DNA from: Bdellovibrionia bacterium
GTDB taxonomy: Bacteria; Bdellovibrionota; Bdellovibrionia; Bdellovibrionales; JAGQZY01
DNA: 64,000 nucleotides
Assembly: GCA_030424715.1 (NCBI GenBank)
Contig: JAUHWH010000008.1
Span: 79,665-143,664 of the forward strand
Reading direction: 5' to 3'
Within the stretch, counting starts at the first letter, position 1; each line of letters starts with the position of its first letter. This document shows, piece by piece, positions 1-64,000 of this stretch. Both the position numbers and the translations under genes were made by a program. The notes beneath the pieces were generated by a model. That model saw nothing but the letters and a program-made list of their open reading frames with translations, was not told where the DNA came from and made no database searches.

Positions 1-1116
1 ACCGTCAAAACGGAAGCCGCCTCGCGCGCCAAGATCATTATGGCAGACAAAAACGAAATCAATATCTCTCCAAACACTGAACTTGTCATTGAAGTCTACC
101 AAACCGATCAGAAAGCTGTTCTTAATGTGATCAACGGTAAGGTTCGCTCCAACGTTAAACGAAAGTATCAAGACAGTAATGCCAGTCATTATCGCGTGAA
201 GACCAAGTCGGCGGTGGCCGGGGTTCGTGGTACCGAATTTATGGCAAGCTACAATGCCCAGACCAACCAAGCCCGCGTCGTAACCTTTGAAGGGGAAGTG
301 GCCGTTGGACAAATGCAAGGCAACAACTTTGTGGCCACTGTGACTGTTAAACCCGGTCAGTTCACTTCGAACTCACCAGGACAACCGCCCCACCCCGCTA
401 AAGAAGTGCCGCCTCAAGAGCTGGCGCAAATGGATCAAGAGACCAACCTTGGTGAACCTTCTGGCGCGGGTGATAAACAACCAGCCAGCACCAACCAAGA
501 TTCGAACTCCGACGATGCCGGTGATTCAAAAGACGGCCCCGCAGCCGATGAACCCGCCGGAAAAGATGACGCCGCCGGTGATTCCGCAGGGCAAGACGAT
601 GCTGCCGGTGACAAACCAAAAAGTAACGACGGAGTCTCTGGTGAGAAAGGTGGCGATTCCGCCGCCGATCAAGCCGGCGAGCCTGACAACAATCAAAAAG
701 ATGCGGGCGGCTCGGGAGCCAATCCATCGGATACCAATGGCGAACAACGGAAACCCGCATCAAAGCCGGCCCCCGCTCCTGGTCCAGATGACGGAGCCAG
801 ACCAACTGACCCAACTGACCCAGGTCCCTCACCTCGGAAACCTACACCAGGACCTAGAACTCCAGCACCAGGACCTAGAACTCCAGCACCAGGACCTGGA
901 GCTCCTGGCCCCGATACTCCTCCGACAGATCCTCTTCCGCCACCAGATTTACCAAAAGGACCGATGCCCGGGGGGCCACCTCTTCCTCCCACGGTTTTTT
1001 TGCCGCCGGACGTGAGTGATATCACTAATGTGTGTGGAGCCGCTTGTAACGATGCTGTGATCAATAACAATCAAAAGGTTAAGGTCATTATCAATACGAT
1101 TCTCCCGGGCCAGTGA
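1..1116 (+). CDS. FecR-domain protein with Pro/Gly/Asp-rich tail, 5' truncated by window
   Basis: The frame is open from base 1, so the true start lies upstream and the ATG at 40 is probably internal. Residues just before that ATG (VKTEAASRAKI) and the following stretch up to about residue 110 match the FecR fold: a T-x-A-x-SRA motif, repeated short beta strands and VRGTEF. FecR domains usually sit in the periplasm and in many envelope proteins act as beta-rich binding domains. The rest is low complexity: an acidic DAAGD-type segment, then a Pro-Gly-rich stretch with 21-bp repeats, ending in a short globular tail with two cysteines (CGAAC). This suggests an envelope protein with an extended linker. 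It is not next to a FecI sigma factor or a TonB receptor here, so a role in iron signalling cannot be claimed. A strong terminator follows. Confidence 0.75.
   Translation, partial: TVKTEAASRAKIIMADKNEINISPNTELVIEVYQTDQKAVLNVINGKVRSNVKRKYQDSNASHYRVKTKSAVAGVRGTEFMASYNAQTNQARVVTFEGEVAVGQMQGNNFVATVTVKPGQFTSNSPGQPPHPAKEVPPQELAQMDQETNLGEPSGAGDKQPASTNQDSNSDDAGDSKDGPAADEPAGKDDAAGDSAGQDDAAGDKPKSNDGVSGEKGGDSAADQAGEPDNNQKDAGGSGANPSDTNGEQRKPASKPAPAPGPDDGARPTDPTDPGPSPRKPTPGPRTPAPGPRTPAPGPGAPGPDTPPTDPLPPPDLPKGPMPGGPPLPPTVFLPPDVSDITNVCGAACNDAVINNNQKVKVIINTILPGQ
847..897 (+). repeat. 21-bp in-frame tandem repeat (PGPRTPA)
   Basis: Two perfect copies of a 21-bp unit (847-867, 868-888) and a diverged third copy encode PGPRTPA repeats inside the Pro-rich tail of the FecR-domain protein. 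Copy-number change would lengthen or shorten the linker in 7-residue steps without a frameshift. Confidence 0.85.
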
Positions 1117-1142
1117 GTTTGCTTGCCCTACCTTTGGAAAAT

Positions 1143-1173
1143 AAAAGCCAAGACCTTTGTCTTGGCTTTTTTC
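1143..1173 (+). terminator. Rho-independent terminator after the FecR-domain gene
   Basis: Perfect 12-bp stem AAAAGCCAAGAC / GTCTTGGCTTTT with a CTTT loop, followed by more T. It lies 27 bp past the stop codon. The A-rich left arm could let it work weakly in both directions. Confidence 0.9.
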
Positions 1174-1229
1174 GTTTTTCAATACCCCAAACCCTAGCCC
1201 CGTCCTTTGCCCAATCCGGGGGGCAAGCG

Positions 1230-1258
1230 TTGTCATAACTTACTGAAGCCTTTAGACT
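1230..1258 (+). promoter_or_regulatory. sigma70-like promoter for the TPR/barrel gene
   Basis: TTGTCA (5/6 of the -35 consensus), 17-bp spacer, TAGACT (4/6 of the -10). The ATG is 31 bp beyond the -10, leaving room for the AAGGA ribosome site. Confidence 0.45.
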
Positions 1259-1289
1259 ATTCTCATAGTTTTCAAGAAGGACAACTGAG

Positions 1290-3419
1290 ATGAAACAACT
1301 TGTTATGATGGCGATTCTATTGAGTCTCGGCTCACAAGCATGGGCCCAAAAAAATCGCTTCAAAGTCTACAAAAGAAATAGCACCGAACGTGCGGTCATT
1401 AAAAACTCAAGACCTCTTGCCGTCTACTACGAGAAAGTGTCCTGGAACGAAAACCCCACAGCCATTGAATCAGGCTATATGTATTTACGAGACAACCAGT
1501 CAGGCGAGCTCACTGAACTGCTTTTGCATGAGACAAAGCCCGACTCCGGAGTCTTTAGTACACAATTCCCCATCGGCGCCCTAAAGCAGGCGCGCATCGC
1601 CACCGAGATTTATTCAGCACCGCCCTCTATGCTGGTTAAAGGCAACCGACTTGAGTTAATGAAGACTTTTATTGAAGATGGCTCGATCAAGCGAAAACCC
1701 TTTTTACTAAGAGTTTTACGAAACAAAGGTCAGGTTATCGATATCTTTGACACCAAAGGCCAGGCTCTGACCGCCTACGAAGAGTTCAAAACCCAGTTGG
1801 GCCTCGCTGCCGATGGTACCGAAAGCCAAAGTATTATTGAAATCGCCAACCAAAAAGGAGCGATCAAGACAAAAGCGGTGGATTCTTCGACTCTGCAGTC
1901 TCTGTTTATGGCCAATGAGAGCGGGCAACAGGCAACCAACGAGAAAAATGCCGAACTCCGCGAAGTCTTATTGAACATTGAAAAAAAGCGCCGTGCAAAA
2001 GTCAAAGCCGAGGAAAAAGTTTGGCCTGCTAGTTTAGAAAAGGCCAACGAAAAGAAAGCGGTGGACACAGTCAAAAGTGCGGTTACCAAGCTCACCGCTG
2101 GAGAACTAGAAGGTTCAATGAATGAGTTTTTAGAGGCCTCGAACCTCAACCCTTCTGAAGAAGACTTTTATCAACAGTATGGGGTCAGTCTGTTTCGCAA
2201 CAAAAACTTCAATCAAGCCATTGTGGTCCTACAAAACTCTAGTCCCTCGAAAAACCGACTGGCTGAGAAAGACTTTTATATCGCAATGTCTTTCTTTCAA
2301 CTGAAAGACTACCCCAATGCCGTAGAATACTTTGATAAGGTGATTCAATCGGGCAACGCTTCTTTTGGCCCGACCTCGGCTTTCTACAAAGGATCAGCCC
2401 TTATCGAGTTGCAAGAGTTCGATAAAGCCAAAGAAGCTTTTCAATATGTCTTGGACAATTCGAAAGACCCAAAACTAGATCAACAGGCCGAAAAATACAT
2501 TGAATACTCTTTAGATAGAAAAGCCTTGGCTGAAAAGCAATCCAACTGGTTTTTCTTGGATGGGGTGCTCGGTCTTATCTATGACTCCAATATTATCTTG
2601 GCAGACGACCAACTGTTGGGGCGTGGTGACATCACCAATGAAAACGGCTGGCGCTTTCTAGCCCAAGTGACACCAAAGTTCCGCCCCTATTACTCTGAGA
2701 AAAATGAAATCAATATTGCCCTGAACCTCACCACCATGAAGAGTTTCACTGATGGCTTTGCCACCAACGCTCGGGCGGAGACGGCCGACCCTCTACTACT
2801 GGGCTTGAGTGTTCCATGGACTCACCGAACCACTATAGGGGGCAAGGGATACTTTTTTGACCTGGCTCCTGGGTACGACTCTATTATTATGGATTTGGAC
2901 GGCACAGGTGCTGCCACCATCACCAACTCGACGAAGCTGGACTTTCGTAACACATGGATCATTAACAAAAACTGGATCGCCAAGGGTGATTTAAGCCTGA
3001 GCTCCAATGATGCCAATATTTTAGGAGACGAGACAAGTGCCGATGCCTTCGGTACAGCCTTGCGACTTTCCAGTATTTTTATCCTCAACAAAGATCTTGA
3101 GCGTTACCTGATCCCTGACATCGGATACCGAATCAACGCCGCCGAGGCTTCGACATTTGCTTTCAATCGGATCGATTTTGGACTCACCTACACCTCATCC
3201 ATCTTTGACTCGTTTATGTGGAACAACCGTATCGCTTATTTTTTAGCAAACTACGAAAGCAATCGGACCGACAACAACTACACTCTTTCGTCGGGCGTCT
3301 CTAAAAGAATCAACAGTCATTGGAACTGGGGCCTTATGGCCACCTACACGATCAACAACTCGACGACAAATCAGTATGACAAATACAATTTTGTGTCGAC
3401 CTTTTCGTTTTCTTATTAA
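1290..3419 (+). CDS. TPR-repeat protein with predicted C-terminal outer-membrane beta-barrel
   Basis: Signal peptide at residues 1-19 (cleavage after AWA). Residues about 20-240 form an N-terminal domain with a charged coiled-coil-like part (NIEKKRRAK). Residues about 260-420 carry TPR-like helical pairs of the A-x-x-x-[YF] type. From about 420 to the end, alternating aromatic/polar strands end in FSFSY with a terminal aromatic residue, as outer-membrane barrels do. The layout resembles outer-membrane proteins with a periplasmic TPR domain and a barrel, such as Slam-like modifiers, but I see no specific family signature. AAGGA lies 8 nt before the ATG. It ends 4 bp inside the convergent recO gene. 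Function unknown; envelope assembly or export is plausible. Confidence 0.75.
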   Translation: MKQLVMMAILLSLGSQAWAQKNRFKVYKRNSTERAVIKNSRPLAVYYEKVSWNENPTAIESGYMYLRDNQSGELTELLLHETKPDSGVFSTQFPIGALKQARIATEIYSAPPSMLVKGNRLELMKTFIEDGSIKRKPFLLRVLRNKGQVIDIFDTKGQALTAYEEFKTQLGLAADGTESQSIIEIANQKGAIKTKAVDSSTLQSLFMANESGQQATNEKNAELREVLLNIEKKRRAKVKAEEKVWPASLEKANEKKAVDTVKSAVTKLTAGELEGSMNEFLEASNLNPSEEDFYQQYGVSLFRNKNFNQAIVVLQNSSPSKNRLAEKDFYIAMSFFQLKDYPNAVEYFDKVIQSGNASFGPTSAFYKGSALIELQEFDKAKEAFQYVLDNSKDPKLDQQAEKYIEYSLDRKALAEKQSNWFFLDGVLGLIYDSNIILADDQLLGRGDITNENGWRFLAQVTPKFRPYYSEKNEINIALNLTTMKSFTDGFATNARAETADPLLLGLSVPWTHRTTIGGKGYFFDLAPGYDSIIMDLDGTGAATITNSTKLDFRNTWIINKNWIAKGDLSLSSNDANILGDETSADAFGTALRLSSIFILNKDLERYLIPDIGYRINAAEASTFAFNRIDFGLTYTSSIFDSFMWNNRIAYFLANYESNRTDNNYTLSSGVSKRINSHWNWGLMATYTINNSTTNQYDKYNFVSTFSFSY

Positions 3420-4012
3420 AGACGTTCTTCCCGGATGCTGATGTCGCTCTCTCTGAGTCGACGGCGAGTGAGCTGAGCCAAATAGGTGTGCTCGTCCGGG
3501 GTCAACTCGATTTGACGATGCAAGTGAATGGGCTTGGCGACAAACTCGGCGACATCGTCATCAAGACCTAAAAAGCCCAAATAGTACAAATACTTTAACT
3601 CGAACTGTAGCTTTAAGGTTTGAGGAGCATCGGTCACCTCAAGTGCTCTTAAAGTATTGCCCAATAAGTCAAACAAGCGCTTGTTATCGGGCAAGCCCTC
3701 GTAGGTGGCTTTCGAAATCAGTTTTAAAAAATGAAAGGATAACTCTAGTTTTTTATAGTCATCACGCAGACCGCTGAAGGGGTAGATAACCTTAGCCTCT
3801 TGTACATAGAGGTAGCCCGATTTTGCTTCGGTGTAAGAGATCTCAACAAAATTCAGCGGCTCTAAAACCCCACCACTAAAGCGTCTCTTGCTCATCAACG
3901 CATTCTTGGCGGTAAAAACCAGGCGCTCCCCCTCTTTACTTAAAGCATCGATAATAAGGTCGGCATCTTTAAACGGCTTGGCGCGAAGATTGATAAACCT
4001 ACCAGACGGCAT
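3416..4012 (-). CDS. recO: DNA repair protein RecO
   Basis: RecO loads RecA at single-strand gaps together with RecR. The N-terminal OB fold is recognisable: the INLRAKPFKDADLII stretch followed by KEGERLVFTAKNAL and then a LEPLNFVEISY strand. The remainder is helical, as in RecO. At about 198 residues it is shorter than the E. coli protein (about 240), and I see no Cys4 zinc site of the kind found in some homologues. The track starts at 4033, but the ATG at 4012 puts the OB strand at the usual distance from the N-terminus and reduces overlap with mgtE to 14 bp. The 3' end overlaps the convergent TPR/barrel gene by 4 bp. Probably translated from the same transcript as mgtE. Confidence 0.8.
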   Translation of the reverse strand: MPSGRFINLRAKPFKDADLIIDALSKEGERLVFTAKNALMSKRRFSGGVLEPLNFVEISYTEAKSGYLYVQEAKVIYPFSGLRDDYKKLELSFHFLKLISKATYEGLPDNKRLFDLLGNTLRALEVTDAPQTLKLQFELKYLYYLGFLGLDDDVAEFVAKPIHLHRQIELTPDEHTYLAQLTRRRLRESDISIREERL

Positions 4013-5339
4013 AGTAGAACACCAAAATTCCAATGGCCGACATATTAGAAAGAATCATGGAAACCGAAGGACCCGAGACAATCGGATCAAAATTGAGACG
4101 TCTTATAAAAAGAGGGACGCCCATGGAAACCAAAACCGTTGCTAACATCTGCAGAGCCAACACACCACTGAGAACAAGGGGAATATTAATGGAGGATTGA
4201 GTGAGTAAGGTTCCGGCTAGAAACAAGAGGCTTATTAACAGAGACAGGCTCAGCCCAATGAATAGCTCTTTCTTGAGATCCGACCAAGATTTCAGCGTCG
4301 AGGTGGCATGACGCCGGAGCAGCCCCACCAGCATCGTGACCGTCTGGCTACTTAATGTGGAGACCACAAAAAAGACCAAAGGCATTAGACAAATAGCCGA
4401 CACCAACACGGCATCAATTTCAAAGGGCTTTAACGAGGTCCAAAGTAAAAAGAAGCACAACAGCCCACCGCCACCAGCCATTAGAAGCCAAGGCAAGCGT
4501 GCCTTAATGTGAGTCCAATAAGACTCGTCAAGGTCGGCTCCCCCCATCCCCATGGCATGGATGTCTTCATTGGCTTCTTCTCTGATAACGTCAATCACAT
4601 CATCTACGGTAATGACACCCACCAAATCGTTATTGTCGTCGATCACTGGCAAAGATAAGAAATCGTATTTCTCGACCACTCGAGCCACTTCGTTTTGATC
4701 CGTTGAGATATCCACCGAAATCACGTCTGTCGACATGATGTCTTTCAAGAAATCTTGCGGACGGGACAAAAGAAGTTGTTTTAAACTCAAAACACCCACC
4801 AGGCGTTGTGAGTCGTTAATCACGTAGATATAAAAAGAAATGAGGTCTTCATCCATACTCTGAATGGTCTCGATGGACTCTCGCACAGTAAGGCTCTCAC
4901 TGATGGTGAGAAACTCAGAGCTCATCAAACCACCCGCCGAATCCTCGGGGTAACTCATTAGCTCTTCGACCTCTTGCAACTCGTCTCGATTAAGTCCCCT
5001 TAGGGCTTGCTGTGAGAGCTCTTCTGGCAGGTGTCCGAGTAGATCAGCGGCATCATCACTATCCATAAACCCAAGCAGCTGTTGCAATTTGCTGATTTCA
5101 AAAATATGAGCGATCTCGAGCTGAAACTTTTTGTTCAAATGGCTTAAGATATTGGCTTGTCGTTCTGGGTCAGGGATCAACTGAAAGACGGAGATTCGGC
5201 CTTCAGTATCAAAAACCTCGAGCACGCTGGCCACGTCGGCGTCATGCGCTTTGTTGAGAATTCGACGAATGTTTCTCTCAGCCCCTCGACGATGCAACTT
5301 GGTGATACTCGTGGCCAATAATTTTGTCTTCTGATCCAA
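3999..5339 (-). CDS. mgtE: magnesium transporter MgtE
   Basis: Mg2+ channel of the inner membrane. The 446 residues match the full family layout: a helical MgtE_N domain (about 20-130, rich in acidic DDAADLLGHL-type repeats), paired CBS domains (about 140-255, ending VDDVIDVIREEANEDI), and a five-helix channel domain (about 280-446). In known MgtE proteins the cytosolic domains sense Mg2+ and gate the pore. Translation appears to begin at a TTG: the codon at 5339 follows AGAGG by 7 nt, and the stop of the upstream flippase-like gene is 1 nt away. It forms an operon with that gene and recO. Confidence 0.93.
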   Translation of the reverse strand: MDQKTKLLATSITKLHRRGAERNIRRILNKAHDADVASVLEVFDTEGRISVFQLIPDPERQANILSHLNKKFQLEIAHIFEISKLQQLLGFMDSDDAADLLGHLPEELSQQALRGLNRDELQEVEELMSYPEDSAGGLMSSEFLTISESLTVRESIETIQSMDEDLISFYIYVINDSQRLVGVLSLKQLLLSRPQDFLKDIMSTDVISVDISTDQNEVARVVEKYDFLSLPVIDDNNDLVGVITVDDVIDVIREEANEDIHAMGMGGADLDESYWTHIKARLPWLLMAGGGGLLCFFLLWTSLKPFEIDAVLVSAICLMPLVFFVVSTLSSQTVTMLVGLLRRHATSTLKSWSDLKKELFIGLSLSLLISLLFLAGTLLTQSSINIPLVLSGVLALQMLATVLVSMGVPLFIRRLNFDPIVSGPSVSMILSNMSAIGILVFYYAVW

Positions 5340-5340
5340 A

Positions 5341-6294
5341 TCAAACCTCTTTCTTTTTGTATAACACGAAGACCAGGCCTCCGAGAAGCCCCACTAAGAA
5401 CTGGACGGCTTGAAAGAAAGTGATTACCAAAACACCAAACTCCCCGTTTCCGGAGACCTTCTCAAACAAGTAATAGAAGGCCATCTGTCCAACCCCGACC
5501 CCGGCGGGGGAAATGGGCAAGATCGTTGCCAAAAAACCAAAGGGGAACACCAACAAAAGAACCCAAACGGGAATGTTGACGTCGAGAAAAAAGATAAGAA
5601 AGCCACCCATCCCGATAAGAATCCCCTGGGAACACAAGCTCAACAAGAAAGGCACTAGCATTTGCCTGGGCTTTTGAAAAAAGAAGAACAAGGGGTGCAA
5701 AACTTTCTCGAGCAGAGGGTGCGAGCGCAACAGTTGGTCGATTCTTTTTTTGGGGCTTAAAATCAACAAGGCCAACAACACAGCAAAGCCTGTCAGAATA
5801 CCAACACTGAGTGTGAAAAAACTGGCCTGCAACAGGGGCGATAGCTCGTCGTGAAACAGAATCCCAGTGATTCCCGAATAGAGCAAAAGAGCCATCATGC
5901 CAAAGATACGGTCCACCAAAATACTCCAGCCAATGAACCACTTTTTTTGCTTTTGGTCTCGCATCAGGTACCCTGCCTTGACGACGTCTCCCCCAACCCC
6001 ACCAGGCATAAAGAAGTTGAAAAATATACCCACCAAAGACAACCGAACGGTTTCTAAGAAGCTGACAGAGACGTTCTCGAAGCGCAAAAGCACCTGCCAC
6101 CTGCGACTGTTGATAAGCACCATGATGAGAAAGAGGAGACAACCACTCCCCCACACCAGGGGTGAGTTGATCTTGTTGAGTGCCTTTAAATCGAAGCGTC
6201 CCGATTGTATCAGCCAATAGATTAACCCACCGGCCAAAGAGAGCTTTATTACCGGCATCAGCCATTGCTTCAGAAGATTTTTCTTGATAACCAT
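5341..6294 (-). CDS. flippase-like membrane protein (LPG synthase TM / UPF0104 family)
   Basis: The 317-residue protein is almost entirely hydrophobic, with about eight membrane segments. Family marks are the N-terminal GGLIYWLIQSGRFD segment, the FFNFFMPGGVGGDVVKAGY motif and a late FPFGFLATILPISPAGVGVG segment. These are typical of the AglD/MprF-like integral membrane domain. Members are linked to lipid or lipid-linked saccharide translocation and modification, but the substrate cannot be read from sequence. AAGGA precedes the ATG by about 4 nt. It is divergent from ugd across only 49 bp and co-directional with mgtE. The nearby nucleotide-sugar genes make a glycan link attractive but unproven. 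Confidence 0.85.
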   Translation of the reverse strand: MVIKKNLLKQWLMPVIKLSLAGGLIYWLIQSGRFDLKALNKINSPLVWGSGCLLFLIMVLINSRRWQVLLRFENVSVSFLETVRLSLVGIFFNFFMPGGVGGDVVKAGYLMRDQKQKKWFIGWSILVDRIFGMMALLLYSGITGILFHDELSPLLQASFFTLSVGILTGFAVLLALLILSPKKRIDQLLRSHPLLEKVLHPLFFFFQKPRQMLVPFLLSLCSQGILIGMGGFLIFFLDVNIPVWVLLLVFPFGFLATILPISPAGVGVGQMAFYYLFEKVSGNGEFGVLVITFFQAVQFLVGLLGGLVFVLYKKKEV

Positions 6295-6343
6295 ATTCCT
6301 TAGTTTCTAAACTTTTGAGTGGACTCTTGCCAAGGTAAAGATT

Positions 6344-7654
6344 ATGGAAATTGCAGTTGTTGGAACCGGTTACGTTGGACTCGTTGCTGGAGTGTGTTTT
6401 GCTGATGTGGGTCATAATGTGACCTGTGTCGACAACAACCCTGAAAAGATCAACGCCCTTAATGATGGCAAGATCCCCATTTTTGAGCCAGGCCTTGAGG
6501 ACATCATTCGCTCTGCCAAGAGCCGTCTCACTTTCACACTCGATCTGAAGCAGGCCCTGGATAACTCTGAGGTGGTTTTTATCGCCGTAGGAACACCGGA
6601 GACCGCCGATGGCAGTGCCGACCTGGGCCCCACCTTTAGTGTGCTCGAGGGCATTTGTAAGGCCGCCAAAGAGCCTAAAATTATCGTGCTCAAAAGCACA
6701 GTCCCTGTTGGCACCAGCAAGAAGGTGCAACAGTACATCGATGAAAATAGTGATTTTTCCCATGAGGTTGTGAACAATCCTGAGTTCCTCAAAGAGGGCG
6801 CAGCGATCGATGACTTCTTGCGTCCCGATCGAGTGGTGATAGGTTGTAAAACGGAGCACGCTGAAAAAGTGATGAGTGAAATCTACGGACCTTTCGTTCG
6901 CAACGGTCACCCCATCTTGTTTATGTCCAATACGGCAGCGGAACTGACCAAATACGCCGCCAACTCTTTTCTCTCTGTAAAGATCAGCTTCGCTAACGAG
7001 CTCGCCGCTCTGGCTGACAAAGTGGGTGCGGATATCGACGAGGTCCGTGCTGGCTTCACTTCAGATGGTCGAATCAATCCTTCTTTCTTTTACCCTGGTT
7101 CTGGTTACGGTGGCAGCTGCTTTCCGAAAGATGTGCAGGCTCTCATCCACACGGCCGAAGAGGCGGGCACCACCATGAACATCGTGAAAGCCGCCGACGC
7201 CGTCAATGATAAGCAAAAGACCATTATTGTGGATAAGGTAATGGCTCGCTACCCAGACGTGAAAGGTAAGACTTTTGCACTTTGGGGATTGGCTTTCAAA
7301 CCACGCACCGATGACGTCCGAGAAGCACCGGCCCACTACGTGATCAAAAAGCTCACCGAAGCTGGCGCCAAAATAGTAGCCTACGACCCCATCGCCACTG
7401 AAACGGCCCGCAATCACTTTAAAACGGATTTTACCATTGCCGACTCCCCTATTGCGGCCTGTGAAAATGCCGACGCTCTTTTGATCGTTACTGAATGGAA
7501 CGAGTTTCGAAACCCCGATTTCGAAGCGCTTGCAAAAAAACTAAAAGAACGGGTTATTTTTGATGGTCGAAATGCCCTCAACCCCGACGATGTCAAAAGG
7601 CATGAGTTTGAGTACCACTGCGTGGGTCGTCAATCTCTGTTCAGTGAGGTTTAA
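6344..7654 (+). CDS. ugd: UDP-glucose 6-dehydrogenase
   Basis: Oxidises UDP-glucose to UDP-glucuronate with two NAD+. The NAD-binding GTGYVGLV is at residues 7-14. The central helix contains TAAELTKYAANSFLS, and the catalytic cysteine is Cys259 in GGSCFPKD. The C-terminal UDP-binding domain includes GLAFKPRTDDVREAP. At 436 residues it is the TuaD/long type. AAGG lies 8 nt before the ATG. The stop codon directly abuts the ATG of the next gene, a UDP-glucuronate decarboxylase that uses its product, so the specificity is well supported. Confidence 0.95.
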   Translation: MEIAVVGTGYVGLVAGVCFADVGHNVTCVDNNPEKINALNDGKIPIFEPGLEDIIRSAKSRLTFTLDLKQALDNSEVVFIAVGTPETADGSADLGPTFSVLEGICKAAKEPKIIVLKSTVPVGTSKKVQQYIDENSDFSHEVVNNPEFLKEGAAIDDFLRPDRVVIGCKTEHAEKVMSEIYGPFVRNGHPILFMSNTAAELTKYAANSFLSVKISFANELAALADKVGADIDEVRAGFTSDGRINPSFFYPGSGYGGSCFPKDVQALIHTAEEAGTTMNIVKAADAVNDKQKTIIVDKVMARYPDVKGKTFALWGLAFKPRTDDVREAPAHYVIKKLTEAGAKIVAYDPIATETARNHFKTDFTIADSPIAACENADALLIVTEWNEFRNPDFEALAKKLKERVIFDGRNALNPDDVKRHEFEYHCVGRQSLFSEV

Positions 7655-8581
7655 ATGAAAATTCTCGTTGCTGGCGGCGCCGGCTTTATTGGTAGCCACT
7701 TGGTGGATCGCTTGCTCAACGATGGTCATACTGTGGATGTGATCGACAATTTTGTCACCGGTCGCAAAGAGAACATTGCCCACCTGACAGAAAACTCACA
7801 GTTCACACTGATCGAACAAGACATTGTGAAAGAGGTCCCTGACAAAAAATACGACCGCATTTACAATCTAGCGTCACCGGCGTCACCCATCGACTTTGCC
7901 AAGATTCCATTTGAAATTTTAATGGTGGGATCCATGGGACATAAAAACCTTTTGGACCTAGCCGAGAAAACCGGAGCTCGTATCCTTTTTGCCAGCACAA
8001 GTGAAGTGTATGGCGACCCCAAAGTGAATCCCCAGCCTGAAACCTATTTTGGAAACGTCAACTGCCGAGGGGCGCGCTCTTGCTATGACGAAGCCAAGCG
8101 CTTCGGCGAAGCCCTCACCGTTAATTACCAAAAAATGAAGGGTGTCGACACTCGCACCATTCGCATCTTCAACACCTATGGCCCACGCATGGCCCCCAAT
8201 GACGGTCGTGTGATCCCCAACTTTTTTATGCAAGCCTTAAAGGGCGAGGCGCTGACCATGTACGGTGATGGCACCCAAACCCGCAGTCTTTGTTACGTGA
8301 GTGATATGGTCGAAGGCATGACTCGCCTTATGGAGAGTGATGTCACCGAGCCGGTGAATATCGGCAACACTGACGAAATGACCATCCGTAAAATTGGTGA
8401 ACTGATCACGGAGTTAACGGGGAGTTCTGCCGACATTAAGTTTCTGCCTCTTCCAGAAAATGATCCAAAGCTGCGTCAACCGGACACCTCGCGAGCCAAA
8501 GCCCTTTTGGACTGGCAAGCTGTAGTCCCCGCCCACAAGGGCCTGCAAGAGACTATGACCTATTTTCAAACTTTTTTGTGA
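7655..8581 (+). CDS. UDP-glucuronate decarboxylase (UDP-xylose synthase)
   Basis: SDR enzyme converting UDP-glucuronate to UDP-xylose. The Rossmann motif GGAGFIGSHL is at residues 7-16. The catalytic pair is Tyr144/Lys148 in SCYDEAKR, close to the SCYDEGKR typical of Uxs enzymes. Other family marks are RIFNTYGPRM and ARSCYDEAKRFGEAL with the RIPNFF-like VIPNFFMQAL region. Length (308) is normal. It is translationally coupled to ugd with no intergenic base. The pair supplies UDP-xylose, but no xylosyltransferase or polysaccharide cluster follows, so the acceptor is unknown. Confidence 0.9.
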   Translation: MKILVAGGAGFIGSHLVDRLLNDGHTVDVIDNFVTGRKENIAHLTENSQFTLIEQDIVKEVPDKKYDRIYNLASPASPIDFAKIPFEILMVGSMGHKNLLDLAEKTGARILFASTSEVYGDPKVNPQPETYFGNVNCRGARSCYDEAKRFGEALTVNYQKMKGVDTRTIRIFNTYGPRMAPNDGRVIPNFFMQALKGEALTMYGDGTQTRSLCYVSDMVEGMTRLMESDVTEPVNIGNTDEMTIRKIGELITELTGSSADIKFLPLPENDPKLRQPDTSRAKALLDWQAVVPAHKGLQETMTYFQTFL

Positions 8582-8585
8582 GTGA

Positions 8586-9551
8586 TTACTGAGACAATTC
8601 TTTCAACTTCTCAAAGCAAGCTTTGAAGGTCTCGGTGAATTCGGCATTGATAATGGAACCATCGATCATCATGAGTCCCTGCATATCCTGCCTTGAACGC
8701 CCGACCTTTTCAGCCTGCTGAAACCAACTGTCATTGTTCCACCGACACAGGCTGGCCGCTTCGATCGGATTGGAGTGCCCCAGCGGGCAGGTTTCAATTC
8801 CTAAAGCTTGATTCAATAGATCCAACAGAGCCGCTCCGTCATGATCTTTTAAAATAACCACGGCCCGGTCATGGATTCGGCGAGCCGGCTGTTCCGTGAA
8901 CCACGGCTGCACGCCCGTGGGTAGGTCGGTCTCAAATTTCGTGATCTCCGATTGAAACAATTTCTCTTGGGTCTCTAGAGCCTGTAAAACTGGGGGCCAA
9001 TCCGTCTCAAAGTTCCAAGGGAGCTGCCCCACCGTGAGCCTGGGGAGCACCACCTTTTCTCCCGTGAAGACGAGGGAGTAATCACTGCTAAGAGCCACAA
9101 TAATAATATCGAATTCAGAAAGGCTTTGCACAAAACTCTTTCGAATATGAAACAGGTGATGAGCAAGGTGAATACGGTAGATCTTGGTGGCAGCGATGCT
9201 CTTTAGAGTTTCGATGTGATCATAAAGTTCAGCTGTAAGAGCATCGTCGAGATCGTGTATGTAGGCAAGGCAGCCCTTTTCTTCTTTGGCTATGTCCTCA
9301 TCGAATCTGTCTTTAAATCGCACACCGAGCTTCGCTAGCTCAATTTCCGTTTGGGACAAATGATCGCCAAAGCCCGCCTCTGCCACGATTTTGCGCTTGT
9401 GACCAAAACGCAGGTGGAGACCCAGACAGGTTTCAAACACCGCTTGATGAAGCCCACGATACAGAAAAACACGGGAGTCACATCCCAATTGTTGTTTAAT
9501 TTTCTCATTGATCTGTCGCCACACGAAGGGCGACTGGGCATCCAGTCTCAT
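8586..9551 (-). CDS. protein of unknown function, 321 residues
   Basis: No signal peptide or membrane segment, so probably cytoplasmic. I do not recognise the family. The first half faintly resembles the large domain of fold-type I PLP enzymes: a helix starting GLHQAVFETCLGL, then a strand-like KIVAEAGFGDHL followed by LAKLGVRFKDRF. No canonical SxxK lysine motif stands out, and this is only a lead. The C-terminal part contains a WNNDSWFQQAE segment. It converges with uxs (4-bp gap). Its start sits exactly 6 nt after a TAAAAT hexamer, which suggests a leaderless mRNA. The AGGA in that 6-nt gap is too close to act well as a ribosome site. Confidence 0.6.
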   Translation of the reverse strand: MRLDAQSPFVWRQINEKIKQQLGCDSRVFLYRGLHQAVFETCLGLHLRFGHKRKIVAEAGFGDHLSQTEIELAKLGVRFKDRFDEDIAKEEKGCLAYIHDLDDALTAELYDHIETLKSIAATKIYRIHLAHHLFHIRKSFVQSLSEFDIIIVALSSDYSLVFTGEKVVLPRLTVGQLPWNFETDWPPVLQALETQEKLFQSEITKFETDLPTGVQPWFTEQPARRIHDRAVVILKDHDGAALLDLLNQALGIETCPLGHSNPIEAASLCRWNNDSWFQQAEKVGRSRQDMQGLMMIDGSIINAEFTETFKACFEKLKELSQ

Positions 9552-9557
9552 TTCCTA

Positions 9558-9585
9558 ATTTTACGTGAATTTATGAGTAGGTCAA
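9558..9585 (-). promoter_or_regulatory. promoter abutting the start of the 8586-9551 gene (leaderless type)
   Basis: On the minus strand: TTGACC (5/6), 16-bp spacer, TAAAAT (5/6), then 6 nt to the ATG at 9551. Transcription would begin at or within 1 nt of the start codon. Confidence 0.55.
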
Positions 9586-9671
9586 CGAAGGTCCATCAAG
9601 ACCGAGGCCTGGACTATGAAATATTATGTTACTTTTTAGCTTTTAAGGTCGCACTTTTCGGCAGACAGTCT

Positions 9672-9677
9672 TAAAAT
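9672..9677 (+). promoter_or_regulatory. -10 element abutting a lipoprotein start (leaderless type)
   Basis: TAAAAT (5/6) ends 6 nt before the ATG at 9684. No good -35 is visible at 16-18 bp. The 6-nt gap is GGAAAC, which could also act as a poor ribosome site, so this is weaker than the other leaderless cases. Confidence 0.35.
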
Positions 9678-9683
9678 GGAAAC

Positions 9684-10181
9684 ATGTTGAAACGCCTCCT
9701 AATTGTTGTTCCTCTTTTCTTCATAGCCTGTGCTGTGAGCGATCGCGAAAAAGATGGCCCCGTGTTCTGTCAAATCGACCAGACGGAGACCTTTCAACTG
9801 GGAACGGACCCCGGCGTGGATTTTAATGTGACCAATTTGGTTAAGAACATCAATTTTAATGCTGTGGACTGCCCCAGGGTAAGCAACGAGGGTTTTTCTA
9901 CTTTTGTGAGTCGCGTGAAACGCGTGGGCAATACCGTCACTGTGATCGAGGCCATGTATTCCCCGGGTGAGTTCACTCTCGATATGATCGTCTCCGGAAC
10001 GACCCTACTACCGGTCACTCGCAAGGTGAATATCAACAACTGCTCCATCATCAGAACTTGGACCGGCACCGTCAATTCACCCGGAACCACCATTGCGATC
10101 AACGAGGTGGTCACCTACAAAGGCGCCTGCCAGTCCACCTTCTACAACCCCGACCTAGACACCACCAACCCAGGCTCATAA
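9684..10181 (+). CDS. small predicted lipoprotein
   Basis: Residues 1-17 form a lipoprotein signal with lipobox FIAC; Cys17 would be lipidated. No Asp follows directly (CAVSD), so outer-membrane sorting is possible. The mature part (about 149 residues) is rich in Thr/Val/Asn and alternating hydrophobic residues, suggesting a beta-sandwich. Four further cysteines could form two disulfides. No family recognised. It is divergent from the 8586-9551 gene over 132 bp, and both starts have adjacent -10 elements. Confidence 0.7.
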   Translation: MLKRLLIVVPLFFIACAVSDREKDGPVFCQIDQTETFQLGTDPGVDFNVTNLVKNINFNAVDCPRVSNEGFSTFVSRVKRVGNTVTVIEAMYSPGEFTLDMIVSGTTLLPVTRKVNINNCSIIRTWTGTVNSPGTTIAINEVVTYKGACQSTFYNPDLDTTNPGS

Positions 10182-10391
10182 AAAAACCCGACTGCCATCC
10201 TGATCTATCGCCGTCGCCCAGAGAATCGCGAAGGACCTACCGCGCGACACCCTGTCGGCCACTTTGTTGGAATATTGGCCAGCACTTCGCCTGGACTCGA
10301 CTAACTTTTCTTGAGTGTAAATTGTGAGAGTATCAACTGACAGCACATCCAACCATTTTGGACACATGTCGATAAAATAATTGAACTATCG

Positions 10392-10420
10392 TTGCTAAAG
10401 TAGAACGAACAAGTCATATT
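10392..10420 (+). promoter_or_regulatory. promoter abutting the GTG start at 10427 (leaderless type)
   Basis: TTGCTA (4/6), 17-bp spacer, CATATT (4/6), then 6 nt to the GTG. There is no Shine-Dalgarno-like sequence in the gap. Confidence 0.4.
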
Positions 10421-10426
10421 AGTAAC

Positions 10427-11236
10427 GTGAGAAAATGGTCGTTGCGTTTCTTTTATTTGGCGTTAATTTTGCTCCTCATTTTGGTTGTAGTAAACATTTT
10501 TGCTATCAATCGGAATCGCAATAAAATCATTTCCGCTGGTGGTTCTGCCATCCTGTTCTCTCCATTTTTTGATTGCCAGCGCTGGATCCCTCTGACTAAC
10601 TATGAAAGCATCTTCTATTTTTCGACCCCATTTACAGAGGTCGGGTTGCTGAAAAATTTTGTATTAGCGCCTGACGAAATAGTGCTTTTTAGTCACTTGG
10701 ATGACGGGACGCCCAGGACATCGCTCCATGGAGAGTCTAGTCTCTTATTTCACATAAATAATAAAAAAATATTATTCACAAAAGATCGTATGCGACTTCA
10801 AGTTTTTAAAATAAAAACATTAAGCGGAAAGGGAAACGCGATCGGAAAAATTGATTGGCTTTTAATCAACAAAAATAGATTCAATTTTGAGTATGGTCTA
10901 CTAGCAAAGAAGTCTCCAGTTTTAACTTTTAGAACAGATGCATTTCCTGACTCTTTTATATATTGTAAAACTACGTCACGAGGGAAATCTTCAATATGTA
11001 AATCTAATCCCGAAAACTCTTCTTTAGAAAATTTCTTTGCAATGAATAAGGGTAAACTCATTCGCTCTATGGATATTCTCTGTGAAGATATTTTGCCAAA
11101 CTTAACTCAACACTGGAAGCCTTTACCAGAGATCAAGAGATGTGACATGGATACATTCTTTGATTTTAGGAAGCAGATTCCAGCTTATAGCAAGGCCTGT
11201 AGTGATTATAAGTTGATTCTAAGAAATAATATTTAG
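10427..11236 (+). CDS. membrane-anchored or secreted protein of unknown function
   Basis: Begins with GTG; there is no in-frame ATG nearby. A basic N-terminus and a hydrophobic helix (residues about 8-27, ALILLLILVVVNIF) give a signal anchor with the rest probably periplasmic. About 240 residues follow, with several cysteines (DCQRW, YCKTTS, ICKSN, LCEDI, RCDMD, ACSDY). No domain recognised. It is clearly more AT-rich than the flanking genes, with codons such as AAA, ATA and TTA frequent, so it may have been gained by transfer. It opens an AT-rich stretch that runs to about 13.7 kb. Confidence 0.55.
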   Translation: MRKWSLRFFYLALILLLILVVVNIFAINRNRNKIISAGGSAILFSPFFDCQRWIPLTNYESIFYFSTPFTEVGLLKNFVLAPDEIVLFSHLDDGTPRTSLHGESSLLFHINNKKILFTKDRMRLQVFKIKTLSGKGNAIGKIDWLLINKNRFNFEYGLLAKKSPVLTFRTDAFPDSFIYCKTTSRGKSSICKSNPENSSLENFFAMNKGKLIRSMDILCEDILPNLTQHWKPLPEIKRCDMDTFFDFRKQIPAYSKACSDYKLILRNNI

Positions 11237-11375
11237 ATCAACCTCCTTCTTCGACTGGGACGCATACCGTAAACTAATGTTATATTAAATACTACATCCG
11301 GACCACGACTATTATTTGAAACCGTTTAAGTTCCTCGATACCACTTGCTATGCACCATGAATAACGAAGTGGCGC

Positions 11376-12275
11376 TCACGAAAAGCTCGCCTCAGTGAAT
11401 AGCTTATGATGCTCCCGACAGAGTAGCCTCAAGTTTTCAATCTGGTCATTTCCACCAAGCCCTAATGGACGAATGTGATCGATCTCAAGCCCCTTGGAGC
11501 TTTGGCAGCAACGCCCACTATTGTGGTCCTTAAACTGGCAAGAGGCCTTGGCTTTTTTCCACACCTGATGTCGTTCCACTTTACTTAAATGACGTCTTTG
11601 TGGTGGTGGGCACTGCCGCTGCGGCATCGAGTTTCTTGTTCTATTGTTTGTTCTTTTGGGCTTCTCTAAAGGGTCGATCTGTCGAAGACTGCGAGAGAGC
11701 ATCCAATCCAATAGCTCTTGAGTGCTCAAATTTGGTTTCAATTCTCGCAAACGATTGAGTTTATCGGCGGTGCCCCTTGGTAAGGTGAAGCGTAGTTCCG
11801 TAAGTTCTTCCGTGATGACACGCTCTTTATCAATGTTTTGAAAAGGCTTGGGACTGATCTTAATTAACTGAACTTCCGCTTCTTTCTGGGTTTTCCCCTG
11901 AAGGCTTCGCAGGATCTCAGCCTTTTCTTGAGGCCCATAGGTTTTCTCATTTATTTTTTGCTCTTGTTTAAAAAAGCTAGCCGCCTTTGATACATTGGAC
12001 AAGCTCAACTCTCCTGACGTGACTTGCTCTTTAAGCTGTGGAACTTCTCTTAAAAGCCGCATGGCGCTGATTCTTCTTTGAGCCGCACTCTCACTGTAGC
12101 CAAGAAACTCGGTGCAATAAGAAAACAAAGAGGGGTAGCCTCTTTTGGCAAAGAGCTTTCGATCTTCCACTTCTTTTAAATAGTCTAAGATTTGGCTAGT
12201 TAATTTTCTTTCTTGCCGAACCAGCCTTAATAAACTGTGGCTCAATTCCTCATCACTTACATTCTTTAACCCCAT
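11376..12275 (-). CDS. HNH endonuclease-domain protein
   Basis: The C-terminal 60 residues carry an HNH nuclease: a Cys-containing zinc knuckle-like segment (CQFKDHNSGRCC), then GLEIDHIRPLGLGG with the first catalytic His, the Asn in IENLRLLC, and a final EHH. The N-terminal 230 residues are helical, with a SESAAQRRISAMRLL segment resembling a DNA-binding helix-turn-helix. This combination recurs as multicopy HNH proteins in Bdellovibrio-type genomes. The track starts at 12359, but the ATG at 12275 has a near-perfect GGAGG four nt upstream, so the true protein is 299 residues. No restriction methylase or toxin partner is adjacent. It may be a selfish or defence-type element. Confidence 0.8.
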   Translation of the reverse strand: MGLKNVSDEELSHSLLRLVRQERKLTSQILDYLKEVEDRKLFAKRGYPSLFSYCTEFLGYSESAAQRRISAMRLLREVPQLKEQVTSGELSLSNVSKAASFFKQEQKINEKTYGPQEKAEILRSLQGKTQKEAEVQLIKISPKPFQNIDKERVITEELTELRFTLPRGTADKLNRLRELKPNLSTQELLDWMLSRSLRQIDPLEKPKRTNNRTRNSMPQRQCPPPQRRHLSKVERHQVWKKAKASCQFKDHNSGRCCQSSKGLEIDHIRPLGLGGNDQIENLRLLCREHHKLFTEASFS

Positions 12276-12764
12276 GATACCTCCGTTTGAAAAGATATTA
12301 CCATGGCTTTTTATGGGAGATTTTTTCGCTCGAGATTGAGCTCTAACAAGAGTTTCCATGGAACATGGGGAGCGATTCGATTTGTTTTATATGCAGTGCT
12401 GGAGCGGGTTCTTGAGGGTTCCAACGCAAAACTACAGTCGGTACTAAACCCGTCACAAAAGGATTCATTTTTTCAATCAAACACTGTCAAACAAAACATG
12501 ATTCATTAAGAATTCGGAATCTGAACTTTCACTGCCGCTACGGATGTAGTAGCTTTCATTGAAACTTGCTTTAACGGCTTGTCAGCCGAGGGGAGGGAGC
12601 TGTCCTGTTAATGGCAATTCTATATATAAATTTGAGTTTTTAAAATATGTTTATTTCATCCGACTTTAGTCAAAAAGACAAAGCTTCATGAGCAAATGAA
12701 AAAAGCTTTTCATTTTCCGAAAAGCTCAGTAGGTCTAACAACTCTTAGATCAATCAATAGAGCT
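12276..12764. other. 489-bp gap without a supported gene
   Basis: Holds the start region of the HNH gene and, at its far end, the terminator of the minus-strand gene 12765-13331. The plus-strand 68-residue track ORF has no ribosome site or recognisable content. The rest is AT-rich with no repeat or RNA structure I can support. Confidence 0.6.
12699..12726 (-). terminator. Rho-independent terminator of the 12765-13331 gene
   Basis: Read on the minus strand: AGCTTTTC, 7-nt loop, GAAAAGCT followed by a T tract (six T counting the stem end). It begins about 40 nt after the stop codon. Confidence 0.8.
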
Positions 12765-13331
12765 TTATTTGTGTTGTTGCTGTAACTGTCTTGCCTTGCT
12801 AATTATGTCTAAAGCGTAATCTTTAATACTTTCAAGGGGCGATTTAATTGTTTCTCGTTCATTTTGGGTAAGCAGTGCCCCCCAAGCTAACTGCGAAGTT
12901 AATATGCTATTTGTAACAAGTGAATCGCCATTATTTATATGCAAATATGTGCTTACCAACACCCTCAAATAGCCAAGGATCAGCTCTGAGTACAAAGGCT
13001 CTGCTTTATGACTACACAAATCACTGATACTACTTATTAAACTACGTGAAAGCAGCAGTCCTCCGAGAAAATCGCTGTTGCTATTACTAGTAGAATGCTG
13101 GCTGATAAGAATGTCTCGTGTAAGCGTGATGTTTGAATGTAATTTTGAAGCGCTCCATCCAGTTCTTGAGCAAAACGTCAAACCATCAATGCTTGGATCG
13201 TTTGCATTTATTTTAATGTACATTAATGTTTGAATATCATTTTCAATACCTTGCAAAAGAGCTTGAGAGATATCTGCTAAAGCAAAAGAAGAGGAAAGTA
13301 AAATATAGAAGATCAAAAAATAAAAACGCAT
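12765..13331 (-). CDS. small secreted protein of unknown function
   Basis: A signal peptide (residues about 1-19, ending FALA) is followed by about 169 mostly helical residues. Two cysteines (TFCSRTG and DLCSHKA) could pair. A QLQQQHK tail closes the protein. It has its own terminator and lies inside the AT-rich stretch. No family recognised and no partner gene is adjacent. Confidence 0.55.
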   Translation of the reverse strand: MRFYFLIFYILLSSSFALADISQALLQGIENDIQTLMYIKINANDPSIDGLTFCSRTGWSASKLHSNITLTRDILISQHSTSNSNSDFLGGLLLSRSLISSISDLCSHKAEPLYSELILGYLRVLVSTYLHINNGDSLVTNSILTSQLAWGALLTQNERETIKSPLESIKDYALDIISKARQLQQQHK

Positions 13332-13750
13332 CTTAACAACTACAACAGCAAAAGTTATGCCTGAAAACCCAATGCTAAAACCGAATTTATGGCTAGAAGA
13401 GCACGTTCTAACTGTCTAAGTGGACGCGCAAAATGTCACCGTTGAGTTTCAACAGAATTTCAAAAACGAAAACCCTAGTCTTTTCGAAAGGAGTATCAGA
13501 AGTTCAATAGCGATAGTTGTTCCATTTTAGAAGTTTTTCGGAATTGCTAGAGTTTGGTGTGTCGGTTCGGTTGTTCGCGAATCTCGGCATTGACTCCTCC
13601 ATTGACTCCTCTATGGACTCTTTTAATCTCTCTTCTTTTCGGCATGGTCTTTGAACTCTCTAATTTGCATTATCGATGAACAACGTATTATCAGTGTAAA
13701 TTCTGTCAGATTATCGACAGTTGTCAGCGCTGATTGTCACAGGAGAAGAA
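13332..13750. other. 419-bp gap upstream of the large lipoprotein gene
   Basis: Contains the divergent control regions of the flanking genes and a short 12-bp repeat. No coding ORF is supported. TTGACT at 13602 with TAATCT 16 bp later is a possible promoter for the lipoprotein gene, leaving a leader of about 115 nt, but the -10 is poor. Confidence 0.5.
13589..13624. repeat. 12-bp tandem repeat ATTGACTCCTCC
   Basis: Two nearly identical copies (13589-13600, 13601-13612) and a diverged third. Each good copy carries a TTGACT hexamer resembling a -35 element. Confidence 0.6.
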
Positions 13751-16480
13751 ATGAAGCGCTTACCCGTTACTCTTTTATTATTGTTTGCAATGATTGGCCT
13801 TGGCTGCGAAGGCAACCCCTTCGGATGCAGCGGAAAAAATGATCGCCCCATCGATCTTAGGCTCGGCACCCCCGGGGTCACCAAGTGGGACAATCAGCTA
13901 CCCGCCAATGACAATGTAAAGACTCTGAATGACGACGAAACCATCGAGTTTCAGAATGAATCCGGTGAAGCCATTATCAATCACAGCGTCGATCGAGAGA
14001 TCAATGTGGGTGATATTATTGTCGCCAACTCCGAACAGCGCTACTTGGTTCGGGTGAAAGAAGTCATCAAACGCGACAGTGGCAGCACTCAAACCATCCT
14101 GCGACAGGCCCGAATCGCCGACATTGTGGGTGATGAGAACGGCTCTCTTACACTTGAATCAACCCCCGTCTTTGACCTCGAGGACATCGATCGCATCGCC
14201 CGCTTGGCCAAAGACCGCCGCTGGGGTGACGCTTCTTACGAGACCGACAGCCAAGGGCGCATGGTCATTCGTGACTTGGAGTTGTTTAATGTCGATATCA
14301 ATGGAAACGGCAATATTTCAGGGGGCACCAACAAGATCCTTGGTATTCCCATTACAAATCCCTACGAAAAATTTAGTGTGTCTTCGGCGGCTGGTGGCAA
14401 ATACCGTGCGGTGATCAACGAAGCCATCGTTGATGTGGTCCCCACCATTCGATCGGATGCCAAGTGGGAGTCCGGTAAAATATCTCATCTTGAGACACGT
14501 CTGGACACCAAAGTGCGATACCGCGTGGACATCACCTATGAGGCCGCTGGCACCATCCAGCTTGAAGCCTTGATCGATGCCTTTATGCCTAAGAAGGTGA
14601 TCCCCTTTCGCGTGCCAGGCCCTGTTCCGGTCTATTTGGACATTGAATTGGGAATCCCTGCTGGAGCCTCTTTAAAGGCCACCAAAGAGGGAAAAACTCG
14701 AATCGTTTTTGAATCCGAATATGAGTTTTTCACCGTTATGGACTTTGACCACGAGACCGGAATCTCTACGGAGAAAGACCGTCGCGTGAAAATCAATGAC
14801 AAGATGATTGAAACAAAAGAGGGCGACCTTAAGCTAGAAGCCGAATTGTTTTTAAAACCTCAAATCACAGCCCGCCTTTATCGCGTGGTGGGTCCCCATG
14901 CCTATCTGAAGCCTTACGTTAGAGGCGAAGTGGAGTGGCCCAGTCGTGAGAAAAAAGATGATCTCTTTATCGGTGTCACCGGTGGTGTAGGCATTGAACT
15001 TTCCGAGCCCATCTTTTTAGGCTCCCTGGTGAGTTTTGACTCGGGAAAGCTTTTTGACTGGAACACCTCGTTTGATCTCGACGAAGCGGGAACGCCGGCT
15101 GTGGCGGCCCTGCAGGTCGGACAAAACGTGAGGGACACTGTGACCGTCGACCAAATTGGCCCCGAGGGCTTTGTTCGCTTGAACTTAAAAGAGCATCTTG
15201 ACGATGGTTTTTTGCGCTATGAACTGCTGCAGTCCACCCAGACAGGGCTGACTGTGCCTTCTGACACTTTTTATATGGACGGTGAGTTGTACTACTACCC
15301 CATGCCTGATTCTCGAGAAGAAACCTTCACCGTACGCATCTTTGGAAAGAACAATTCTAAAGAAGACGTCACCATTGCCATCAAAGTCAATGACAGCGTG
15401 ATCTCAGAGGTCTCAAAAGATCGTTACGGAATCACCAACAACTCTTACAAAGTCTCTTCGGGCACCCCTGGAGAGTTCAAGGGTGAGGTGCCGTTTTATA
15501 ACCTCGGCGGCGGCGGAGTCTATGCCGTCCCCGTCACCCGCGGTGACATTGCTGAATGTCTCGCGCAATTCAATATGTTTGAAAACAACCATAGAAGCTC
15601 TCTCACAGGTGCTGACTGCAGCCACTACGATAAACTCGCAATGGATTGGCTCACCTTTTTGGGCGCCGCCCGCCCCATGGAGAGCAGCGACGGCGATGTC
15701 GAGGGCGAGTCCAAGAAATTGCGGATCGACGGCGCCTTGCCCGCCTTAACCCAGCCCAACAGCGAAAAGTACACGGTCCTGACCGAAGTGATGCAAGAGC
15801 CTAACAATGCGATTTTTCAATACTATAACTTGCTCGATTTTAACTCTTACGTGGTCAACAAAAACTCAAAGCAGTTGGACTGTCGCCCATCGATTCAGCT
15901 AAAGACCACCAACACCGCCACCCACGTGGGACTGATATTTGCCACCAACGGCTGCGATGAGCTGATCCGGCCCTTGCAATTCAACACCAACTTTTTTGCC
16001 CACCCATTCTTGAAAGAGACCGGGGTGAAATGGAACACCACCCGCGGAGAAAGCCGAGACAACTTGATTGTTACAGAAATGGCGATTGCAAAGGAGGCTT
16101 TGATTGATCGCCATGAAACTGGTTTCGAATATAAGACAACGGTCTATGTTATGATTCCGTTTTCACCCTCGTTGCATAACTTTATGATCACCAGTGCGCC
16201 CCAGAAAAGCATGCGATACAGCGAGGAAAGACCCGCTGGCGGTGTGTTTGAGGGTCTTCAGGGCTTTGGGGGCTATGGGCAGGGCACCAACAATCCGGCA
16301 GCCTACAACCAGGGGTACTTCGAAGGAGGAGGGTCTTACTCTGGTCGCATGTTGAAAGTCGATCTTTTTCTGCACAGTAAAGGCTCTCGCTCGGAACCCG
16401 TCTTAGATATGAAAGTGCAACCCATCACTTTTGGTGACAAGCCTGACACAATAGCGAATCATGAAGGGCATGATCACTGA
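13751..16480 (+). CDS. large predicted lipoprotein, 909 residues
   Basis: The track begins at 13721, but the ATG at 13751 is preceded by AGGAG (gap 5-6 nt) and starts a clean lipoprotein signal with lipobox IGLGC. The mature protein looks largely beta-structured: an N-terminal 350 residues with alternating strands (KYRAVINEAIVDVVP, ITYEAAGTIQLEALID), a middle beta region, and a C-terminal region containing GGVFEGLQGFGGYGQG-type Gly-rich loops and a His-rich end (HEGHDH). Several Cys residues are spread through the C-terminal half. No family recognised. The His-rich tail might bind metal, but this is a guess. Probably on the cell surface or in the periplasm, monocistronic, followed by a repeat block and terminator. 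Confidence 0.7.
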   Translation: MKRLPVTLLLLFAMIGLGCEGNPFGCSGKNDRPIDLRLGTPGVTKWDNQLPANDNVKTLNDDETIEFQNESGEAIINHSVDREINVGDIIVANSEQRYLVRVKEVIKRDSGSTQTILRQARIADIVGDENGSLTLESTPVFDLEDIDRIARLAKDRRWGDASYETDSQGRMVIRDLELFNVDINGNGNISGGTNKILGIPITNPYEKFSVSSAAGGKYRAVINEAIVDVVPTIRSDAKWESGKISHLETRLDTKVRYRVDITYEAAGTIQLEALIDAFMPKKVIPFRVPGPVPVYLDIELGIPAGASLKATKEGKTRIVFESEYEFFTVMDFDHETGISTEKDRRVKINDKMIETKEGDLKLEAELFLKPQITARLYRVVGPHAYLKPYVRGEVEWPSREKKDDLFIGVTGGVGIELSEPIFLGSLVSFDSGKLFDWNTSFDLDEAGTPAVAALQVGQNVRDTVTVDQIGPEGFVRLNLKEHLDDGFLRYELLQSTQTGLTVPSDTFYMDGELYYYPMPDSREETFTVRIFGKNNSKEDVTIAIKVNDSVISEVSKDRYGITNNSYKVSSGTPGEFKGEVPFYNLGGGGVYAVPVTRGDIAECLAQFNMFENNHRSSLTGADCSHYDKLAMDWLTFLGAARPMESSDGDVEGESKKLRIDGALPALTQPNSEKYTVLTEVMQEPNNAIFQYYNLLDFNSYVVNKNSKQLDCRPSIQLKTTNTATHVGLIFATNGCDELIRPLQFNTNFFAHPFLKETGVKWNTTRGESRDNLIVTEMAIAKEALIDRHETGFEYKTTVYVMIPFSPSLHNFMITSAPQKSMRYSEERPAGGVFEGLQGFGGYGQGTNNPAAYNQGYFEGGGSYSGRMLKVDLFLHSKGSRSEPVLDMKVQPITFGDKPDTIANHEGHDH

Positions 16481-16529
16481 GTTTCCACTGCGCTGGCGGC
16501 CAGAGGGCGTTTCAACTTTTGAAGCCAAG

Positions 16530-16689
16530 CCTCCTCTTTTCGCTAGGGCTCGGAAGAGCAATTGTCCCCTTCTTCTCTAAAGGGCTCGGAAGAACACTTG
16601 GCCCCTTCTTCTCTAAAGGGCTCGGAAGAACACTTGGCTCCTTCTTCTCGATTGGGCTCAGAAGAGCCTTTAGCTCGGCATTCTCTACA
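16530..16689. repeat. 36-bp tandem repeat array between convergent genes
   Basis: Three good copies (16546-16581, 16582-16617, 16618-16653), a diverged fourth (16654-16689) and a partial copy before them. The unit is GGGCTCGGAAGAACACTTGG followed by CCCCTTCTTCTCTAAA. It can be read as 12-residue repeats on either strand (GLGRTLGPFFSK on plus, PSPLEKKGPSVL on minus), but neither frame has a convincing start. Confidence 0.85.
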
Positions 16690-16710
16690 TTGGTCTACAG
16701 AAAAAACTCA

Positions 16711-16743
16711 AAAAAAAGCCAGATCTTAAAGAGCTGGCTTTTC
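16711..16743. terminator. bidirectional terminator between the large lipoprotein and nuoI
   Basis: AAAGCCAG ... CTGGCTTT stem with an inner TCTT/AAGA pairing, an A run on the left and TTTT on the right. It can stop both the plus-strand lipoprotein transcript and the minus-strand nuo operon. Confidence 0.8.
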
Positions 16744-16768
16744 TACTTTTAGAGTGCGTGACTTGGGT

Positions 16769-17305
16769 CTAAATACCCAGCTTGTGACGGTCCTTGTCTT
16801 CGACCACCGAGGGTACGCCTTTGCCGTCGTTGAGGTTGGCGCGATAAGCCAAGTGTTTAATGTCATAGACAAAGTTGTCGCCGTTCTCGCCAGGGGTTTG
16901 CCACTCCGGACCCATACGAATGGCATCGACCGGGCAGGCTTCTTCACAGTAGCCGCAGAACACACAGCGAAGCATGTCGATTTCATAATTGATCGGGTAT
17001 TTCTCTACACTGGGGTCTTCGTCTTCAGATGCCACAATAGTGATGCAGTCCGCGGGACAGGCCGTGGCACACAACATACAGGCCGTACAGCGAATGTCGC
17101 CATCTTCTTTAACCGTTAATACGTGGTTACCCTTAAAACGGGCCGAGTACTGATACTTCTCTTCGGGGTAATTTAAGGTCGCCATCTTTTTCTGATTAAA
17201 CAAGTTTTTAATCATGGTTGAAAAAGTCAGGCCCATCCCAGAGAGGATTCCAGGTAGGTACCAGCTTCGGCTCATCTTAGGTCGTTGAACTCGAATCACA
17301 CTCAT
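16769..17305 (-). CDS. nuoI: NADH-quinone oxidoreductase subunit I
   Basis: Peripheral-arm subunit of complex I that carries iron-sulfur clusters N6a and N6b. Two ferredoxin motifs are intact: CTACMLCATACP and CVFCGYCEEACP. The N-terminal half contains the amphipathic segment that lies against the membrane domain. At 178 residues it is the normal length. Its ATG overlaps the nuoG stop by 4 bp (ATGA), so it is coupled to nuoG. In the standard order nuoH lies between nuoG and nuoI; here it is missing. It is the last gene of the operon and a terminator follows. Confidence 0.96.
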   Translation of the reverse strand: MSVIRVQRPKMSRSWYLPGILSGMGLTFSTMIKNLFNQKKMATLNYPEEKYQYSARFKGNHVLTVKEDGDIRCTACMLCATACPADCITIVASEDEDPSVEKYPINYEIDMLRCVFCGYCEEACPVDAIRMGPEWQTPGENGDNFVYDIKHLAYRANLNDGKGVPSVVEDKDRHKLGI

Positions 17306-18870
17306 AATTGTCCTCGCTCGTGTACAAACTCGTTGCTCACACTGATAACTTTATTGGTTTCTGATAGCTCGACGGACTCACCTTTGAGCAAGGCCACCGC
17401 CTCGGTCAGGCTAAGGGCTTGATCAACAAAGAGGTCGACGGCCTCAAAACTTTGCTCTCGCCCATCGAAGTTGACAAACGTTCCGGACTTTTCAGCAAAG
17501 GTTTTGGTTGGGATAAAGTGGAAATGTCCACCCGCTTGCTCGGCCGCATCCACATGACAGGCCGACATCCAAATCACTTTTTTGTTTGAAGCCAAGGCTT
17601 TTGCAATCACATGAATATCGTCGTAAACCCACTGATTTTCAGGTCCTGCCACCACCACCAAGTCTTGGTCGGACAGACTGGTCACATCTTTTTTAGCTGT
17701 GATGCCATGCTTTTCAAGTGCCTGTAAAAGTCCCTTGGTATTGGGGTTTTTATCGCCACGGATCAGCAAGCCGTCAAAGTCATTGAACTGCGCTTCGTTG
17801 TTCGCCCAGTGGTAAACATTGTCTGTGCCAAACTGGGACTTCCAAAAACCGAGAAGAGCGTCGTATTCTTCTGACGTGTATTGCCCAGTCACTACGAGGG
17901 CGGCTTTCGAATAGGAGTCCAACTTTTCTTTAAGAGAGTTCAGCGACTCGGTGGCGGTCTTGTAATTTTTGTCGCCAGCGTTGATATGGATAGCCTGGGT
18001 CAGGCGGTTTTCTTTTTTCACCGCTTTGGCGGAACCACGCTCACCCACGAAGTCTGTGGTCATCACGTTGGTGGACTTATAGATCTCGCGACCTTCATCA
18101 CACATCCAGTAACCATTCACCTCGGAATGACGAGGCTTCACGCGCCACATGCCCTCTTTGTTGTAATACACATCCACGGAGCAGCCTGTGGAGCAACCGG
18201 TGCAGACCGAAGGTTTGTCTTTCAAAAACCAAACCCGTTGTCTGAAACGAAAGTCTTTTGACGTGAGAGCGCCAACCGGGCAGATGTCTACCGTGTTGAC
18301 CGCATAGTCATTATTTAAAGGCTTGCCCGCGTAGGTTCCGATTTCAGAATGATCGCCGCGATTGAAAATACCGAGCTCGTTGGTTTTTGAAACCTCTTCA
18401 GTGAAGCGCACACAGCGCGAGCAAAGAATGCATCGTTCGGTATCCAAAACAATTTTCTCACCGAGGTCGACGACTTTTTTCTTTTTCACTTTTGCCTGAC
18501 CCATCTCAGAGTCGTATTGACCAAATTTCATATATTGGTCTTGCAAACCACACTCACCGGCTTGGTCACAAATGGGGCAGTCCAAGGGGTGATTGATCAA
18601 ATGGAAATCCAACCCCCATTTAACAGCATCTTTCACCATCTCGGATTGATTGGTGACAACCATGCCGTCAGTGACAGGCGTGTTGCAAGCGATTTGTAAA
18701 CGGGGATTGCCTTCGATCTCAACCATGCAGAGACGACAAACCCCGGCCACGCTGAGCCCCGGGTGCCAGCAGTAATGGGCGATGTCTTCACTGTGCTCGC
18801 GAAAGGCCTCGATGATTGAGGTTCCCTCTTTAACTTCAACTTCTTTGCCGTTGATTGTGCACTTAAGCAT
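17302..18870 (-). CDS. nuoG: NADH-quinone oxidoreductase subunit G (short form)
   Basis: Electron-wiring subunit of complex I. Visible cluster ligands in order: [2Fe-2S] N1b ([17 protein letters not shown] plus a later Cys in IACNTP); N5 ([14 protein letters not shown], with the His ligand); N4 (CILCSRC plus a later ICPVGAL); and an N7-type CTGCSTGC with a distant MCDEGRE. At 522 residues it is much shorter than E. coli NuoG (about 908); the molybdopterin-oxidoreductase-like C-terminal part is reduced to about 260 residues. Overlaps nuoF by 8 bp. Confidence 0.93.
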
Positions 18871-20140
18871 TGGCCCGCCCCTGTACTTTAGAGTAACCCT
18901 GTTCGATAAAAAACTGAAACTCGTCGCGAAATTTAGGCACTATCCCTAGCACAGGGAGAGCTGCGGCGTCTGAAAGAGCACAGATAGTGCGCCCCTTCAT
19001 TTTGTTAGCCACCTCACAGAGAAGATCAATGTCACTGACCTGCGCCGTCCCGTTGACCACACCGCTAACCAGTTTGTGGAGCCAGCCCGTGCCTTCTCGG
19101 CAAGGGGTGCACTGACCGCAGGATTCGTGATGATAGAAGTGAGCAATCACCTTTAGCATATCCACCATGCAACGGGTTTCGTCCATAATCACGATCGACC
19201 CAGACCCAAGCATCGAGCCCATCTCGGCAAGACACTCATAATCCAGGGTGGCACGCTCCACTTCTTCGGCATTGAGAATAGGCGCCGAAGTTCCACCAGG
19301 GATTGCCGCCTTCAGCTTCTTGCCGTTCTTCATACCACCACATTCGTTATTGATAAGATCAATCATGGGGTATCCCAGGGGGACTTCGTAGTTGCCCGGC
19401 TTGTTCACATCGCCGGCTACCGAGAATAATTTGGTGCCGGTTGATTTTTCAGTGCCATGCTTTTTGTAGGCTTCGGCCCCGTCACGGATGATGTATTTAA
19501 CGGCGGCAAGAGTTTCTACGTTATTTACGATGGTTGGTTTTTTTAAGTAGCCCTGCACCGCTGGAAAAGGCGGCTTCAGTTTGGGTTGCCCCTTTTTGCC
19601 CTCAAGAGAAGAGATCATTCCTGTCTCTTCTCCACAGATGTAGGCTCCAGCGCCAACATAGACATCCATGTCGTGGTCAAAACCACTGCCCATGATGTTT
19701 TTGCCAAGCAATCCGGCGTCGTAGGCTTCTTTTAATGCTTTTTCAATAACACGAGTGGCATAAACATACTCACCTCGAATGTAAATATAAGACTTCGGAG
19801 AGTTAACCGCAAAAGCCGAAATAATCATTCCCTCGATCAACTGATGGGGAGCACGCTCCATCATCATACGATCTTTAAAAGTGCAAGGCTCGCCCTCGTC
19901 TGCGTTGCAAAGCAGGTAGCGGGTTTCACCATTGTTGGGCAAAAAGCCCCACTTCACACCGGTCGGAAAGCCGGCTCCCCCACGACCACGTAGGCCCGAG
20001 GCTTTGACTTCACTGATAATATCTTCAGGCTTCATTTTAAAAGCCTTGGCCAGGTCTTCGTACCCGCCTTTGGCTTTATAGCCTTCGAGGGTTCTATAAT
20101 TGTCATCGCTATAATGTTCGGTGAGTAATTTAACTTCCAT
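18863..20140 (-). CDS. nuoF: NADH-quinone oxidoreductase subunit F
   Basis: Binds NADH and FMN and holds cluster N3, the electron entry point of complex I. The Gly-rich GLRGRGGAGFPTGVKWGF segment (residues about 50-67) binds FMN. NADEGEPCTFKDR and GAGAYICGEETG follow. Cluster N3 ligands are ESCGQCTPCREGT and the Cys in RTICALSDAAA. The 425-residue length is standard. Its ATG shares one base with the nuoE stop (TAATG), so translation is coupled. Confidence 0.97.
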   Translation of the reverse strand: MEVKLLTEHYSDDNYRTLEGYKAKGGYEDLAKAFKMKPEDIISEVKASGLRGRGGAGFPTGVKWGFLPNNGETRYLLCNADEGEPCTFKDRMMMERAPHQLIEGMIISAFAVNSPKSYIYIRGEYVYATRVIEKALKEAYDAGLLGKNIMGSGFDHDMDVYVGAGAYICGEETGMISSLEGKKGQPKLKPPFPAVQGYLKKPTIVNNVETLAAVKYIIRDGAEAYKKHGTEKSTGTKLFSVAGDVNKPGNYEVPLGYPMIDLINNECGGMKNGKKLKAAIPGGTSAPILNAEEVERATLDYECLAEMGSMLGSGSIVIMDETRCMVDMLKVIAHFYHHESCGQCTPCREGTGWLHKLVSGVVNGTAQVSDIDLLCEVANKMKGRTICALSDAAALPVLGIVPKFRDEFQFFIEQGYSKVQGRANA

Positions 20141-20616
20141 TATTTGAGATCCTTTAACAACTGTTGCGCAGACTCTGGGGTCAAATTTTCGTGGTAATCA
20201 TCGTTGATTTGCATCATTGGCGCCGTATCACAGGAGCCCAAGCACTCGACGCGAGTGAAAGTAAAGCGCCCGTCGGAGGTCATCTCGCCCTCCTTCACGT
20301 CATGCTCTTTCATAAAGGCATCGGCTATTTCGCGAGTTCCAGCCATGGCACAGGCCACATTACAGCAGACTTGCACGTGGTATTTACCCACCGGCTTTTT
20401 ATTGAACATGGTGTAAAAATGAAAAACCTCGTTAATCCGTGCTTCAGGGATGTTCATCAGCTCACTGAGATGGCCAATGGCGTCTTCACTGACCCAGCCT
20501 TCGTTTTCTTTTTGCACACGATAGAGTGCTGGGATGATCGCTGACTCTATGGTCTCGTAGCGAGCCAATTCCTTTTTTACAAACTCTTTTCCTTCAGTCG
20601 ACAATTCAAACATCAT
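20140..20616 (-). CDS. nuoE: NADH-quinone oxidoreductase subunit E
   Basis: Thioredoxin-like [2Fe-2S] subunit (N1a) that partners NuoF. Ligand spacing is C-x4-C (VCCNVACAMAG region) and C-x3-C (ECLGSCDTAP). The N-terminal helical part (AIIPALYRVQKENEGWVS) matches the family. At 158 residues the length is normal. Six bases separate it from the nuoCD stop. Confidence 0.96.
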   Translation of the reverse strand: MMFELSTEGKEFVKKELARYETIESAIIPALYRVQKENEGWVSEDAIGHLSELMNIPEARINEVFHFYTMFNKKPVGKYHVQVCCNVACAMAGTREIADAFMKEHDVKEGEMTSDGRFTFTRVECLGSCDTAPMMQINDDYHENLTPESAQQLLKDLK

Positions 20617-20622
20617 TCACCT

Positions 20623-22314
20623 CTACCGATCCAGCTCACCAGCAATTAGATTCATACTTCCAAGAATGGCAATAACGTCTGCCACCAAACCTCCCGTAAT
20701 GGACTCGGGGAAAGATTGGTAAATCGCAAAACAAGGGGGGCGTACTTTCAAACGATAGGGCGCACCACTACCATCACTGACACAATAAAAGCCCAACTCT
20801 CCATTGGCAGCCTCCGTGGCGGAGTACACTTCTCCGGCTGGTGGACGCAAACCATTGATCACCAACATAAAATGATTCATGAGGCCCTCAATGTTCCCAT
20901 ACACATCTTTTTTCTCGGGCAAGACAATGTCTTTGTCGCGAATGGTGTAATCCCCTTCGGGCACGTTTTTACAGATTTGCTCAACGATACGAATGGATTG
21001 TTTCATTTCTTCGATACGAACCAAATAACGCTCGTAAACATCGCCTGTGGAGCCCACGGGAATATCAAAGTCCAATTGATCGTAACCGTAGTAAGGTTGA
21101 TTTTTTCTGAGATCCAGAGGCACACCAGTGGCTCGCAAACAAGGGCCTGTGTAGCCCCACTCGATGGCGTCTTCTGCCGAGATTGCGCCAACTCCGACAG
21201 TTCGTTGTAAAAAGATTTTGTTGTTACTTAGCAAGCGCTCGATATTCGAGACACCTTTCTTGAGTTCCTGACAAACCTGCATGACATCGTCATACCAACC
21301 GTCGGGAGCGTCTTGCGCCATTCCCCCAATGCGAGTCATGGACACGGTTAAACGGGCGCCACACAGCTTTTCAAATAGGGTGTAGACCTTTTCTCGTAGA
21401 GAGAACAAATGAAAAAATCCGGTAAGAGCTCCAAGATCCACCGCATTCGCACCAATGCAAACCACGTGGTCAATAAAGCGAGACAGCTCACACAACAAAA
21501 CCCGCATGGCTTTGGCTTTATCAGGAATCTCAACATCCAACAGCGTCTCAACCGCTTTGCAGTAGCCCACATTATTCATGGGAGCTGAGCAATAATTGAG
21601 ACGGTCTGTGTAGGGAATCACTTGGTTGTAGGCGTGGGTCTCTGCCATCTTTTCAAAACAGCGATGTAAATAGCCGAGCTCGACGTTGGCACGATGCACG
21701 CTCTCACCTTTGAGTTCAGCCATCACACGCAATGTCCCGTGGGTGGCTGGATGAGAAGGCCCGATATTGAGCGGCACAAGGCCCGGAACGTCTTTTTCAA
21801 CGTAATTCGGGTCATTGTCAAAATGGATGGGCATGGCCTCGGTGCATTCTTGTTGGCGATCGGCCGGATAGTCTTTACGAAGCGCGTGTCCCACAAACTG
21901 ATGATGAGTTAAGATTCTGCGCATGTTGAGGTGTCCTGTGAACTTGATCCCAAACATGTCGTAGGTTTCTCGCTCAAACCAATCGGCACCACGCCACAGT
22001 TTTGTGAGAGTGGGCACCTCTTCGCCTTCGGCCAAGGCCACTTTCACGCGAAGTCTGTTACTTGTTGTTGTGTTGAACAGCTCATAAACGACCTCAAAAC
22101 GCTTCTCACGCCCGGGATAGTCCACCGCCGTAATATCCATCAGCAAGTCAAAGGACCCATTGCCTTTGAGAAAGCCGAAAAAATCAAGAACATGACTCGC
22201 GGGAATCATGACGATATCGGCATCAAAACTGTTCGACCAGGCCCACTGCTTGGACTCGGTACTGAACTGGTTCTCTAGGTCTGTTTTTATATTATTATTC
22301 TGCACTTTGTTCAT
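20623..22314 (-). CDS. nuoC: NADH-quinone oxidoreductase fused subunits C and D
   Basis: One 563-residue chain combines NuoC (residues about 1-165, with [14 protein letters not shown] and [17 protein letters not shown]) and NuoD (about 175-563, with [25 protein letters not shown] and the final [12 protein letters not shown]). NuoD helps form the quinone-binding cavity with NuoB. The fusion is known from E. coli and other lineages. The start overlaps the 3' end of nuoB by 20 bp; a GTG three codons later would shorten that overlap. Often written nuoCD. Confidence 0.96.
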
Positions 22315-22840
22315 AAGGGTTCACCCAGTTGTCGCGCCAAGGTCTTGGCTTGTGATCAGCAATCAATTTTTGCAAAGAAATAACACCATCGAGCACAGCC
22401 TCCGGAGTGGGAGGGCAGCCCGGAACATAAATATCCACCGGAATCACGCGATCAATCCCTTGCATCACGTGATACGAGCGGTAAAAACCGCCAGAACTGG
22501 CACAGGCACCCATGGAAATGACGTATTTAGGCTCGAGCATTTGCTCGTAGATGTTAACAAGGATGGGGCCCATTTTTTCGGTGATCGTTCCAGCAACGAG
22601 CAAAAGATCTGCTTGCCTTGGTGAAAATCGCACCACCTCGGCTCCGAAACGGGCCAAATCGTACTTTGGCCCCATCACTGACATCAACTCGATACCACAG
22701 CAAGCCGTACCGTAGGGCATGGGCCACAGAGAGTTTTTTCGCCCCCAAGCCACCAGATCATCAAGTTTTGTTGTGAACGCGAAAGATTTTGAGATTTCGT
22801 CAATATTCTGTTGAGCCGGTAAAGGCCGAGCTTGTGCCAT
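22295..22840 (-). CDS. nuoB: NADH-quinone oxidoreductase subunit B
   Basis: Carries the terminal cluster N2, which passes electrons to quinone. The tandem cysteines are in [10 protein letters not shown], the third ligand in [10 protein letters not shown] and the fourth in [11 protein letters not shown]. At 181 residues it is normal. It is the first gene of the six-gene run; AGGAG lies 9 nt before the ATG. No nuoA precedes it, unlike the usual order. Confidence 0.97.
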
Positions 22841-22889
22841 TCGCAGAACTCCTATCAGTCACTCCATTTGTAGACCGTCATTCATCCCT

Positions 22890-22895
22890 TTTATA
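22890..22895 (-). promoter_or_regulatory. possible -10 element of the nuo operon
   Basis: TATAAA (5/6) on the minus strand, leaving a leader of about 43 nt before nuoB that includes the AGGAG site. No good -35 is visible at the right distance. Confidence 0.3.
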
Positions 22896-23018
22896 AGGTG
22901 AAATATCAAGTGGTTTTCAGTACTTTGCTACCACTGTCATAAGTTTACGAAAAAATGCAAACCAGTCTTTTTCTAAGTGTTTTAGGATTCTTCCGAGAGG
23001 GTTTATTGAAAGGGTTTC

Positions 23019-24119
23019 TCAATATTGCAGCACAGGATCGTAGCAATACTCCACAGGAAGGTTGCGGTCTTCACCGTGAACAAAACCCGTACCAAGGATG
23101 ATAGCCGTTTTACGCTTGCGAACGTCGGCCTGCCACTTCTTGTGACTGTCCACAACTCGAATTTCAAGCATTTCAAGCATTTGCTCTTCTTCTGTGACCC
23201 CGGCTTGCTCTGCCATCCATGCATCATACTTATCGAAATGCTTTTCTCTTAGGCTTCCATTTTGAACCACGATATCAAACAAGAAAAGGTAAGATCGCAA
23301 CTGCTGCCACCCCAGGCGGTTTTTGTACTCTAGCGTACGATCGTGGATGTAGCGGGCCGCCAGGATCTGCTGCGAGACATAGAGAGGGTGACCAGCAATT
23401 TCTTTGAGCGCGTTCTTCCAGGCGGTTTTAAATTTACGCCCTTTTGAATCCGAATAGAGGGTGTTCTTGGCCCAACGGACGCTGGCCGAATTTGAGCGAA
23501 GCTGTAGCCCCACCACGGCATACTTTTTATCAACGTCAGAATCATGAAATTCTACGGGCGCTCGTTCCGGAGCGTCCATCAACGCAAGCTCCTGACTCGC
23601 CGAAGCCAGCCCGCTCCCCTTTGAACGTTCCCAATCGGCAAGCATGCCCAGCAGAGACTTTAGCATCGCCGGAGTCATCGCATTTTCCAGAACCTCGGGA
23701 TGATTGTCCCGCATCGTAATAAATAGAGGCTGCAAAGTTCCCTGTCCAAGATTTTGGTTTAAGATCCCCATGCTGACACCTTGGCCATCGAAGTTGTTTG
23801 ATAAGTTGGTCCAGCCGGCGTGGCCTTCGAAGCTTCCTGTGATATTCATGGCCAGTGAAAAGGCCTGCTGATCAATCAAAAGGTAGTCTTGCGGCCAGCG
23901 CACGCCCTCAAAATTGAGAGCCGAACAAATGGGAGGCATTGGTGTGGGGCGCGGTTTTGAAGTGTCGACCTCGTCCGCGACGGGACCAGGCTCTTCGAAC
24001 TCGGCCTGAGTCGACCCCTGAGAAACCCCTAGGTCATTCACTGGTTGGTCCGAGCATCCCCAAACAATTGATATCATCACTACGAAGAAAATAATCTTAG
24101 CTGCCTTCAATTTCACCAT
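23019..24119 (-). CDS. predicted lipoprotein with a lysozyme-like/chitosanase-like domain
   Basis: A lipoprotein signal ends at lipobox IVWGC, and an acidic/Pro linker runs to about residue 62. The domain from about 80 onward has the pattern ITGSFEGHAGWTNLSNNFDG followed by QGVSMGILNQNLGQGTLQPL. That resembles proteins with a GH46-like (lysozyme-superfamily) fold, where the Glu of FEG would be catalytic and the [ST]xGxxQxN segment lines the cleft. The assignment is from memory of the family and is moderate. If right, it cuts a beta-1,4-linked amino-sugar polymer such as peptidoglycan. Monocistronic, no strong terminator seen. Confidence 0.6.
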   Translation of the reverse strand: MVKLKAAKIIFFVVMISIVWGCSDQPVNDLGVSQGSTQAEFEEPGPVADEVDTSKPRPTPMPPICSALNFEGVRWPQDYLLIDQQAFSLAMNITGSFEGHAGWTNLSNNFDGQGVSMGILNQNLGQGTLQPLFITMRDNHPEVLENAMTPAMLKSLLGMLADWERSKGSGLASASQELALMDAPERAPVEFHDSDVDKKYAVVGLQLRSNSASVRWAKNTLYSDSKGRKFKTAWKNALKEIAGHPLYVSQQILAARYIHDRTLEYKNRLGWQQLRSYLFLFDIVVQNGSLREKHFDKYDAWMAEQAGVTEEEQMLEMLEIRVVDSHKKWQADVRKRKTAIILGTGFVHGEDRNLPVEYCYDPVLQY

Positions 24120-24302
24120 CCCTTAACTTTAACAAAACGTTGATGCTTATGTTGTCGGCATTTCACAGAAACTTTTTAAATTCGAAATGAGCAATTTTTT
24201 TAGACAAAAGGAGAGTCTAGGATGGGATGGGTTCAGACTTTCGGATGAGGCCAGCGAGGAAAGCACTGGTCTTCCGGCTGGACGACCACCCCCAGTCTTT
24301 GC

Positions 24303-24338
24303 AAAAAAAAAGAGCCATGACATTGTCGTCATGGCTCT
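24303..24338 (-). terminator. strong Rho-independent terminator of the S8 protease gene
   Basis: Minus-strand stem AGAGCCATGAC / GTCATGGCTCT (11 bp, perfect) with a 6-nt loop, then a run of at least eight T. Confidence 0.92.
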
Positions 24339-24368
24339 CTTGATCTCTTCGAGATTTGCCCTCAACTT

Positions 24369-25823
24369 TTATTGCATCAGCTGACGCACATTAAGCTTTC
24401 CGTTGGACACGGACTTGCCGCTCATCGCGTTGATCGGCGTTGCTGTTGAAAGGATGGCTTGCTTCACCTCTCTCCAGTCGGCATTCGGATTTTTCGACAT
24501 ATACAGGGCCGCTGCGCCAGAAACATGGGGAGCCGCCATGGATGTTCCATCCCAAGTCGCTGTGATCAATCCAGGAATGTCGATAACCGTGTCTTGATAA
24601 ACATTGTCAGGCACTGTTGAGAAAACGGCGACACCGGGAGCTGCGATATCCACAGTGTTACGCCCCCAGTTCGAGAATGACCCTAAGGCATCAGACTTAT
24701 CAATCGCCGCAACACTAATGATGTTGTCGTGATCGTAAGAAGCAGGATAAGCCGGCTTAGCATCGGTGTCGTTGTCATAACCAACACCCTGATGTCCGTT
24801 ACCAGCGGCCGCTACAAAAAGTCGCCCCTGATCCATGGAGTACTGAATGGCATCTTGTAAAGCTTGGGAAGCTTCTTTGTCGCCGCCATCGCCTTCACTG
24901 CCCCATGAGTTTTGTAAAATATGGGCGCCATTATCAACGGCGTACTTGATGGCACCGATGGCACCTTCGGTCGTGCCTTGCCCATCTTCGGTTAGAAAAC
25001 GCATAGCCATAATCTTTACGTTCGGAGCAACCCCAGTGATCCCCTTACCATTGTCACCGGTTGCGGCCACACAGCCCGCCACATGGGTGCCGTGCCCAGG
25101 GTTTCCACCCATTAACAATTGAAAACCTGTCTTGTGCAGGTCATAGGGTTTATTGTCATCACGGCCAAAATCCCAGCCGACAACATCGTCAATAAATCCG
25201 TTGCCATCATCGTCAATACCGTTAGTGGCCATGTTTTGACCGTTGGCGTCCGTTCCCATCTCGCCAACATTTCTCCACATATTGTCGACAAGATCTTCGT
25301 GGGTGTAATCCACCCCGGTATCAATGACTGCAACCACGATCTGGTCGCTTCCTTTGGTTCCCGACTGACTCCAGGCTCCTTTAATATCGTTATCGATCAT
25401 CCCCCATTGCTTATCAAACAGAGGATCTGATCCGGAACCGCCGGTGATCGTTAGAGGAATTTCTGGATTGTCCTCTCCCCGGTAAGATAAGATTCCCAAG
25501 GCTCTCTGCGCATCAATATGAGCTTGCGCCTGCGCCCGAATGACAGGGTCATAGGATTCAATGTTGGTCTGTAGTTTCAAAGTTGCGTTTTTCTCAATTG
25601 CCAACACATCGGAATGTTGCTTGAGCAATTGCGCCTCTTCATCAGATATGTCGACCTTCACCCAGTTGGCGAGCTTTAAGTCTTTTACATTCACTTGAGC
25701 ACGCTCCATATCAGCGGCAAAAGTATGTAAACTGCGAGAATTTTTTAATTTTACCAGCCAACCATCGGCGGCCGGTGCACTGACTACAAACAACAGTGCT
25801 GCGATTGTTAATATTGCTTTCAT
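24369..25823 (-). CDS. secreted subtilisin-like serine protease (S8) with I9 propeptide
   Basis: Signal peptide at residues 1-18 (ending APA). Residues about 20-85 match an inhibitor_I9 propeptide (DGWLVKLKNS ... VLAIEKNATLKL). The catalytic triad is Asp168 (AVIDTGVDYTHEDL), His244 (GHGTHVAG) and Ser428 (GTSMAAPHVSGAA), with the oxyanion Asn342 in AAAGN. It is a complete and probably active secreted protease that would cleave off its own propeptide. The NGIDDDGNGFIDD segment may bind calcium. GGGGGAA precedes the ATG. Its own terminator makes it a single-gene unit. Such proteases are abundant in predatory bacteria, but the target is unknown. Confidence 0.93.
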   Translation of the reverse strand: MKAILTIAALLFVVSAPAADGWLVKLKNSRSLHTFAADMERAQVNVKDLKLANWVKVDISDEEAQLLKQHSDVLAIEKNATLKLQTNIESYDPVIRAQAQAHIDAQRALGILSYRGEDNPEIPLTITGGSGSDPLFDKQWGMIDNDIKGAWSQSGTKGSDQIVVAVIDTGVDYTHEDLVDNMWRNVGEMGTDANGQNMATNGIDDDGNGFIDDVVGWDFGRDDNKPYDLHKTGFQLLMGGNPGHGTHVAGCVAATGDNGKGITGVAPNVKIMAMRFLTEDGQGTTEGAIGAIKYAVDNGAHILQNSWGSEGDGGDKEASQALQDAIQYSMDQGRLFVAAAGNGHQGVGYDNDTDAKPAYPASYDHDNIISVAAIDKSDALGSFSNWGRNTVDIAAPGVAVFSTVPDNVYQDTVIDIPGLITATWDGTSMAAPHVSGAAALYMSKNPNADWREVKQAILSTATPINAMSGKSVSNGKLNVRQLMQ

Positions 25824-25960
25824 GAGTTCCCCCTATTATTTTGTCTAGTCCCAATAGACTAAAAGCATAGGGAGAGCGCGCAGAGTCTAGCAATGGTCGG
25901 GGCCGTCTTCTGGTCTCAAGTCTGTTTGAATTTACATTTTTTAGAAAAGAACTCGACCTT

Positions 25961-25977
25961 CGGCCTGAGAAAGGCCG
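25961..25977 (-). terminator. weak hairpin downstream of the PilZ gene
   Basis: CGGCCT/AGGCCG stem with a 5-nt loop lies about 45 bp past the PilZ stop. No T tract follows directly, so termination is uncertain. Confidence 0.25.
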
Positions 25978-26020
25978 TGGGAATAACAGGAAAAGACAAA
26001 AACTGTTCGACTCAACTCAA

Positions 26021-26776
26021 CTAGAGTCGAGGCACATGAAGCGCGAGATGCCGAGTCAGACGCTCATTGCTTTTTTGAAATTGAATAGCAAATCGCTCGT
26101 AGTGTCCCTGCTTATTCAGGTTGACCACCCGCCCCTTCACTTGCACAGAACCCTGTCCATGACTCGCTTTGATGATGGCGTTAACAGTTTGCCCCGGCAC
26201 CAGCGACGTTGCGTGTTCGACCACTACTCCCAATCCCTGCAGAGAAAGATTGGAACTTGTGCCTTCATAGAGATCGCCGCCGGCACTTATAAAAACTTCG
26301 CGGGTGTACTTGATCCTTGGGGTCTTCCGTCGCGTGATAATATTTCGCAGGGGCTCACAGCCAAGAAGCTGATCAAGACTTTTGCCCGCGAAAGGTCCAG
26401 ACTCTCCAAAGGGAGCCCAAGCGTCACACATCGAGTGACGGACTCTGTTGTCTTTATAGAGTCGCTTTTGAACATAGAACTCTAACATTTGTAGCAAGGA
26501 GAAGGGCCCAAAGGGGGTTTGCCCACCCCTGACATACCAATTGGTGAACAGCGAAGACCTCTCACTTCCCGTTGAGGCAAGCATAAGCTTGTCCGCAGTA
26601 TACAGCGCCAGGGGTTGATGGTTCAGCATAAAGGCCCAACGATCTTCGTGGCTCAAACGAATTTTTGTATTGAAGTCGATCACACCTGAAGAGAGCATCA
26701 ACAGTATTTCGCTGAAGCTTTTTTCCCCCAAGAGTGTCTGCCCCACTTTAACATGACAGCGATTGTTCACACCCAT
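26021..26776 (-). CDS. PilZ-domain protein with a GYF_2-like N-terminal module
   Basis: Residues about 80-125 (TNWYVRGGQTPFGPFSLLQM ... WAPFGE) fit the GYF_2/DUF4339-type fold, a small binding module seen in many Bdellovibrio proteins. From about 150 a PilZ domain starts with the c-di-GMP motif RRKTPR and continues with NLSLQGLG, the [DN]-x-S-x-x-G element. Both binding elements look intact. It is thus a likely cytoplasmic c-di-GMP effector. The first 70 residues form a second small domain (KSFSEILLMLSSGVID) that may be another degenerate GYF_2 copy. No partner gene is adjacent. Confidence 0.8.
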   Translation of the reverse strand: MGVNNRCHVKVGQTLLGEKSFSEILLMLSSGVIDFNTKIRLSHEDRWAFMLNHQPLALYTADKLMLASTGSERSSLFTNWYVRGGQTPFGPFSLLQMLEFYVQKRLYKDNRVRHSMCDAWAPFGESGPFAGKSLDQLLGCEPLRNIITRRKTPRIKYTREVFISAGGDLYEGTSSNLSLQGLGVVVEHATSLVPGQTVNAIIKASHGQGSVQVKGRVVNLNKQGHYERFAIQFQKSNERLTRHLALHVPRL

Positions 26777-26877
26777 TCCCCACTTATTCCCTATTACCCA
26801 GTATAGTCTGGTTTTCTGTGATTCAAAAATCGAATCTCAATTTGAGACAGCTTCTAATGACAAATCGGTTTAACCCC

Positions 26878-26906
26878 TTGAAACAGAGGCACCCATCCTG
26901 TACAAC
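26878..26906 (+). promoter_or_regulatory. promoter abutting the HAD gene start (leaderless type)
   Basis: TTGAAA (5/6), 17-bp spacer, TACAAC (4/6), then 6 nt to the ATG at 26913. No Shine-Dalgarno sequence in the gap. Confidence 0.5.
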
Positions 26907-26912
26907 CAAGCC

Positions 26913-27617
26913 ATGAAAACATCTTCTGCAATTGAAACTTTAAAGAACCCTACACCACAAGATTTTTTTGTGATTGATATCGACTCTACTCTGGTTTCAA
27001 CCCACCAGCGCAACCAGGTGATTCTCACGGCTTTTATTGACCAACACAAAGATCTTTATCCCACCGATTGCGAGATACTAGCGAAGGTGAAATGCCAAGA
27101 GGGAGACTATGGATTATCCAGCGGACTTGAGCGGGTGGGTTTTGACGAGACTCGTCCTGAGTCAAAAAAGTCTTTAGATGAATTTTGGCGCAAGCATTTT
27201 TTTTCAAACCTCTATCTGTCCGCTGATCAACCCACGGGGGGAGCCATTGAATGGGTCGAGAGCCTCCAGAAAAAAAATGTGCCCTACGTATTCTTAACGG
27301 CCCGTCATAAGGCCACCATGTGGGACGGCACTCTTAGTTCATTGACCGCACTTGGTTTTAAAATTTCTCCTGAAACTCTCATCCTCAAAGAAGACCTGCG
27401 GATCGCCGACGAAGATTTTAAATCTCAGGCCATGCAAAAAATTGTGCAGCAACAAGAATCTAAAAATATTTGGTTTATAGATAACGAACCCGTTGTCCTC
27501 AACCGAATCGCCGCCGATCATCCTTCAGTCAATTTGGTGTGGTTTGAATCCACCCACTCAGGACGGATGAGCCCGCCCCCTGGTATCACGAGCCTACAAG
27601 ACTTTCAGTTTTCTTGA
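26913..27617 (+). CDS. HAD-superfamily hydrolase
   Basis: The first HAD motif is DIDSTLVSTHQ (residues about 22-32; nucleophile Asp and the +2 Asp both present). Motif II is FLTARH (Thr). The acidic motif IV appears as WFIDNEPVVLNR. All catalytic positions look intact, so it is likely an active phosphohydrolase; the substrate cannot be deduced. No signal peptide. Its 3' end overlaps the convergent Nudix gene by 32 bp. Probably leaderless. Confidence 0.8.
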   Translation: MKTSSAIETLKNPTPQDFFVIDIDSTLVSTHQRNQVILTAFIDQHKDLYPTDCEILAKVKCQEGDYGLSSGLERVGFDETRPESKKSLDEFWRKHFFSNLYLSADQPTGGAIEWVESLQKKNVPYVFLTARHKATMWDGTLSSLTALGFKISPETLILKEDLRIADEDFKSQAMQKIVQQQESKNIWFIDNEPVVLNRIAADHPSVNLVWFESTHSGRMSPPPGITSLQDFQFS

Positions 27618-28149
27618 GGTGAGCCAAAGCCTGGTAGACAGATGCTACCATAATGGAGTGATCGATATCTCCGTTGGCCAAATGTCTTTCCAGCTGATCG
27701 CGATCGCACATATAAATTTCTAAATCTTCGAACTCATCAAAGTTTTGTTCTTGCACTTTTACACAGTCATAGGCAATGAAGGTGTGCATACGGTTGGATT
27801 GCAAGGCCGGGTTGGGGTAGTGGGATAGCACTTTCTCGACGTTTTGAGAATCATAACCGGTCTCTTCACGGAGTTCACGGCGCGCGCCTTCCGCGATGGT
27901 CTCGGTGATTCTGGGATCGAGAGAGCCTCCAGGTATCTCGATATGCATTTGCCCCGAGGCATGACGATACTGTTTGATTAAGACAAATTCCCCAGTGGCG
28001 GTTATCGGAAGAACATTGACCCAGTCCGGGAAGTCCATGACAAAGTACCGCGGCATAATTCGACCGTCGGGCAGTTCACACCTGTGTGAGTTGAGTTGAA
28101 ACAGCCCTGAAGAGAACAGCTCTGATGACTCTAAAACCTTCCATTTCAT
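27586..28149 (-). CDS. Nudix hydrolase (ADP-ribose pyrophosphatase-like)
   Basis: The Nudix box is read as GGSLDPRITETIAEGARREL then REETGY, which fits G-x5-E-x7-REUxEExGU with a small insertion before the REL helix. The upstream FVMDFPDWVNVLPITATGEFV and ALIKQYRHASG-like strands resemble NudF/ADPRase-type enzymes, which hydrolyse ADP-ribose. Substrate is unproven. AGAGG lies 6 nt before the ATG. Convergent overlap with the HAD gene; divergent from the RsmI-like gene. Confidence 0.85.
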   Translation of the reverse strand: MKWKVLESSELFSSGLFQLNSHRCELPDGRIMPRYFVMDFPDWVNVLPITATGEFVLIKQYRHASGQMHIEIPGGSLDPRITETIAEGARRELREETGYDSQNVEKVLSHYPNPALQSNRMHTFIAYDCVKVQEQNFDEFEDLEIYMCDRDQLERHLANGDIDHSIMVASVYQALAHLKKTESLVGS

Positions 28150-28202
28150 TTTAAGCCTCTTTCATTTTGTGTCGGAGTGCAGACTATGCTAAGTGCTTGA
28201 AT

Positions 28203-28859
28203 ATGTCATTAACTCTCGTATCGGTTCCCATAGGCAACAGCGGCGACGTGACTCTTCGAGCCCTGGAGTCTCTTAAAAACGCCACCCTTTATATTGGCGA
28301 AGAACGCAAACCCATGTTTCGCTTATTGAAGGAGCTGGGGGTGGCGACTCCGAGCCATTACGAACTTCTTAATGAGCACTCGAGCCAACAAGAGATCCAA
28401 AGCTTAGCGGAGCTTTGCCGAGATCAACAGGCGGTGTTGGTCACCGATTGTGGCACCCCGGGCTTTAGTGATCCTGGAGCCGAACTGGTGCACGAATGTC
28501 GTAAACAAAAAATAGCGGTGACGGCCAACCCTGGAGCGTCTTCCCTCACCACTTTTCTGAGTCTGAGTGGAGTGAAGTTGCCACAATTTGATTTTAAAGG
28601 TTTTTTGCCGCGCGAAACCTCGGAGCGCGAGATTTTTTTTAAAGCTCTGGCTTCATACAAAACGCCAGTGATTGTGATGGACACCCCTTATCGCTTAAAA
28701 AAGACACTGGCCCAGTGCGAACAGTTTTTGCCAAACAAAAACTTTGTGTTGGGACTCGACTTAACAAAACCTAACGAGCAGGTGGCCTCCGGCTCGATCA
28801 AAAACATTCTCAAACAATACTCGGGTGGCAAACAAGAGTTCTTGCTGTTGATTCATTGA
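28203..28859 (+). CDS. RsmI-like SAM-dependent methyltransferase (tetrapyrrole methylase fold)
   Basis: Shows the family N-terminus LVSVPIGNSGDVTLRALESL, then VLVTDCGTPGFSDPG and the NPGASSLTTFLSLSG loop, all typical of RsmI, which 2'-O-methylates C1402 of 16S rRNA. It is shorter than RsmI (219 versus about 280 residues), and the usual EDTR motif after the first helix is replaced by GEERKP. It may be a diverged paralogue or the lineage's RsmI. The track start is an upstream TTG; the ATG at 28203 begins directly at the first strand and is preferred. No clear Shine-Dalgarno. Confidence 0.75.
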   Translation: MSLTLVSVPIGNSGDVTLRALESLKNATLYIGEERKPMFRLLKELGVATPSHYELLNEHSSQQEIQSLAELCRDQQAVLVTDCGTPGFSDPGAELVHECRKQKIAVTANPGASSLTTFLSLSGVKLPQFDFKGFLPRETSEREIFFKALASYKTPVIVMDTPYRLKKTLAQCEQFLPNKNFVLGLDLTKPNEQVASGSIKNILKQYSGGKQEFLLLIH

Positions 28860-28889
28860 AGACCGGTATGCAGAAGGCTCCAGTGTTCC

Positions 28890-29171
28890 CTAAAAATTGA
28901 AGTTCAAGCCAAAACGACTGAACAACTCCACCCTCTCTCCTTTATACGGCAATTGGCTCTCGAATTTGGCTGAGGTCAACCCATAGCGAGCCCCTCCGTT
29001 CGATCGAAAGCTATGAACACCAACTCTTCGATAGGAGTCATGAGCTAAAGCCCTCACTGGATGAATTGGAATGCTGACTTGTTTTTTGACAGTTCTTGAA
29101 TAATTTTCCCAGGCTCCGAGACCAGGTTTCTCTACTGCCGGTTCATGGTAGGCTTGCCGCCATGATATCTT
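28890..29171 (-). pseudogene. possible gene remnant: C-terminus of a secreted or outer-membrane protein
   Basis: In the roughly 300-bp gap before the second S8 protease, one minus-strand frame is open for 93 codons and reads like protein. It includes a GAWENYSRTVKKQV segment, then RVGVHSFRSNGGARYGLTSA, and ends FSRFGLNFNF plus stop. The terminal aromatic pattern is that of an outer-membrane barrel strand. There is no ATG; the first plausible start is a GTG at 29057, giving 55 residues. An in-frame TAG at 29172-29174 closes the frame upstream. I read it as the decayed 3' end of a former gene, or a small gene with an unusual start. It is absent from the ORF track. Confidence 0.3.
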
Positions 29172-30190
29172 CTAAAATGCTCTTTATAACTTTCGTTTTT
29201 TTTCTTGGGAGCCTGCCGCTTTTCAGCGGCGCCACCCCTCTTGTCGAAGAGTTTCATAAAAGGAACAACCTGAGCACCCTGCTCGTAGGATCGCCACAGG
29301 TCGCAAGTCTTGTGAGTTCTTATCAAAGAACAATCGCCCCTGTGCCCGTGGCTGTCATTGACTCTGGGGTCACCCTGCTGCACCCCCTACTCATTGGCAG
29401 TATATCGCGCAACCTTTTGGAAATTCCGAACAACCAGCTGGATGATGACTTTAATAATCTGGAAGATGATATTTACGGCTACGACTATGTCAACCGTCGT
29501 ACCTTTATGACCGACGACAATGGCCATGGCACTCACGTCGCTGGAATTATTGCCGGACTCAACCCCCAGGCTCAGATCCTGGCTATTAAAGTATTGAACG
29601 GCGCCGGAGACGGCAGGGTTGCTGATATTCTAGCAGCGATCAAGTACGCGACGTCACGAGGAGCCCGTGTCATCAATCTTTCACTGGGCGCAATGGACCT
29701 TCTCGGCGAAACCGAGGGGGCCTATGATGAGGCCATCCTATATGCAAGAAACCATGGCGCCTTGGTTGTCGCAGCCGCCGGTAACACAAGCAACAACAAC
29801 GACGAGTCCGCTTTTTTCCCGAGTAATACGTGGCAGGATAATATTATTTCCGTTTGTGCGTCTGACCCGATCGGTCGACTGGCTTCGTTTTCAAACTATG
29901 GTCAGTGGAAAGTGCACCTCTGTGCCCCAGGGGTCCAAATTGTTTCTTTAAGCCATAATTTCCTAATGAATGGATGGAGCACGGCCAGCGGCACTTCTCA
30001 AGCCGCTCCCTTCGTATCCGCAGGGGCATCCCTACTCTTTGGCCTGAACCCGAGCTTGCTTCCCTACCAGGTTCGTGATCTTCTGATGGAATCGGTGACT
30101 CCCATGGAGACATTGCGAGGGAGCAACACCTCCGGCGGGGTGCTCAACATTCCTCGCTCCATTGAAAGACTTTTTCAAAAAAATTGGTGA
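29162..30190 (+). CDS. secreted compact subtilisin-like serine protease (S8)
   Basis: Signal peptide at about residues 6-24 (MLFITFVFFLGSLPLFSGA). The triad is Asp67 (VAVIDSGV), His122 (GHGTHVAGI) and Ser279 (GTSQAAPFVSA), with the oxyanion Asn208 in AAAGN. Unlike the other S8 protease here it has almost no propeptide: only about 35 residues lie between signal peptide and catalytic core. Two cysteines (SVCASD, HLCAPG) may pair. The track begins at a TTG (29096); the ATG at 29162 directly precedes the signal peptide, and an ATG at 29177 is a second option. Likely active and exported. Confidence 0.85.
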   Translation: MISSKMLFITFVFFLGSLPLFSGATPLVEEFHKRNNLSTLLVGSPQVASLVSSYQRTIAPVPVAVIDSGVTLLHPLLIGSISRNLLEIPNNQLDDDFNNLEDDIYGYDYVNRRTFMTDDNGHGTHVAGIIAGLNPQAQILAIKVLNGAGDGRVADILAAIKYATSRGARVINLSLGAMDLLGETEGAYDEAILYARNHGALVVAAAGNTSNNNDESAFFPSNTWQDNIISVCASDPIGRLASFSNYGQWKVHLCAPGVQIVSLSHNFLMNGWSTASGTSQAAPFVSAGASLLFGLNPSLLPYQVRDLLMESVTPMETLRGSNTSGGVLNIPRSIERLFQKNW

Positions 30191-30241
30191 CGAAATCAAG
30201 GGACCAATACGAGGTTCCCAGTGGCGCATTCGCCTGAATGT

Positions 30242-30697
30242 CTATTTAGTCTCGGGTGCTCGAATCATTTTTCGTACCTCATCAACGTGTTCCACTTCGT
30301 TTCGTACAAACTCTCGGGCCATTTCTTCTAAGGCAATATCACCCATCTCTGTAGCAACATCGACAAGCTTCTTATAAAGGGCCACTGCTCCCTCTTCGTG
30401 CTTGAGGCTTTCATGCAAGAGCTGCAAAATAGAATGGTCTCCGGATTCTGAAATCTTGGGCGCCACCATGGTCGGATGCCCACCTAGGGAGGTGATCTTT
30501 TCTCCGATGGTTGTGGCGTGGGTCATGGACTCTGTCGCATTCGAGCGAAACCAACTCTGAATGGGAATACGATTGTACCCCATAACCATAAAAGAAAAAT
30601 GCAAGTACTGATTAATACCCGCCACCTCAACTTGATAGATCTCGTTGAGCAGCTCTAGTACATCTTTATTTTGGTAGGTCTTTTCGTTCAAGCTCAT
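30242..30697 (-). CDS. bacterioferritin-like diiron protein
   Basis: A four-helix ferritin-like protein with the expected diiron ligands: Glu in NEIYQVEVAG, E-x-x-H in ATESMTHA, Glu in HEEGAVALY and E-x-x-H in RNEVEHVDE. Length (151) and the NEKTYQNKDVLELLNE N-terminus fit bacterioferritin (Bfr). No obvious conserved haem-binding Met can be assigned with confidence. It would oxidise and store iron or limit oxidative stress. The track start is an upstream TTG; the ATG at 30697 has GGGGAG about 7 nt upstream and is preferred. Confidence 0.85.
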   Translation of the reverse strand: MSLNEKTYQNKDVLELLNEIYQVEVAGINQYLHFSFMVMGYNRIPIQSWFRSNATESMTHATTIGEKITSLGGHPTMVAPKISESGDHSILQLLHESLKHEEGAVALYKKLVDVATEMGDIALEEMAREFVRNEVEHVDEVRKMIRAPETK

Positions 30698-30804
30698 TGG
30701 CAACTCCCCTTCATGGATGACTTAAGGGCATTAAAGAGAATAGCCAGCACACTGTCAAGCCGTCATCATTCAATGAAACATCGGCGAGGAACAATGCGGC
30801 CACT

Positions 30805-31848
30805 CTAGCGAACGCTGACGGGTTGCTCTCTCAGCAAGGCCAACACCTGTTGCTGGCGCGCGATCAACTCATCGATGGCGCTGGGACTGAGCTCTCCTTG
30901 CAAAACTTTACGAATCAGCCCCGGGGTTGTGGCTTTAAGGTTTCCATGGAATGCCAGGCTCACCTGACTAAGATTTAGGTCCCTGGCCGCCGGCTGACTG
31001 CCTGGCCGCTGATTGAAGTGAAAAAAAGAACCATTCTCAATAGCCCAAACCCCGCTGGTGTTCACAACTCGAGTGTCCTGCCCGCGCTTCCCATTGTGAA
31101 TGATATAATCAAACACCGAAAGATCGGCGAGGCTTCGCATCAAGCCCTCCTGCCCCGTGGGAACCGACGCTTCATCAAGGCGTGCGCCTTCAACGAAGAC
31201 CTGTAAAGTCCCCGCAACACCATTCAATGAGCGACGCAACGTCATCGGCACTAGGTTTAAGCCGAACAGGCGCGAAAGTTTAGACGCAGCCACCTCAGCT
31301 CCAGGGTTGATAAGAGGAGCCCCCTCCCCCGCCTTCTGAACACCTTGCTCGTGGCGATAGTCGGGCTTGAAGATGGCTCTGACTCCAGAATCAAATTCCA
31401 CGAGAAAAACTTCGGCACCATCTGAGTCGCGCAGGCCCTTTGGATAACCTTCTTTAAGAGGAGCTCGTTCCAAGGTTTTACGAAGCACGCGATTGATGAA
31501 GAATTGCAAATCAAACAAGCCTTTGTCTCCAGCCAGGCGCGCCGCCTCTGGCCACTGGCGACTCTCAACAGCTTTATGAATGTCATATTGGAAGCCCTGA
31601 CTGGTCTGAGCTTTTAACGAAATAATCTCACCCTCAAGAAAAAAGCGGTCTTTGAACACCTGGGAACAAAAGGACTGAGCGAACGTATTTGGAGTGAACA
31701 ATCCCAACCCAAGCAGCAAACTAAAGAGCAATATCCCTCTCCTGAACCCGACCCCCTTCTTTTCCGTGAAAGACCGGCAAGTTTCGTGAGGAAGATCGCC
31801 CTGATTTCTTTTACACTTTCCAAGAAAAACTAACATCTCTGGTATCAT
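30805..31848 (-). CDS. secreted protein with an atypical (Fam20/HipA-like) kinase fold, catalytic motifs altered
   Basis: A hydrophobic segment at residues about 38-57 ending TFAQS looks like a signal peptide after an unusually long basic N-region. The domain (about 140-330) follows atypical kinases of the Fam20/HipA/PI-kinase group: nucleotide Lys161 in AIFKPD, Glu185 in PGAEVAASKLSRLFGLNLVP, Asp247 in LSVFDYIIHN, and a late AIENGSFF. Two key positions differ: the usual DRH triplet after the IxxN helix reads KRGQD, and the metal-binding DNG is ENG (Glu271). It may therefore be a pseudokinase or have changed chemistry. It is last in the alr-mla-purH run, 84 bp after cysE. Confidence 0.55.
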   Translation of the reverse strand: MIPEMLVFLGKCKRNQGDLPHETCRSFTEKKGVGFRRGILLFSLLLGLGLFTPNTFAQSFCSQVFKDRFFLEGEIISLKAQTSQGFQYDIHKAVESRQWPEAARLAGDKGLFDLQFFINRVLRKTLERAPLKEGYPKGLRDSDGAEVFLVEFDSGVRAIFKPDYRHEQGVQKAGEGAPLINPGAEVAASKLSRLFGLNLVPMTLRRSLNGVAGTLQVFVEGARLDEASVPTGQEGLMRSLADLSVFDYIIHNGKRGQDTRVVNTSGVWAIENGSFFHFNQRPGSQPAARDLNLSQVSLAFHGNLKATTPGLIRKVLQGELSPSAIDELIARQQQVLALLREQPVSVR

Positions 31849-31932
31849 ACAACGCCTTGACCAGTTTGGCGGCTACAAGTCTGAAGACTATAGAATTTAC
31901 AGAAGATCAAAGAGTCGCTGGCTAAGATTTAA

Positions 31933-32442
31933 TCAGTTGCCGGGGCCTCTGATAACAATCGCCGGGATACCAGCAACGGTAGTGCCAGCCGGCACGCCCT
32001 TTGTCACCACAGAGTTGGCTCCCACTCGCACACCGTCACCCAAGGCCACGGGTCCTAAAATTTTGGCTCCGGCACCGACCATCACCCCGTGCCCTAAGGT
32101 GGGATGTCGTTTTTCTTGGCTAATACTGACGCCACCGAGAGTCACTCCGTGATAGACGACACAATCGTCGCCAACCTCTGCGGTCTCTCCGATAACAACT
32201 CCCGCTCCGTGATCGATCACAAAACGTTTGCCAATTTGAGCCCCCGGATGAATCTCGATGAGAGTTAACACACGTGAAACTTCAGACACCAGTCGCGCCA
32301 AGAAAAACAGCTTCATTTTGTAGAGAAGGTGAGCCCCCCGGTGAAAAAACATGGCTCTTGGGCCGGGGTAGAGGAGGATCACTTCTAACAACGATCGTGC
32401 CGCTGGGTCATAATTTTTGTAGGCTTTTAAAAAGTCGATCAT
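31933..32442 (-). CDS. cysE: serine O-acetyltransferase
   Basis: Makes O-acetylserine from serine and acetyl-CoA, the first step of cysteine synthesis. Hexapeptide-repeat signature: [40 protein letters not shown], then the [18 protein letters not shown] loop and [10 protein letters not shown]. Active-site His residues are present in IDHG and KRHPTLG. At 169 residues it is the short form, lacking the long N-terminal helical domain of E. coli CysE. Its ATG overlaps the yhaM stop by 4 bp. Confidence 0.93.
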
Positions 32443-33407
32443 TCTTCAGTTTTCTTAAAATTGTCTTTAAAGAAATGTCTCCCGTACAGTTGATTAAAAG
32501 ACGTCCATAGTTCATCCCCAGAATTGTCTTGATTCATAAACTGGGTGATGGAATCGATCTTGCTGTCCAAGTCATCGATCATCCAAACCACGTAGGCTTC
32601 TAAAAGCATTGGAACTTTTGGAGACCCGTACTCAAGACGGCCATGATGACTCAACACAATATGCTTAAGGATGACGATTTGCTCTTCTGGGAAGCCCAGG
32701 ATTTGAGAAGCTTTGCGCTCGACAAGTTCGGCAGACATCACAAGATGCCCCACAAGCCTCCCCTTGTCAGTGTAACGGATGCCCTTGTTGGTCCACTCCA
32801 GCTCCCAAATTTTACCGATGTCGTGAAAGATGGCACCAAACAATAAAAGGTCAAAATTCATATGGGTGTATTGCTGGCTAACGAACACCATTAGCTTACT
32901 GATGGACAAAATATGCTCAATAAGACCACCCACTTTAACATGATGGATAGACTTCGCGGCGGGAGATGACAAAAGCTTTTCTTTTATTTGTGGATCATTC
33001 AGTGTGCTTAGCAATAGCTGTTTAATATGGGGAGACTTTACAGACTCCACGATTTGCAACAGCTCTTGCAACACTTCTTCAGGGGCGCGACCAATCTCTC
33101 CGACATAGTCTTCAAAGTTCACTTTTTGATCTTTGATGGGATCAATTTTGTGGATCACTATTTGCTTTTTATTTTGGAAAAGCTGAACCATCCCCTTCAC
33201 GATGACGATGTCCCCTGATTGGAAAGAATTGTTCATTCTCTCGATGTTGTCCCAGATTTTGGCGTCCACACTGCCACTTCGGTCGCTCAGATGAAGGGAA
33301 ATGTACTGGTTGCCTTTTTTGTCCGTTAGCAAAACTTTATTTTTGGCTAAAAACGTGGAGTGCAGGCTCTGTTTTTCTTTGAGATCAGTGACAAATAGTT
33401 TTTCCAT
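32439..33407 (-). CDS. yhaM: 3'-5' exoribonuclease YhaM family (OB fold plus HD domain)
   Basis: Residues about 1-90 form an OB-fold nucleic-acid domain ([15 protein letters not shown] ... DIVIVKGMV). From about 150 an HD phosphohydrolase domain shows [12 protein letters not shown], the [10 protein letters not shown] metal motif and [13 protein letters not shown]. Length (322) and domain order match B. subtilis YhaM, which degrades RNA and single-stranded DNA from the 3' end. AGGA lies 4 nt before the ATG. Inside the long minus-strand run. Confidence 0.9.
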
Positions 33408-33413
33408 TGAATC

Positions 33414-34103
33414 CTATGACTTTTTGCAATTGAAATTGGGGTAGCGTGAGTCTTTCAAGCGAATATAGCCCAAGAACAAGCGCTCATCAACCAACTGAAA
33501 AAAGATGAAGGTTCCTGCCATCAGATGTAAATAATGACGCCGAGACGAGGTGACGCGCAACCCAGCGTCACCCACAAATTCATCCATCTTTTCAGAGAGA
33601 TCATATATTTGCCCACAGCCGTTGCCCCAGGAGTCCCCGTTGACGGTCTTACCAGGTGAGTCACTGACGTAGAGTAAATGATAAAGTCCCTCATGTTTGA
33701 ACTGGGGGGAGAAACGCATTTTGAAGCGACCACGCCCCACCACATAATCAAAGAGATCGACGGCGCCGCCGCCTTCGACAAAGAGTAATCGGTGATTCTT
33801 GCGATCTTTCAGCACCAAATGATCTTCTGAAAAAAGCTCATACTGAATGGCTATGGGCAGTAACGAGAAATCTTCGATGATGGTTTCTTTGACACCATCT
33901 TTTCGAAGGACGTCCTTGACCACTTCCCAGAGCTTCCGAGGCACTTGGATGTTTTGGTAGTTAAAAGGCATCTGTTGAAAAACCCAGCGAGATTCTTCGG
34001 CAGCCTCTTCTTCGCTCTCCATCTCTTGAGCCAAGACAGGGCTTTGAAAAAGCATTACAATAAGAAGAACGAAAACAGCTTTTGTTTTTAACATGGCATT
34101 CAT
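33414..34103 (-). CDS. secreted protein of unknown function, 229 residues
   Basis: Signal peptide at residues about 1-25 (cleavage after VLA), then an acidic patch (EMESEEEAAEES) and about 190 residues with a conserved-looking core (NGDSWGNGCGQIYDLS, YLHLMAGTFIFFQL). Two cysteines (GNGCGQ, NFNCKKS) might pair. No family recognised. Six bases separate it from yhaM and 19 from the GYF/TPR gene, so it is co-transcribed with both. Probably periplasmic. Confidence 0.7.
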   Translation of the reverse strand: MNAMLKTKAVFVLLIVMLFQSPVLAQEMESEEEAAEESRWVFQQMPFNYQNIQVPRKLWEVVKDVLRKDGVKETIIEDFSLLPIAIQYELFSEDHLVLKDRKNHRLLFVEGGGAVDLFDYVVGRGRFKMRFSPQFKHEGLYHLLYVSDSPGKTVNGDSWGNGCGQIYDLSEKMDEFVGDAGLRVTSSRRHYLHLMAGTFIFFQLVDERLFLGYIRLKDSRYPNFNCKKS

Positions 34104-34122
34104 AAGATGACCCTTCTCCTAC

Positions 34123-35850
34123 TTAAAAATTTCTTCTGAGTTTCAACAAGGGAGCGAAGTTGGGAGATATTCCCAACCCAAGGTGCACGGACCGTTGACT
34201 GCTCCCACGGTCTTTCTCGTACATAAGCTCGCTGTTCCCCCAGTGAGAGTACAACAAAGATATTCTTTTTGCATGCTTCCCTCTGAAAATGGCTTGGGCA
34301 CAGTTCAAATCAGACGCGATAAGACACCCTCGCAAGATGGTTTCAACCATGGGCTGCTTCTGGTCCACCTGGTCGACGAAACCCAGGGCATTTTTAGCTT
34401 GAGAGACGTCATTGAGCTTCAGCAAGGTCGAGGCATATAGGGCCTGTAAAACACCATCATCATTTTTTTGCGACAATAGATTTTCAAAAATCTTTTTCGC
34501 ATCTAAAGTTCGTCCAACTTTCAACAAACAAAAACCATCGAGCATCTTTTGACTGTACTCCGTTAGCTTGCTGTTTAGCTTTTTACAGAGTGGGTAGTAG
34601 TCCACCCAATTGAAACTTTGAAAATCGATCAGCGTATCGTGAACATGCAATCGCGTCAGTTCGAAGTCGACTCGTAAAAAATTATTCACCATGACCGTGA
34701 TATTCTCCGCCGGCCCACCCAACTGGGCATTAATGACAGCCACGAGAAAGAGAACTTCCTGGCGAAAATCAGAAAATTTTTGTGCGTATTGATCGGTGAC
34801 GGACAAAGCTTCTTTCAATACTTTCTCGTTGTTTTGATTCAAGCCTTGTTCGCTCAAGGAGCGAACATAAAAGTAATGAGCCACAGCTTCATCAGGATGC
34901 TCGGAAACCACCTGGCGCATTAAGGCCACCGCCTCATCATACTTTTTTAGCTTCATGAGAACCTGAGCCTTATTCAAACGTGCTGGAAGAAACTGATCAT
35001 CCGATTGCAGAGCAGAGTCGTAAGACACAAGGGCTTCGGCATAGCGTTGCCTATAGGCAAAGGACAGGCCAATGATGTTTTGGGCCATTTTTTTGACTGA
35101 CTTATGCCGAGTGGTAGCGACGAGTTTCTCTAAGCTAACCTGGGCCTGGTCGAACTGACCATCGAACTGAATGGATAGGGGCGACATTTCAAGCAACAGG
35201 TTGGGGTCCGTTGGTGAAATGTTCGAGGCTGTCGTGAAGTTTTGCAGAGCCTTTTGATACTCCCCGACCTTCAAAGCATCGAGTGCCACGTCGGTGAGTT
35301 GATCATAAGCCGATATCTTCTGCTCAATCATTCGTTTTTGTTTGAACTCCAAAACCAAGTATGAGGCACCGCCAATGACGAGGACCAAAAACGAAATAAA
35401 AAAGGTGGATGAAAAACGACTTTTCTTGCGGCTCAGAGGCAAGCCCCGCTCTTGCGGCAAAAATCCTCCACGCTGAGTTCTGTCGCCGGGATACTCTGGT
35501 AACGAAGGTTGCGGGCGCCCTAAGGAGTCGTCACCTCCGGATTCACTATCACTGTCGGCTTGCCCCACAGAGACCGTTTGGGTGCGAGTCAGCTCTTGGG
35601 TCTTGGTCCCAAGATCGAGAGTTCCGGTCATTGTTTCTTCACGCTGTTGGTAAGTGGTGGCCTTTAGCTTTTCAATAGCCGCTGCAAACAACGAATGATC
35701 TTTTATCGGGCGCCACCGCTCGAGAGGCCCCTTTATTTCATCTAGGAGATGAACCTCACCATTGAATATGTTCTCGACGACCGTGTCGAACTCGTAGGGC
35801 CCGAGAATGGAATCACTGGATTTTACTAACCATTTTTTTTCCTTAATCAT
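34123..35850 (-). CDS. GYF_2-like/TPR membrane protein
   Basis: The N-terminal 50 residues (KWLVKSSDSILGPYEFDTVV ... RWRPIKDHSLF) form a GYF_2-like module similar to that in the PilZ protein at 26 kb. A Thr/Gln/Ser/Gly-rich linker runs to about 155. A single membrane helix follows at about 162-182 (FFISFLVLVIGGASYLVL). Residues about 190-540 hold TPR-like repeats, e.g. YQKALQNFTTASNISPTDPN and RYAEALVSYDSALQSDDQFL. The topology suggests a cytosolic GYF module and periplasmic TPRs, i.e. an inner-membrane scaffold. AGGTAGGG precedes the ATG. 12 bp downstream of purH. Confidence 0.8.
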   Translation of the reverse strand: MIKEKKWLVKSSDSILGPYEFDTVVENIFNGEVHLLDEIKGPLERWRPIKDHSLFAAAIEKLKATTYQQREETMTGTLDLGTKTQELTRTQTVSVGQADSDSESGGDDSLGRPQPSLPEYPGDRTQRGGFLPQERGLPLSRKKSRFSSTFFISFLVLVIGGASYLVLEFKQKRMIEQKISAYDQLTDVALDALKVGEYQKALQNFTTASNISPTDPNLLLEMSPLSIQFDGQFDQAQVSLEKLVATTRHKSVKKMAQNIIGLSFAYRQRYAEALVSYDSALQSDDQFLPARLNKAQVLMKLKKYDEAVALMRQVVSEHPDEAVAHYFYVRSLSEQGLNQNNEKVLKEALSVTDQYAQKFSDFRQEVLFLVAVINAQLGGPAENITVMVNNFLRVDFELTRLHVHDTLIDFQSFNWVDYYPLCKKLNSKLTEYSQKMLDGFCLLKVGRTLDAKKIFENLLSQKNDDGVLQALYASTLLKLNDVSQAKNALGFVDQVDQKQPMVETILRGCLIASDLNCAQAIFRGKHAKRISLLYSHWGNSELMYEKDRGSSQRSVHLGLGISPNFAPLLKLRRNF

Positions 35851-35862
35851 GCCCTACCTTTG

Positions 35863-37371
35863 CTAATGTCGAAAATGACGAGTCCCCGTAAACACCATGG
35901 GAATACCTAGCTCTTTGGCCTTCGCAATCACAGCGTCATCTTTTATCGAGCCCCCAGGCTGAATGATTGCTTTTACTCCGTGTTGTGCCGCCAGCTCAAT
36001 AGAGTCGGGAAAGGGAAAAAAAGCGTCACTCGCTAGAAACTTATCAGACTGTTCTGGATGAAATTTAGCCGCTCTTCCGAAAGCTTGTTCCACGGCGTCC
36101 ACCCGGTTCACCTGCCCCATGCCAAGGCCTAAGGTTTGATCGACTCCCGTAACGGCAATCGCATTACTCTTTAAACAGGCACAGACTCGCCAAGCGAAAC
36201 TCAGAGCCTTCCAGTCGACAGGAGACAGTTCTCCAGAAACCAATTTCCAGTTATCGGAGTGACCGGCCACGCGATCCTGATCTTGCGTCAAATAACCGCC
36301 CAGCACTGTTCGAAACTGAGTCTCAGTATGCAAGGACTCCTGTAATAGGTTTGGCCAAATCAAAACCCGCAAATTCTTTTTTGCCGCCAAAAGCTCTTTG
36401 GCTTCGGGACTGATACTTGGTGCAACGATACACTCTAGAAATAAAGCACTCAGCTGTCTGGCGCAGGCGCCATCGATTTCACGGTTGAGAGCAATGATCC
36501 CCCCAAAAACACTCACAGGGTCCGCCTTTAGAGACTTCTCCAGGGCTGAGGCGATTGTGGCATCGCTGGCAACACCACAGGGATTGTTGTGCTTTACCGA
36601 GATCACTGTGATCTCATCTTGAAACTGCCGAAGGGCCTGTACGGCTGCGTCGAGGTCTAATAGGTTATTGTAAGACAACTCTTTACCCTGCAAAATTTCA
36701 GCCTCATGCAAGCCCTGCCCCTCGCCCTTGAACCAAGCGGCACTTTGACTGGGGTTCTCACCATAACGCAGAGTTTTGTGCAAAGTCCCGTGCAACCCAT
36801 GGGTTGTTGAGTCCATTAAATAGTCGGCAATATGTCGGTCATAGTCGCTGACATGGTCAAACACCTTGGCGGCTAATTTTTTTCGACTCTGGTGATCGAT
36901 CTCTTTGGTTTTTTGCACCCACTGATAATCCTCGGGGTCACAAACCACGGTGACACTATCAAAGTTTTTTGCAGAGGCTCTTAGCAAAGTGGGACCACCG
37001 ATATCGACCAGCTCAACCATCTCGGATTCCGAGTGATCTTTCTTCAGCCCCTCTTTGAAGGGATAGAGATTGACGACAACAAGATCAAAGGCCTCGAGGC
37101 CGTATTCACGCAACAAGGCTTGATCCTCTGGATTGTCGGCCCGCTGTAAAATGGGCATATGGATGTTGGGATGAAGGGTTTTTACCCGCCCCCCCATCAC
37201 TTCAGGGAACCCGGTCTGATCTTTGACACGAACGACCTGAAAGCCCCTTTCCTCTAGGTAGGAGGCCGTTCCTCCCGATGAGACAATACGCATGCCCTGA
37301 TTCGCATAGGGACGCAAAAATTCTTCTAAACCGACTTTGTTGGAGACACTGACAAGGGCATTTTTAAACAT
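35863..37371 (-). CDS. purH: bifunctional AICAR transformylase / IMP cyclohydrolase
   Basis: Catalyses the last two steps of IMP synthesis. The N-terminal cyclohydrolase domain begins with ALVSVSNKVGLEEFLRPYAN and has SSGGTASYLEE and GGRVKTLHPNIHM. The transformylase domain carries LRYGENPSQSAAW, SVKHNNPCGVASD and the late ASDAFFPFPDSIELAAQHGV. The 502-residue length is normal. It is an isolated purine gene within an envelope-lipid and amino-acid operon. AAGGAAGAG lies before the ATG. Confidence 0.97.
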   Translation of the reverse strand: MFKNALVSVSNKVGLEEFLRPYANQGMRIVSSGGTASYLEERGFQVVRVKDQTGFPEVMGGRVKTLHPNIHMPILQRADNPEDQALLREYGLEAFDLVVVNLYPFKEGLKKDHSESEMVELVDIGGPTLLRASAKNFDSVTVVCDPEDYQWVQKTKEIDHQSRKKLAAKVFDHVSDYDRHIADYLMDSTTHGLHGTLHKTLRYGENPSQSAAWFKGEGQGLHEAEILQGKELSYNNLLDLDAAVQALRQFQDEITVISVKHNNPCGVASDATIASALEKSLKADPVSVFGGIIALNREIDGACARQLSALFLECIVAPSISPEAKELLAAKKNLRVLIWPNLLQESLHTETQFRTVLGGYLTQDQDRVAGHSDNWKLVSGELSPVDWKALSFAWRVCACLKSNAIAVTGVDQTLGLGMGQVNRVDAVEQAFGRAAKFHPEQSDKFLASDAFFPFPDSIELAAQHGVKAIIQPGGSIKDDAVIAKAKELGIPMVFTGTRHFRH

Positions 37372-37381
37372 GGGCTCTTCC

Positions 37382-38758
37382 TTAGAAATTAATTCGCGAT
37401 AGGAGCACTTTTATATCGTCGTTGGTCAGGAAGAGTCCAGCCCCAATAAAACTTGACGCATTATCATTCCCATTGGCGAAAATATACTGTTGGCCACCCA
37501 CCACGTACATGCCCTTAAAAAAGCTGTAACGGAGGTAAGCTCGCACATTGGGCGTGTCAAAATCAAAGGCGTCGAAGGAGAAGCGCATTTGGTTTCGGTA
37601 AAAATTGTACTCCAGACCGACACCACCACGACTCTCCATCATGCCGCCCTTGATCGTCCAATTGTAAAACTTTTTACCGAAGAGGGCGGTTAACCGAAGT
37701 TGAAAATCATTCGCGGTTTCTTGCACCGTCACAGTGGGCTGCCCACCATCAACGACATTGGTCTGAGTTTGACGAGTGATCACTCCGTCAGGTGACGTGA
37801 TTCCAGCCACTTCATAAAAGCGATCCAGCCCCGGTTGAATCCGAATTCCTATGTAGGACCGAACGCCATCACCGTTGGTTAAAACGTGAGAGTAGTAGTC
37901 AAAGCTCGTTTGAATTTTAGAACCGGCATCGATAAAACTATTAATCCCAGCGATGGCGGTGTTGAGTTCTTCCACCGTCTCTTCATCGTTAACCAAGCGA
38001 CCGATCGTTCCTTCACCGCGATTGATTTTGCCTGAAATATCATCAATATTGCCGAGCGCACTTTCTAAGCGCATCATCGAGCTGTTGAAACGAGCCTGAA
38101 AGCCCTCTTGGCTCTCATCATTGATCAGGTCGTCGAGCGTGCCAGTGACATTGTTGAGGTGGTCAATCAACTCGGCCACTTCGTCTTTTTTACTGCCAAC
38201 CAGCTGAGAAAGATCGTTGGTCAAGGTCTCGATATTTTTAACAATTTTCCCGATGGGTTTGGCATCATCGCCTTCGGTGGCGTCGCGAATATTATTCACA
38301 ACTTCACCCAGTGACTTGGTGATTTTACTGACTTCCGTCACCAATCGATCAATCGAGGCATTGTCATCAACCACGATAATTTGTTCGCGATCTTTTAAGA
38401 CGGGATCGTTCATGGAACCAGGAATAATTTCGACATGCTTGTCGCCCAAAATCCCGTTGGCTCGGATCTCAATTTTTGCCGATTGTGTGATGACCACGTC
38501 TGGTCGGATGGCCATTTCGACAATGGCTTTGCCTTGGCTCAACTTAATGTCCTCGATCATGCCCACTCGAATACCGGCAACATTCACAGGGCTCTTTTTG
38601 ATCAGCCCCCCGGCATTTTCAATTTCAAACCAGACTCTTTTGGTGCCACCCATAAAATTCGGGCTCTCGGAAACTCGCATCGACATGACTCCGACTAATG
38701 TCGCAACCACGATAACCATCAAGCCCACTTTAAATTCGGGTGTTCCCAATAAATTCAT
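37382..38758 (-). CDS. mlaD: MlaD-type MCE protein with C-terminal barrel-like extension
   Basis: Substrate-binding component of a phospholipid ABC transporter (Mla). One N-terminal membrane helix (EFKVGLMVIVVATLVGVM) anchors it in the inner membrane. The MCE domain follows (about 40-120: ENAGGLIKKSPVNVAGIRVG ... ANGILGDKHVEIIPG). Then comes a long helical region (about 130-290) with coiled-coil-like heptads, and a C-terminal 160 residues with alternating beta strands (MRFSFDAFDFDTPNVRAYLR, SSFIGAGLFLTNDDIKVLLS) ending in NF. E. coli MlaD is about 183 residues; this is 458. Overlaps mlaF by 4 bp. Confidence 0.88.
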   Translation of the reverse strand: MNLLGTPEFKVGLMVIVVATLVGVMSMRVSESPNFMGGTKRVWFEIENAGGLIKKSPVNVAGIRVGMIEDIKLSQGKAIVEMAIRPDVVITQSAKIEIRANGILGDKHVEIIPGSMNDPVLKDREQIIVVDDNASIDRLVTEVSKITKSLGEVVNNIRDATEGDDAKPIGKIVKNIETLTNDLSQLVGSKKDEVAELIDHLNNVTGTLDDLINDESQEGFQARFNSSMMRLESALGNIDDISGKINRGEGTIGRLVNDEETVEELNTAIAGINSFIDAGSKIQTSFDYYSHVLTNGDGVRSYIGIRIQPGLDRFYEVAGITSPDGVITRQTQTNVVDGGQPTVTVQETANDFQLRLTALFGKKFYNWTIKGGMMESRGGVGLEYNFYRNQMRFSFDAFDFDTPNVRAYLRYSFFKGMYVVGGQQYIFANGNDNASSFIGAGLFLTNDDIKVLLSRINF

Positions 38759-39516
38759 TTCTTATTCACTCCTTTAGAAACAAAACGAGCCACTAAAGGG
38801 TTATCGGATTCCAGAAAAACTTTTGGAGGGCCATGGAGTAAAACTTTGCCGCTGTCTAACATTGCTACATAATCTCCGATGCGAAAAGCTGCGTGTAAGT
38901 CATGGGACACCACCAATGACGCAGTGTCCTCTTTATGATTATGCGTGCTCAAGATCAGATTATCCACCATTTCCGTTAAAATGGGATCAAGGCCAGTCGT
39001 TGGTTCGTCATAAATCAGAATATCTGGATCAAGGGCGAGGGCTCGCGCCAGGCCACAGCGCTTTCTCATCCCACCTGAAACCTCACCAGGCAATTTGTTG
39101 TAGTGCTTCTCATCGAGCCCGGACTGCTTTAGTTTTTCAAAAGCCATCTCTTTAATCTGAGACTTTGATAGGTCTTTGCGATGCTCTTTTAAGGGGAACT
39201 GCACATTCTCTAAAACCGTCATATCATCGAACAAAGCCGCGTACTGAAAGAGGACCCCAAAGTGCTTACGCATTTTGATGGTCTCTTCGTCTCCCATACT
39301 GGCGATGTCCTTGCCCAAAACCTTTATTTGCCCCGAAGTTGGCTTCAAAAGACCTAATATGTGTTTTAAAAGAACACTTTTGCCCGTCCCACTAAAGCCA
39401 ATGATGACAGTGATTTTACCTTTGGGCACCTTCAGGTTGATCCCGTTTAGAACATAGTCGCCTTCAGAGAAAGACTTTTTAACATCAATTATTTCAATCG
39501 CATTTTCTTGGGCCAT
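38755..39516 (-). CDS. mlaF: Mla ABC transporter ATPase
   Basis: Energises the MCE lipid transporter. Walker A is GFSGTGKSVLLKH (residues about 38-50), the Q-loop is GVLFQYAALFDDM, the signature is LPGEVSGGMRKRCGLARAL, Walker B is DILIYDEPTTGLDP and the switch His is in LVVSHDLHAAF. The SGGM(R/K)KR form of the signature is typical of MlaF. At 253 residues it is standard. Only AGAGA is visible before the ATG. Confidence 0.95.
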   Translation of the reverse strand: MAQENAIEIIDVKKSFSEGDYVLNGINLKVPKGKITVIIGFSGTGKSVLLKHILGLLKPTSGQIKVLGKDIASMGDEETIKMRKHFGVLFQYAALFDDMTVLENVQFPLKEHRKDLSKSQIKEMAFEKLKQSGLDEKHYNKLPGEVSGGMRKRCGLARALALDPDILIYDEPTTGLDPILTEMVDNLILSTHNHKEDTASLVVSHDLHAAFRIGDYVAMLDSGKVLLHGPPKVFLESDNPLVARFVSKGVNKK

Positions 39517-39540
39517 GACTGTCTCTGCTGAAAATTAAGG

Positions 39541-40401
39541 TTAGGCTGTCCACTTGTAATAAACTTCAATCAAATTCATTAAAAAGAAATCCAAAATAAT
39601 GATCATCACCATACTGAGAACAACTCCTCGGTTGGTGGCATCCCCCACTCCACGAGCTCCTCCCTTGGTGTTAAAGCCCCGGTAGGTGCATATCAATGAA
39701 AAGACCGCTCCAAAAACAGCGCCCTTGATAAGACCCTCGTTAATATGAGCGGGGTTCAACCACAAGGCTGTCTTGTCCCAGAAGATGGCTTCGTCCATTT
39801 CAAGAACACGGATGCAAAGAAAATAAGAGCCGATCATCGCCACAAAATCAAAGACACCTGTGAGCAACGGCAAGGCGATGATCGAAGCCCAGATACGAGG
39901 AGCCACCAGATATTCTTGGGGCTCAACCCCCATCACTTCAAGAGCGTCGATCTGTTCACTCACTCGCATCGACCCAAGGTTGGCAGCCATCGCCCCACCG
40001 GCGCGGGCCGACACAATCAAGCCGGTAAGAACCGGTCCCAATTCTCGAGCAATCCCCATGGCGACGATAGGGCCTGTCAGACTCGTGGCATTCACCATCT
40101 TAAAGCCGAGGTAGACCTGAAAAGACAAAGCCATCCCGGTGAATGTTCCCGTTAGAACAACAATAAAAATCGATTTGTTGCCGATGAATTCCATTTGCTG
40201 CACAAACTCTTTAAACCGGTAGGGTTTTGAAAAAAAAGTTTTAAGAGAGTAGGCACCAAAAGAAAAAACGTCTCCGACTTCATAGATAAACCCTTCGAAG
40301 GTTTGCCATAAGGTGAGAAAGGCCAAATCGATATAATGATTTACTTTTTGTCGAATCTGCTCAACCACTGCAAACCCCGTAGTCGCGTGGGACTCTCTCA
40401 C
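39541..40401 (-). CDS. mlaE: Mla ABC transporter permease
   Basis: Integral membrane permease of the MCE lipid transporter. The family signature runs GIARELGPVLTGLIVSARAG then AMAANLGSMRVSEQIDALEV and GVEPQEYLVAPRIWA. Five to six membrane helices. The track start overlaps alr by 41 bp; a GTG at 40368, preceded by GGGG and leaving only an 8-bp overlap, is an alternative start. The following mlaF is 24 bp away. No mlaB or mlaC gene is adjacent. Confidence 0.94.
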   Translation of the reverse strand: MRESHATTGFAVVEQIRQKVNHYIDLAFLTLWQTFEGFIYEVGDVFSFGAYSLKTFFSKPYRFKEFVQQMEFIGNKSIFIVVLTGTFTGMALSFQVYLGFKMVNATSLTGPIVAMGIARELGPVLTGLIVSARAGGAMAANLGSMRVSEQIDALEVMGVEPQEYLVAPRIWASIIALPLLTGVFDFVAMIGSYFLCIRVLEMDEAIFWDKTALWLNPAHINEGLIKGAVFGAVFSLICTYRGFNTKGGARGVGDATNRGVVLSMVMIIILDFFLMNLIEVYYKWTA

Positions 40402-41497
40402 TGATCCCGGTCATCACTTCGTAGGTCACCCGCCCGGCCTTCTCAGCCAACTCTTCAACTGTCACTTCATCGGTCCCTTGTCGACCGATAATCACGACTT
40501 CGGAGCCAATCAATAATCTGGGGTTTTGTTGTACCAAAGTTAAATCCACCATTGTGTAGTCCATACAAACCCGTCCTCGAACGGGAACTCTTTTTCCCTG
40601 CACTAGGAACTCGCCTTTGTTGGACAGGGAACGACAAACACCGTCCCCATAGCCCGCCGGCACAATTCCAATCACGGAGTCCTGAGGAGCCGTCCAAGTG
40701 CCACCATAAGAAACAACGTCTCCCGATTTTACTTCCTGAAGACTAACTATTTTAGACTTGAACTCCATAACCGGACTTACGAGAGGCTTTAATTGTAGGT
40801 TTTCACCGGGGTCAATACCATAGACTAGGAGGCCAGGACGAAAACCATAGCGATAGGGTTGTTTATTTTTGTGAAGAGCAGCGATCGCTGCCGAGTTGTA
40901 CACATGCTGAATGGGTGCCGATTGTTTAAACAAAGACGAAATCTTCTCAAACTCTTGCACCTGTTGCCAGGCACTGCCCTGTTCTTTCACGACGCTGGCT
41001 CCCGAATGTAAATGAGTCCCGAGCCCAGCAATCACCAGCAGCGGGTTTTTGGCGAGAACCTGCAACAGCCCCTCAATTTCATGGGACTGAAACCCCAAGC
41101 GGTGCATCCCAGAATCAATCTTTAGGTGAATCGGCGTCGCTTGCTGAATCTGTTGGCAGAGCTCACTGAGCTGATCGAAGTCCGAAACTACGGGGGTTAG
41201 CTGGTGCTCCAGTAAAGCTTGCACAGCGGCCTTGCCCTGAAATCCGAACACCAAAATATTTTCGGTGATGTGATGCTCACGGAGATGCACACCTTCTTCA
41301 ACAGAAGACACTCCCATTTGCTGGCACCCTGCTCGGATCAAGGTTTTTCCCACCGCAACGTCGCCGTGACCGTAGGCATTGGCTTTGATCATAGGACAAA
41401 CAAAATCAAAACCCGGACCAAAAGAACTGAGAACGCGATAGTTTTGGGCAAGACGATCCAGGTGAATGGTCAACGATGTCGGACGGAAGAAAGCCAT
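40361..41497 (-). CDS. alr: alanine racemase
   Basis: Interconverts L- and D-alanine for peptidoglycan. PLP-binding Lys38 is in MIKANAYGHGD. The second catalytic residue is the Tyr of VVSYGGTWTAP. GRVCMDYTMVDL is the third family mark. 378 residues is normal. It opens the long minus-strand run and appears to be leaderless: a TAAAAT ends 6 nt before the ATG. Confidence 0.95.
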   Translation of the reverse strand: MAFFRPTSLTIHLDRLAQNYRVLSSFGPGFDFVCPMIKANAYGHGDVAVGKTLIRAGCQQMGVSSVEEGVHLREHHITENILVFGFQGKAAVQALLEHQLTPVVSDFDQLSELCQQIQQATPIHLKIDSGMHRLGFQSHEIEGLLQVLAKNPLLVIAGLGTHLHSGASVVKEQGSAWQQVQEFEKISSLFKQSAPIQHVYNSAAIAALHKNKQPYRYGFRPGLLVYGIDPGENLQLKPLVSPVMEFKSKIVSLQEVKSGDVVSYGGTWTAPQDSVIGIVPAGYGDGVCRSLSNKGEFLVQGKRVPVRGRVCMDYTMVDLTLVQQNPRLLIGSEVVIIGRQGTDEVTVEELAEKAGRVTYEVMTGISERVPRDYGVCSG

Positions 41498-41503
41498 CTT
41501 TGG

Positions 41504-41533
41504 ATTTTACAGGCTGGACTCCCCACGAGTCAC
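41504..41533 (-). promoter_or_regulatory. promoter abutting the alr start (leaderless type)
   Basis: Minus strand: GTGACT (4/6), 18-bp spacer, TAAAAT (5/6), then 6 nt (CCAAAG) to the alr ATG. It probably drives the whole alr-mla-purH-cysE run. Confidence 0.5.
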
Positions 41534-41754
41534 CCTCAAAATCGCTTCTGCCCACTCCCTGGGCCGTCATCAATAATTCACTCATGGGAACCTCACTACC
41601 GATGCCTAGACCACCTCGTTTGCCTCTAAATTCGACTCAATTGTAAACACCACCAGAGCCGCTGTCGGGTCCAAAGATTATTGTTATTACTTAAGTTTAT
41701 CATCAAAAAGCCGATAGATTGGGAACCCCTGGGCACGACTTTTAAGAGGCATCA

Positions 41755-44181
41755 ATGAAAAAACCAAAGACTCCCAAAAACGAGAAGAAAAGACTTGAAG
41801 ATCTTTATCGCTACGAAACCTTAGACACCCAGTCGGAAACCTGTTTTGATGAAATCACAGCGCTGGCCCAACAAGTTTGTGGAACGGAAATCGCCCTCGT
41901 CTCATTGGTAGACTCAGACCGGCAGTGGTTTAAATCAAAGAAAGGTCTGGATGCTTCTGAAACACCCCGTGATATCTCATTTTGCGGCCATGCTATTTTA
42001 ACAGATGACTTTTTTCAAATCGAAGACACCCACAGTGATCAGCGCTTTTCTGACAACCCCTTGGTTACCGGCACTCCTCACATTCGATTTTATGCCGGCT
42101 CACCTCTAATAACCCCCAGTGGCAGCGCCATCGGCACTCTTTGCGTGATCGACTCGAAGCCAAAAAAACTATCGACTCAGCAGCAAGAAACCCTGCGACT
42201 GCTTGCCAAAAGTGTGGTCCAAATTTTTGAACTTCGCTTGAAAAACAAAGCCTTGCTCGAGACCAATGAGGTCATGACGGAATTTCAGAACGTGGCTCAT
42301 ATCGGCGGCTGGGAGCTCGACCTTGCGACAAAAAAGACAGTCTGGTCCCCAGAAATTTACAACATCTACGGAATTCCCCTAGGAACACCCACTGACGAGA
42401 TCCAAGGTCTGTCATATTACAGTGAAGAGAGTCAACACCGACTCGTTAAAGACCTGGAGAGATGTATAACCACAGGCGACATCATGGATGGCGCCTACGA
42501 GCTTACCGATACTGATGGCGAAAAAAAGTGGGTTCGCAACATCGGGCGCCTGATTCGTAATTCTGGGGGTGAGCCTGAGAAAGTCATCGGGACGACCCAA
42601 GACATCACTGATCAAATGGAACGAGAGAATGAACTGATTATACAGCGGCAATTTCTATCGGAGACTCTCAACAATATGCCCTCTATGTTCTACACGAGAA
42701 CGGCCCGAGGCGAGCTCTTGATGGTCAACGACAAGTTCTCAGAGTTTCACAATTGCAAAAACAAACCCGTTGTGGGTCGTCGAGATCGAGATGTGCTGGG
42801 TGAAAAAAACTTTGCGGTCACTTCAGTCAACGATTCAAAAACTTTGGCGGAAGGTTCGATTGTCGACACCGAAGAAGAGCTCTTTGACCACCAGGGGAAC
42901 AAAAAAATCTTTCAATCCTTTCGCTTCCCCTACCGAGATCAAAACGGCGAAATTTATGCAACAGGATGCATCTCTCTCGACATAACCAATAAAAAAATCT
43001 TGGAGTCTCAAGCGCTTCATCGGGCAAGACTCGCATCCATTGGTGAAATGGCGGCCGGTGCTGGCCACGAAATCAATAACCCGTTGGCGATTATCATTGG
43101 CTACATTTCTAAAATCAAAAAGCTGCAGGCCAAACAAGATCTCAGCGATGCGGAGCTCAGCACTATTCTAGAAAAAATCAATAGGTCGGCTTTTCGTATA
43201 TCGAAGATCGTCTCTGGTATTCGCAGCTTTTCACGTCACGAACCCCAAGAGACCATGGACTTTGACGTTGTAGAAACCCTGCGTGAATCGGTCAATATGT
43301 TCCAAGAAATCTTTGAAGGAGAGGGTGTAAAAGTCGAGTTCAGCACCCCACTGCCGTTCAACCAATACTATGTCGAGGGCAACCGTGGCCAAATCCAGCA
43401 GATATTAATCAATTTGATGACCAATGCCAAAGACGCCGTCAGCAAAACTTTAAACCCGAAGATAGAGGTGCATTGCGAAGACTTTAACGACGAGATCCTT
43501 ATCAAGGTGGCCGACAACGGCTCTGGTATTTCCAAACAAGTTCAGTCCCGCATTTTCGATCCTTTTTTTACGACCAAAGCCATCAACAAGGGCACCGGGC
43601 TGGGACTCAGCATCGTGCACAAGTTGGTAAACGACCACCAAGGGTCCATCCGAATTGACTCCGAAGAAAATGTCGGCACTACATTCAGCATTGTGCTTCC
43701 TGTTAAAAAAGACAGCTCCAAAGTTTCAAACGACCTACAAAGCCTCGCGGACAGCTTTGAGCTCCCCAGCTTGACGAAAGAAAAAAGCATTTTACTAATT
43801 GATGATGAGATCGAAATTCGAGAGCTTCTAAAAGAAAACCTGACGTTACACGACTTTGATGTCACCACGGCCCACAATGGGGTTGAAGGGCTTAAGCTCC
43901 TCGAAAACCCAGAAAACCACTTTGATTTGATCCTTTGTGATATTCGCATGCCCGAGATGGACGGTTACGAGTTTTTTCAACGAATTCAAAAACTCGACAG
44001 AACGCTCCCCAAATTTGTGTTTATCACCGGAGGGGTGAATATCGACCTCGCCGTGCCCTTGGCCGACTTGGAGAAGCAAGTGGATGGATTTCTATACAAG
44101 CCCTTTAGCCACAGCGAAATACTCAGAATGCTCAGTCAGGTGTTCGAAGAAGAGAGTGAGATTCTCTCCGACGCAGGTTGA
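41755..44181 (+). CDS. hybrid sensor histidine kinase / response regulator (GAF, PAS, HisKA, REC)
   Basis: Soluble: no membrane helix. Order: a GAF domain (about 25-160; DSDRQWFKSKKGLD, DISFCGHAIL), PAS/PAC (about 175-290; VAHIGGWELDLATKKTVWSP), a second PAS (about 300-420), HisKA with phospho-accepting His438 in GHEINNPLA, an HATPase with LINLMTNAKDAV, DNGSGI and GTGLGLSI, and a C-terminal REC domain with Asp729 in CDIRMPEMDG. All catalytic boxes are intact. The internal receiver implies a phosphorelay, but no Hpt or DNA-binding regulator is adjacent. AAGAGG lies 6 nt before the ATG. Converges on the degenerate GGDEF gene. Confidence 0.93.
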   Translation: MKKPKTPKNEKKRLEDLYRYETLDTQSETCFDEITALAQQVCGTEIALVSLVDSDRQWFKSKKGLDASETPRDISFCGHAILTDDFFQIEDTHSDQRFSDNPLVTGTPHIRFYAGSPLITPSGSAIGTLCVIDSKPKKLSTQQQETLRLLAKSVVQIFELRLKNKALLETNEVMTEFQNVAHIGGWELDLATKKTVWSPEIYNIYGIPLGTPTDEIQGLSYYSEESQHRLVKDLERCITTGDIMDGAYELTDTDGEKKWVRNIGRLIRNSGGEPEKVIGTTQDITDQMERENELIIQRQFLSETLNNMPSMFYTRTARGELLMVNDKFSEFHNCKNKPVVGRRDRDVLGEKNFAVTSVNDSKTLAEGSIVDTEEELFDHQGNKKIFQSFRFPYRDQNGEIYATGCISLDITNKKILESQALHRARLASIGEMAAGAGHEINNPLAIIIGYISKIKKLQAKQDLSDAELSTILEKINRSAFRISKIVSGIRSFSRHEPQETMDFDVVETLRESVNMFQEIFEGEGVKVEFSTPLPFNQYYVEGNRGQIQQILINLMTNAKDAVSKTLNPKIEVHCEDFNDEILIKVADNGSGISKQVQSRIFDPFFTTKAINKGTGLGLSIVHKLVNDHQGSIRIDSEENVGTTFSIVLPVKKDSSKVSNDLQSLADSFELPSLTKEKSILLIDDEIEIRELLKENLTLHDFDVTTAHNGVEGLKLLENPENHFDLILCDIRMPEMDGYEFFQRIQKLDRTLPKFVFITGGVNIDLAVPLADLEKQVDGFLYKPFSHSEILRMLSQVFEEESEILSDAG

Positions 44182-44207
44182 GGATTGCGCCCAGTATCAG
44201 GCGGCGC

Positions 44208-44223
44208 GACCCTCTACAGGGTC
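44208..44223. terminator. short hairpin between convergent signalling genes
   Basis: GACCCT/AGGGTC stem (7 bp if the flanking C-G pair is included) with a CTAC loop, between the stops of the hybrid kinase and the GGDEF-like gene. No T tract, so a barrier to read-through rather than a clear terminator. Confidence 0.3.
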
Positions 44224-45644
44224 GAAAACTCAGGTTCAAAATTATCGTCTGCGCTGTAAAGACAGACCTTGTTCTTCCCAGAGACCACCACTTGCGAGCA
44301 GGCTTGCTTGGCATCCTCGAAGAGCGCATCAGAGTCACCCGACAAACTCGGGTATTCACTAACTCCAAAGCATAAACGTAGGGGGGTGTTTTGCGTCTTC
44401 AGCCCACGAGCGACCAACTGCCGGCGAAGCGTCTCCGCCTTTATGGCCGCGTCCTCATAGCGGCAATGGGGTAAAACCATGGCAAAGTGACCCTTGTCGA
44501 GATGACAGATAAAGTCGTAGCTGCGCAAACTTTGTTTGATGATCTCAAAGGCTTGGTTGATCTGAGCGTCCTCGTCTCCGATATATTCGATCTGAGAGAC
44601 TATCAGGGCCACCGGCAACTTGAGACGCCTTGCTCTTGAAACTTCACGAGACAAGGCCAAGGGGAATTGTGTTTTCGTCACGGTCATTTCTAGATTGTTG
44701 TCGACTTCAACCCCGCGACCCGTTTTTTCTAAATCACAGTTGCGTAACGCCAAGCTTAAGTATTTTGCCGTCTTTTGCAAGTAGGGTGTGGCTTCAAAAT
44801 GAATCGCCACAATCATTCCGTAAAAATGATCAGCAAACTCCACCGGTTGCATCAAAAAGTTTTCACAGGAAAAACTTTCTTCAATAAGGCCACGAAGTCG
44901 ATTGAACTCTTCTCCGCGATCTTTACTGAGTCGGCTTTCATTAAAGGGTATACTCTGTCCCCGAAAGTAGTTCTCTGAGGCGAAGCTCGTGCGCGTTACG
45001 AGCAACTGATCTTTGGAGTGGTAATTTTTAAAGTAAACAAACTCACTGGTGGGAAAGTCGCTCTTCAGTTGAGTGATCATTTGCTCGACCATTCCAGACT
45101 CCGTCTGCTGACTGGAACTTAGTAAACCGGAGATGTCTGTCTCCAAGGCCGGACTGCGGGGCTGAAAAGAGTCACGAGAGGCCTGTTCATCCAGGCGCTC
45201 GACGATCTTTGCCGTTTCATCAGATCTTTGTTCGGCGATGAACTTGTATATCGACTTTTCAATGATTTTGTTCAGGCGTAATTCCAGCATCTCTGGCCCG
45301 GCCGCTGGCCAGCTTAAAAAATCATCGACCAGTCCAGCTTTCAGCAATGCGTGCACCCCGGGCCAGAACTCTCGGCCACCGAGTAAAATAATTTCTACCT
45401 CTGAGGAGGCTTCTCTGACTTTCGTCAACATTTCTCTAAAGCGTAGACTCAAAGGCTGATAATAGAGAACAAACACATGGGGTAAGTCTTGCTTCAAAGA
45501 CTCTAAGAAAAGACCTCGACTGTTAAAAACAGTGATATCAAAACCACTTTTCTTCAAAAGGTCGCTAACTTTATCGCCCCGACTGATCTCCTCATCGTAG
45601 CAATAGATTTTGAATTCCTCTTTATAAGCCTCAACGATTGACAT
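44214..45644 (-). CDS. signalling protein with REC-like N-terminus and degenerate GGDEF domain
   Basis: The first 120 residues resemble a receiver fold (FKIYCYDEEISRGDKVSDLL ... SEVEIILLGG), but no standard DxxMP phosphorylation site is evident. A middle GAF-like region (about 190-320) follows. The C-terminal 150 residues have diguanylate-cyclase topology: LALSREVSRARRLKLPVALI, then HLDKGHFAMVLPH where GG[DE]EF should be, and LCFGVSEYPSLSGDSDALFE. The catalytic signature is lost, so it is unlikely to make c-di-GMP. The track start (45764) lies inside the upstream gene; the ATG at 45644 follows AAGGA by 5 nt and overlaps that gene by 14 bp. Confidence 0.75.
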   Translation of the reverse strand: MSIVEAYKEEFKIYCYDEEISRGDKVSDLLKKSGFDITVFNSRGLFLESLKQDLPHVFVLYYQPLSLRFREMLTKVREASSEVEIILLGGREFWPGVHALLKAGLVDDFLSWPAAGPEMLELRLNKIIEKSIYKFIAEQRSDETAKIVERLDEQASRDSFQPRSPALETDISGLLSSSQQTESGMVEQMITQLKSDFPTSEFVYFKNYHSKDQLLVTRTSFASENYFRGQSIPFNESRLSKDRGEEFNRLRGLIEESFSCENFLMQPVEFADHFYGMIVAIHFEATPYLQKTAKYLSLALRNCDLEKTGRGVEVDNNLEMTVTKTQFPLALSREVSRARRLKLPVALIVSQIEYIGDEDAQINQAFEIIKQSLRSYDFICHLDKGHFAMVLPHCRYEDAAIKAETLRRQLVARGLKTQNTPLRLCFGVSEYPSLSGDSDALFEDAKQACSQVVVSGKNKVCLYSADDNFEPEFSTL

Positions 45645-47361
45645 CAGAATCCTTCTTCTTGGGTGAGCGAATTTTAATTTTAAACTGTCCACTGTTGATT
45701 TCAAACAAGCCGCGGTCATCAACCGAAACGCCGCCATCGCTTTCTGGCTCCGCAACGTCTTCATCCGGACTTTCGATTGCAGAGATCGTCTGCTCCTCTT
45801 TGAAACTAAACTCTTTCATCTTGAATTGCTCGATGACATCGTCAAAAGACACCGACGGCTCCTCGTCTTCGTCGCGCGTCGCAGAGGAGATATCGATGGG
45901 CTCTAGGTCAGAAAACTGGGCCATCATAGCCGGGTCGGTTTCACTATCATCAATCTCGATACGTTTGAGCTCATCAACCAAGGGTAACACCTCGGGGGTG
46001 GCTGGCACTGTATTATCGACCGGCTTGGCCAAATCCACCGACAAGCAAAAACCTTGCTTCGCCACCGTTAATGCGTCACCAAACAACCAAGATGCATAGG
46101 CGATAATGCCATCGATGCCCTCCATCGACCCATCGGTTTGGGCGAGCAAAGACAAATCTGTGCCCGAAGGAAAGTGAGAGGTTCGAGTGTCGACATAGAT
46201 TAATTGAAAGGTGTCAGCCTGTTCAACCAGTTGAATCTGGATTTCCTTTTCGGTTTCAGTCTCGAGGGCTAGAACGGAGTTCCCGATCAGTCGCTTGATA
46301 AAATCACTCACATGCTGGGGAGAACAGGTCACGCTTGCTCCCTCTTCAACCTGAGTCTTTATTTTCACGCCAACTTTCGTCATTCGCTCCAGGTCTTCAC
46401 TTAACACCTCATCAAGAAAATCTCCGAAATCGTGAATGACCTGTATCTCGTCACTTGGATCAAGAACATCTGCGCTGACTTCTTCCTCTGGGAGAATCTG
46501 CTTTTTCAAGCGTGGTCGAATCAATGACAGGCTGAACAGAGAGCGGCGACGGATTGGCCCTAACGCGAAAAATAGCACAAGAACTGAAAGTGCCCCAGCT
46601 AGTAAAAAGTAAATAAAAAAGGAGCTGGCCAGGAAGGGGCGCACGGCCACCGAATGTTCACGAACCAACCAAAGCTGAGTCTTCGGAGAAAAAAGTCGCG
46701 TGACGACGAGACTCTGATCGTCTTGTTCAACAACAAGGGATGGCTTCTGTTCGTCATCCCCTAAGATATCGAGATTCGCGAGACTCTCTGACAAAGCCCC
46801 CGACACCTTTTCTCCGCCCGCATCCAACAGGACAAGAGGAGAGGTTTGATCTTGTAAAAAACCAAAAAAATCATCCGAGAGTCCAAACACCAAAAAACCA
46901 CTCTTCAATTGGTGGGAATCCGCTAAGGCGACAGGAGAGATAAAAATGGATTGCCCGGCGCTGTTTTTAGCCCAATGCCTCACATCGGTTCCAAGTTCGG
47001 CGAAGGGCAGTTCATTCACTTCGGCCAAGATGCCCGCTTTGTCTAGTGACCCTAGAACCTTCCACTTCAGGCTCCAGTCATCATTTTTCATATAAGCGTA
47101 TGCGAAATAGCGAGCCCCCAGACGCTTCAAGGTTTCAATGGTCGACTGGTCCAAGTACGAAACGGCAGATTCCATTTGGAGGAGCTTTTGCTCCAGACTC
47201 TGTCCAACCCAGGCCGAGACCTCCAGCGATCGATCCACTTCGTGCTGCACGGTCCGGTCACCATAGATCTGATGGCTTTTAAAACTGCCCAGCAGGCCGC
47301 TGACAAAGATACATATCGCGCATAGAAGCGCAATTCTTAGATTGAGTGTCATTCTTTCCAT
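45631..47361 (-). CDS. membrane sensor-like protein with degenerate kinase-like cytoplasmic part
   Basis: Two membrane helices (about 7-25, and about 247-271 SFFIYFLLAGALSVLVLFFA) bracket a periplasmic sensory domain of about 220 residues. The cytoplasmic part (about 300-445) resembles a weak HATPase-like fold (SDFIKRLIGNSVLALETETE ... IYVDTRTSHFPSGTDLSLL), with no H-box and no clear N/G boxes. An acidic tail of about 120 residues (SDLEPIDISSATRDEDEEPS) ends in RSPKKKDSDVNR. It looks like a receptor that has lost phosphotransfer. Coupled to the degenerate GGDEF gene by a 14-bp overlap. The start could also be the ATG at 47352. Confidence 0.65.
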   Translation of the reverse strand: MERMTLNLRIALLCAICIFVSGLLGSFKSHQIYGDRTVQHEVDRSLEVSAWVGQSLEQKLLQMESAVSYLDQSTIETLKRLGARYFAYAYMKNDDWSLKWKVLGSLDKAGILAEVNELPFAELGTDVRHWAKNSAGQSIFISPVALADSHQLKSGFLVFGLSDDFFGFLQDQTSPLVLLDAGGEKVSGALSESLANLDILGDDEQKPSLVVEQDDQSLVVTRLFSPKTQLWLVREHSVAVRPFLASSFFIYFLLAGALSVLVLFFALGPIRRRSLFSLSLIRPRLKKQILPEEEVSADVLDPSDEIQVIHDFGDFLDEVLSEDLERMTKVGVKIKTQVEEGASVTCSPQHVSDFIKRLIGNSVLALETETEKEIQIQLVEQADTFQLIYVDTRTSHFPSGTDLSLLAQTDGSMEGIDGIIAYASWLFGDALTVAKQGFCLSVDLAKPVDNTVPATPEVLPLVDELKRIEIDDSETDPAMMAQFSDLEPIDISSATRDEDEEPSVSFDDVIEQFKMKEFSFKEEQTISAIESPDEDVAEPESDGGVSVDDRGLFEINSGQFKIKIRSPKKKDSDVNR

Positions 47362-47447
47362 CCCTGGCTATGATTTGACAGGCCCAACTTTCATCGGGTT
47401 ACTCCCATTCTATCGATATCTGACACCAAGAATCAAGCATCGGTTAA

Positions 47448-47476
47448 TTGACAAACACCGGGCCCTGCCATTTTAT
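47448..47476 (+). promoter_or_regulatory. promoter abutting the nadB start (leaderless type)
   Basis: Perfect TTGACA, 17-bp spacer, TTTTAT (4/6), then 7 nt to the ATG at 47484. The track's TTG start at 47448 is the -35 box itself, so it cannot be the translated start if this promoter is used. Confidence 0.5.
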
Positions 47477-47483
47477 GCGGAGC

Positions 47484-49130
47484 ATGGTAACCTCCCAAAA
47501 GTCCTTAAACCAGCCTCAGCTCACTGAAGTCCTTATAATCGGTACTGGGGTGGCTGGTCTGGCTACAGCTTTAAAAATGGCGGAATTTAAAAACGTCACT
47601 CTCGTTGCCAAATGTGAAGCCCAAGGGACCAACAGCGCAATGGCCCAAGGTGGAATTGCCTCGGTTGTCGCAAGCGACGATGATTTTTCAAAACATATTG
47701 AAGACACCCTGTTAGCCGGTGACGGCCTGTGTGATCCCAAGGTCGTCGAGAAGGTTGTCAACTGTGGCCCCGATCGCATTGCGGAGCTTGAGCAATGGGG
47801 CGTGCTCTTTGACGGAGAAGAAAAACCGGAGCATCAAGATAAAAATTTAAATCGCGAAGGAGGCCATTCCCACCGACGCATCCTTCATGTGCAGGATCAT
47901 ACGGGTCTCGCCATCCACGAAAGCCTGATGAAATGCGTGCATGCCCATCCGAACATTCGGGTTTTAGAACACATGATTGCCATCGACCTGATCACTGAAC
48001 ATCAAAGTCAAAGCTTCAGCACCGGTGCTGACCGCTGCTTGGGAGCCCATTTTCTGGATATTAATAAACATGAGTTTGCCTCTCTGTTTGCCCAAGTGAC
48101 CATTCTGGCCACCGGCGGTGCTGGGAAAACCTACCTCTACACCTCTAATTGGGAAGGAGCCACTGGCGATGGAATAGCCATGGCCTATCGCGCTGGCTGT
48201 CGGATTGCCAATATGGAGTTCATGCAGTTTCACCCCACCTGCCTTTACCACCAAAAGGCTCGTAATTTCTTAATCTCTGAAGCTCTCCGTGGCGAAGGCG
48301 CCGAGCTAGTGAACCAAGACGGGGTCGCCTTCGCCTACGATTACGATGTTGCGGGACCACTGGCGCCTCGTGATCGAGTGGCTAGGGCCATCGATGCAGA
48401 AATGAAAAAGTCAGGCGCCGAATGCGTATACTTAGACATCAGGCACAAGGGTAAAGAGTTTATCTTGGCCCAATTTCCTTCGATCTACGACAAGTGCTTT
48501 TCTTTGGGTTTTGACATCAGCCAAGATCTTCTTCCCGTGGTGCCGGCCGCCCACTACCTTTGCGGTGGCGTGTTGACCGATGAGTTCGGCCAAACGGACC
48601 TGCGTGGCCTTTTTGCCGTGGGAGAATGCGCGAACACCGGGCTGCATGGCGCCAACCGTCTGGCTTCTAACTCATTACTTGAATGCCTGGCCTTCTCCCA
48701 TTTCGCCAGCGAGTTTGTGCGTGGCCACGACGATTTGTTTCCGACTCCGGAGCTCAAGCCCTGGCAACCCAGCCTGACCCTACACAAAGACAAAGATGAT
48801 GAGCTGATGCTCATCACCCATCTATGGGATGAAATTCGCACCTGCATGTGGAACTACGTAGGCATCGTCAGGTCCAACAAGCGTTTACAGCGGGCCTTGA
48901 CCCGAATCAAAAATATTGAAGCTGAGATTTCTGAGTACTATACAAATTTCGAGATTAACTCTGATATCATCGAACTCAGGAACTTAGCGACCGTGGCTCG
49001 CCTTACCGTGCAGTGTGCGATTCATCGCCAGTCCTCTGTCGGCACCCACTACAACGTTAACTCAGAAACGGCAAAGCCTGGAAGCGAGCCAGTTATCAAC
49101 GCCATTCTCCCCAACTCCCTCAACTCTTGA
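47484..49130 (+). CDS. nadB: L-aspartate oxidase
   Basis: First enzyme of NAD synthesis: FAD-dependent oxidation of L-aspartate to iminoaspartate. The FAD motif is LIIGTGVAGLATALKMAE near the N-terminus. SAMAQGGIASV, HSHRRILHVQDHTGLAIH, ATGGAGKTYLYTSN and the substrate Arg in APRDRVARAID are conserved. About 548 residues, normal length. The ATG at 47484 is chosen because of the promoter geometry; an ATG at 47475 is possible. No nadA or nadC is adjacent. Confidence 0.94.
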   Translation: MVTSQKSLNQPQLTEVLIIGTGVAGLATALKMAEFKNVTLVAKCEAQGTNSAMAQGGIASVVASDDDFSKHIEDTLLAGDGLCDPKVVEKVVNCGPDRIAELEQWGVLFDGEEKPEHQDKNLNREGGHSHRRILHVQDHTGLAIHESLMKCVHAHPNIRVLEHMIAIDLITEHQSQSFSTGADRCLGAHFLDINKHEFASLFAQVTILATGGAGKTYLYTSNWEGATGDGIAMAYRAGCRIANMEFMQFHPTCLYHQKARNFLISEALRGEGAELVNQDGVAFAYDYDVAGPLAPRDRVARAIDAEMKKSGAECVYLDIRHKGKEFILAQFPSIYDKCFSLGFDISQDLLPVVPAAHYLCGGVLTDEFGQTDLRGLFAVGECANTGLHGANRLASNSLLECLAFSHFASEFVRGHDDLFPTPELKPWQPSLTLHKDKDDELMLITHLWDEIRTCMWNYVGIVRSNKRLQRALTRIKNIEAEISEYYTNFEINSDIIELRNLATVARLTVQCAIHRQSSVGTHYNVNSETAKPGSEPVINAILPNSLNS

Positions 49131-49148
49131 TTTTTCTTGAAGTAGTCT

Positions 49149-49177
49149 TTGCGCAATAGCTCGCAAAACTCTATAAT
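49149..49177 (+). promoter_or_regulatory. promoter abutting the alpha/beta hydrolase start (leaderless type)
   Basis: TTGCGC (3/6), 17-bp spacer, perfect TATAAT, then 6 nt (TTTCCG) to the ATG at 49184. No Shine-Dalgarno sequence in the gap. Confidence 0.5.
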
Positions 49178-49183
49178 TTTCCG

Positions 49184-50038
49184 ATGAGCCACTATGAATC
49201 GCGAGAGTACGACATTGATGATCCTGAGCTGCCCAAGCTCTTTTTGCAGAGCTGGACAAACAAATCGGTGGAGCCCATCGGTTGCGTATTGATCACCCAT
49301 GGCATCGCCGAGCACTCCGATTGCTACCAGCATGTCGCCAAGGCATTGAGTGACCACGGCTGGTTTGTCTATGGCTGGGACTTACAAGGACACGGACGAT
49401 CGCAAGGCAAGCGTGGTTACATAAAAAATTTCACTGAGTATTCTCGTGACCTCGTATCACTTGTAAAAAAAATCAAACAAGATGAAACCAAGCCGACTCA
49501 CAACTTCCACCTGCTAGGCCACTCCATGGGAGGCCTGATCACTCTACAAAGCCTCTTGTCAGAGGGCGCCCCCCGAGTGCAATCAGCCATTCTCAGCAAT
49601 CCCGCTTTAAAGATTGCCGTTGAAGTTCCGAAGGTGAAAGAAATCGCAAGCCAGTGGCTGAACCAACTTTGGCCAACCATGACACTCAACAACGAAGTTC
49701 GCTACGACCGACTCAGTCGTGATCCCGAAATGGTACGCTCCTACAGCAAAGACCCCCTGCGACACAATAAAGTTTCAGCACCTCTGTTTTTAGGGATGAT
49801 GGAGGCGATGGAGTTCGTGCATCAAAACATTGAAAGACTAAAGCATCCCGTCTACTTTCAAATATCGGGACAAGATCAAATTGTGGACCCGCAAACCAGT
49901 CTCGACCTCTTCAAAGAAATTCCTGGTGAAAAAAAACTCGACTTATACCCTGATAGTTTTCATGAAATCTACAATGACATTAATAAACAAGAAGGTATTG
50001 ACGATCTCATTGCCTATTTAGGAGAATATAAAGCATGA
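49184..50038 (+). CDS. alpha/beta hydrolase (monoacylglycerol lipase-like)
   Basis: Serine hydrolase of the Hydrolase_4 / lysophospholipase family. Oxyanion strand VLITHGIAEHSDCY, then GWDLQGHGRSQG, the nucleophile elbow GHSMGG, a likely acid in SGQDQIVDP and catalytic His in PDSFHEIYND. All triad positions are present. 284 residues, no signal peptide, so cytoplasmic and probably acting on monoacylglycerol or lysophospholipid. Its stop overlaps the following lipoprotein start by 4 bp. Confidence 0.88.
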   Translation: MSHYESREYDIDDPELPKLFLQSWTNKSVEPIGCVLITHGIAEHSDCYQHVAKALSDHGWFVYGWDLQGHGRSQGKRGYIKNFTEYSRDLVSLVKKIKQDETKPTHNFHLLGHSMGGLITLQSLLSEGAPRVQSAILSNPALKIAVEVPKVKEIASQWLNQLWPTMTLNNEVRYDRLSRDPEMVRSYSKDPLRHNKVSAPLFLGMMEAMEFVHQNIERLKHPVYFQISGQDQIVDPQTSLDLFKEIPGEKKLDLYPDSFHEIYNDINKQEGIDDLIAYLGEYKA

Positions 50039-50607
50039 ACCGTCTTCTGATTATTTTACCCATTCTGATTTTTACAGCTTGCACGACACACCCCCACTCG
50101 GATGGGCGAGACCGCTACATTCAAGCCATCGAGAAACACTCGGCTGGAGACAAGCAATTCGCCGGTGTCTACGAAAACTTTGAATTTCGCGCTACCATTC
50201 TAACGACCGATGTTTCACGAACGGTCCACGAGCGCCTGAGCCATATTTACGATTGGAGCGAAGAAGAAAGTCAGCAGAAACTCGACGAAACCATGAGTGA
50301 GTTGCAAGAAAAGACTAAAATTTGGCTTAGCTTTTTTACTCCAGACAGTAAGAACGACAACCTTGCCAATAAAATTTCCATATGGAAGGTCTACCTTCAT
50401 GCCAACGGACAACGCTACGAGGGCCGGGCTTCGAAGGCTAACAAAAATTTTGAAGAGGCCAAGGTTCTCTTTCCATACCATTCACGATGGGCGACGCCCT
50501 ACTATGTGGAATTTGACGTTCCCACCTCGCAAATTGAAACCAGCTCTCTGAAACTGGTCATCACTGGGCCACTGGGGCGCCGTGAAGTGAAGTTTCCCAC
50601 TCACTAA
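50035..50607 (+). CDS. predicted lipoprotein co-translated with the hydrolase
   Basis: A lipoprotein signal with lipobox FTAC at residue 16 is followed by a His-rich stretch (TTHPHSDG). The rest (about 170 residues) has no recognised domain. A KVYLHANGQRYEGRASKANK segment and a terminal GPLGRREVKF look like a beta-rich fold. The ATGA overlap with the hydrolase gene implies a functional link. Envelope-located. Confidence 0.75.
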   Translation: MNRLLIILPILIFTACTTHPHSDGRDRYIQAIEKHSAGDKQFAGVYENFEFRATILTTDVSRTVHERLSHIYDWSEEESQQKLDETMSELQEKTKIWLSFFTPDSKNDNLANKISIWKVYLHANGQRYEGRASKANKNFEEAKVLFPYHSRWATPYYVEFDVPTSQIETSSLKLVITGPLGRREVKFPTH

Positions 50608-50667
50608 AATCACCCTGTACAGAATAACGTCTCTGGCGCTGTTTTTAAAAAAGTCGGGTCGGCGCAT

Positions 50668-53646
50668 TTAGTAAGACTCTTCATAGTACTGGCGAGAGAA
50701 TGGAAACACCGCCACCATCTTGATGGCTTTCTGCCACCCAAGGAGCTGCTTGAGACTCTGAGCGTATTCCTGCATTTGCAAAAAAGCTTTGTCTTTGAAG
50801 GCGGTGGAACCCGTCTTGTAATCGACGATCCAAAGCTGCTCGTCAACGACACCCCAAAGGTCAATACGCCTCTCCTTTGTCTGACCTTGGAGGTCCACCC
50901 GGTACCCCCACTCCACAAAGCCTTGATCGATGATGGCAGCAAAAGGCACTTCGTCATGATTTAGAATGAAGTCAATGGCTGCCGCCGTCTCCTCGTTGCG
51001 ATGAGGCAGCCAACGGCTCGCCAACCTCTTGGTGGTCTCGGGATCATGGTTTTTTAAAGTCTCAAAAATTCGATGCAGAACCACGCCCTCCCTTCGATTT
51101 TGCTGAGCCCCTTGGATCCCCAGCCAATTGCGTTCTTCGGTGCTCGCAGGTTCTGACTCCCCGGCTTCATTTGCAAAACGTGGCAGGGTCACGGCGAACG
51201 GGGGAACGATGTCCCCACTGGCCTCTCCCCATTTGATGGTCCGTGGCGCCACCTCTAAGAGCTCATCTCTTTGCAGATGAGACCAGGTTCGGCCGTCGAG
51301 AATCTGTTCAGTCGCGGCCGCCCAAGAGCGCCTGTCCACTTTACTATTCCAACTCATAAACAGCTTGTGCTTGGCTCGAGTCATCGCCACATAAAAAACA
51401 CGGTTCGCCTCTTCACTCTCTCGCCTTTTCATGTCGCGCAAGCAAAGAGGTTCCAGGACACCACCAGAGAATTGGCTTTGATCAACCAGGGGGAGCCTAA
51501 AACTCCAAAGTGCCCTTTCCGAATCTTTAGTGAAATCTTGAAATGTTGTCTCTTGCGGCTTTTTGTGAAGAAAAGGTAAAAAGACATATTCAAACTGCAA
51601 GCCCTTCGAGGCGTGAATGGTCATTAAGTGAATCTTGTTGGGCTCAACTGCTGAACTGGCATCCGCCCCATCGCCAAAATCATCGAGGCTGGAGGCCAAC
51701 GCGCCGTCATTGGCCAATCGCAAAAGACTGCCCCCGGGCTCCCGCGAGTTTTTTTCAATCAAATTGACTAACTTCCACAGGTTCGCCTCTCGACGACCTG
51801 TCGAATCAATTTGGTGACTGTAGTCGAACATCCCGAGCTGCAAGAGAAGTTTTCGAAAAACCCAGCCCACACCAAAAACATTTTTTTTAGCGAAGGCCTG
51901 CAAGAGAGCCTGCCCCGGTTGCTGTTGCTTATTATTTACAAAATAGTCTTTGAACAGAGGCCAAAAGTTTTCGCGCTGCTCGCCGATAATGCCTTTAATC
52001 GTAGAATCTGAAAGCGCCATCCAAGGACTTCTCATGATGAGAACCAAGCTTTTATCATCCCAGGGATTGATCAATATTTTTAAAAAGGCGATGGCATCAA
52101 GAATCTCTCGTCTTTTGAAGTAGTCAGAAGAAGCATGGGAAAGCACCGGAAACCCAAGCTTGGAAAGTTCTCTGTGCAGCTCGTCGATTTGGCCATGGGT
52201 TCGAGTTAAAATACAAATATCTTTTGGACTCACCCCTTGATCCATCAGCTCACCCAGCTGCTGACTGATCTGAAAGATCTCATTATCATCCTCTTCAGTG
52301 GTGTTTACCGACACAACAACAGCGGCCGAAGATTGGATGGGGTCTTGAGTGGCCTCCATCTCAGAGAAGCTCGCATCCAAAACTGGGAAGAATTGATTAA
52401 AAAAAGACAACAGATTTTCTTGCGATCGGTAGTTCTTTTGTAAAGATAAAACCTCAGCCCCTTGCTTTTGCATCGCTTGATGTTTTTCGAGAAACACCTC
52501 ACTGCGAGAACCACGGAACAAGTAAATCGACTGTTGCGGATCGCCAACGATATAACAAGAGCTTTCGCCAATCATTGGCTCAAGAATTTTTAATTGCAAA
52601 GGGCTCGTGTCTTGAAACTCATCGATAAACCAAGCATTCACATCCTCTGAAAACCGTCGCGTGATTTCGGGCTTTTCTCGACCAATGTGAAGTGAGTAAA
52701 ACTCTAGATCATCCGGCTCAAGCGCGGCTTCTGTGCGTTTTTTTTCAGTCAAACGATCCATGAACTGGGTCGCGAATTTTTCAAACTCTAAAAACGAAGC
52801 AATAACCTTGGGCCAATGTTCGGCGGCGTATTCTGGGTCAACCGCCCACTTTTTTAAATCTTTTAATGCTGTCGCCAACACATCATTTAAATCTTCGCTT
52901 AAGCCGGGGTTGTTTTTACTCTTGCGAGGCTTTTTTAAGGCGGACAATGTGACCTGCAATTTTTGACGTTTCTCTCCCCAAGGGGTCTTCTGAGAAAGGA
53001 TTTCCAGGAGACGATTTAGAGATGCAAAAAAATCGTCCCACGATTCCCCGGGGTCACATTGGGGCCCCTCGGAGACAACCTGCTGTAAGTCTTGCGCCGT
53101 CGGCTGTAAAAGATCTTGAATCAGAGATTCAAACTGCTGGGTGCTCCGAATGGGCGACGCTTGCTGTTCCCAGTAAATGGACTCATAAGCTTTTAAATTG
53201 TTGAGAAGACGGCGAAAATCAAAAACCTGCAGCAGGGGCCACTGTTGACTGTCGGCAATCATCTCTCGCAAAATTTGTTTGCGCCAAAAGTCCGCCTGAC
53301 TGCGATCAACAATTTTGAACTGACTAGGCAAGCCCATGCTGTATCCGTATCGACTTAAAAAAATGTTCAACAAACCGTGCATGGTCGTGATGTGCAAAAA
53401 ACTAGTGGACTGTACAAACTCAAGGGCTTCTGGTTTTTCCTCAAGACAGTAAACTAAGAGCCTTTGCTTTAGCTCTTGCGTGGCCTTACGAGTGAAAGTG
53501 GTGAGAACCGTCTTGGGCCATTGGCCCATCTCAGCGTGATAATCTAAGGCTTGGGTGATCACCTCGCGAGTGAGGTTCCAAGTTTTTCCCGCACCGGCAC
53601 CGGCCCGCACGAACTTCTTTATTGGCTTAAAGCTGGGTTCCGACAT
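50668..53646 (-). CDS. addA: AddA-like helicase-nuclease
   Basis: Helicase and nuclease subunit for processing double-strand breaks. UvrD-family motifs are in order: Walker A AGAGAGKT (residues 15-22), DEFQDTSPLQ, GDPQQSIYLFRGS, NYRSQENL, TIHASKGLQFEYVF and VAMTRAKHKLFMSW. The C-terminal PD-(D/E)XK nuclease is visible as RRIDLWGVVDEQLWIVDYKTGS. At about 992 residues it is somewhat shorter than B. subtilis AddA. The track start is a TTG; the ATG at 53646 is preferred, with 28 bp of overlap with addB. Confidence 0.9.
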   Translation of the reverse strand: MSEPSFKPIKKFVRAGAGAGKTWNLTREVITQALDYHAEMGQWPKTVLTTFTRKATQELKQRLLVYCLEEKPEALEFVQSTSFLHITTMHGLLNIFLSRYGYSMGLPSQFKIVDRSQADFWRKQILREMIADSQQWPLLQVFDFRRLLNNLKAYESIYWEQQASPIRSTQQFESLIQDLLQPTAQDLQQVVSEGPQCDPGESWDDFFASLNRLLEILSQKTPWGEKRQKLQVTLSALKKPRKSKNNPGLSEDLNDVLATALKDLKKWAVDPEYAAEHWPKVIASFLEFEKFATQFMDRLTEKKRTEAALEPDDLEFYSLHIGREKPEITRRFSEDVNAWFIDEFQDTSPLQLKILEPMIGESSCYIVGDPQQSIYLFRGSRSEVFLEKHQAMQKQGAEVLSLQKNYRSQENLLSFFNQFFPVLDASFSEMEATQDPIQSSAAVVVSVNTTEEDDNEIFQISQQLGELMDQGVSPKDICILTRTHGQIDELHRELSKLGFPVLSHASSDYFKRREILDAIAFLKILINPWDDKSLVLIMRSPWMALSDSTIKGIIGEQRENFWPLFKDYFVNNKQQQPGQALLQAFAKKNVFGVGWVFRKLLLQLGMFDYSHQIDSTGRREANLWKLVNLIEKNSREPGGSLLRLANDGALASSLDDFGDGADASSAVEPNKIHLMTIHASKGLQFEYVFLPFLHKKPQETTFQDFTKDSERALWSFRLPLVDQSQFSGGVLEPLCLRDMKRRESEEANRVFYVAMTRAKHKLFMSWNSKVDRRSWAAATEQILDGRTWSHLQRDELLEVAPRTIKWGEASGDIVPPFAVTLPRFANEAGESEPASTEERNWLGIQGAQQNRREGVVLHRIFETLKNHDPETTKRLASRWLPHRNEETAAAIDFILNHDEVPFAAIIDQGFVEWGYRVDLQGQTKERRIDLWGVVDEQLWIVDYKTGSTAFKDKAFLQMQEYAQSLKQLLGWQKAIKMVAVFPFSRQYYEESY

Positions 53647-56321
53647 AATTTGTTCCAATCGCAAGTTTCACATATCTTAAGGTCACCCTGATGAGGGCTT
53701 GGATCGATCTCACCGTCCGAAATACTTTTGATAATTTTTGCCACAAGGGCCTTTGTCTCGGCCAACAGCTTATCAAGGTCGTCTCGAGTCATTTTTTTGG
53801 AGGGTAAAAAGTCTGAAGAGGCTTCGGCAATAGCAAACCCCTTACTACGCTCCAAGGTTTTTAAAACGTAATAGAAGGCCCCCACCACATTGTGAGGCGT
53901 GCCATCAAGAGCCCCCTCAATCAAAGCAATGGCGTAGAGCGCTAGTTGAATTTTACCATTTTTTATCCAAGACCCAAACTGAGTGAGCCCCGCATCTGAT
54001 GATTTATAGTCGATCAAGACGAGTTGGTTTTGGTCGTTTTGATCGATACGATCAATCACCCCTCGAAATGGGATCCCCTCGGTGGGATGAAAATGGAAAG
54101 ACTCATTGTCATCACATCGAATGTGGGTTTTCAAAAACTTTTCAACAGCGAGAGTTTCGGTGTTCGGGTATTGGTTGCGCCACTGGACCTCCTTTTTAAC
54201 AAAGGCTGTCGTCAACTGAGCATAAAAGGGACGCAAGAAGTTCCAAATCTCCTGAGAGTAGACTTCAAGGGCCACATCGTTTCGAGCCCGATCGACCAAT
54301 TCAAGGACCTCGGAATCCTGCAATGCAAATTTCTTTTCAGACACCACCAGCTCACAAATTCGATGCAACAAGCGGCCCCGAGACATGGAGTCAATATCCA
54401 GGTCTAAGATGGGGTCTTGCGCGAGGTGCAATGACTTACGAGCAAACAGTTTAAAAGGGCATTTGAAATACTCCTCTAAAGAAGAAGCCGACAGTGACAA
54501 ATCGGTAAAGGGCACTGGCCCGGTGGCCAGCTCGCCTCGGTCTCGCTTGATTCCTTGCTCACAGAGGGTTGCAACTTCCTCACTGTGATTGAGGTCTGAT
54601 CCAGGATCATACAACTTGACCTGGTCCCAGCGAGTGTTGCTGACGGCATCCAATTGAAAACTATGGTTTTCTGCCATGGCGCCCTGCAACCAATACAGTG
54701 ATGGCGATTGAAACTGCCCAGAAAAATTGGTTTCACTGACCAGAAGGATCACTTCATCCCACTGTTTTTTATCGAACCAGTGCAGTTGCTCTACCACCTT
54801 ACGGCGATCGGCATGGGGTAGGTTAAAACCGAAATTTATTTTAATGGATTCAATGTCCGTCCAGTGCAAGGCGGTATCATGGGTGTCCGTAAGATCGTCT
54901 TCGGCGAGCCCTAAAATGATAGCTTTTTGCACAGTCACGTTATCGGCCGCTGCTAAGGGGAGGACATGAATTCCCTCGGAGTCGGCTTCGCAGATTTTCT
55001 TTTCATTACGCGCAAAGTAGTTTTCAAAAAACTCAAGCCACTTCTCTCGAGTCAAAGTCTCTGACAGATAAAAAATATCGTCTAACTCTTCAACAATAGT
55101 TTCAAGACTGCTCTGAGTTGATTTTGACATCAATGAAAAAGCCCACTCAAAGAAGGTTGCAAAATCCACTGCCTCATCTTGCTCTATGATAGTCGGCACG
55201 CTTTCGGCCACCACTGAGCGGCGGGCATAGTCAGACACATCGTACACATTACTAAAGAGACCTTGAAAGCTGTGGTATTCAATCACCGGGCTTTCAACAT
55301 CTGAAAATAGAATTTGCTCGCCGTCACCCTTTTGGTGCTTTTTGAGAGCTGTGCGCATTTTCGACAACCATGTCTGAAAGACAGGAAGCTGAGATAAAGG
55401 GGTGGTTACAGATTTCTGCACAGGAATGCCCTCAACAAGCAGATGCTCATAAAGGGTTGGCCAATAATTTTCGATGCGAGGAGAGACAATAACAATGTCT
55501 TGCGGTCTTAAACCTTGATCTAACCACTCTCGGGTGGCGGCCACAGCCTCTTTCACCTCAGCCAGCATCGACGGCATCAATCTGTAGTGGCGTTGTCGCG
55601 GCGCTGGTTCCATGTTGATTTCTTGGGGTTGGCAACGGCTCAATAGGGCTTGGTAGACCTCTTTGTCTTTCTCATGGGCCGGGACAATGACTGTGACATC
55701 TTGCACACGACTTAAATTTAGCAGAAGCTCACTTTCAACATCATCGATGTCTAGGCCCAGATCCACCAGATAAGGAGTGTCTGCGATCATCGGTAACTCT
55801 TGGTTGAGCAAGACCCCCTTCATCCACTCTTGGGGAATAATCTTGAGTTGCAGAAGTTTCTCCCACAGTCGTTGGCCCATTTCATACCAGTCGGCCCAAC
55901 GCTCTTTGGCCTCTTCTTTTTCAGAAAACCACTGCTCCATCACGTCTTCACCCTGAAAGTGACTGAGAAGAGGCAGGATCTGACCCATAGTTTGATAGGC
56001 TCGCCCACAATCTTTTTGGGACAATTTAAGAGGATGGCTTTTCAGTATTTCCGCCATCCATTTTTCAATTAAAAACTTTGCAATGTCCGGAGCCAAAGGT
56101 TGCCACTCTGGATCATTCATCAGAAGCAGCCTTTGCCAGAGTTCACTGGCGCGCAGCACTCGGTCTGTGTGAATGATGGGGCCCTTGTTTTCAATTAAGA
56201 GATTTTGGATCCAAAACTTGCTTTCTAAACTATTGACGATCCAAAACCCATCACTGTCTAAATGATCAGCAAACACCTGTCGTTTTTGATCGGGACTCTC
56301 GAGAATCAAACATTGTAGCAT
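53619..56321 (-). CDS. addB: AddB-like nuclease with iron-sulfur cysteines
   Basis: Partner of AddA. The C-terminal nuclease domain starts near SASSLEEYFKCPFKLFARKS, and the RecB-type nuclease core is FRGVIDRIDQNDQNQLVLID followed by YKSSD. A CETCDWNKLC motif (C-x2-C-x5-C) near the end, with the Cys of FKCPF, gives the four ligands of the AddB [4Fe-4S] cluster. No Walker A is visible at the N-terminus, so its helicase half is probably inactive. 900 residues. Overlaps addA and lies 77 bp downstream of a barrel gene on the same strand. Confidence 0.88.
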   Translation of the reverse strand: MLQCLILESPDQKRQVFADHLDSDGFWIVNSLESKFWIQNLLIENKGPIIHTDRVLRASELWQRLLLMNDPEWQPLAPDIAKFLIEKWMAEILKSHPLKLSQKDCGRAYQTMGQILPLLSHFQGEDVMEQWFSEKEEAKERWADWYEMGQRLWEKLLQLKIIPQEWMKGVLLNQELPMIADTPYLVDLGLDIDDVESELLLNLSRVQDVTVIVPAHEKDKEVYQALLSRCQPQEINMEPAPRQRHYRLMPSMLAEVKEAVAATREWLDQGLRPQDIVIVSPRIENYWPTLYEHLLVEGIPVQKSVTTPLSQLPVFQTWLSKMRTALKKHQKGDGEQILFSDVESPVIEYHSFQGLFSNVYDVSDYARRSVVAESVPTIIEQDEAVDFATFFEWAFSLMSKSTQSSLETIVEELDDIFYLSETLTREKWLEFFENYFARNEKKICEADSEGIHVLPLAAADNVTVQKAIILGLAEDDLTDTHDTALHWTDIESIKINFGFNLPHADRRKVVEQLHWFDKKQWDEVILLVSETNFSGQFQSPSLYWLQGAMAENHSFQLDAVSNTRWDQVKLYDPGSDLNHSEEVATLCEQGIKRDRGELATGPVPFTDLSLSASSLEEYFKCPFKLFARKSLHLAQDPILDLDIDSMSRGRLLHRICELVVSEKKFALQDSEVLELVDRARNDVALEVYSQEIWNFLRPFYAQLTTAFVKKEVQWRNQYPNTETLAVEKFLKTHIRCDDNESFHFHPTEGIPFRGVIDRIDQNDQNQLVLIDYKSSDAGLTQFGSWIKNGKIQLALYAIALIEGALDGTPHNVVGAFYYVLKTLERSKGFAIAEASSDFLPSKKMTRDDLDKLLAETKALVAKIIKSISDGEIDPSPHQGDLKICETCDWNKLCRNPALSQ

Positions 56322-56398
56322 GCAGCCACGCTAGCATAAAACCGATGCCCGCACCGCAACTATCGAGGAGAGCCCCAATTAAGACCCACCGCAGAACC

Positions 56399-57514
56399 TT
56401 AACGTCGTAATTTTCGATTGTGATTTTTAGTACTTGGACGAGACATTTTGAAGAGAGAAAAGCTCCCTGGATCAATTCCAAATTCAAAAGAAAACTGAAC
56501 CATGTACCGACGATCTTCGAGCTGCCCAGGGTAGGCCCCTAATTCAACACCGTAGGAGGCCGCGTCCACTCGAAAAATCCAAAGATCAAAGCTGGCGCCC
56601 ACAGTGTAATACCCTTGGTTGAACCCACCTCGCACATCAAGTAAGGGCCAACTGAACTCAATGCCCATATTGATTTTCTTACCGAGCTGCTGGTTGCCAT
56701 CATTCAGAAAACGAAAATCAATAGCGGGTCGGATATCCATAAACAAGCTCTCATAATTGAGGCCCACACCTAAGATTTGCTCCTGTTGCACAGGCTCAGG
56801 AGCCACCGATCCGGCTGTGGCTTCAAAACTGGTGTTACCCATGTCTCGCCAGGTAAAAGCAATGGTTGGATTAAGACCTCCAGGAAAAGTAAATGTGGCG
56901 CCCCAATCAAAAGCATAACCCACACCAGAGCGATTGAGTTCATTTTGGATGGTCTCTGGATCAAGAGTCGCAATCGTCGAAACCCCGATGGGAACATTGC
57001 CCCCTGTACGAGCAACCCTTCGCGCCTGTAAGCCCAACTGTAAAAACTTGGGGACGAGATCAAAGCCCGCCCCGGCAACAAAGCCGTAATCCACGCGATA
57101 AAACGAATCAATATTGGGAAACACGGGGTTGTTGACCTGAAAGTTACCATCTAAGACCCCGTAGGCGCCAAAAGCGAAGCCACCAAAACTGAGAAGGGAC
57201 TTTGCACCGGTAAACAACGTAATGTCTTCGCCGTAAAGATCGTTAATGATCTCATTCACATCACTGGAGTCTTCGGCGATATCTAAAAATCTTTGATAAG
57301 AGTCGATGGCATTAGTCCCTAAGCCAGGATCCAAGATGGTCCAACGAAAGCCACCCATTTTCGCGAGGCCTGCGGGGTTATAAAAAATAGCATCACTGTT
57401 GTTGACCACTGCCGTATAAGCATTGCCCATCCCCAGGGCACGAGTGGACAAACCGATGTCTGCGGCATCCACCTGGGTTGAAATCAAAATGAAGAAAACA
57501 AAAATACTTTTCAT
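56399..57514 (-). CDS. outer-membrane beta-barrel protein, paralogue 1 (PorV/FadL-like)
   Basis: The track ORF (57775) begins far too early; the ATG at 57514 follows AAGGA by about 6 nt and starts a signal peptide ending QVDA. The mature N-terminus has the family hallmark RALGMGNAYTAVVNNSDAIF then YNPAGLAK, typical of UPF0164/PorV- and FadL-type barrels. The C-terminal part repeats GxxxGFNQGYYTVGASFDLW and VDAASYGVELGAYPG, then a DRRYMVQFSF strand. This protein continues about 25 residues beyond that strand with a basic tail (KNHNRKLRR). Seven bases downstream of the lipoprotein gene, and very similar in build to two other barrels here. Confidence 0.82.
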   Translation of the reverse strand: MKSIFVFFILISTQVDAADIGLSTRALGMGNAYTAVVNNSDAIFYNPAGLAKMGGFRWTILDPGLGTNAIDSYQRFLDIAEDSSDVNEIINDLYGEDITLFTGAKSLLSFGGFAFGAYGVLDGNFQVNNPVFPNIDSFYRVDYGFVAGAGFDLVPKFLQLGLQARRVARTGGNVPIGVSTIATLDPETIQNELNRSGVGYAFDWGATFTFPGGLNPTIAFTWRDMGNTSFEATAGSVAPEPVQQEQILGVGLNYESLFMDIRPAIDFRFLNDGNQQLGKKINMGIEFSWPLLDVRGGFNQGYYTVGASFDLWIFRVDAASYGVELGAYPGQLEDRRYMVQFSFEFGIDPGSFSLFKMSRPSTKNHNRKLRR

Positions 57515-57521
57515 CACATCC

Positions 57522-58334
57522 TTAAGGGCAGCTCGGGTTAGCGACAGCGCAAGTTGTAAAATCGTTGCCACCGCAAGAGTCGATCCCAATATCACTGGAC
57601 CCAATTGCGTAGCGCAGAGCTTGCACCTGGTTCGCGGTAAAGACAGAGGGGTCGGTGGCGTTGCAATAGACCGCCAAATTGGGGTCCGCATCACAAATGG
57701 CTTGCACATCGTCGAGGGCATCGGCTGTACCAAAGCTCGTTCCGATGCCAGCAAAACTTTTAATAACCACAGCAAGACTGGCTCCGACCTCGCGAACTAA
57801 ATCATCGGGTAAATCATTGACATCACATTGGTCAAAGCCCGCATCGGCAGACCCATCGTCGTCAGCGTCGGCGCGGCTGGATAAAATCACCCCCACCTTG
57901 GCCAAACCATTAAAGGCAGCCAGTAGGTTTTCATCGCCGTTGCGAACGGCTTCGTCTCCAATACCCAAGAGAGAACGTTCAGCGACCACACAATCCGCCT
58001 CATTGCCCTCCGCCGCTCCTGGAAATGCCGCCATGAGGGCAGCAAAAATTGTGGCCGAACCAACGTTTTGCATATTATTGAGCAAGGTTAAAAACACCAG
58101 GCCACAGCGTCCGGCATAGGCGGAGGCGTAGATCGGGATCCGATCACGATCAGCAATAAAGCTGGCATCCAGACTCTCCAAAAGATCAATAGCTAATGCG
58201 AAATTACCGGAATTGATTTCTCGCTTGGCTTGAAAAAACTTGGCCTCATTGGTGTCTTTGTCAGCGATCTCGTCGAATATGTTTTTACTACAAGAGGACA
58301 GAACCAAAAGAAGGGGTAGGATGTATTTTTTCAT
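57522..58334 (-). CDS. predicted lipoprotein between two barrel genes
   Basis: Lipobox LSSC at residue 15. The mature protein (about 256 residues) is helical, opening with a TPR-like segment (EAKFFQAKREINSGNFALAI), followed by a region with six or more cysteines and a C-terminal CAVANPSCP. A DADDDGSADAGFDQCD stretch could bind calcium. GAGG precedes the ATG. One base separates it from the upstream barrel gene, and 7 from the downstream one, so barrel-lipoprotein-barrel is an operon. Function unknown. Confidence 0.75.
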   Translation of the reverse strand: MKKYILPLLLVLSSCSKNIFDEIADKDTNEAKFFQAKREINSGNFALAIDLLESLDASFIADRDRIPIYASAYAGRCGLVFLTLLNNMQNVGSATIFAALMAAFPGAAEGNEADCVVAERSLLGIGDEAVRNGDENLLAAFNGLAKVGVILSSRADADDDGSADAGFDQCDVNDLPDDLVREVGASLAVVIKSFAGIGTSFGTADALDDVQAICDADPNLAVYCNATDPSVFTANQVQALRYAIGSSDIGIDSCGGNDFTTCAVANPSCP

Positions 58335-58335
58335 A

Positions 58336-59400
58336 TCAAAACCTCACCGCAAATTTTAAGGTCACCCGTCGATCTCGATCGGTGAAAGTCCCGAACGTGA
58401 CGGGTTCTGAATAGGTCGCGGCCTGAAACTGCATAAGGCCGGTGGAATACTCCATGCCCGCGGTCCAGTCATTTTCGTGGTACCCGGCTCTAAAAAAATA
58501 GGCGTCCCAGATATTCACCTCGGTGCCTATGTGGAGGCGATCCATATGATCATCGACATTTTCAGTGTCATCGATGCCTGTGTACTCGACAGTGAGAACA
58601 CCTCGCGACTGCTTGCCGTAAATAGGAAATGCCGCGACGGCCACATCAATACTTTGATCAACGACTCTCGGCGTGCCGTTAACACCATTGCCAAAAGCTC
58701 CACCACCAGCTGTGAAGGATGTGTGTCCGATGTCTCGAACATAGACCGTCAAAGTGGGTAGCCACTGCCATGGCGCAGCTAAGGTCAAACCGCTATCAAC
58801 ACCGATCCCCATGCCCTCTGAGGCCATGGCACCAATGGTCAGCGAGTCCGTTGCCGGATTGCGACTGCCAAAAAATTCGGTGCGATTGATCAGGCGCCCC
58901 GCAAAACCAAATTTGATACGGCCGCCCCAAAAACGCATATTGTACGCCAGGTTCAATGAGTAATCGTTTTGATAGTTATAATCCATACTGCCGTCGGCGT
59001 TGCGCTTGGCGAGAACTTCGTAGCGTCCCAACAGGCCAATTCCAAAATTGGGCAAAACAATGGAGGGGAACATTTGTGCCTTGAAGTAGTAGGGCTCACC
59101 GACATTGTCATCTTGTTGATCATACAGACCTTGAGGATCAATGGCTCCGATGCCCGCCGTTCCGACGAGGGTGTCGGCCCCACCAGAACTACCGGTGATT
59201 TCGGGGTCTAAAATTGTGAAAAAGTAGTCTCTTAAGCGCCCCAATCCATTGGGGTTGGATAGCACAGCCGTTTCATCATTGGCCACGGCGATACTCGCAC
59301 CGCCCATTCCCATTTGGCGAACACCACGATAGAACTCAAAGTCTGCCTTCGCCAAGGCTACGTTAGTGATGCACAATATGATTGTTAATACTTTTCCCAT
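58336..59400 (-). CDS. outer-membrane beta-barrel protein, paralogue 2
   Basis: Signal peptide at about residues 1-17 (ending ALA). The N-terminus has the same hallmark as paralogues 1 and 3 (RQMGMGGASIAVANDETAVL then SNPNGL). It ends VTLKFAVRF, a typical barrel-closing strand. The family C-terminal motif appears as RAGYHENDWTAGMEYSTGL and ATYSEPVTFGTFTDRDRR. GGAAGAGG precedes the ATG. First gene of the minus-strand barrel-lipoprotein-barrel operon that may run on into addBA. Divergent from the 59620 lipoprotein. Confidence 0.82.
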   Translation of the reverse strand: MGKVLTIILCITNVALAKADFEFYRGVRQMGMGGASIAVANDETAVLSNPNGLGRLRDYFFTILDPEITGSSGGADTLVGTAGIGAIDPQGLYDQQDDNVGEPYYFKAQMFPSIVLPNFGIGLLGRYEVLAKRNADGSMDYNYQNDYSLNLAYNMRFWGGRIKFGFAGRLINRTEFFGSRNPATDSLTIGAMASEGMGIGVDSGLTLAAPWQWLPTLTVYVRDIGHTSFTAGGGAFGNGVNGTPRVVDQSIDVAVAAFPIYGKQSRGVLTVEYTGIDDTENVDDHMDRLHIGTEVNIWDAYFFRAGYHENDWTAGMEYSTGLMQFQAATYSEPVTFGTFTDRDRRVTLKFAVRF

Positions 59401-59559
59401 GACCTCTTCCTTGAAGTTCCATGTCCTAATCGGCGGTTTTTTGTATCAACTTGAGAAAAATTGTAAGACTCGCCAACACTGGATTTTGGTCTGGCACAAT
59501 TGCAGGTTTCGAAGCCCCTGTGCTGGGACACGGACCGAGGATGGGGTCATGAGAAATCC

Positions 59560-59589
59560 TTGGCCAGAGCCTCTGGTCTTCATTATAAT
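59560..59589 (+). promoter_or_regulatory. promoter of the 59620 lipoprotein gene
   Basis: TTGGCC (4/6), 18-bp spacer, perfect TATAAT. The start is about 30 nt beyond, with GGAGG in the leader, so this is a normal leadered promoter. Confidence 0.6.
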
Positions 59590-59619
59590 GATATATCAAG
59601 AAAATTCAGCGGAGGAATT

Positions 59620-60339
59620 ATGATCAGGCTTATTGGCGGCATTATCACAGGCTTAGCACTTTTTTTCATCACGGGATGCGAAGACAAACAAGAATCAAAA
59701 CTCTTTGAAGCCCAGGTTTGCCTCGATCGCGCCACTCCTCAAACAGCACTGAGTTGCTCCGATCTTGTTGCCGGGCAAACCTCAAAACGAGCCTATGTTA
59801 TCGTGTGTTCAGCGCGCTTTCTTGCCAGGGGCTTGGACGAAACCAAAATCGTGGCCGCCCTTGAGCAGATCAGTAAAGAGGGCGGGACTAACCCCACATC
59901 CACAGCCATCGCCAATTTGGCTGTGATGAATGATGCTGAAAACCCAACAGCCTATGATCCGACCTTCGCACAAGACACTCTCACGGCCTGTAACCTGACA
60001 GAGTCACCGGGATTGATTGCTCTTGCGAGCTTTTCATCCATTGCCACCACAGTGGGTGGCTTGGCCTCGGCGGAGTCATGCATTGATGCCTCGCCTGCAT
60101 CAGGCGAGCCCTTCACCGTCGATCAAGCCTGCATGCAAACCCAGATCGGCTTAACTGGTTCCACCGGTGATGCCACGACCATTGGACAAACAGCGGTGGC
60201 AAACCAGCAAATTCTGTGCGGCACCGATGGTATCTTTAAGGGGAAGTCTTTTTGCACCGACCTGGATGCAGCGATCGCTGCTGGCGGTACGGCTGACACC
60301 ATCGGCGATGCCATTTTAAATGGGATCAAAGGGGACTGA
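59620..60339 (+). CDS. predicted lipoprotein, Cys-rich
   Basis: The track start (59500) lies upstream of the promoter; the ATG at 59620 follows GGAGG by 4 nt. Lipobox FITGC. The mature protein (about 220 residues, Ala/Thr-rich) contains many cysteines spaced like VCLDRATPQTALSC, VCSAR, TACNL, ESCIDA, QACMQ, LCGTD and FCTDL. Its first 60 residues align loosely in pattern with the 57522 lipoprotein (F-x-A-x2 ... A ... L). It lies divergent from barrel paralogue 2. Eight bases separate it from the next gene. Confidence 0.75.
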   Translation: MIRLIGGIITGLALFFITGCEDKQESKLFEAQVCLDRATPQTALSCSDLVAGQTSKRAYVIVCSARFLARGLDETKIVAALEQISKEGGTNPTSTAIANLAVMNDAENPTAYDPTFAQDTLTACNLTESPGLIALASFSSIATTVGGLASAESCIDASPASGEPFTVDQACMQTQIGLTGSTGDATTIGQTAVANQQILCGTDGIFKGKSFCTDLDAAIAAGGTADTIGDAILNGIKGD

Positions 60340-60346
60340 GTAGGCA

Positions 60347-61201
60347 ATGCGAAGGCCTTGTTCATTCATTTATTGTATACTTATGGCGTTTTCTATTCAG
60401 GGCAACGCCACTTCTTTTTCTGCAGATTTTCAACAAGAGCTGATTGATTATCATGTCGCTCTAAACAATAAATTTCACAAAAGCCCAAAAGCTTTTGTTG
60501 AACACGCTCCGTTCTCCTCCAACGAAAAAGTGGCCCTTCGCAGTTGGCTTGATAAAAAGCCAGCGACGAGCCTCCCTCTTTTGAAGAAACAAAACCACGG
60601 CTTTCAGTTTTGGCATCAAGGTCAACGAATTGTTGTGAAGTTCAAAGATCGCAGCACTTACGTTAATAATATTAAAATACCGCCGATGGGCAACCGCAAT
60701 GTCATGCAAAGACTGCAGGTCCTTAAAGCAGCACTCGCCCCCCTCTACAAAAGAAAGACCGAACACGCTCTGCTCGCCTGGCTGTTGCCAAGAGCCTTCG
60801 CCGAAAGCGAATCCAATGTTTTGTACCGCAATAACCGATCGTGGTGGCAATTTTTTCAAGATAAACATCCCATCAACCGCGTCGACACCTCTCAAGGCAA
60901 CGCGTGGACCCAAGGTGCGGGCCGCAACATGCGCGGACATATCGGCACCCAACGCTTTGGAGGCATCAGACTGTGGTGGAACAAATCGAAGGCCCGTTGG
61001 CATGCCTTTGTCAACAACGAGAAGGTGGTGGTGGCGCTCGACACCGCCCATGAATACACCATCGAAAGCGCGGTGATGGCCGCAGACTATCTGGTAGGAA
61101 TGTACTGGCACCAGCTCGACAAACCCGAGACCACCCGCCGCATGATCCAAAAGAACATTGAAAGGGGCTGGCAAGAGAGCCCTGCTGCCGCTTCCCAATA
61201 A
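60347..61201 (+). CDS. secreted protein of unknown function, 284 residues
   Basis: N-terminal signal peptide (about residues 1-21, ending GNA). The rest is basic and rich in Trp/His/Lys, with no recognised domain. A region near residues 155-215 (RSWWQFFQDKHPINRVDTSQ and GAGRNMRGHIGTQRFGGIRL) is distinctive. It is 8 bp after the Cys-rich lipoprotein gene and likely co-transcribed. Only a weak ribosome site. The hairpin at its 3' end has its T tract on the minus strand and may serve rpsD more than this gene. Confidence 0.65.
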   Translation: MRRPCSFIYCILMAFSIQGNATSFSADFQQELIDYHVALNNKFHKSPKAFVEHAPFSSNEKVALRSWLDKKPATSLPLLKKQNHGFQFWHQGQRIVVKFKDRSTYVNNIKIPPMGNRNVMQRLQVLKAALAPLYKRKTEHALLAWLLPRAFAESESNVLYRNNRSWWQFFQDKHPINRVDTSQGNAWTQGAGRNMRGHIGTQRFGGIRLWWNKSKARWHAFVNNEKVVVALDTAHEYTIESAVMAADYLVGMYWHQLDKPETTRRMIQKNIERGWQESPAAASQ

Positions 61202-61230
61202 AAAAAGCCTAAGTTAATAAACTTAGGCTT
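61200..61230 (-). terminator. Rho-independent terminator of rpsD
   Basis: Perfect 10-bp stem AGCCTAAGTT / AACTTAGGCT with a 4-nt loop; minus-strand read-out ends in seven T. The plus strand has only TTCTC after it, so it is stronger for rpsD. Confidence 0.85.
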
Positions 61231-61262
61231 CTCGTGCTCACAGATCGACGGGTTGTCGAAAT

Positions 61263-61895
61263 CTATACAGAGCGTAGTGAATAATACTCGGCAAAAAGAT
61301 TGGTATTAAAACCAAAAGGAACATGCTCAATGCTCGGAAGATCTTTAATGGTTCCGACCACTTTACCTTCTTTTTCAGCCTTCTCCATATAATCAGGAGT
61401 GTCTAAACGAGGAGCATCTTGGCATTGGATAACCACTTGATGCTCATAGGACTTATCTTTAAGCGAAATAACATCGCCAACTTTAAGAACTGCTGATCCC
61501 ACATCGACTTTTTTACCGTTAACAAAAACATGGCCGTGACTCACAAGCTGACGAGCCGCACGGATGCTAGGAGCAAACCCTAAACGAAAGACAGAATTGT
61601 CGAGACGAAGCTCAAGAAGACTGGCCAGCGCACTGATCCAGTTTTTTGTGGCGTTACCACGCTTGGCATCTCGGATAAAGCGACGCAATTGCTTTTCGCG
61701 AAGACCATAGTGGAACATCACTTTTTGCTTTTCTTCTAACTGTAAAGCGTAGTTTGAGAATTTCTTTCTTTTGTTACCGGCTTCGCCTGGGGGATAAGGA
61801 CGTCTCTCGAGAGCACCTGGCTTTCCTAGTCCAGGAAGCTCAGTGCCGAGGCGGCGTTGAATGCGAAAACGGGCTTTGCTTTTATCTTTGCTCAT
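61263..61895 (-). CDS. rpsD: 30S ribosomal protein S4
   Basis: Primary 16S rRNA-binding protein of the small subunit. The N-terminal part has ERRPYPPGEAGNKRKKFSNY and QLEEKQKVMFHYGL. The S4 RNA-binding domain reads ELRLDNSVFRLGFAPSIRAA then RQLVSHGHVFVNGKKVDV. No zinc-binding cysteines in the N-terminus, i.e. the zinc-free form. 210 residues. The ATG at 61895 matches the usual MSK-type start; the track's GTG is upstream. It stands alone rather than next to rpsM/rpsK/rpoA. Confidence 0.93.
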   Translation of the reverse strand: MSKDKSKARFRIQRRLGTELPGLGKPGALERRPYPPGEAGNKRKKFSNYALQLEEKQKVMFHYGLREKQLRRFIRDAKRGNATKNWISALASLLELRLDNSVFRLGFAPSIRAARQLVSHGHVFVNGKKVDVGSAVLKVGDVISLKDKSYEHQVVIQCQDAPRLDTPDYMEKAEKEGKVVGTIKDLPSIEHVPFGFNTNLFAEYYSLRSV

Positions 61896-61930
61896 AGTAG
61901 TGACCACTCCAAATTGTTTTAAAGTGGTGT

Positions 61931-61959
61931 TTTATTGCATAGATGCCATGAGATGTCAC
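61931..61959 (-). promoter_or_regulatory. promoter of rpsD
   Basis: Minus strand: GTGACA (5/6), 17-bp spacer, AATAAA (4/6). The leader is about 29 nt and contains a GGAG. Confidence 0.4.
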
Positions 61960-61971
61960 ATAAAAAATAGC

Positions 61972-62006
61972 AAAAAGAAGCGGGGCCTTCCATTTCTGGA
62001 GGCCCC
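61972..62006 (-). terminator. terminator of barrel paralogue 3
   Basis: GC-rich stem GGGGCCTCC / GGAAGGCCCC (one bulged base) followed on the minus strand by CTTCTTTTTG. It separates the barrel gene from the rpsD promoter. Confidence 0.7.
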
Positions 62007-62042
62007 GGCAACGACGTTTAAGTATTTGTATTTATTGGTTTA

Positions 62043-63176
62043 TTAGAAATCAAGGCTCATGGTCATCATGTAGCGGCGGTTTTCGATTTTCGAATTTTCC
62101 ACCCCAACCTCTTCACCATATGAGGCCAGATCCAATTTGAAGATCCCAAACTCGCCAGTGAAGCCAGCCGTCCAGTAGCCCTGATTAAGGCCGGCTCGCC
62201 AGCCCCCACGAAACCAGGAGGCCACCTCCCACATGAACTCAGCCCCCAAATGAAAACCCTTTTGCAGGTTCCAGTTAGGATGGAGCATGTCTCGAATATC
62301 AAAGGCGATTTTGGAGCTCCAGATCCACCAGCTGGGCATATCCATAGCGTAACCCAGGTCGATGGTGCGATGAAGGTTCTCAGGGTCGCCCGTGCCCTCA
62401 CCAATAATCCCCAGGTTGGTGATGTAACCATAGTCACCGATATTTTTTATCACCAAGGCCGCTGAAGGATTGTAGCTCTGCCACGGGCCCTTCCAGAGGA
62501 AGCCGACGTCAGCATCGAGCGCGAGTCCTTCTTTGGCGTCTTCTAGGTTAAAAATTTCATCTTTAATAGCGATGGTTGCGACATCCACAATCTTATCCAC
62601 GTTCATTCGGTAGATAGCCTTTGCTGTCACACCAATGTTGAACGATCCATTTTTGTGCCACTTTTTGATTTTCCAATTTTTTGTGAAGGCCACCGTGGTG
62701 TCTTGAATTGCGGTGAGGTTGACCGACGGACCAACAGAGCGATGCAAACCCATGTCGATTGACAGGTCCATGGGGATCACCGCAATCCCCCAACTCGGGC
62801 GGGCCCAAAGAAAGCCCAAAGAGGGCGCACGCACGGAATAGTGACTGCCGTAATTCTTTTTAATGACTTCTGTGATAGCGGCGACATCATTAGACTTCTT
62901 GCCGGCTTCATCAATCTCATCATAGAAGTCAGCAATTTCTGGGTCGCCATCAAGCTTAAGAAACCAATTGCTCTCCCCCTTCTCTAATTGACTGATCCCC
63001 GCTGGGTTGTAAAAGATCGCCGTGTTGTCATCGGCCACCGCGGTAAAGGCCCCACCCATGCCGTTGGCACGAGTGGCTTCAAAGCCTCTTCGGATACCTG
63101 AATACAAAGATTGCGCCATCAAGACATTGGCGAAAAATACAATTGCTAAGAAAAGAAAAACCTTTGCTTTCATCAT
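62043..63176 (-). CDS. outer-membrane beta-barrel protein, paralogue 3
   Basis: The track start (63236) lies in the intergenic region; the ATG at 63176 (or 63173) follows GAGG and starts a signal peptide ending NVLMAQS. It shares the N-terminal hallmark (ATRANGMGGAFTAVADDNTA then IFYNPAGI) and the C-terminal pattern (GLNQGYWTAGFTGEFGIFKL, ASYGEEVGVENS, NRRYMMTMSLDF) with the two barrels at 56-59 kb. The final Phe is typical. 377 residues. Followed by its own terminator. Divergent from the small barrel-like gene. Confidence 0.82.
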   Translation of the reverse strand: MMKAKVFLFLAIVFFANVLMAQSLYSGIRRGFEATRANGMGGAFTAVADDNTAIFYNPAGISQLEKGESNWFLKLDGDPEIADFYDEIDEAGKKSNDVAAITEVIKKNYGSHYSVRAPSLGFLWARPSWGIAVIPMDLSIDMGLHRSVGPSVNLTAIQDTTVAFTKNWKIKKWHKNGSFNIGVTAKAIYRMNVDKIVDVATIAIKDEIFNLEDAKEGLALDADVGFLWKGPWQSYNPSAALVIKNIGDYGYITNLGIIGEGTGDPENLHRTIDLGYAMDMPSWWIWSSKIAFDIRDMLHPNWNLQKGFHLGAEFMWEVASWFRGGWRAGLNQGYWTAGFTGEFGIFKLDLASYGEEVGVENSKIENRRYMMTMSLDF

Positions 63177-63220
63177 CAGACCTCTTTGAATGTAAAACTT
63201 TATTGTGAAGAAAAAGCACG

Positions 63221-63249
63221 TTGGCGGCAAGTTCAAATGTCTCTATAAT
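63221..63249 (+). promoter_or_regulatory. promoter abutting the 63256 start (leaderless type)
   Basis: TTGGCG (4/6), 17-bp spacer, perfect TATAAT, then 6 nt (AAAAGC) to the ATG at 63256. The longer track ORF would start upstream of this promoter. Confidence 0.6.
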
Positions 63250-63255
63250 AAAAGC

Positions 63256-63870
63256 ATGATACAGATCCTCACTCTTATTTTTATCAGCACTCTCCCCTTA
63301 GCCTCTCTGGCGGCACAAAAGAACGACCACTGGTATAAAGTCGAGAGCAAAAAACAAGAAAAGAAAGCGAAACCAAAGGCCAACTATAATTACGACAGCG
63401 TTGAAAAAAGCAATCCAGAACGGCAATTCCAAAATCCAGGCTACTGGTCTCTTAGACCAAAGCTTAGTTTCTCTGGAGGCTATCATGTCGACAAAGCTTT
63501 TCTTAATGAAGGAAAAAGGAATCGCTTGTTTTTCAATACGGCCCTGCAGTTTCGCCAGCGCCCTTGGTATCGCTTAACCGCCAACGCTCTCTTGCTACAG
63601 AACAATAGTATGCTCGCCGGCTTATCTTACGAAATCACCCCCAGCCGGGAGAGAGTGAGAACCTACTACGGTGTCGGAGTCGCTCACCTACTGGTCGCTG
63701 AAAAGCAGTTTAGCAACTTGGTGGAGCTCGACGCCTACTACGCTACCGCCCAGTACGGCTGGGAGGTCCTATTACCCTCTAAGCATGGCTACAATATCGA
63801 AATCAAGGGCTTCTTATCGGGCAACGATTACGCCATTCAAATATCGGCCGGCTACATCATCCCCCTGTAA
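63256..63870 (+). CDS. small outer-membrane barrel-like protein
   Basis: Starting at the ATG at 63256, residues 1-20 form a signal peptide (ending SLAAQ), then a Lys-rich linker (KKQEKKAKPKANYNYD). From about 60 on, alternating strands such as RLFFNTALQFRQRPWYRLTA and RVRTYYGVGVAHLLV end in AGYIIPL. It looks like an 8-strand barrel. About 204 residues, no family recognised. Probably leaderless. No terminator is visible before the simple repeat. Confidence 0.7.
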   Translation: MIQILTLIFISTLPLASLAAQKNDHWYKVESKKQEKKAKPKANYNYDSVEKSNPERQFQNPGYWSLRPKLSFSGGYHVDKAFLNEGKRNRLFFNTALQFRQRPWYRLTANALLLQNNSMLAGLSYEITPSRERVRTYYGVGVAHLLVAEKQFSNLVELDAYYATAQYGWEVLLPSKHGYNIEIKGFLSGNDYAIQISAGYIIPL

Positions 63871-63901
63871 CAACAACCGATCCATTCTCCTGATCTCCGC
63901 A

Positions 63902-64000
63902 ACAGAAACACAGAAACACAGAAACACAGAAACACAGAAACACAGAAACACAGAAACACAGAAACACAGAAACACAGAAACACAGAAACACAGAAACACA
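63902..64000. repeat. 8-bp simple tandem repeat (ACAGAAAC)n, open at window end
   Basis: At least 12 exact copies of ACAGAAAC run from 63902 to the last base and continue beyond the window. The unit is not a multiple of three, so the minus-strand ORF across it (FLCFCVSV repeats) is only apparent coding. Confidence 0.95.

Follow-up and report, generated by a model that had tools for sequence, protein, structure and literature searches.

Barrel and lipoprotein genes at the locus

The window, which is the whole stretch of 64,000 nucleotides that was analysed, was read previously from its sequence alone, and the six genes singled out in that reading are all present at the locus. Three encode paralogous outer membrane (OM) barrels, barB (56399..57514), barA (58336..59400) and barC (62043..63176), all on the minus strand. 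Two encode lipoproteins, lipo1 (57522..58334, minus strand) and lipo2 (59620..60339, plus strand), and the sixth encodes a secreted protein (60347..61201, plus strand). The barB gene is real, but the longer open reading frame with a TTG start was wrong. Translation from the ATG at 57514 (MKSIFVFF) yields a protein of 371 aa. The minus-strand operon barA-lipo1-barB has gaps of 1 and 7 bp, as originally read: the barA stop lies at 58336 and the lipo1 start at 58334, and the lipo1 stop lies at 57522 and the barB start at 57514. In Bdellovibrionales barA is usually the first gene of this operon.

The sequence-only reading also counted the secreted protein as a member of the module and paired it with lipo2 on the plus strand. 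Neither claim stood. No homologue of the protein at 60347-61201 was found in 29 relatives, and it was therefore rejected as a partner and placed outside the conserved module. Its pairing with lipo2 is a lineage-specific coincidence, the real partner of lipo2 being barC. A ribosomal-protein-S4-like gene (61263-61907, minus strand) lies between the secreted protein gene and barC. Scans for promoters and terminators produced nothing usable.

The addA/addB-type helicase-nuclease genes (50668..56321, minus strand) are neighbours conserved mainly in Bdellovibrionales, and no functional link between them and the barrel-lipoprotein genes is inferred. Near addAB, positions 49184-50607 encode an alpha/beta hydrolase and a small lipoprotein, both of which are kept in about 10 loci. 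Divergent from barC, positions 63205-63870 encode a small secreted or barrel-like protein with no Pfam or NCBIfam match; about 13 loci of the order have a possible counterpart at this position.

Families of the barrels and lipoproteins

The N-terminal motif common to the three barrels is the motif of the FadL/PorV superfamily. It is shared because the barrels are of common descent, not by chance: the barA profile matches that of barB over its full length (6e-55) and that of barC at 2e-44, again as full-length homology. The RR-containing C-terminal strand was also confirmed, the pattern [ED]xRRY being present in barA, barB and barC. A search of the 3.13 Mb genome with barA returned exactly these three barrels. 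In a tree of 75 sequences a single branch separates each of A, B and C from all the others, so the barrels are old paralogues rather than recent copies.

The kinship with PorV and FadL that had been proposed is supported by both profiles and predicted fold, while the curated cut-offs of Pfam and NCBIfam were reached by none of the three barrels. In Pfam the barrels at most touched Toluene_X (FadL) or UPF0164 weakly; Toluene_X (PF03349) scored 12-13 bits against a gathering cut-off of 29.7. The NCBIfam model PorV_fam, with a cut-off of 90 bits, scored 51 for barC, the best match, 29 for barA and 24 for barB, and reached 47 bits in the best listed barB of another class. Among 26 barB proteins from across the phylum, PorV_fam matched 26/26, FilD 14, Toluene_X 10, BamG 8 and PorQ 7. 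The best BamG match (5e-7) was to a distant barB member and scored 29 bits against a cut-off of 250; the barrels of the window were not among the BamG matches listed.

The AlphaFold2 model of barB (pLDDT 77.9) has a barrel with an N-terminal hatch, as expected for the FadL superfamily, and the hatch motif with NPA/NPxG is conserved in all barrels. In the PDB its fold came closest to that of PorV from the type 9 translocon (1e-8), followed by TodX, FadL, TbuX and CymD. All five matches fall within E 1e-8 to 1e-6 and TM about 0.3-0.57, and BamG of the Bacteroidota BAM complex appeared further down the list. From this model barB is predicted to be a 14-strand-type barrel of the FadL/PorV superfamily. 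Since profiles and fold match but every curated cut-off is missed, the three barrels are, as far as profiles and models tell, members of the superfamily that fall within none of its named branches.

The barrels differ at their ends. In Bdellovibrionales a basic tail follows the last strand of barB and terminates in RR in 19/19 proteins, mostly as LKQRR; in the window it is encoded at 56399-56480 and ends in RKLRR. The paralogues barA and barC carry no such tail and finish with the usual aromatic residue. The tail is missing from barB in many classes outside Bdellovibrionales. At the other end, a crude estimate of the cleavage site leaves 13 residues before the motif in barA and barB and 18 in barC, compared with about 11 in E. 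coli FadL. Because this count is FadL-like, crude as it is, the N-terminal extension of about 10 residues seen in BamG is probably absent from barA and barB.

Both cysteine-containing proteins have lipoprotein signals and are acidic and rich in cysteine, which upholds their original classification as lipoproteins. lipo1 has the lipobox LSSC, a median pI of 4.1 in its class, and about nine cysteines, several of which are conserved in addition to the lipid cysteine. A stretch of lipo1, DADDDGSADAGFD, resembles a calcium site (DxDDDGxxD); it is common in Bdellovibrionales and largely missing in other classes. The predicted structure of lipo1 is good (pLDDT 83.6) and all-helical. Compared with the PDB it gave no significant fold match, the best hits (E 0.73) being mostly generic TPR proteins.

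Several identities were considered for lipo1 and rejected. Its first 60 residues are weakly similar to the N-terminus of BamD (4e-4) and TPR-like, while the rest is unrelated to BamD and other TPR lipoproteins. Its scores in the curated families, 18.9 bits where 363 are required and 17.7 where 81.4 are, come from the N-terminus only, and a separate, shorter BamD-like protein appears to be encoded elsewhere in the same genomes. A SusD-type lid was discarded, no SusD occurring among the 50 listed fold matches, which were mostly generic TPR proteins and all had E above 0.7. BamH was discarded too: lipo1 is all-helical, and as nothing in the PDB matched its fold below that E value, it has no fold likeness to BamH.

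The profiles of lipo1 and lipo2 match each other with 93% probability (2.5e-7). The two lipoproteins are likely of common descent, and the kinship falls short of certain because the match partly spans the signal peptide. In lipo2 the lipobox is followed by CEDKQE. Acidic clusters after the lipid cysteine mark surface lipoproteins in Bacteroidota (PMC12578637). A cluster of at least two acidic residues in the six after the cysteine was found in 11/11 lipo2 proteins tested and in 3/16 other lipoprotein-like ORFs, figures obtained with related sequences and with a rule borrowed from Bacteroidota that may not hold in Bdellovibrionota. The lipoproteins are of a previously undescribed kind.

Pairing and spread of the genes

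The expectation that barrel and lipoprotein recur together in other genomes was borne out very strongly. Of the 127 genomes listed in both searches, 124 have lipo1 and barB on one strand with lipo1 immediately upstream, 57 of them inside Bdellovibrionales and 67 outside the order. In the remaining three the genes are on separate contigs. One clear exception to the pairing lies beyond the 127, a genome with a lipo1 homologue and no recognised barrel beside it (G078). Phylum-wide, a deep lipo1 profile had a match in 198/241 genomes and the barB profile in 216/241. The barB-lipo1 pair is ancestral and nearly phylum-wide in Bdellovibrionota.

The chromosomal context of the pair changed while the pair itself stayed. 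In Bdellovibrionales it lies beside addAB, and in other classes beside aminotransferase, coaD and rsmD genes. In most genomes of the order barC is followed by genes for a PEGA-domain Ser/Thr kinase (L079:14658-16682 and orthologues), CoaE and an AMP-binding enzyme of the acyl-CoA-synthetase type. Other classes do not share the acyl-CoA-synthetase-type and coaE neighbours; there coaD lies beside rsmD, a common housekeeping pair.

Within the order, 55 of 60 relatives have barA and 55 have lipo1, the same five genomes lacking both. A scan of named organisms with barA as the query returned 66 loci, nearly all from Bdellovibrionales or their kin. barA, lipo1 and barB occur within 6 kb in 53 of these, and all five genes in 36/66. 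The order in B. bacteriovorus strain kdesi is barC, lipo2 (reverse), barA, lipo1, barB, and genome G031 has the same gene set next to addAB. The addAB genes of B. bacteriovorus HD100 are bd3139/bd3140 (PMC3593177), so the HD100 barrel-lipoprotein genes should follow Bd3140.

The position of lipo2 points to a barrel of its own. Among its 56 copies, 40 have both barC and barA nearby, 9 have barC only, 3 barA only and 4 neither. Two genomes have an additional barC, in each case with an additional lipo2 next to it. Since lipo2 keeps to barC even where barC has another location or occurs twice, each lipoprotein has its own barrel. The tie of barA to the operon is looser, barA being divergent from lipo1-barB in some genomes. 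Several genomes of 1.2-2.4 Mb have neither barrel nor lipoprotein, and the system is therefore dispensable in those small genomes. The absence in G032 suggests an assembly gap, because a partial barC was found at the contig end.

Possible functions of the barrel-lipoprotein pairs

While the pairing is well supported, function has to be inferred. In Bacteroidota, where barrel-lipoprotein teams of this superfamily are already known, FadL-superfamily barrels have recently turned out to belong to machines for secretion and assembly. PorV and PorQ (NF033709) are similar to the present barrels in profile (the best for nearly all barB), in fold (the best in the PDB) and in the N-terminal motif. In type 9 secretion, PorV keeps exported proteins attached to the cell surface. 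The barrels here differ in falling far below the curated cut-off and in having a helical lipoprotein as partner, and no C-terminal-domain substrates are known for them. A type 9 secretion system itself was tentatively set aside, its translocon SprA/Sov being found in 0/40 relatives, a weak result since the control genomes were silent too. BamG, of the FadL family, binds the surface lipoprotein BamH (PMC12611786; PMC12578637).

Our first-ranked reading, to which we assign a probability of roughly 0.45, is that the barrels and lipoproteins form two-part OM complexes in which the barrel anchors the lipoprotein. The physical part of this reading is the strongest: each lipoprotein would be bound to its own barrel, lipo1 to barB and, in Bdellovibrionales, also lipo2 to barC, with barA as an extra barrel in that order. 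The barrel would hold the lipoprotein at or across the membrane, much as PorV, PorQ and BamG hold their partners, and the task of the anchored pair would be to assemble or display surface proteins, not to import small molecules. We rank this reading first on two grounds. The barrels' closest relatives by profile and fold, PorV, PorQ and BamG, each keep hold of a protein that is exported or lies at the surface, and the known FadL transporters do not come with a constant lipoprotein. The conserved residues at the very end of the predicted periplasmic tail of barB suggest a docking peptide. Candidate docking sites in the periplasm are BamD and the TPR-like N-terminus of lipo1. In F. johnsoniae, BamG contacts BamD within the BAM complex through its three C-terminal residues (PMC12611786). 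Several findings count against anchoring: lipo1 has no PDB fold match, barA and barB probably lack a BamG-type N-terminal extension by the crude estimate, the barB tail is absent in many other classes, SprA was not seen in the 40 relatives (the weak result above), several small genomes lack the whole system, and the acyl-CoA-synthetase-type and CoaE neighbours would fit lipid uptake.

Uptake of the FadL type is the main alternative, possible but doubtful. By analogy with FadL, the barrels would import hydrophobic molecules, such as fatty acids or lipids from prey or the environment, through the hatch and a lateral opening, and the lipoproteins would act as receptor, lid or periplasmic acceptor. 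The fold of the barB model matches FadL, TodX and TbuX, the hatch motif with NPA/NPxG is conserved, the mature N-terminus of barA and barB is estimated to be about as long as that of FadL, three paralogues could represent three substrates, and the enzyme neighbours are conserved in the order. These neighbours are not retained in other classes, however, and the FadL-family score of 13 bits is far below the Pfam cut-off of 29.7. Whereas the barrels here are almost always paired with a lipoprotein, FadL transporters are not known to need a dedicated one. Inherited gene order without functional meaning is already disfavoured and very improbable. Operons can persist by descent, and the lipo1-barB order is ancient. 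Mere inheritance fits poorly with a pair kept in two chromosomal contexts while its other surroundings turn over, and with a lipo2 that accompanies barC to other places and in duplicate.

It is improbable, though less so, that barB is attached to the back of BamA and, together with lipo1, enlarges the BAM complex for surface proteins. Such an assembly would be a very old or an independently evolved equivalent of the BamG-BamH complex of Bacteroidota and the FCB group (PMC12578637, PMC12611786). Both systems combine a FadL-superfamily barrel with a partner lipoprotein, are nearly phylum-wide and are lost in small genomes, and eight barB members match the BamG model. Like BamG, barB of Bdellovibrionales has a conserved C-terminal extension, a likeness of build. 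Against such an extension, the best BamG score is 29 bits where 250 are required, the BamG-type N-terminal extension is probably missing from barA and barB, lipo1 is all-helical, unlike BamH as described, and some genomes that cannot do without BAM lack the system. A bolder reading is tentative and rather doubtful: Bdellovibrionota, which lie outside the FCB group, may have their own barrel-lipoprotein extension of OM protein or surface-lipoprotein assembly. It would combine a barrel like PorV or BamG with a lipoprotein of novel fold, and would have multiplied in Bdellovibrionales to three barrels and two lipoproteins.

The sequence-only reading suggested a possibly undescribed system for surface export or nutrient uptake, and no study of it was found in the literature searched, nor was any mention of Bd3141-Bd3145 or Bd3147 in a Bdellovibrio context. 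Compared with the Bacteroidota teams, what is new is a different lipoprotein, another phylum and barrels that reach no existing family cut-off. Almost the entire phylum, with the model predator B. bacteriovorus among its members, has kept this two-part OM system, which could be relevant to the way predators construct their surface. With a constant barrel-lipoprotein pair in an unrelated phylum, the idea of a general Gram-negative way to deploy OM lipoproteins becomes testable.

PopA, the major OM protein of B. bacteriovorus, is another Bdellovibrio barrel with a FadL-like plug, and belongs to a pentameric lipid-trapping family (PMC12228718). Its gene is bd0427, and it is set apart from barA, barB and barC by this description, not by sequence. 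The HD100 counterpart of the PEGA-domain kinase near barC is probably Bd3148, which is reported to be expressed in attack phase and to compromise predation when interrupted (PMC6733907).
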